This document shows, piece after piece, positions 1 to 12,150 of a DNA stretch of 12,150 nt; within the stretch, counting starts at the first letter, position 1, and every line of letters starts with the position of its first letter. The notes below the pieces were generated by a model. It ran no database searches and was not told the DNA's origin. It worked only from the letters and a program-made list of their open reading frames with translations. Source of the DNA: a candidate division WOR-3 bacterium. Lineage in GTDB: Bacteria > SDB-A. The position numbers were made by a program, and so were the translations under genes. The DNA lies in contig JAFGON010000053.1 of the NCBI GenBank assembly GCA_016926475.1, positions 1 to 12,150 on the forward strand. Reading direction: 5' to 3'.

Positions 1-188
1 CCGAATCCTGTCTGTCCGGGAGCTTCCACGAAGAGAACCTCAGCGTCTCTCGAACCTTCTCTGTAGACAGGTCCGTTTAAGAGTGGGAGGTTCTCAGGGT
101 CAGGGTTTCCTGCCCTCGAAAGATTGTCGGCAAATACCGCTGAGGCGATCAGCAGCATAGCTGAAGCCAGTACCGCAAATTTCTTCAT
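1..188 (-). CDS. Secreted protein of unknown function, N-terminal part only (cut by window edge)
   Basis: The first 62 codons of a leftward gene are visible; the rest lies beyond base 1. The N-terminus is a textbook signal peptide: Lys-Lys at residues 2-3, a hydrophobic core (about residues 4-18, FAVLASAMLLIASAV) and a probable signal peptidase I site after VFA at residue 20. The following part is polar and rich in Pro, Asn and Gly (DNLSRAGNPDPENLP), with no domain I recognise. A strong Shine-Dalgarno sequence AGGAGGTG lies just upstream. There are two adjacent ATG codons; the second (188-186) sits 7 bases from AGGAGG, the first (191-189) only 4, so I prefer the second, though both give the same signal peptide. 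The strong ribosome site and separate promoter suggest an abundant exported protein. Function is unknown. Confidence 0.8.
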   Translation of the reverse strand, partial: MKKFAVLASAMLLIASAVFADNLSRAGNPDPENLPLLNGPVYREGSRDAEVLFVEAPGQTGF

Positions 189-215
189 CATAGCACCTCC
201 TGCTTTTGTACTGTT

Positions 216-244
216 ATTTTATACTTTGCAGTATTTTACAACAA
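216..244 (-). promoter_or_regulatory. Probable sigma-70-type promoter for the secreted protein
   Basis: Reading leftward, TTGTTG (244-239) is separated by 17 bases from TAAAAT (221-216), a good -10 match with a weak -35. Transcription would start near 209, giving a leader of about 20 bases that holds the AGGAGGTG ribosome site. The -35 box abuts the stop codon (248-246) of the upstream radical SAM gene, so the secreted gene can be transcribed separately from it. Inferred from sequence pattern only. Confidence 0.45.
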
Positions 245-245
245 T

Positions 246-1514
246 TTATCTTCCATTGAAAGGGGAATTTAAACTTCCGCCGAAAGAGATTGTGTTATTT
301 TTAACTAGGTTGTAAATTTTTCGGGTTTTTTTCTCTTGAGAGAAAAAAAATGAAATTTTTGATCCTTTGAGCTCTTTTTCCAAAATTTCCCTTTCCATAA
401 GATGCACCTGGTTATCGGCTATGTTTTTACCGGAGTAAGGTGAAAACGGCATGGGTATGAACTGGCCGAAAGAAGCTTCTATTTTAATTTTGGAGTAATC
501 CCAAAGTTCTCTGATAGTCTGCGCAGTCTCTTTCGCGTCTTCTTCTCTAGATGTAGGCAGCCCTGTCAAAAAATACAGCTTTATCTTACTAAAGCCTTCT
601 GCTTTAGCCTGTTTGAATATTTCAAAATATTTTTTACGCCTGAAAGGTTTTCCGATTTCAAAAGAAAGCTCTTCTGAAAATGTCTCGGGCGCAAGGGTCA
701 GGGTATGGGCGTTTTTTTTTGCGAAGAGAGAGATTATTTCTGCGGATAAAAGGTCGGCTCTGCATGACGGAAGGGAGACTTCAGGGCATGCTTCCAATAT
801 CGATTTAATATCCGGGTGGCTTAAAAGAGCCGCGCTGACGAGTCCGATCTTACCTTTGGGCAGGCTGTTTATGTCGCTGACTATGCTATTTGTTTCTCTG
901 GGCTCGAACTTGTTTCTTAGAGATCCAAGCCAGCAAAATTTGCAACTAAAAGGACAACCTCTTGAGATCTCGACGAGTCCGGATTCGCCAAAGGAAGAAA
1001 TCCGGCAGAATTTTACAGATCTACCAACGCCGATGGGGGCGAATCTTATGGGTGACAGTTTCCTTTCACCTTTGAATAACAGCCATGGCATATCCGTCTT
1101 CTCAGACAAAAAATCCTTGAAAATCTCCGGGAATATTCCGTCTCCGTCTCCAACAAATATAGCGTCGCATATTTCAAGAAAGGAATAGGGGACTGTCAAG
1201 ACTCCAGCCCCGCCGCACAGCACCTTCAGGTTTTTTCTTTTTTTCTTCAAAAACGGGATTATTTTTGAAAGTTTGAAATAATCTCCCGCCCAGCTCGCCG
1301 TCACCGCCAGGATGTCGAACTTTTCTATTTCATATCCGCTCTCCTGTCCTTTGAATACATCCCGGTTTTCAAGTATAAAATCGGTGAAAACCCCGGGTTC
1401 TGCAGAGAGCTCCTTTTTGATATAATGGAGGCTTAGAGAAGAAAACGTCGCCCTGTTTCCGCCTGGGCAGATAAGTCCAACGTTGAGGGCGGATTTTAAA
1501 TACGCTTTCTCCAT
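246..1514 (-). CDS. B12-binding-domain-type radical SAM protein
   Basis: A 422-residue radical SAM enzyme. The cluster motif is at residues 185-197 (SRGCPFSCKFCWL), with Cys187, Cys191 and Cys194 in CxxxCxxC spacing to hold the [4Fe-4S] cluster that cleaves S-adenosylmethionine. Residues about 10-130 look like the Rossmann-type domain found before the radical SAM core in B12-dependent families (LKVLCGGAGVLTVPY, then IFVGDGDG). Downstream motifs TLAPETFSEEL (272-282), IKLYFLTGLPT (311-321) and FIPMPFSPY (352-360) match those of the B12-binding radical SAM group that includes TIGR03960-like proteins, where they read roughly LAPEAGSE, KLYFMIGLPT and FVPKPHTPF. The protein is shorter than most of that group. 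The substrate cannot be deduced. The start overlaps the upstream PHP gene by 19 bases and has no clear Shine-Dalgarno of its own, suggesting translational coupling. Family confidence is high; reaction unknown. Confidence 0.85.
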   Translation of the reverse strand: MEKAYLKSALNVGLICPGGNRATFSSLSLHYIKKELSAEPGVFTDFILENRDVFKGQESGYEIEKFDILAVTASWAGDYFKLSKIIPFLKKKRKNLKVLCGGAGVLTVPYSFLEICDAIFVGDGDGIFPEIFKDFLSEKTDMPWLLFKGERKLSPIRFAPIGVGRSVKFCRISSFGESGLVEISRGCPFSCKFCWLGSLRNKFEPRETNSIVSDINSLPKGKIGLVSAALLSHPDIKSILEACPEVSLPSCRADLLSAEIISLFAKKNAHTLTLAPETFSEELSFEIGKPFRRKKYFEIFKQAKAEGFSKIKLYFLTGLPTSREEDAKETAQTIRELWDYSKIKIEASFGQFIPMPFSPYSGKNIADNQVHLMEREILEKELKGSKISFFFSQEKKTRKIYNLVKNNTISFGGSLNSPFNGR

Positions 1515-2146
1515 TTTTCAAAAGAGGATAAGAAGTGTACGAAAAATGGACTCAAGCCGCCGATAATTCGGGCGTCTTTCAGAGACTGCCTGAAAGACTG
1601 GCAGTCCTGAAAATCCGGCATAAGAAGTCCGCACCTTCCAATCTCGCAAGGGCTGTGAGCGTCGCTTCCCGCGGTGAATAAAAGTCCCTTTTCTCTGGCG
1701 AAAAGGAGAGCCTTGGAGTTATCCCCGCCGAAAAGGCATCTGGCGTTTTTTACTTCAACCGCGTCTGCAAGGGCTGCCGCCTTTTCTATATCACCGCTGA
1801 TTCTCGAACCTCTGAAACGGTCAAACGGGTGGGGAATTGATATAAAGCATTGTTGGTCTATCGCGATTTCAACTGTTTTTTCAAGCGTCAACCCCGGCGG
1901 AATCTTTTCGCTCACGAAAAGAAGGAGAAGTTCGCCTGAAAGAGTTGCCACTTCTTCTCCGGGAAATATAATTCCGGGAAACTTTTTTGCATAGTTCAGA
2001 GCGTTTTCGACCTTGTCGTGGTCGGTGATAAAAACCTTGTCGGTCTTACCCTCTTCGATGGACCTGATAATGTCTTGGAGTTTTATCATTCCGTCTTTTG
2101 AAATAAAGGTATGAAGATGGGTTTCAACTCTCACGTATTTTGACAA
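1496..2146 (-). CDS. PHP-domain metal-dependent phosphoesterase
   Basis: A 216-residue stand-alone PHP (polymerase and histidinol phosphatase) domain. The expected metal-binding motifs appear in order: HLH (His10, His12), TDHD (Asp42, His43), GEEV (Glu64/Glu65), IPHPF (His106) and GSDAH (Asp162, His164). This set coordinates two or three metal ions in phosphoesterases of the YciV/RNase AM and histidinol-phosphatase type, so hydrolysis of a phosphate ester or nucleotide is expected; the substrate is not evident. The start codon is TTG, supported by GGAG seven bases upstream and by the fact that the HLH motif normally lies close to the N-terminus. It is the first gene of a leftward pair with the overlapping radical SAM gene, implying joint expression. 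I see no convincing leftward promoter in the 118-base gap upstream. Confidence 0.85.
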   Translation of the reverse strand: MSKYVRVETHLHTFISKDGMIKLQDIIRSIEEGKTDKVFITDHDKVENALNYAKKFPGIIFPGEEVATLSGELLLLFVSEKIPPGLTLEKTVEIAIDQQCFISIPHPFDRFRGSRISGDIEKAAALADAVEVKNARCLFGGDNSKALLFAREKGLLFTAGSDAHSPCEIGRCGLLMPDFQDCQSFRQSLKDARIIGGLSPFFVHFLSSFEKWRKRI

Positions 2147-2182
2147 TTTTTATCTCCGTTTTCATAAAATAAATCTTTGACC

Positions 2183-2211
2183 TTGAGCGAAAATAGTTTG
2201 GATAATATAAT
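2183..2211 (+). promoter_or_regulatory. Strong sigma-70-type promoter of the TPR-mutL-miaA-rodA-comF run
   Basis: TTGAGC (2183-2188), a 17-base spacer and a perfect TATAAT (2206-2211) lie in the divergent intergenic region. Transcription would start near 2218, leaving a leader of about 47 bases. The leader contains a 16-base perfect palindrome of seven T then seven A flanked by C and G (2237-2252), running into the ribosome site AGGAG (2251-2255), nine bases before the ATG at 2265. It is the only clear promoter ahead of the five rightward genes. Confidence 0.7.
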
Positions 2212-2264
2212 AAACGCACAAACGACTGCGGAGAAGCTTTTTTTAAAAAAAGGAGACAGCAAGC

Positions 2265-2708
2265 ATGACACCTGAAGAAATAGTCCCCCAAAATCAGGAT
2301 GAAATTGAAGACATGATCAATTCAGGGCTTTCTTATATCGAGGAGAAAAAATACAAGGAAGCGGAAGAACTTTTCAAAAAAGCCGCCGAATCAGGTTCAT
2401 CGGAAGCTAACTATAACCTCGGCGTTCTATACGGAATGGTCTACCTCAAGGATTTGACCTATGAAGAGATGTGGGAAGAAAATTCGGATTTAGAAATTTG
2501 GTTTGAGAGAGCCGAATTGGCTTATCAAACCGCGATTGAATTGGATAAAAAAAATATTCACGCCATGAGAAACCTTGCCACTCTTTACGCCGAGAGAAAC
2601 CAGAAAGAAGATGCTCTTACGCTGTTGAGAAAGGTTTTAGAAATTTCACAGGACGAAGACTACAATCAGCATATAAAAGACCAGATGGGTGACGTCGAGG
2701 CGATGTAG
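2265..2708 (+). CDS. Small TPR-repeat protein
   Basis: A 147-residue acidic protein with no signal peptide or membrane segment, so probably cytoplasmic. Two regions fit tetratricopeptide repeats: residues about 15-48 (GLSYIEEKKYKEAEELFKKA) with the following helix ANYNLGVLYG, and residues about 80-128 (AYQTAIELDKKNIHAMRNLA, then EDALTLLRKVLEI). TPRs make helical scaffolds for protein-protein binding; no enzymatic motif is present. The start at 2265 has AGGAG nine bases upstream. It is the promoter-proximal gene of the rightward run; its stop lies five bases before the mutL start, so it is probably co-transcribed with mutL. The partner is unknown, and nothing in the sequence ties it directly to mismatch repair. 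Confidence 0.8.
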   Translation: MTPEEIVPQNQDEIEDMINSGLSYIEEKKYKEAEELFKKAAESGSSEANYNLGVLYGMVYLKDLTYEEMWEENSDLEIWFERAELAYQTAIELDKKNIHAMRNLATLYAERNQKEDALTLLRKVLEISQDEDYNQHIKDQMGDVEAM

Positions 2709-2713
2709 TATAG

Positions 2714-4399
2714 ATGGGGCAAATAAAAAAACTCGACGGTTATCTGATTTCAAAGATAGCTGCGGGCGAGGTCCTTCAGGGCATACATTCGGTCGTAAAA
2801 GAGCTTGTAGAAAACTCGCTTGACGCCGGAGCGACAAAAATTGACGTGTTTATCGAAAACGGCGGATTCACAGGTATAACCGTCAAAGACGACGGCAAAG
2901 GAATTCTTCCCGAAGACATGGAGCTAGCTCTGACGCGACACGCTACAAGCAAAATCGACAGTTTCGAAGCTCTTTTAAACCTTGCTTCCTATGGCTTCAG
3001 GGGTGAAGCGCTCGCTTCCATAAGCTCTGTTTCGAGGATTGAGCTTCAGAGTTCTACGGAAGAGGACTCATGCTTTTCTCTAGTTTTAGAAGGAGGGGAA
3101 AAAAAGGATTTTTCACCTACGGTTTGTCAGAGAGGAACTAAGGTTGAAGTCCAAGACATATTTTTCAACGTTCCAGCCAGAAGAAAGTTTTTAAAAACCC
3201 CAAGATACGAGTCTTTAAGAGCTAAAAAGGCATTAGCCTGTCTTGCGCTCGCTAATTTGGGGGTCAGCTTTTCGTGGTCTGAAGTCGAACAGAAAAAAAA
3301 CATCAGGGTTGGCCCTGACTCCGATCTTATAGACAGGTACTGTGCTTTCATATCTCCGGATTTGATGGATCATTTCGTGCCGTTTGAAAGGATAATGCCG
3401 GACATAAAAATATACGGCATACTCGGAGAGCCTTTTGTTGCCGCCAAAAAACCTTTCAGCCCTGTTTTTGTGAACAAGAGAGCTGTTGCTGAAAAGAGCA
3501 TCAGCGCCGCTGTGAGGGCCGGATTCGGCTCGCTTGTCTTTGACCGTCTCCCAGTCTTTGCCGTTTTCATAGAAATCGACCCCGCGCTTGTCGATGTAAA
3601 TGTTCACCCCTCGAAAGATGAGGTCAAATTAAGCGATCAGGGCTTTGTGTTTAGAGAGGTCAGAAGAGCTGTTGAAAACGCTCTTTCCAAGTCGAGTGTC
3701 AAGATTTTCGACACCCAGACCTTTAATGTTTCAGAATTGGAAGTTTTCAAAGAAAAGACGGATGTTGAAACTTCTCGGCAAATCGAGACTGAGAATCATG
3801 CCGCCTTGAAGGAAAACATGACGATTTATGAAAACGCGCCTTTTTTTGCCTCTTCCTTCTTTCAGATACACGACACATACATTGTTGTCGAGACAAAAGG
3901 CGGGGTGATTTTCATAGACCAGCACGCTGCCGCCGAGAGAATACTTTACGAGGAAATTCTCTACAAAAGGGATATTGAAATTCAAAATCTGCTTTTTCCG
4001 GTCGTCGTAAACTTAAACGAAGACCTCTGGAGCATGATAGAAGAGACAAAAGGAAAGATTTTAATTTCCGCGGGATTTCAGATAAAGATCCTAAGCGGAG
4101 CGATAACAATCGAAAGCGTCCCCTCGGGAATCGAAAATACGTCCCATTCGGAGATCGCGTCTTTGGTAAGAGACATAATAGAACAGGAAGGAAGGGACGA
4201 AAGCAGGGAAAAAATCGCCGCAAGGGTAGCTTGCAAAGCTGCCATAAAAGCGGGGGACAAACTCGACAGAACCGAAATAGAAAAGCTTGTGGGCAGACTT
4301 TTTCTCTGCCGCCAGCCGCATATATGCCCTCATGGAAGGCCGACTATGTTCCGTATAACAAACGGGGAGATCGAGAAGAAATTCGGAAGAATCAAATGA
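2714..4399 (+). CDS. mutL: DNA mismatch repair protein MutL with endonuclease motif
   Basis: A 561-residue MutL. The N-terminal GHKL ATPase carries KELVENSLDAGA (29-40; Glu30 and Asn34 are the usual catalytic/Mg positions), DDGKG (59-63), RHATSK (75-80) and GFRGEAL (94-100). The transducer domain ends with DVNVHPSKDEV (294-304). After a linker, the C-terminal dimerisation domain carries DQHAAAERILYE (402-413), which fits the metal-binding endonuclease motif DQHA-x2-E-x4-E, plus ACKAAIKAGDKL (507-518) and CPHGRP (538-543). This is therefore the nicking type of MutL, as in bacteria that lack MutH and Dam-directed repair. The segment before KELVEN reads EVLQGIHSVV where most MutL proteins have a form of EV(I/V)xRPxSVV, so the usual Arg-Pro is missing. 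The gene starts five bases after the TPR stop with a poor ribosome site and ends in a 4-base ATGA overlap with miaA. MutS is not in the window. Confidence 0.97.
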   Translation: MGQIKKLDGYLISKIAAGEVLQGIHSVVKELVENSLDAGATKIDVFIENGGFTGITVKDDGKGILPEDMELALTRHATSKIDSFEALLNLASYGFRGEALASISSVSRIELQSSTEEDSCFSLVLEGGEKKDFSPTVCQRGTKVEVQDIFFNVPARRKFLKTPRYESLRAKKALACLALANLGVSFSWSEVEQKKNIRVGPDSDLIDRYCAFISPDLMDHFVPFERIMPDIKIYGILGEPFVAAKKPFSPVFVNKRAVAEKSISAAVRAGFGSLVFDRLPVFAVFIEIDPALVDVNVHPSKDEVKLSDQGFVFREVRRAVENALSKSSVKIFDTQTFNVSELEVFKEKTDVETSRQIETENHAALKENMTIYENAPFFASSFFQIHDTYIVVETKGGVIFIDQHAAAERILYEEILYKRDIEIQNLLFPVVVNLNEDLWSMIEETKGKILISAGFQIKILSGAITIESVPSGIENTSHSEIASLVRDIIEQEGRDESREKIAARVACKAAIKAGDKLDRTEIEKLVGRLFLCRQPHICPHGRPTMFRITNGEIEKKFGRIK

Positions 4400-5313
4400 A
4401 GTCTATACCTGTGATTACCGGCGCCACTGCCGTGGGAAAAACCGATGTAGCTCTATTGATTTTGGACATGAAAGAAGCAGACTACATTTTGAGCGCGGAC
4501 TCGAGAAAAGTTTACAGAGGTCTTACCGTGGGCACTTCGTCTCCGTCGCTTGAAGAGATAAAAAAATATCCTTACGAGTTGATAAGCGTTCGGGATCCCG
4601 ACAGTTTTTTTTCCGCGAGCGAATTTTCAAAAACCGCGGAAAGAATTCTGCTTGAAAAAAAAGAAAAACCTCTGGTTGAAGGCGGAAGCGTCCTCTACAT
4701 AAAAGCTCTTTTTGAGGGTCTTTTTGAAGCTCCTCCTGCGGATATTGAATTGAGAGATGTTCTTAAAAAAAGGCTCCAAGAAGAGGGTTGTTCTAAACTC
4801 TGGGAGGAACTCCGGGTAAAAGATCCTGAATCGGCTGGGTCTATTCACAGAAACGACTCTGTGAGAGTTATCAGAGCGCTTGAGGTCCTCTATCAGACGG
4901 GAAAATCAATGAGAACACTTTGGAGGGAAAGACCAACCGAAAATCAATTCAGGGCTTATTACGTGGGTATTAGAATGTCGCCTGCAAGGATAAAGGAAAA
5001 GATTAGAAAAAGGACTTTTCAAATGCTGAAATCCGGCATGCCCGAGGAAGCCTATTTTTTGAAAACTAAATTCGGATCGAGTGTTTGGCCATTTAGTTCG
5101 ATAGGTTACAAGGAAGCTTTAGACCTGTTCGAAGGCAGACTGAATTTTGACGAAGCTCTGGAGAGAATCTCAGTTCTCACTTGGCAATACGCGAGAAAAC
5201 AGACGGTGTTTTTGAAAAAATTAAAGGATATTTTTTGGATTGACTGTGATAACATCACACCCAATGAAGCCGCACAGGCGGCGGTTCATTACTGGAAAAC
5301 AAATGGATTATAA
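4396..5313 (+). CDS. miaA: tRNA dimethylallyltransferase MiaA
   Basis: MiaA transfers dimethylallyl from dimethylallyl diphosphate to N6 of A37 in tRNAs reading UNN codons. The 305-residue product has the P-loop GATAVGKT (9-16; usual form GPTAVGKT), ADSRKVYRGL (34-43), the RDP motif with FSASEF (66-77), GGSVLYIKAL (96-105), RNDSVRVIRALEVLYQTGKS (152-171) and SSIGYKEAL (234-242) followed by TWQYARKQTVFLKK. Its length is normal for the family. The open frame extends upstream to 4231, but the start at 4396 places the P-loop at the usual distance from the N-terminus and makes an ATGA overlap with mutL. Some signature positions diverge: DSRK for DSRQ, GTSSP for GTAKP and PYELI for PHHLI. Its 3' end overlaps rodA by 11 bases. 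The mutL-miaA neighbourhood is known from many bacteria. Confidence 0.95.
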   Translation: MKSIPVITGATAVGKTDVALLILDMKEADYILSADSRKVYRGLTVGTSSPSLEEIKKYPYELISVRDPDSFFSASEFSKTAERILLEKKEKPLVEGGSVLYIKALFEGLFEAPPADIELRDVLKKRLQEEGCSKLWEELRVKDPESAGSIHRNDSVRVIRALEVLYQTGKSMRTLWRERPTENQFRAYYVGIRMSPARIKEKIRKRTFQMLKSGMPEEAYFLKTKFGSSVWPFSSIGYKEALDLFEGRLNFDEALERISVLTWQYARKQTVFLKKLKDIFWIDCDNITPNEAAQAAVHYWKTNGL

Positions 5314-6637
5314 ACCTAAAGAAAAAAACGCTCCTGATGCAGCTCTTATAGCCGTCACTGCTCTGATATTATTGTTCGGACTCTTTGCTCTCAACCAGGC
5401 TACATTGTGGGCTGGTTCATCGTTTTTGCTGAAGCAGATCATATGGATTGCCGTTTCAATAATCGTGATGTTTTTGATATCTCTGAATTTAAAAATGTCT
5501 ATCGTCATCTCATATTCCTATGTTATCTATGCTTTGACAGTTGTTTTCCTTTTTTTTCCCCTTTTGCCCTTTTTAGGAGCCGGTCAAGCCAACAGGTGGG
5601 TCGATTTCAGAATTTTCAAAGCTCAGCCCTCAGACATAGCCAAACTCGGTTTGATATTCTCTCTCGCAAGATATCTTTCCGAAAGGTACACGTTTTACGA
5701 CGCCGTCAAGAGAAGCTTCCTCAAATGGAGATATTCAAAGAAGGACAAATTTTACAAATTGCCTGCGGCGGTGAGGAGAAAACCCAACGATCCTTTGATC
5801 ATTATTGAATCATTTGTACTGACCTTAATACCTTTTTCAATAGTGATGGCAGAACCGGATTTGGGAACTTCCATAGTGTATATTTTCATATTCTTGACTA
5901 TGCTCTATTTCTCGGGAGTTTCTCTGGCTACAGTTATTTATATCATCTCGCCTTTCGTCTCTGTTCTTCTTGCGATATTGCTCGTCGTGAATTCTTTCTC
6001 TGTGACAAATATTGTCTTTATAACTCTTTTGTTTTCTACCCTTATAGCGACTTTTGTCATATTCAGGGTGAAATGGAAGGGTGTGGTCGCTGTCATGGCG
6101 CTGAACATTCTGGTAATGGTTTCTGCGCCTTTGATATGGAATGGGGTTCTCAAGGAATACCAACGAAAAAGGGTTCTAATTTTTCTTGACTCCGACTCGG
6201 ATCCGACAGGGGCGGGTTGGCATATTCTGCAGTCAAAAATGGCTATAGGATCCGGACGAATTTGGGGAGAAGGAATTCTCCACCTTGAAAAAAGGGAGCT
6301 TTCGTTTTTGCCTGAACAACACACGGACTTCATTTTCCCTGTGATAGCGAAAAAAAGCGGTTTTATCGGTTCAGTTTTTCTCATGACTATGTATCTGCTG
6401 TTTTTGATGAGGTCCATTACACTCGCTTACAAGACAAAATCAATGAGTTACCACCTTGTGATAATCGGCATTTGCAGTCTTTTCGCGTTTCAAATAACAG
6501 TTAACATCGGAATGACTCTCGGCTCTCTGCCAATAGTAGGCATTCCTCTGCCTTTTATAAGCTACGGCGGGTCATCCATGCTTATGTCTTTTTTTCTACT
6601 CGGCATATTGTTCAATTTGAGTTCAACCAGCCAATGA
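5303..6637 (+). CDS. rodA: RodA, SEDS-family peptidoglycan glycosyltransferase
   Basis: A 444-residue multi-pass inner-membrane protein of the SEDS (RodA/FtsW/SpoVE) family, which polymerises lipid II for cell elongation together with a class B PBP. Signatures: NRWVDF (97-102), QPSDIAKLGLI (108-118), EPDLGTS (184-190), FLDSDSDPTGAGWHILQSK (294-312, the loop with the conserved catalytic Asp region), FLPEQHTDFIF (335-345) and GIPLPFISYGGSSML (413-427). LPEQHTDFIF and the LDxxxDPxGAGWHILQSK form point to RodA rather than FtsW. It is longer than E. coli RodA (about 370 residues), partly because of a basic soluble loop at about 131-165. The frame is open back to 5240, but the ATG at 5303 gives a short cytoplasmic N-terminus before the first membrane segment (about 13-31). 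It overlaps miaA by 11 bases and comF by 4. Confidence 0.95.
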   Translation: MDYKPKEKNAPDAALIAVTALILLFGLFALNQATLWAGSSFLLKQIIWIAVSIIVMFLISLNLKMSIVISYSYVIYALTVVFLFFPLLPFLGAGQANRWVDFRIFKAQPSDIAKLGLIFSLARYLSERYTFYDAVKRSFLKWRYSKKDKFYKLPAAVRRKPNDPLIIIESFVLTLIPFSIVMAEPDLGTSIVYIFIFLTMLYFSGVSLATVIYIISPFVSVLLAILLVVNSFSVTNIVFITLLFSTLIATFVIFRVKWKGVVAVMALNILVMVSAPLIWNGVLKEYQRKRVLIFLDSDSDPTGAGWHILQSKMAIGSGRIWGEGILHLEKRELSFLPEQHTDFIFPVIAKKSGFIGSVFLMTMYLLFLMRSITLAYKTKSMSYHLVIIGICSLFAFQITVNIGMTLGSLPIVGIPLPFISYGGSSMLMSFFLLGILFNLSSTSQ

Positions 6638-7350
6638 AACAAAAGCTGAAAAAGAGAATGGTTTCGGCTTTATTTTCTCTTTTTCTGCCCTCAAAATGCC
6701 CGGTTTGCGGAAAATTGCTTTCGGACTCTGAAGTCTATGTCTGTGAAAACTGCCTGAGGGAATCTTTTTATTATGAAAAATGCCCTTTTTGTCATTTTCC
6801 TCTTCCTCTGGAGGGGAAGTGTCTTTTCTGTGGAAGAGATCGGGAAATTGATTCAGAAAACATCTTCTTTTTGGGACCCTACCGCGGGGCTTTGAGAGAA
6901 GCGATCAAAGCCATGAAATTCGAGGGTTATTCCAAAATAGGCAGGATAATAGGAAAAGAATTTTCAAAAGTGATAAAGCTACCGCAGGAAAGATCCGTTT
7001 TTATTCCTGTTCCACTTTCCAGGAAAAACTTCAGAAAAAGAGGGTTCAACCAATCAGCTGTAATCGCTCGATCCGCCGCGGAGGTTTTAAACCAGGATTT
7101 TATCGATGAAGCTCTTCAGGTAAAGGGTAAAAAGAAAAATCAGATGGAGTTGAACCACGAAGAAAGAATTGAAAACATCAGGGGTAAGATGTCGGAGGGG
7201 AAAAATTTCAACTTAATAAAAGGCCGGAATATTATTATTTTTGACGACGTGATGACGACAGGAGAAACTTTGAGGGAGGCAAAGAGAGTTTTAAGAAAAA
7301 CTGAAACAAAGGGTTTATTCTGCGCCGTGGCTGCTATCGTCGTCGATTGA
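6634..7350 (+). CDS. comF: ComF family phosphoribosyltransferase-like protein
   Basis: A 238-residue ComF-type protein. The N-terminus has two four-cysteine knuckles likely to bind zinc: CPVC...CENC (Cys22, 25, 37, 40) and CPFC...CLFC (Cys50, 53, 63, 66). The C-terminal half is a type I phosphoribosyltransferase fold, with YRGALREAIKAMKF (83-96), PVPLSRKNFRKRGFNQS (125-141) and the PRPP-binding loop IIIFDDVMTTGET (200-212). In naturally competent bacteria ComF helps bring transformed single-stranded DNA into the cytoplasm; many non-competent species also carry it, so a competence role here is only inference. The start forms an ATGA overlap with the rodA stop, suggesting coupled translation. 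The last 36 bases also encode, on the other strand, the C-terminus of BatD. No transcription terminator is evident between the two converging operons. Confidence 0.93.
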   Translation: MKQKLKKRMVSALFSLFLPSKCPVCGKLLSDSEVYVCENCLRESFYYEKCPFCHFPLPLEGKCLFCGRDREIDSENIFFLGPYRGALREAIKAMKFEGYSKIGRIIGKEFSKVIKLPQERSVFIPVPLSRKNFRKRGFNQSAVIARSAAEVLNQDFIDEALQVKGKKKNQMELNHEERIENIRGKMSEGKNFNLIKGRNIIIFDDVMTTGETLREAKRVLRKTETKGLFCAVAAIVVD

Positions 7351-9006
7351 TGTTTTCGCGATATTTTCCAGTTTTTCAAAAAGCTTTTCAATTGTTTTTA
7401 TATCCGACGCAATACTTTCATTAGGTGTCTTCCCCGTGAAATCGATCTCTTCAAGATTTGAAAATAAATTCCTGAAATATTCGGTTTTCAAGCGTTTTGA
7501 AGCAAAATCCGACATTTCTCTGAAACTCTCAAGATTTTCATCGCTGAAAAAAGATACAAGGCTCTTTTTTAAAAAAAGAAAGGATTTTTCGTAGTCTCCC
7601 CCCATTGAGTGTTTCCTTGCCTGTTCCAATAACTTTTTGAAAGTTTTCTTTTTTCTGTTTGTTTTCGACAAGAAAATTTTCCGTCTTGAGAAAAATATTG
7701 CTGCTCCAAAAGCGAAAATCGAGACAGACAAGGCGAATGACGAAATAACGACAGATCTAGGCAATTCGGGTATATTCAATTCTCGGATATCTGCGCCCGG
7801 TGGGATTGTGTCGCGCTTATAGCATGTGTCAATAGGTGTCAGGTCTCCTGACGCCGACAATGTGCAGGGAGGAGTTTCGCTCGTCACGTAACTTCCAAGA
7901 GAAGGGTCAAAATAAGAGAATTGGACTGGCTGGATAATTATCGGGGTAGAATTGGTGGGGACGAGCGTCCATTTTGTTGTTTTCTTTCCTTCAATGTAAG
8001 GGGACATCGATGTAATCTCGATTTCAGATGAAGCGTAGTAAAGGTCCGCTCCTTCGGCCTGGGGGGGTTGGATATCTTCGATGCCCTTAATGTTTCCTGT
8101 TCCCGATATTATAACTGAGATCTCGGCGGTTGAATCGACATTTTCTGGAGCTCTAAGGGAGACGAAAAATTTCCCTACGCTGCCCCTAAATGTCGGTGGG
8201 ACACCCTCAAGTGGAAGGGGTTTGACGTTAAGAACGAGTGAATCAGAGTATATATTCAGAATTTTCGGCAAAAGAGGGTATGATGAAAACGTGATTTCGA
8301 CTCCTGCCCCGGAAACAGTCGCTGGTCCTGCCTGAAGAGGGAAGACAATCCATTTAAGAGAGTACTTGTAAACTTTTCCGAAGTCTGTACTTAACTCGGA
8401 TGACTGGAAAAGGCTATCCGCTATTTCCGCCCAAAAACCGTTGAATGAAGGGTAATAGATAAAATCCGGATATTTTAAAAGTTTGAATTTTGAAAATATC
8501 GAGAGTTCTGCGACGATTTGTTCGTTGACGTAAGGATATCTGTCGCTGACGCTCATAGCCATCTTTACGGGATTTATCGCTGTTAAAAGGGGTATTCCGG
8601 AAGAGTCTGTTCCCCTTGAATAAAGCATTACAGAATCCCCTTTTACGCTTACGCTCAGGCTTTTCGTCAGGGCGCTTTCGGTCTTGCCGTTTGACAGAAC
8701 AGCCTCCAAAGTGATTTCATAATTACCACCGGAAAGTGGGTAAACGGAGTATCCATACATATGAATATTTTTTTTGTTTCCGTTGACGATTATTGTGCTC
8801 ATCGAAACAGAAGGATTTGAAATCTGAAGAGAATTGTCGGAATGGATTTTTAGATCGGTAAGCATTTCAGAACCCGTCATCCTGATCTCGACTGTAAAAA
8901 AAGCCGAACCAGCGACTTCGGTTGTCAGAGTCTGCGGTCTTATTACTATTTCAGCGCTGTATAGGTTCGTGAAAATCAAAAAAAACAAAAAAGCCAAAGT
9001 TCTCAT
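7315..9006 (-). CDS. batD: BatD-like protein (Ig-like membrane protein of aerotolerance operon)
   Basis: A 563-residue exported protein. From the ATG at 9006 the N-terminus is a signal peptide (MRTLAFLFFLIFTNLYSA, cleavage probably near residue 18). The frame is open to an ATG at 9045, but that would add 13 polar residues before the signal and overlap the preceding gene by 32 bases, so 9006 is preferred, 7 bases after that gene's stop. Residues about 19-400 are beta-rich, with a BatD-like stretch GKFFVSLRAP and VIISGTGNIKGIEDI (278-313). One membrane helix follows (about 419-439) and then a basic, helical cytoplasmic tail of about 120 residues. Family: BatD/oxygen-tolerance proteins, usually beside BatA, BatB and BatC as here. 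The molecular role is unproven; the layout suggests a membrane-anchored partner of the VWA proteins with its large domain outside the membrane. The 3' end overlaps comF by 36 bases. Confidence 0.85.
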   Translation of the reverse strand: MRTLAFLFFLIFTNLYSAEIVIRPQTLTTEVAGSAFFTVEIRMTGSEMLTDLKIHSDNSLQISNPSVSMSTIIVNGNKKNIHMYGYSVYPLSGGNYEITLEAVLSNGKTESALTKSLSVSVKGDSVMLYSRGTDSSGIPLLTAINPVKMAMSVSDRYPYVNEQIVAELSIFSKFKLLKYPDFIYYPSFNGFWAEIADSLFQSSELSTDFGKVYKYSLKWIVFPLQAGPATVSGAGVEITFSSYPLLPKILNIYSDSLVLNVKPLPLEGVPPTFRGSVGKFFVSLRAPENVDSTAEISVIISGTGNIKGIEDIQPPQAEGADLYYASSEIEITSMSPYIEGKKTTKWTLVPTNSTPIIIQPVQFSYFDPSLGSYVTSETPPCTLSASGDLTPIDTCYKRDTIPPGADIRELNIPELPRSVVISSFALSVSIFAFGAAIFFSRRKIFLSKTNRKKKTFKKLLEQARKHSMGGDYEKSFLFLKKSLVSFFSDENLESFREMSDFASKRLKTEYFRNLFSNLEEIDFTGKTPNESIASDIKTIEKLFEKLENIAKTSIDDDSSHGAE

Positions 9007-9013
9007 AACTTTA

Positions 9014-9979
9014 TTACCATTGCCCTGAAGGCACTGATTTCCCATCGTCTTGAGGGAGCAGAGAATCTTGACCCGGAGAATTTAGAGCCGCGTCGAGGAT
9101 TCTCTCCGCCTGTTCTTTTGTCATCGGAGGTGTTTCGCTCTGGCTTTCCTGATCTTGCTGATCCTGATCGGGATCAGGATCCTGCTGATCCTGTTGATCA
9201 GGATCCTGCTGATCCTGATCTTGTTGATCCTGATCGTTTTGGTCTTGATCGTTCTGATCCTGGTCGGGATCCTGATCTTGTTGATCCTGCTGATCAGGAT
9301 CTTGCTGATCCTGATCGGGTTGATCTTGATCGTTCTGATCCTGGTCGGGATCCTGATCTTGTTGATCCTGCTGATCAGGATCTTGCTGATCCTGTTGATC
9401 AGGATCCTGCTGATCCTGATCTTGTTGATCCTGATCGTTCTGATCCTGATCGGAATCTTGATCTTGTTGATCCTGCTGATCAGGATCTTGCTGATCCTGA
9501 TCGGGTTGATCCTGATCGTTTTGGTCTTGATCGTTCTGATCCTGCTGATTATTTTTCATCCGCAGTGCGATCTCAAGGTTTCTGCGGCACTCATCGTCGA
9601 AAGGGTTAAGAATAAGGGATTTGACGAGTCTGTCTATCGCGTGTTCAAGGTAGGGGCAATTCGACTCCTGGCAATTTTGCGAGGCTTTTAGATACGAAGT
9701 GCCAGCGTTGTAGAGTATGTCTGATTTCATTTCAAAAAGAGCTGAATCCTGCGAGGAAATCGAATCGAATAGTACAGCGGCGCTTTCAGGTTCATTTTTT
9801 TCGTAGAGAACAACTCCGAGGTTGTAGATTACAGACCAATCGTCTGGAGATTCTTCGAGGGCTTCGCGATAAAGTTCTGCCGCTTTGTCGAAATTGCCTT
9901 CGTCATGAAATCTGGCGCCTTCGTAAGCTTTATCAGGAGGTATTGAAAGAAGCAAAAAAGTCAATATCATAAATAGCAT
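9014..9979 (-). CDS. batC: BatC-like exported TPR protein with long Asp/Gln-rich tract
   Basis: A 321-residue product. A short hydrophobic N-terminus (MLFMILTFLLLSIPP) looks like a signal peptide or anchor, then two to three TPR units occupy about residues 17-142 (AYEGARFHDEGNFDKAAELY, VIYNLGVVLYEKNEPESAAV, later YNAGTSYLKAS and HAIDRLVKSLILNP). Three cysteines (103, 108, 131) lie in the last TPR. Residues about 144-279 are almost only Asp and Gln with some Pro and Asn. The last 42 residues return to normal composition and include MTKEQAERILDAAL, a short helix resembling the C-terminal motif of BatC-type proteins. Start: ATG at 9979 with AAGGA 7 bases upstream. It overlaps batB by 13 bases and ends 7 bases before batD. 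The role is probably scaffolding in the Bat complex. The tract length is likely variable between strains, given its repetitive DNA. Confidence 0.85.
   Translation of the reverse strand: MLFMILTFLLLSIPPDKAYEGARFHDEGNFDKAAELYREALEESPDDWSVIYNLGVVLYEKNEPESAAVLFDSISSQDSALFEMKSDILYNAGTSYLKASQNCQESNCPYLEHAIDRLVKSLILNPFDDECRRNLEIALRMKNNQQDQNDQDQNDQDQPDQDQQDPDQQDQQDQDSDQDQNDQDQQDQDQQDPDQQDQQDPDQQDQQDQDPDQDQNDQDQPDQDQQDPDQQDQQDQDPDQDQNDQDQNDQDQQDQDQQDPDQQDQQDPDPDQDQQDQESQSETPPMTKEQAERILDAALNSPGQDSLLPQDDGKSVPSGQW
9151..9541. repeat. Low-complexity GATC-rich repeat encoding the Asp/Gln tract of BatC
   Basis: About 390 bases built from GAT-CAG/CAA-type codon pairs on the minus strand. There is a longer-order repeat: the segment starting GTTCTGATCC at 9251 recurs at 9332 (81 bases, 27 codons) and again at 9437 (105 bases, 35 codons). 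Nearly all internal spacings are multiples of three, so copy-number change would keep the frame. By hand count the stretch has 48 GATC tetramers, most 6 or 9 bases apart, many within GGATCC or TGATCA. In the other frames it produces long spurious open frames rich in Leu/Ile or Asp/Pro. Confidence 0.9.
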
Positions 9980-10980
9980 TTTTTTATCCTTCTTTTCTTT
10001 TCTACAGTGATTGACAAAGCGATGAGAACCGCTCCGATCGCGAGAGGAATTTCATAGTGATAGACAAAGAGAACATCTTGTTTTTGGCTTATAGTTTCTT
10101 TTTTCAAGCCTTCGAGAAAATTGGAAATTTCTTCGGCGGTTCTCGATGAATTCTCAGCTTTCAGATACAGACCTTTGGTCGAGTTTGATATTCGTTTCAG
10201 CATTTCTTCGTCGAGGTAGGTTTTCGCGGTGTCATAAGCTGAAAGCATTATATAACCAGTTATTTCTCCCTTGTAGTTTATTTCCGGAACTGGGTCGCTA
10301 TCGACGCTGCCTATTCCGACTGAAATGACAGGTATACGGTTTTCAGACAGATTTTGAATTCCACCGCTGATATCCGGACCGAAATCTTCTCCGTCGGAGA
10401 GTAGAATTACGGCGGTTGACCTTGTCGCCTCTTTTTCTATTACCCTCTCAAGAGAACCGAAAGCTCCGGATAATGCTGTGCCTGTGCTTGTTGTCGTCTG
10501 AGCGGAAAGTTTTTCTATGGCGCTGAGCAGGCTTCGATGGTCGAAAGTCAACGGGCTTACTATGGTCGAACTGCCGGAAAATATTATCAGGGATATTCTG
10601 TCATCGGGTCGTCTTTCGATTACTCCTGTCATGATCTTTTTTGCCGTCTCAAGTTTTCTGACCGGAAGGGAAGCGTCCATGCTCCTGCTTATGTCGCATA
10701 CGAAAATTACATCGATACCCTTTTTCGTCATGGATGATATTTCAGATTCGTCTGCGGGTCCAGCCGCGGCGAAAAGGAAAGAGACAAGAGCGAGAACGAT
10801 GAAAAATTCTTTCAGAATTTCGGCTTTCATGTCTGTCAAAGACAAATTTGATTTATGGCCCGTCGCTAAAATTTTATCGACCAGTTTCCTCTTTCTCATC
10901 ATATTGAAAACAATGAGAGCGGAACCTATCAAAATAACTACGGGTATCGAGTAGAGGAACAAAGGTCTGGTAAAAATCAT
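9967..10980 (-). CDS. batB: BatB-like VWA-domain membrane protein
   Basis: A 337-residue protein with membrane segments at about 11-28 and 57-74, a von Willebrand factor A domain at about 88-290, and a final membrane helix at about 310-326 ending in a basic tail. The MIDAS metal site is complete: DISRS (Asp96, Ser98, Ser100), a Thr in TSTGT (164-168) and SDGED (Asp196). This arrangement is typical of BatA/BatB proteins of aerotolerance operons; the VWA domain should face the periplasm and bind a partner through the divalent metal. The start forms an ATGA overlap with the batA stop and the end overlaps batC by 13 bases, so translation is likely coupled. The A/B label rests on gene order and on closeness to batC, not on a tree. 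Confidence 0.88.
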   Translation of the reverse strand: MIFTRPLFLYSIPVVILIGSALIVFNMMRKRKLVDKILATGHKSNLSLTDMKAEILKEFFIVLALVSFLFAAAGPADESEISSMTKKGIDVIFVCDISRSMDASLPVRKLETAKKIMTGVIERRPDDRISLIIFSGSSTIVSPLTFDHRSLLSAIEKLSAQTTTSTGTALSGAFGSLERVIEKEATRSTAVILLSDGEDFGPDISGGIQNLSENRIPVISVGIGSVDSDPVPEINYKGEITGYIMLSAYDTAKTYLDEEMLKRISNSTKGLYLKAENSSRTAEEISNFLEGLKKETISQKQDVLFVYHYEIPLAIGAVLIALSITVEKKRRIKKCYL

Positions 10981-11936
10981 GGAATACTCCGAAAAAATGT
11001 CCTGTCGAGTAAAAAAGGTATGGCGATTAGAACGATGGAGGCTATGACCCAGAAATGAGCTTTTGAAGGGCTTAAAGCGAGCATATCACCGGTTTCGGTC
11101 GTTTTTTCAAGACGATCTATCATCGAAAAAGCCTTTTTCAACGCGTTTCTGTCTGTCGCTCGGAAAGCTGTGTTTTCCGATGAAGCGATTTTATCGAGTA
11201 AATCGTAGTCGGCTGTCGAGGCGTAGACGTAACCGTATGTAGGACTGTTGTATGTGAAAGATTCCTGGGTGCCTATTCCTATTGTGTAGATTTTTATTCC
11301 GAGCGCTTTAGCCGCTTCGGAAGCGGTCACAGGGTCGATGTAACCGGCATTGTTCGCGCCGTCTGTGATAAGAATGATAACTTTGCTCGGGCATTCAGAA
11401 TCCCTGAGGCCGTTTGCGGCGAGAGCTAATCCCATGCCTATTGCTGTGCCGTCGGTTATCATTCCTGGCGTAAGTTCTTTTATGCTGTTTACGAGGAAAG
11501 AGTGATTTAACGTCGGAGGCACCAAAAGATAAGCGTCGTAGGCAAAAATGGCAATGCCTATACGGTCGTTTTCGCGTGAATCTATGAAATCGGTGGCAAT
11601 TTTTTTTGCCGCTTCAAACCTTGTCGGCGAAAAATCAGGTGCTTCCATGCTGGTGGAGAGGTCGAGAGCAAGTACGATATCTATTCCGATTTTTTCCCTG
11701 TTCAAAATAATCGGTTTCCCGAGGGGTTCGGCAGCCCCGAGTATCGCGGCTATGGAACTGGCGACATAAAACCACAAAAGAGTATTCTTGACAAAAATTC
11801 TGAAATTTGTCCTTCCGCTGAAATACGAAGACGCGGAAAAAACGATTGACGGTTTACGGGAAAATTGAAGAAACAAACCTAACGCAATCACGGCGGGAAT
11901 AAAAACGAGCAACCAGGGATGCGAGAATCTAATCAT
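10977..11936 (-). CDS. batA: BatA-like VWA-domain membrane protein
   Basis: A 319-residue protein with the typical Bat N-terminus (FSHPWLLVFIP), membrane helices at about 8-24 and 50-68, a VWA domain at about 85-275 and a last helix at about 293-310. The MIDAS is intact: DLSTS (Asp92, Ser94, Ser96), TDGT (Thr164) and TDGANNAG (Asp192). It is the first complete gene of the batA-batB-batC-batD run; MoxR ATPase and DUF58 genes often precede it and may lie beyond the right edge. The start at 11936 has GAGGA eight bases upstream and overlaps, by ATGA, the stop of a mini-ORF. Uniquely here, its ribosome site, start codon and first 10-11 codons are repeated in tandem upstream (11937-12150). The authentic copy reads HPW at residues 6-8, while the upstream copies read HPG. 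Confidence 0.88.
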   Translation of the reverse strand: MIRFSHPWLLVFIPAVIALGLFLQFSRKPSIVFSASSYFSGRTNFRIFVKNTLLWFYVASSIAAILGAAEPLGKPIILNREKIGIDIVLALDLSTSMEAPDFSPTRFEAAKKIATDFIDSRENDRIGIAIFAYDAYLLVPPTLNHSFLVNSIKELTPGMITDGTAIGMGLALAANGLRDSECPSKVIILITDGANNAGYIDPVTASEAAKALGIKIYTIGIGTQESFTYNSPTYGYVYASTADYDLLDKIASSENTAFRATDRNALKKAFSMIDRLEKTTETGDMLALSPSKAHFWVIASIVLIAIPFLLDRTFFRSIP

Positions 11937-12016
11937 AGCTCTATTCCTCTTTTGAAATTTTGCGAAGATTTGCTTTTTCCATAAACGAGCAGCCCAGGAT
12001 GCGAGAATCTAATCAT
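11933..12016 (-). CDS. Mini-ORF (27 aa) repeating the batA N-terminus, ATGA-coupled to batA
   Basis: ATG at 12016 has AGGA seven bases upstream. The product begins MIRFSHPGLLV, near-identical to BatA residues 1-11, then runs through a hydrophilic tail ending KRGIEL and stops at TGA (11935-11933) that overlaps the batA ATG by four bases. It could be a translational-coupling leader peptide, or simply a duplicated gene junction in which the tail is the old C-terminus of the gene upstream of batA. No function can be assigned; whether it is translated is unknown. Confidence 0.4.
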   Translation of the reverse strand: MIRFSHPGLLVYGKSKSSQNFKRGIEL

Positions 12017-12095
12017 TAGTGTTTCCTAATTCTGCTATTTCTGAAAAATAAAGTTTTCCACAGACGAGCAGCCCAGGATGCGAGAATCTAATCAT
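12009..12095 (-). CDS. Mini-ORF (28 aa), second copy of the batA-start repeat
   Basis: ATG at 12095 follows GAGGA with eight-base spacing, the same ribosome site as batA itself. It encodes MIRFSHPGLLV, then a tail unlike that of the neighbouring copies (CGKLYFSEIAELGNTND), and stops at TAG (12011-12009), eight bases of overlap with the next mini-ORF. Its tail derives from the diverged 47-base segment. It may be a decayed repeat rather than a gene. Confidence 0.35.
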   Translation of the reverse strand: MIRFSHPGLLVCGKLYFSEIAELGNTND

Positions 12096-12150
12096 AGCTC
12101 TATTCCTCTTTTGGAATTTTGCGAAGATTTGCTTTTTCCATAAACGAGCA
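12092..12150 (-). CDS. Mini-ORF, third copy, C-terminal part only (cut by window edge)
   Basis: The visible frame encodes the tail LVYGKSKSSQNSKRGIEL and stops at TGA (12094-12092), overlapping the next mini-ORF's ATG by four bases. The tail matches that of the mini-ORF ending at 11933 with one Phe-to-Ser change. Its start must lie a few codons beyond base 12150 if the repeat continues. Alternatively this could be the true C-terminus of a larger upstream gene whose stop overlaps the next start. Confidence 0.35.
   Translation of the reverse strand, partial: LVYGKSKSSQNSKRGIEL

Follow-up and report, generated by a model that had tools for sequence, protein, structure and literature searches.

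A tandem array of batA starts

We found that the batA gene of a bacterium of candidate division WOR-3, a name now placed under Caldifarciminota, (assembly GCA_016926475.1) is preceded by tandem copies of a unit that carries a batA-like start. This array is probably a tandem amplification, specific to this lineage, of the intercistronic junction that separates batA from the gene upstream of it (gene X), and it is most likely tolerated and near-neutral. The window analysed here is the whole of contig JAFGON010000053.1 (C53; 12,150 nucleotides). The array lies at its right end and ends on batA (10977..11936, minus strand), an intact open reading frame for a VWA-domain protein of 319 amino acids (Pfam VWA, 1.4e-20). 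Positions 11905-11991 and 12064-12150 form an 87-nt direct repeat with 95% identity, and a 42-nt core is present in three copies upstream of batA, at spacings of 80 and 79. Another contig from this genome, C61, contains moxR, DUF58 and gene X and finishes in two further array units. The last 62 bp of C61 are exactly the first 62 bp of C53 in reverse (window positions 12089-12150 are identical to the final 62 nt of C61), and no other length of overlap matches. Among 22 sampled contigs, some with ends compared in part, this was the sole contig-end match of at least 25 bases.

The rightward extension that the earlier note on this DNA had proposed for counting units was achieved by joining C61 through this overlap, and raised the count to at least four. 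The joined order is gene X, its TAA, the two bases TA, units B' (79 bp), A (80 bp), B'' (79 bp) and A' (80 bp), and then batA, with two unit types alternating at a spacing of 79/80/79/80 bp. Four is a minimum, since both contigs end within the repeat. All units are near-identical and run head to tail in a single orientation. Each opens with ATGATTAGATTCTCGCATCCTGGGCTGCTCGT, in which the final base is C in B'', and this opening encodes MIRFSHPGLLV. The cores differ from one another at 0-3 of 41 positions and from batA at 3-4 of 34. The 87-nt repeat, the 42-nt cores and the 79- and 80-bp units all bear out the tandem repeated batA starts with a period of about 80 bp that had been described from the window. 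The contents ascribed to each core stood in part: the ATG and the codons for MIRFSHP are there, whereas the ribosome-site-like sequences sit in the variable spacers, including an AGAGGA site ahead of batA in the spacer of unit A'.

Each unit also contains a mini-ORF. In the order B', A, B'', A', these encode 28, 27, 28 and 27 amino acids, their overlaps with the following ATG are 8, 4, 8 and 4 nt, and the TAA of gene X sits 2 nt before the ATG of core 1. Unit A' (11933..12016, minus strand) encodes MIRFSHPGLLVYGKSKSSQNFKRGIEL (27 amino acids), and its TGA stop overlaps the batA ATG by 4 nt. Unit B'' (12009..12095, minus strand) encodes MIRFSHPGLLVCGKLYFSEIAELGNTND (28 amino acids), and its TAG stop overlaps the following ATG by 8 nt. 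The 3' part of unit A (12092..12150, minus strand) has its start on C61, where the complete unit is MIRFSHPGLLVYGKSKSSQNSKRGIEL. The claim of chained ORFs of 27-28 codons, with stop/start overlaps of 4-8 nt and ending on batA, was therefore correct; C53 contains two of them whole and a third that is truncated at its end. The mini-ORF frame is open in every unit, and no indel has disrupted any frame.

Both contigs break inside the array, and neither unit number nor continuity was read directly. The repeats could in principle reflect an assembly or strain-mixture artefact, that is, metagenome misassembly or contig ends that come from different strains, but we consider this very improbable. Two full units and a partial third are present on C53 alone, and two on C61. 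The copies differ by substitutions (one base between A and A', 9 of 38 spacer positions between B' and B''), which a false join would not produce. The 62-bp overlap is exact, with no other overlapping ends among the sampled contigs, and the gene order DUF58-geneX-batA is the same as in relatives.

A single junction in related genomes

The comparison set comprised four genomes of the phylum, including two congeners (G001 and G002) and one genome of the same family (G003). In G001, G002 and G003, gene X runs straight into batA through a single junction with no repeats. The two genes overlap by 8 nt in G001 (ATGTTTAG) and G003 (ATGAGTAG) and are separated by a 1-nt gap in G002 (TAAGATG). Searching G001 and G002 for the array DNA returned chance-level matches only. 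With one geneX/batA junction in each of these three relatives, the array is, on this comparison, lineage-specific. At the level of sequence, the repeat-free junctions also speak against the dedicated leader that the earlier note had envisaged. The G003 contig (C36; L036:4996-5089) stops about 90 bp into batA, and no repeat is visible up to there.

Origin of the repeats

The B' spacer carries a copy of the end of gene X. Its last 24 nt match that end at 23 of 24 positions (0 of 2,000 shuffles were as good), and a 64-nt repeat with 98% identity, covering the last 24 nt of gene X and the head of batA, recurs 79 bp downstream. The head of batA is present in every unit. With the gene X end fused to a batA-like start on C61, and the 64-nt repeat beside it, the suggestion of a duplicated upstream-gene/batA junction is supported. 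Spacer A resembles the gene X tail weakly (49 and 257 of 2,000 shuffles were as good), and that most of it can be traced to gene X only weakly counts against this reading. In the roughly 290 kb of the genome that was sampled, the repeats within batC and a single 22-bp array were the only other arrays we found.

We infer the following order of events and mechanism. A segment with the gene X tail and the first 30-40 nt of batA would have been duplicated, by slippage or unequal recombination, and the copies would have drifted apart into an 80-bp type (A) and a 79-bp type (B). A further duplication, of the 159-bp B+A pair, would then have given at least four units. The junction had also been suggested to be decaying. 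Divergence of the B spacers at 9 of 38 positions fits this description, but the cores are near-identical, so the array is either recent or homogenised. Recent homogenisation would explain near-identical cores beside diverged B spacers with no indel, as would constraint on the starts. The array is probably a recent local duplication and not a dedicated control device.

A short mobile element that inserts with target duplication would leave an element between two copies of its target, and a geneX/batA-type junction with this architecture and similar sizes occurs in an unrelated genome, G057. There (C302; L008:1406-1515), an exact 36-bp repeat that includes the batA start flanks 38 nt of filler that contains a palindrome of the form GACAGACA-TTAC-TGTCTGTC. 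This palindrome is a dispersed REP-like element with 68 sites (L067-L081). Direct repeats of 12-18 nt flank a few of its copies, and contig C10 has it as a 74-bp tandem array. These features suggest that the G057 palindrome inserts with an unusually long target duplication. Both loci duplicate the geneX/batA junction including the batA start, but in G057 the filler is a dispersed palindromic element, whereas the filler of the array is locus-specific and partly derived from gene X. Spacers A and B had no match with up to three mismatches in the genome outside the array and contain no strong palindrome, and B' consists in part of gene X sequence. There is accordingly little chance that the array arose by such an insertion. 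We also rejected a dispersed REP or MITE element, as both spacers are confined to the array, and a CRISPR-like array of constant cores and variable spacers, as the spacers recur as homologous pairs (B'/B'' and A/A') and part of B' comes from gene X.

The phase of the mini-ORFs and re-initiation

The striking phase of the units is, judged from the start itself, largely automatic. The batA start, ATGATTAG, has a TGA in its +1 frame and a TAG in its +2 frame. Because both other frames contain stops, any incoming frame except that of batA terminates inside these eight bases. For every stop to fall on the next start, it is therefore enough that the spacer is open and that the unit length is not divisible by three. 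The reported pattern, in which each unit ends just at the next start, is real, and its phase follows from ATGATTAG. That all units are open counts against the duplication reading, given that shuffled spacers stay open up to ATGATTAG with a probability of 0.09 (A) and 0.155 (B), or 0.09 x 0.155 for both. By contrast, arbitrary 45-nt pieces of the bat operon, read in any frame, are open in 64% of cases, and a spacer given nine random substitutions is still open with a probability of 0.57-0.80. An open frame is therefore weak evidence in both directions.

Were gene X and batA transcribed together, ribosomes leaving gene X would cross four ORFs of 27-28 codons before reaching batA. They could pass by ordinary termination-reinitiation, by local initiation or by both, and the intact batA start keeps a moderate Shine-Dalgarno (SD) sequence. 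Predicted SD pairing is -4.2 kcal/mol before cores 1, 2 and 4 and -6.0 kcal/mol before core 3 and batA; a value of -4.2 falls inside the strongest quarter of random sites and outside the top 10%. A re-initiation chain through the units is physically plausible on a shared transcript, because a weak or moderate SD precedes each ATG and because reinitiation at overlapping gene pairs is documented (PMC6728339).

Such a chain could also be functional. The mini-ORFs would then lose ribosomes stepwise, and unit number would set the level of BatA-D relative to MoxR, DUF58 and gene X, possibly varying by recombination between units. The weak or moderate SD at each start, the unbroken frames and the stops that overlap the next start by 4 or 8 nt all fit this reading, and the 4-nt overlap is a documented coupling geometry (PMC6728339). 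However, ATGATTAG by itself forces the overlap, open frames are frequent in operon pieces and usually survive nine random substitutions, an SD of -4.2 kcal/mol is short of the top 10% of random sites, and the array is absent from all relatives compared. We therefore regard a functional cascade as unlikely. Doubtful to a greater degree is a natural serial translational-coupling ladder, in which the number of recombinable mini-cistrons, at least four, would set the amount of Bat VWA proteins relative to MoxR/DUF58 within one operon and could change it quickly. The re-initiation cascade tuning Bat expression that the earlier note had put forward is possible but finds no positive support in the sequence.

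Peptide and RNA features

Three changes from batA are common to all units. One of them replaces W8, which is invariant in the BatA proteins of congeners, with G. Because this conserved residue is lost in every unit, the copies are freed from the constraint on BatA. Between B' and B'', 6 of 10 changed codons are non-synonymous. Together with the loss of W8, this led us to reject selection at the peptide level.

A structured RNA leader or riboswitch was also rejected: the array had no Rfam match (E up to 1), and its fold was no better than expected (z of +1.24; 180 of 200 shuffles folded at least as well). We found no sigma-70-like promoter in the window part of the array and no terminator in either its window part or its C61 part. 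In the C61 part, two overlapping weak sigma-70-like matches end at 11640, and there are four matches in that stretch where 0.9 would be expected.

Comparison with known systems

Short tandem duplications and VNTR-type intergenic arrays are a known class of tandem repeat. The array resembles them in its head-to-tail units of about 80 bp, which break the assembly and are lineage-specific. It differs in that each unit holds the start codon and first 11 codons of a gene, and so also forms a chain of ORFs. In bicistronic-design or translational-coupling leaders, the stop of a short upstream ORF overlaps the start of the target gene. The array shares this short upstream ORF and stop/start overlap with the synthetic designs, but those are engineered and single, whereas the array is natural and serial, and any effect it has is putative.

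Synthetic coupling elements are treated in PMC11602170, and termination-reinitiation at overlapping gene pairs (ATGA and similar junctions) is well documented (Huber et al. 2019, PMC6728339). As in those pairs, each mini-ORF stop overlaps the next ATG, and the geneX/batA junction of G001 and G003 is itself such an overlap. In contrast to them, the array repeats the junction at least four times, and its upstream partners are fragments of 27-28 codons with no known function. In the open-licence PMC literature, we found nothing specific on naturally occurring serial arrays for reinitiation or on duplications that tune expression. When a start has stops in both other frames, as ATGATTAG does, duplication of an overlapping gene junction automatically produces coupled mini-ORFs in a chain. 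Selection is thus not needed for a perfectly phased cascade to arise, and such a cascade is by itself no sign of regulation. Were copy number to tune the downstream genes, the array would offer a simple, naturally occurring way to adjust translational coupling.

The bat operon and gene X

Gene X (L003:10613-11560 on C61) encodes 315 amino acids and follows moxR and DUF58. The copy in the array genome had no match in Pfam or NCBIfam. Gene X lies directly upstream of batA in 4/4 family genomes compared. The minus-strand operon runs in the order batA, batB, batC, batD. BatA is 83% and 78% identical to the BatA proteins of the congeners and matched the NCBIfam BatA_Lepto model at 4.4e-50, under the cut-off of that model. 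The batB gene (9967..10980, minus strand) encodes a VWA protein and overlaps the end of batA by 4 nt, batC (9014..9979, minus strand) encodes a TPR protein, and batD (7315..9045, minus strand) matches Pfam BatD (1.2e-11). We also observed a second repeat-rich spot in the operon, a long D/Q-rich coding repeat within batC at 9147-9549 of the window, with periods of 24, 81 and 105 bp.
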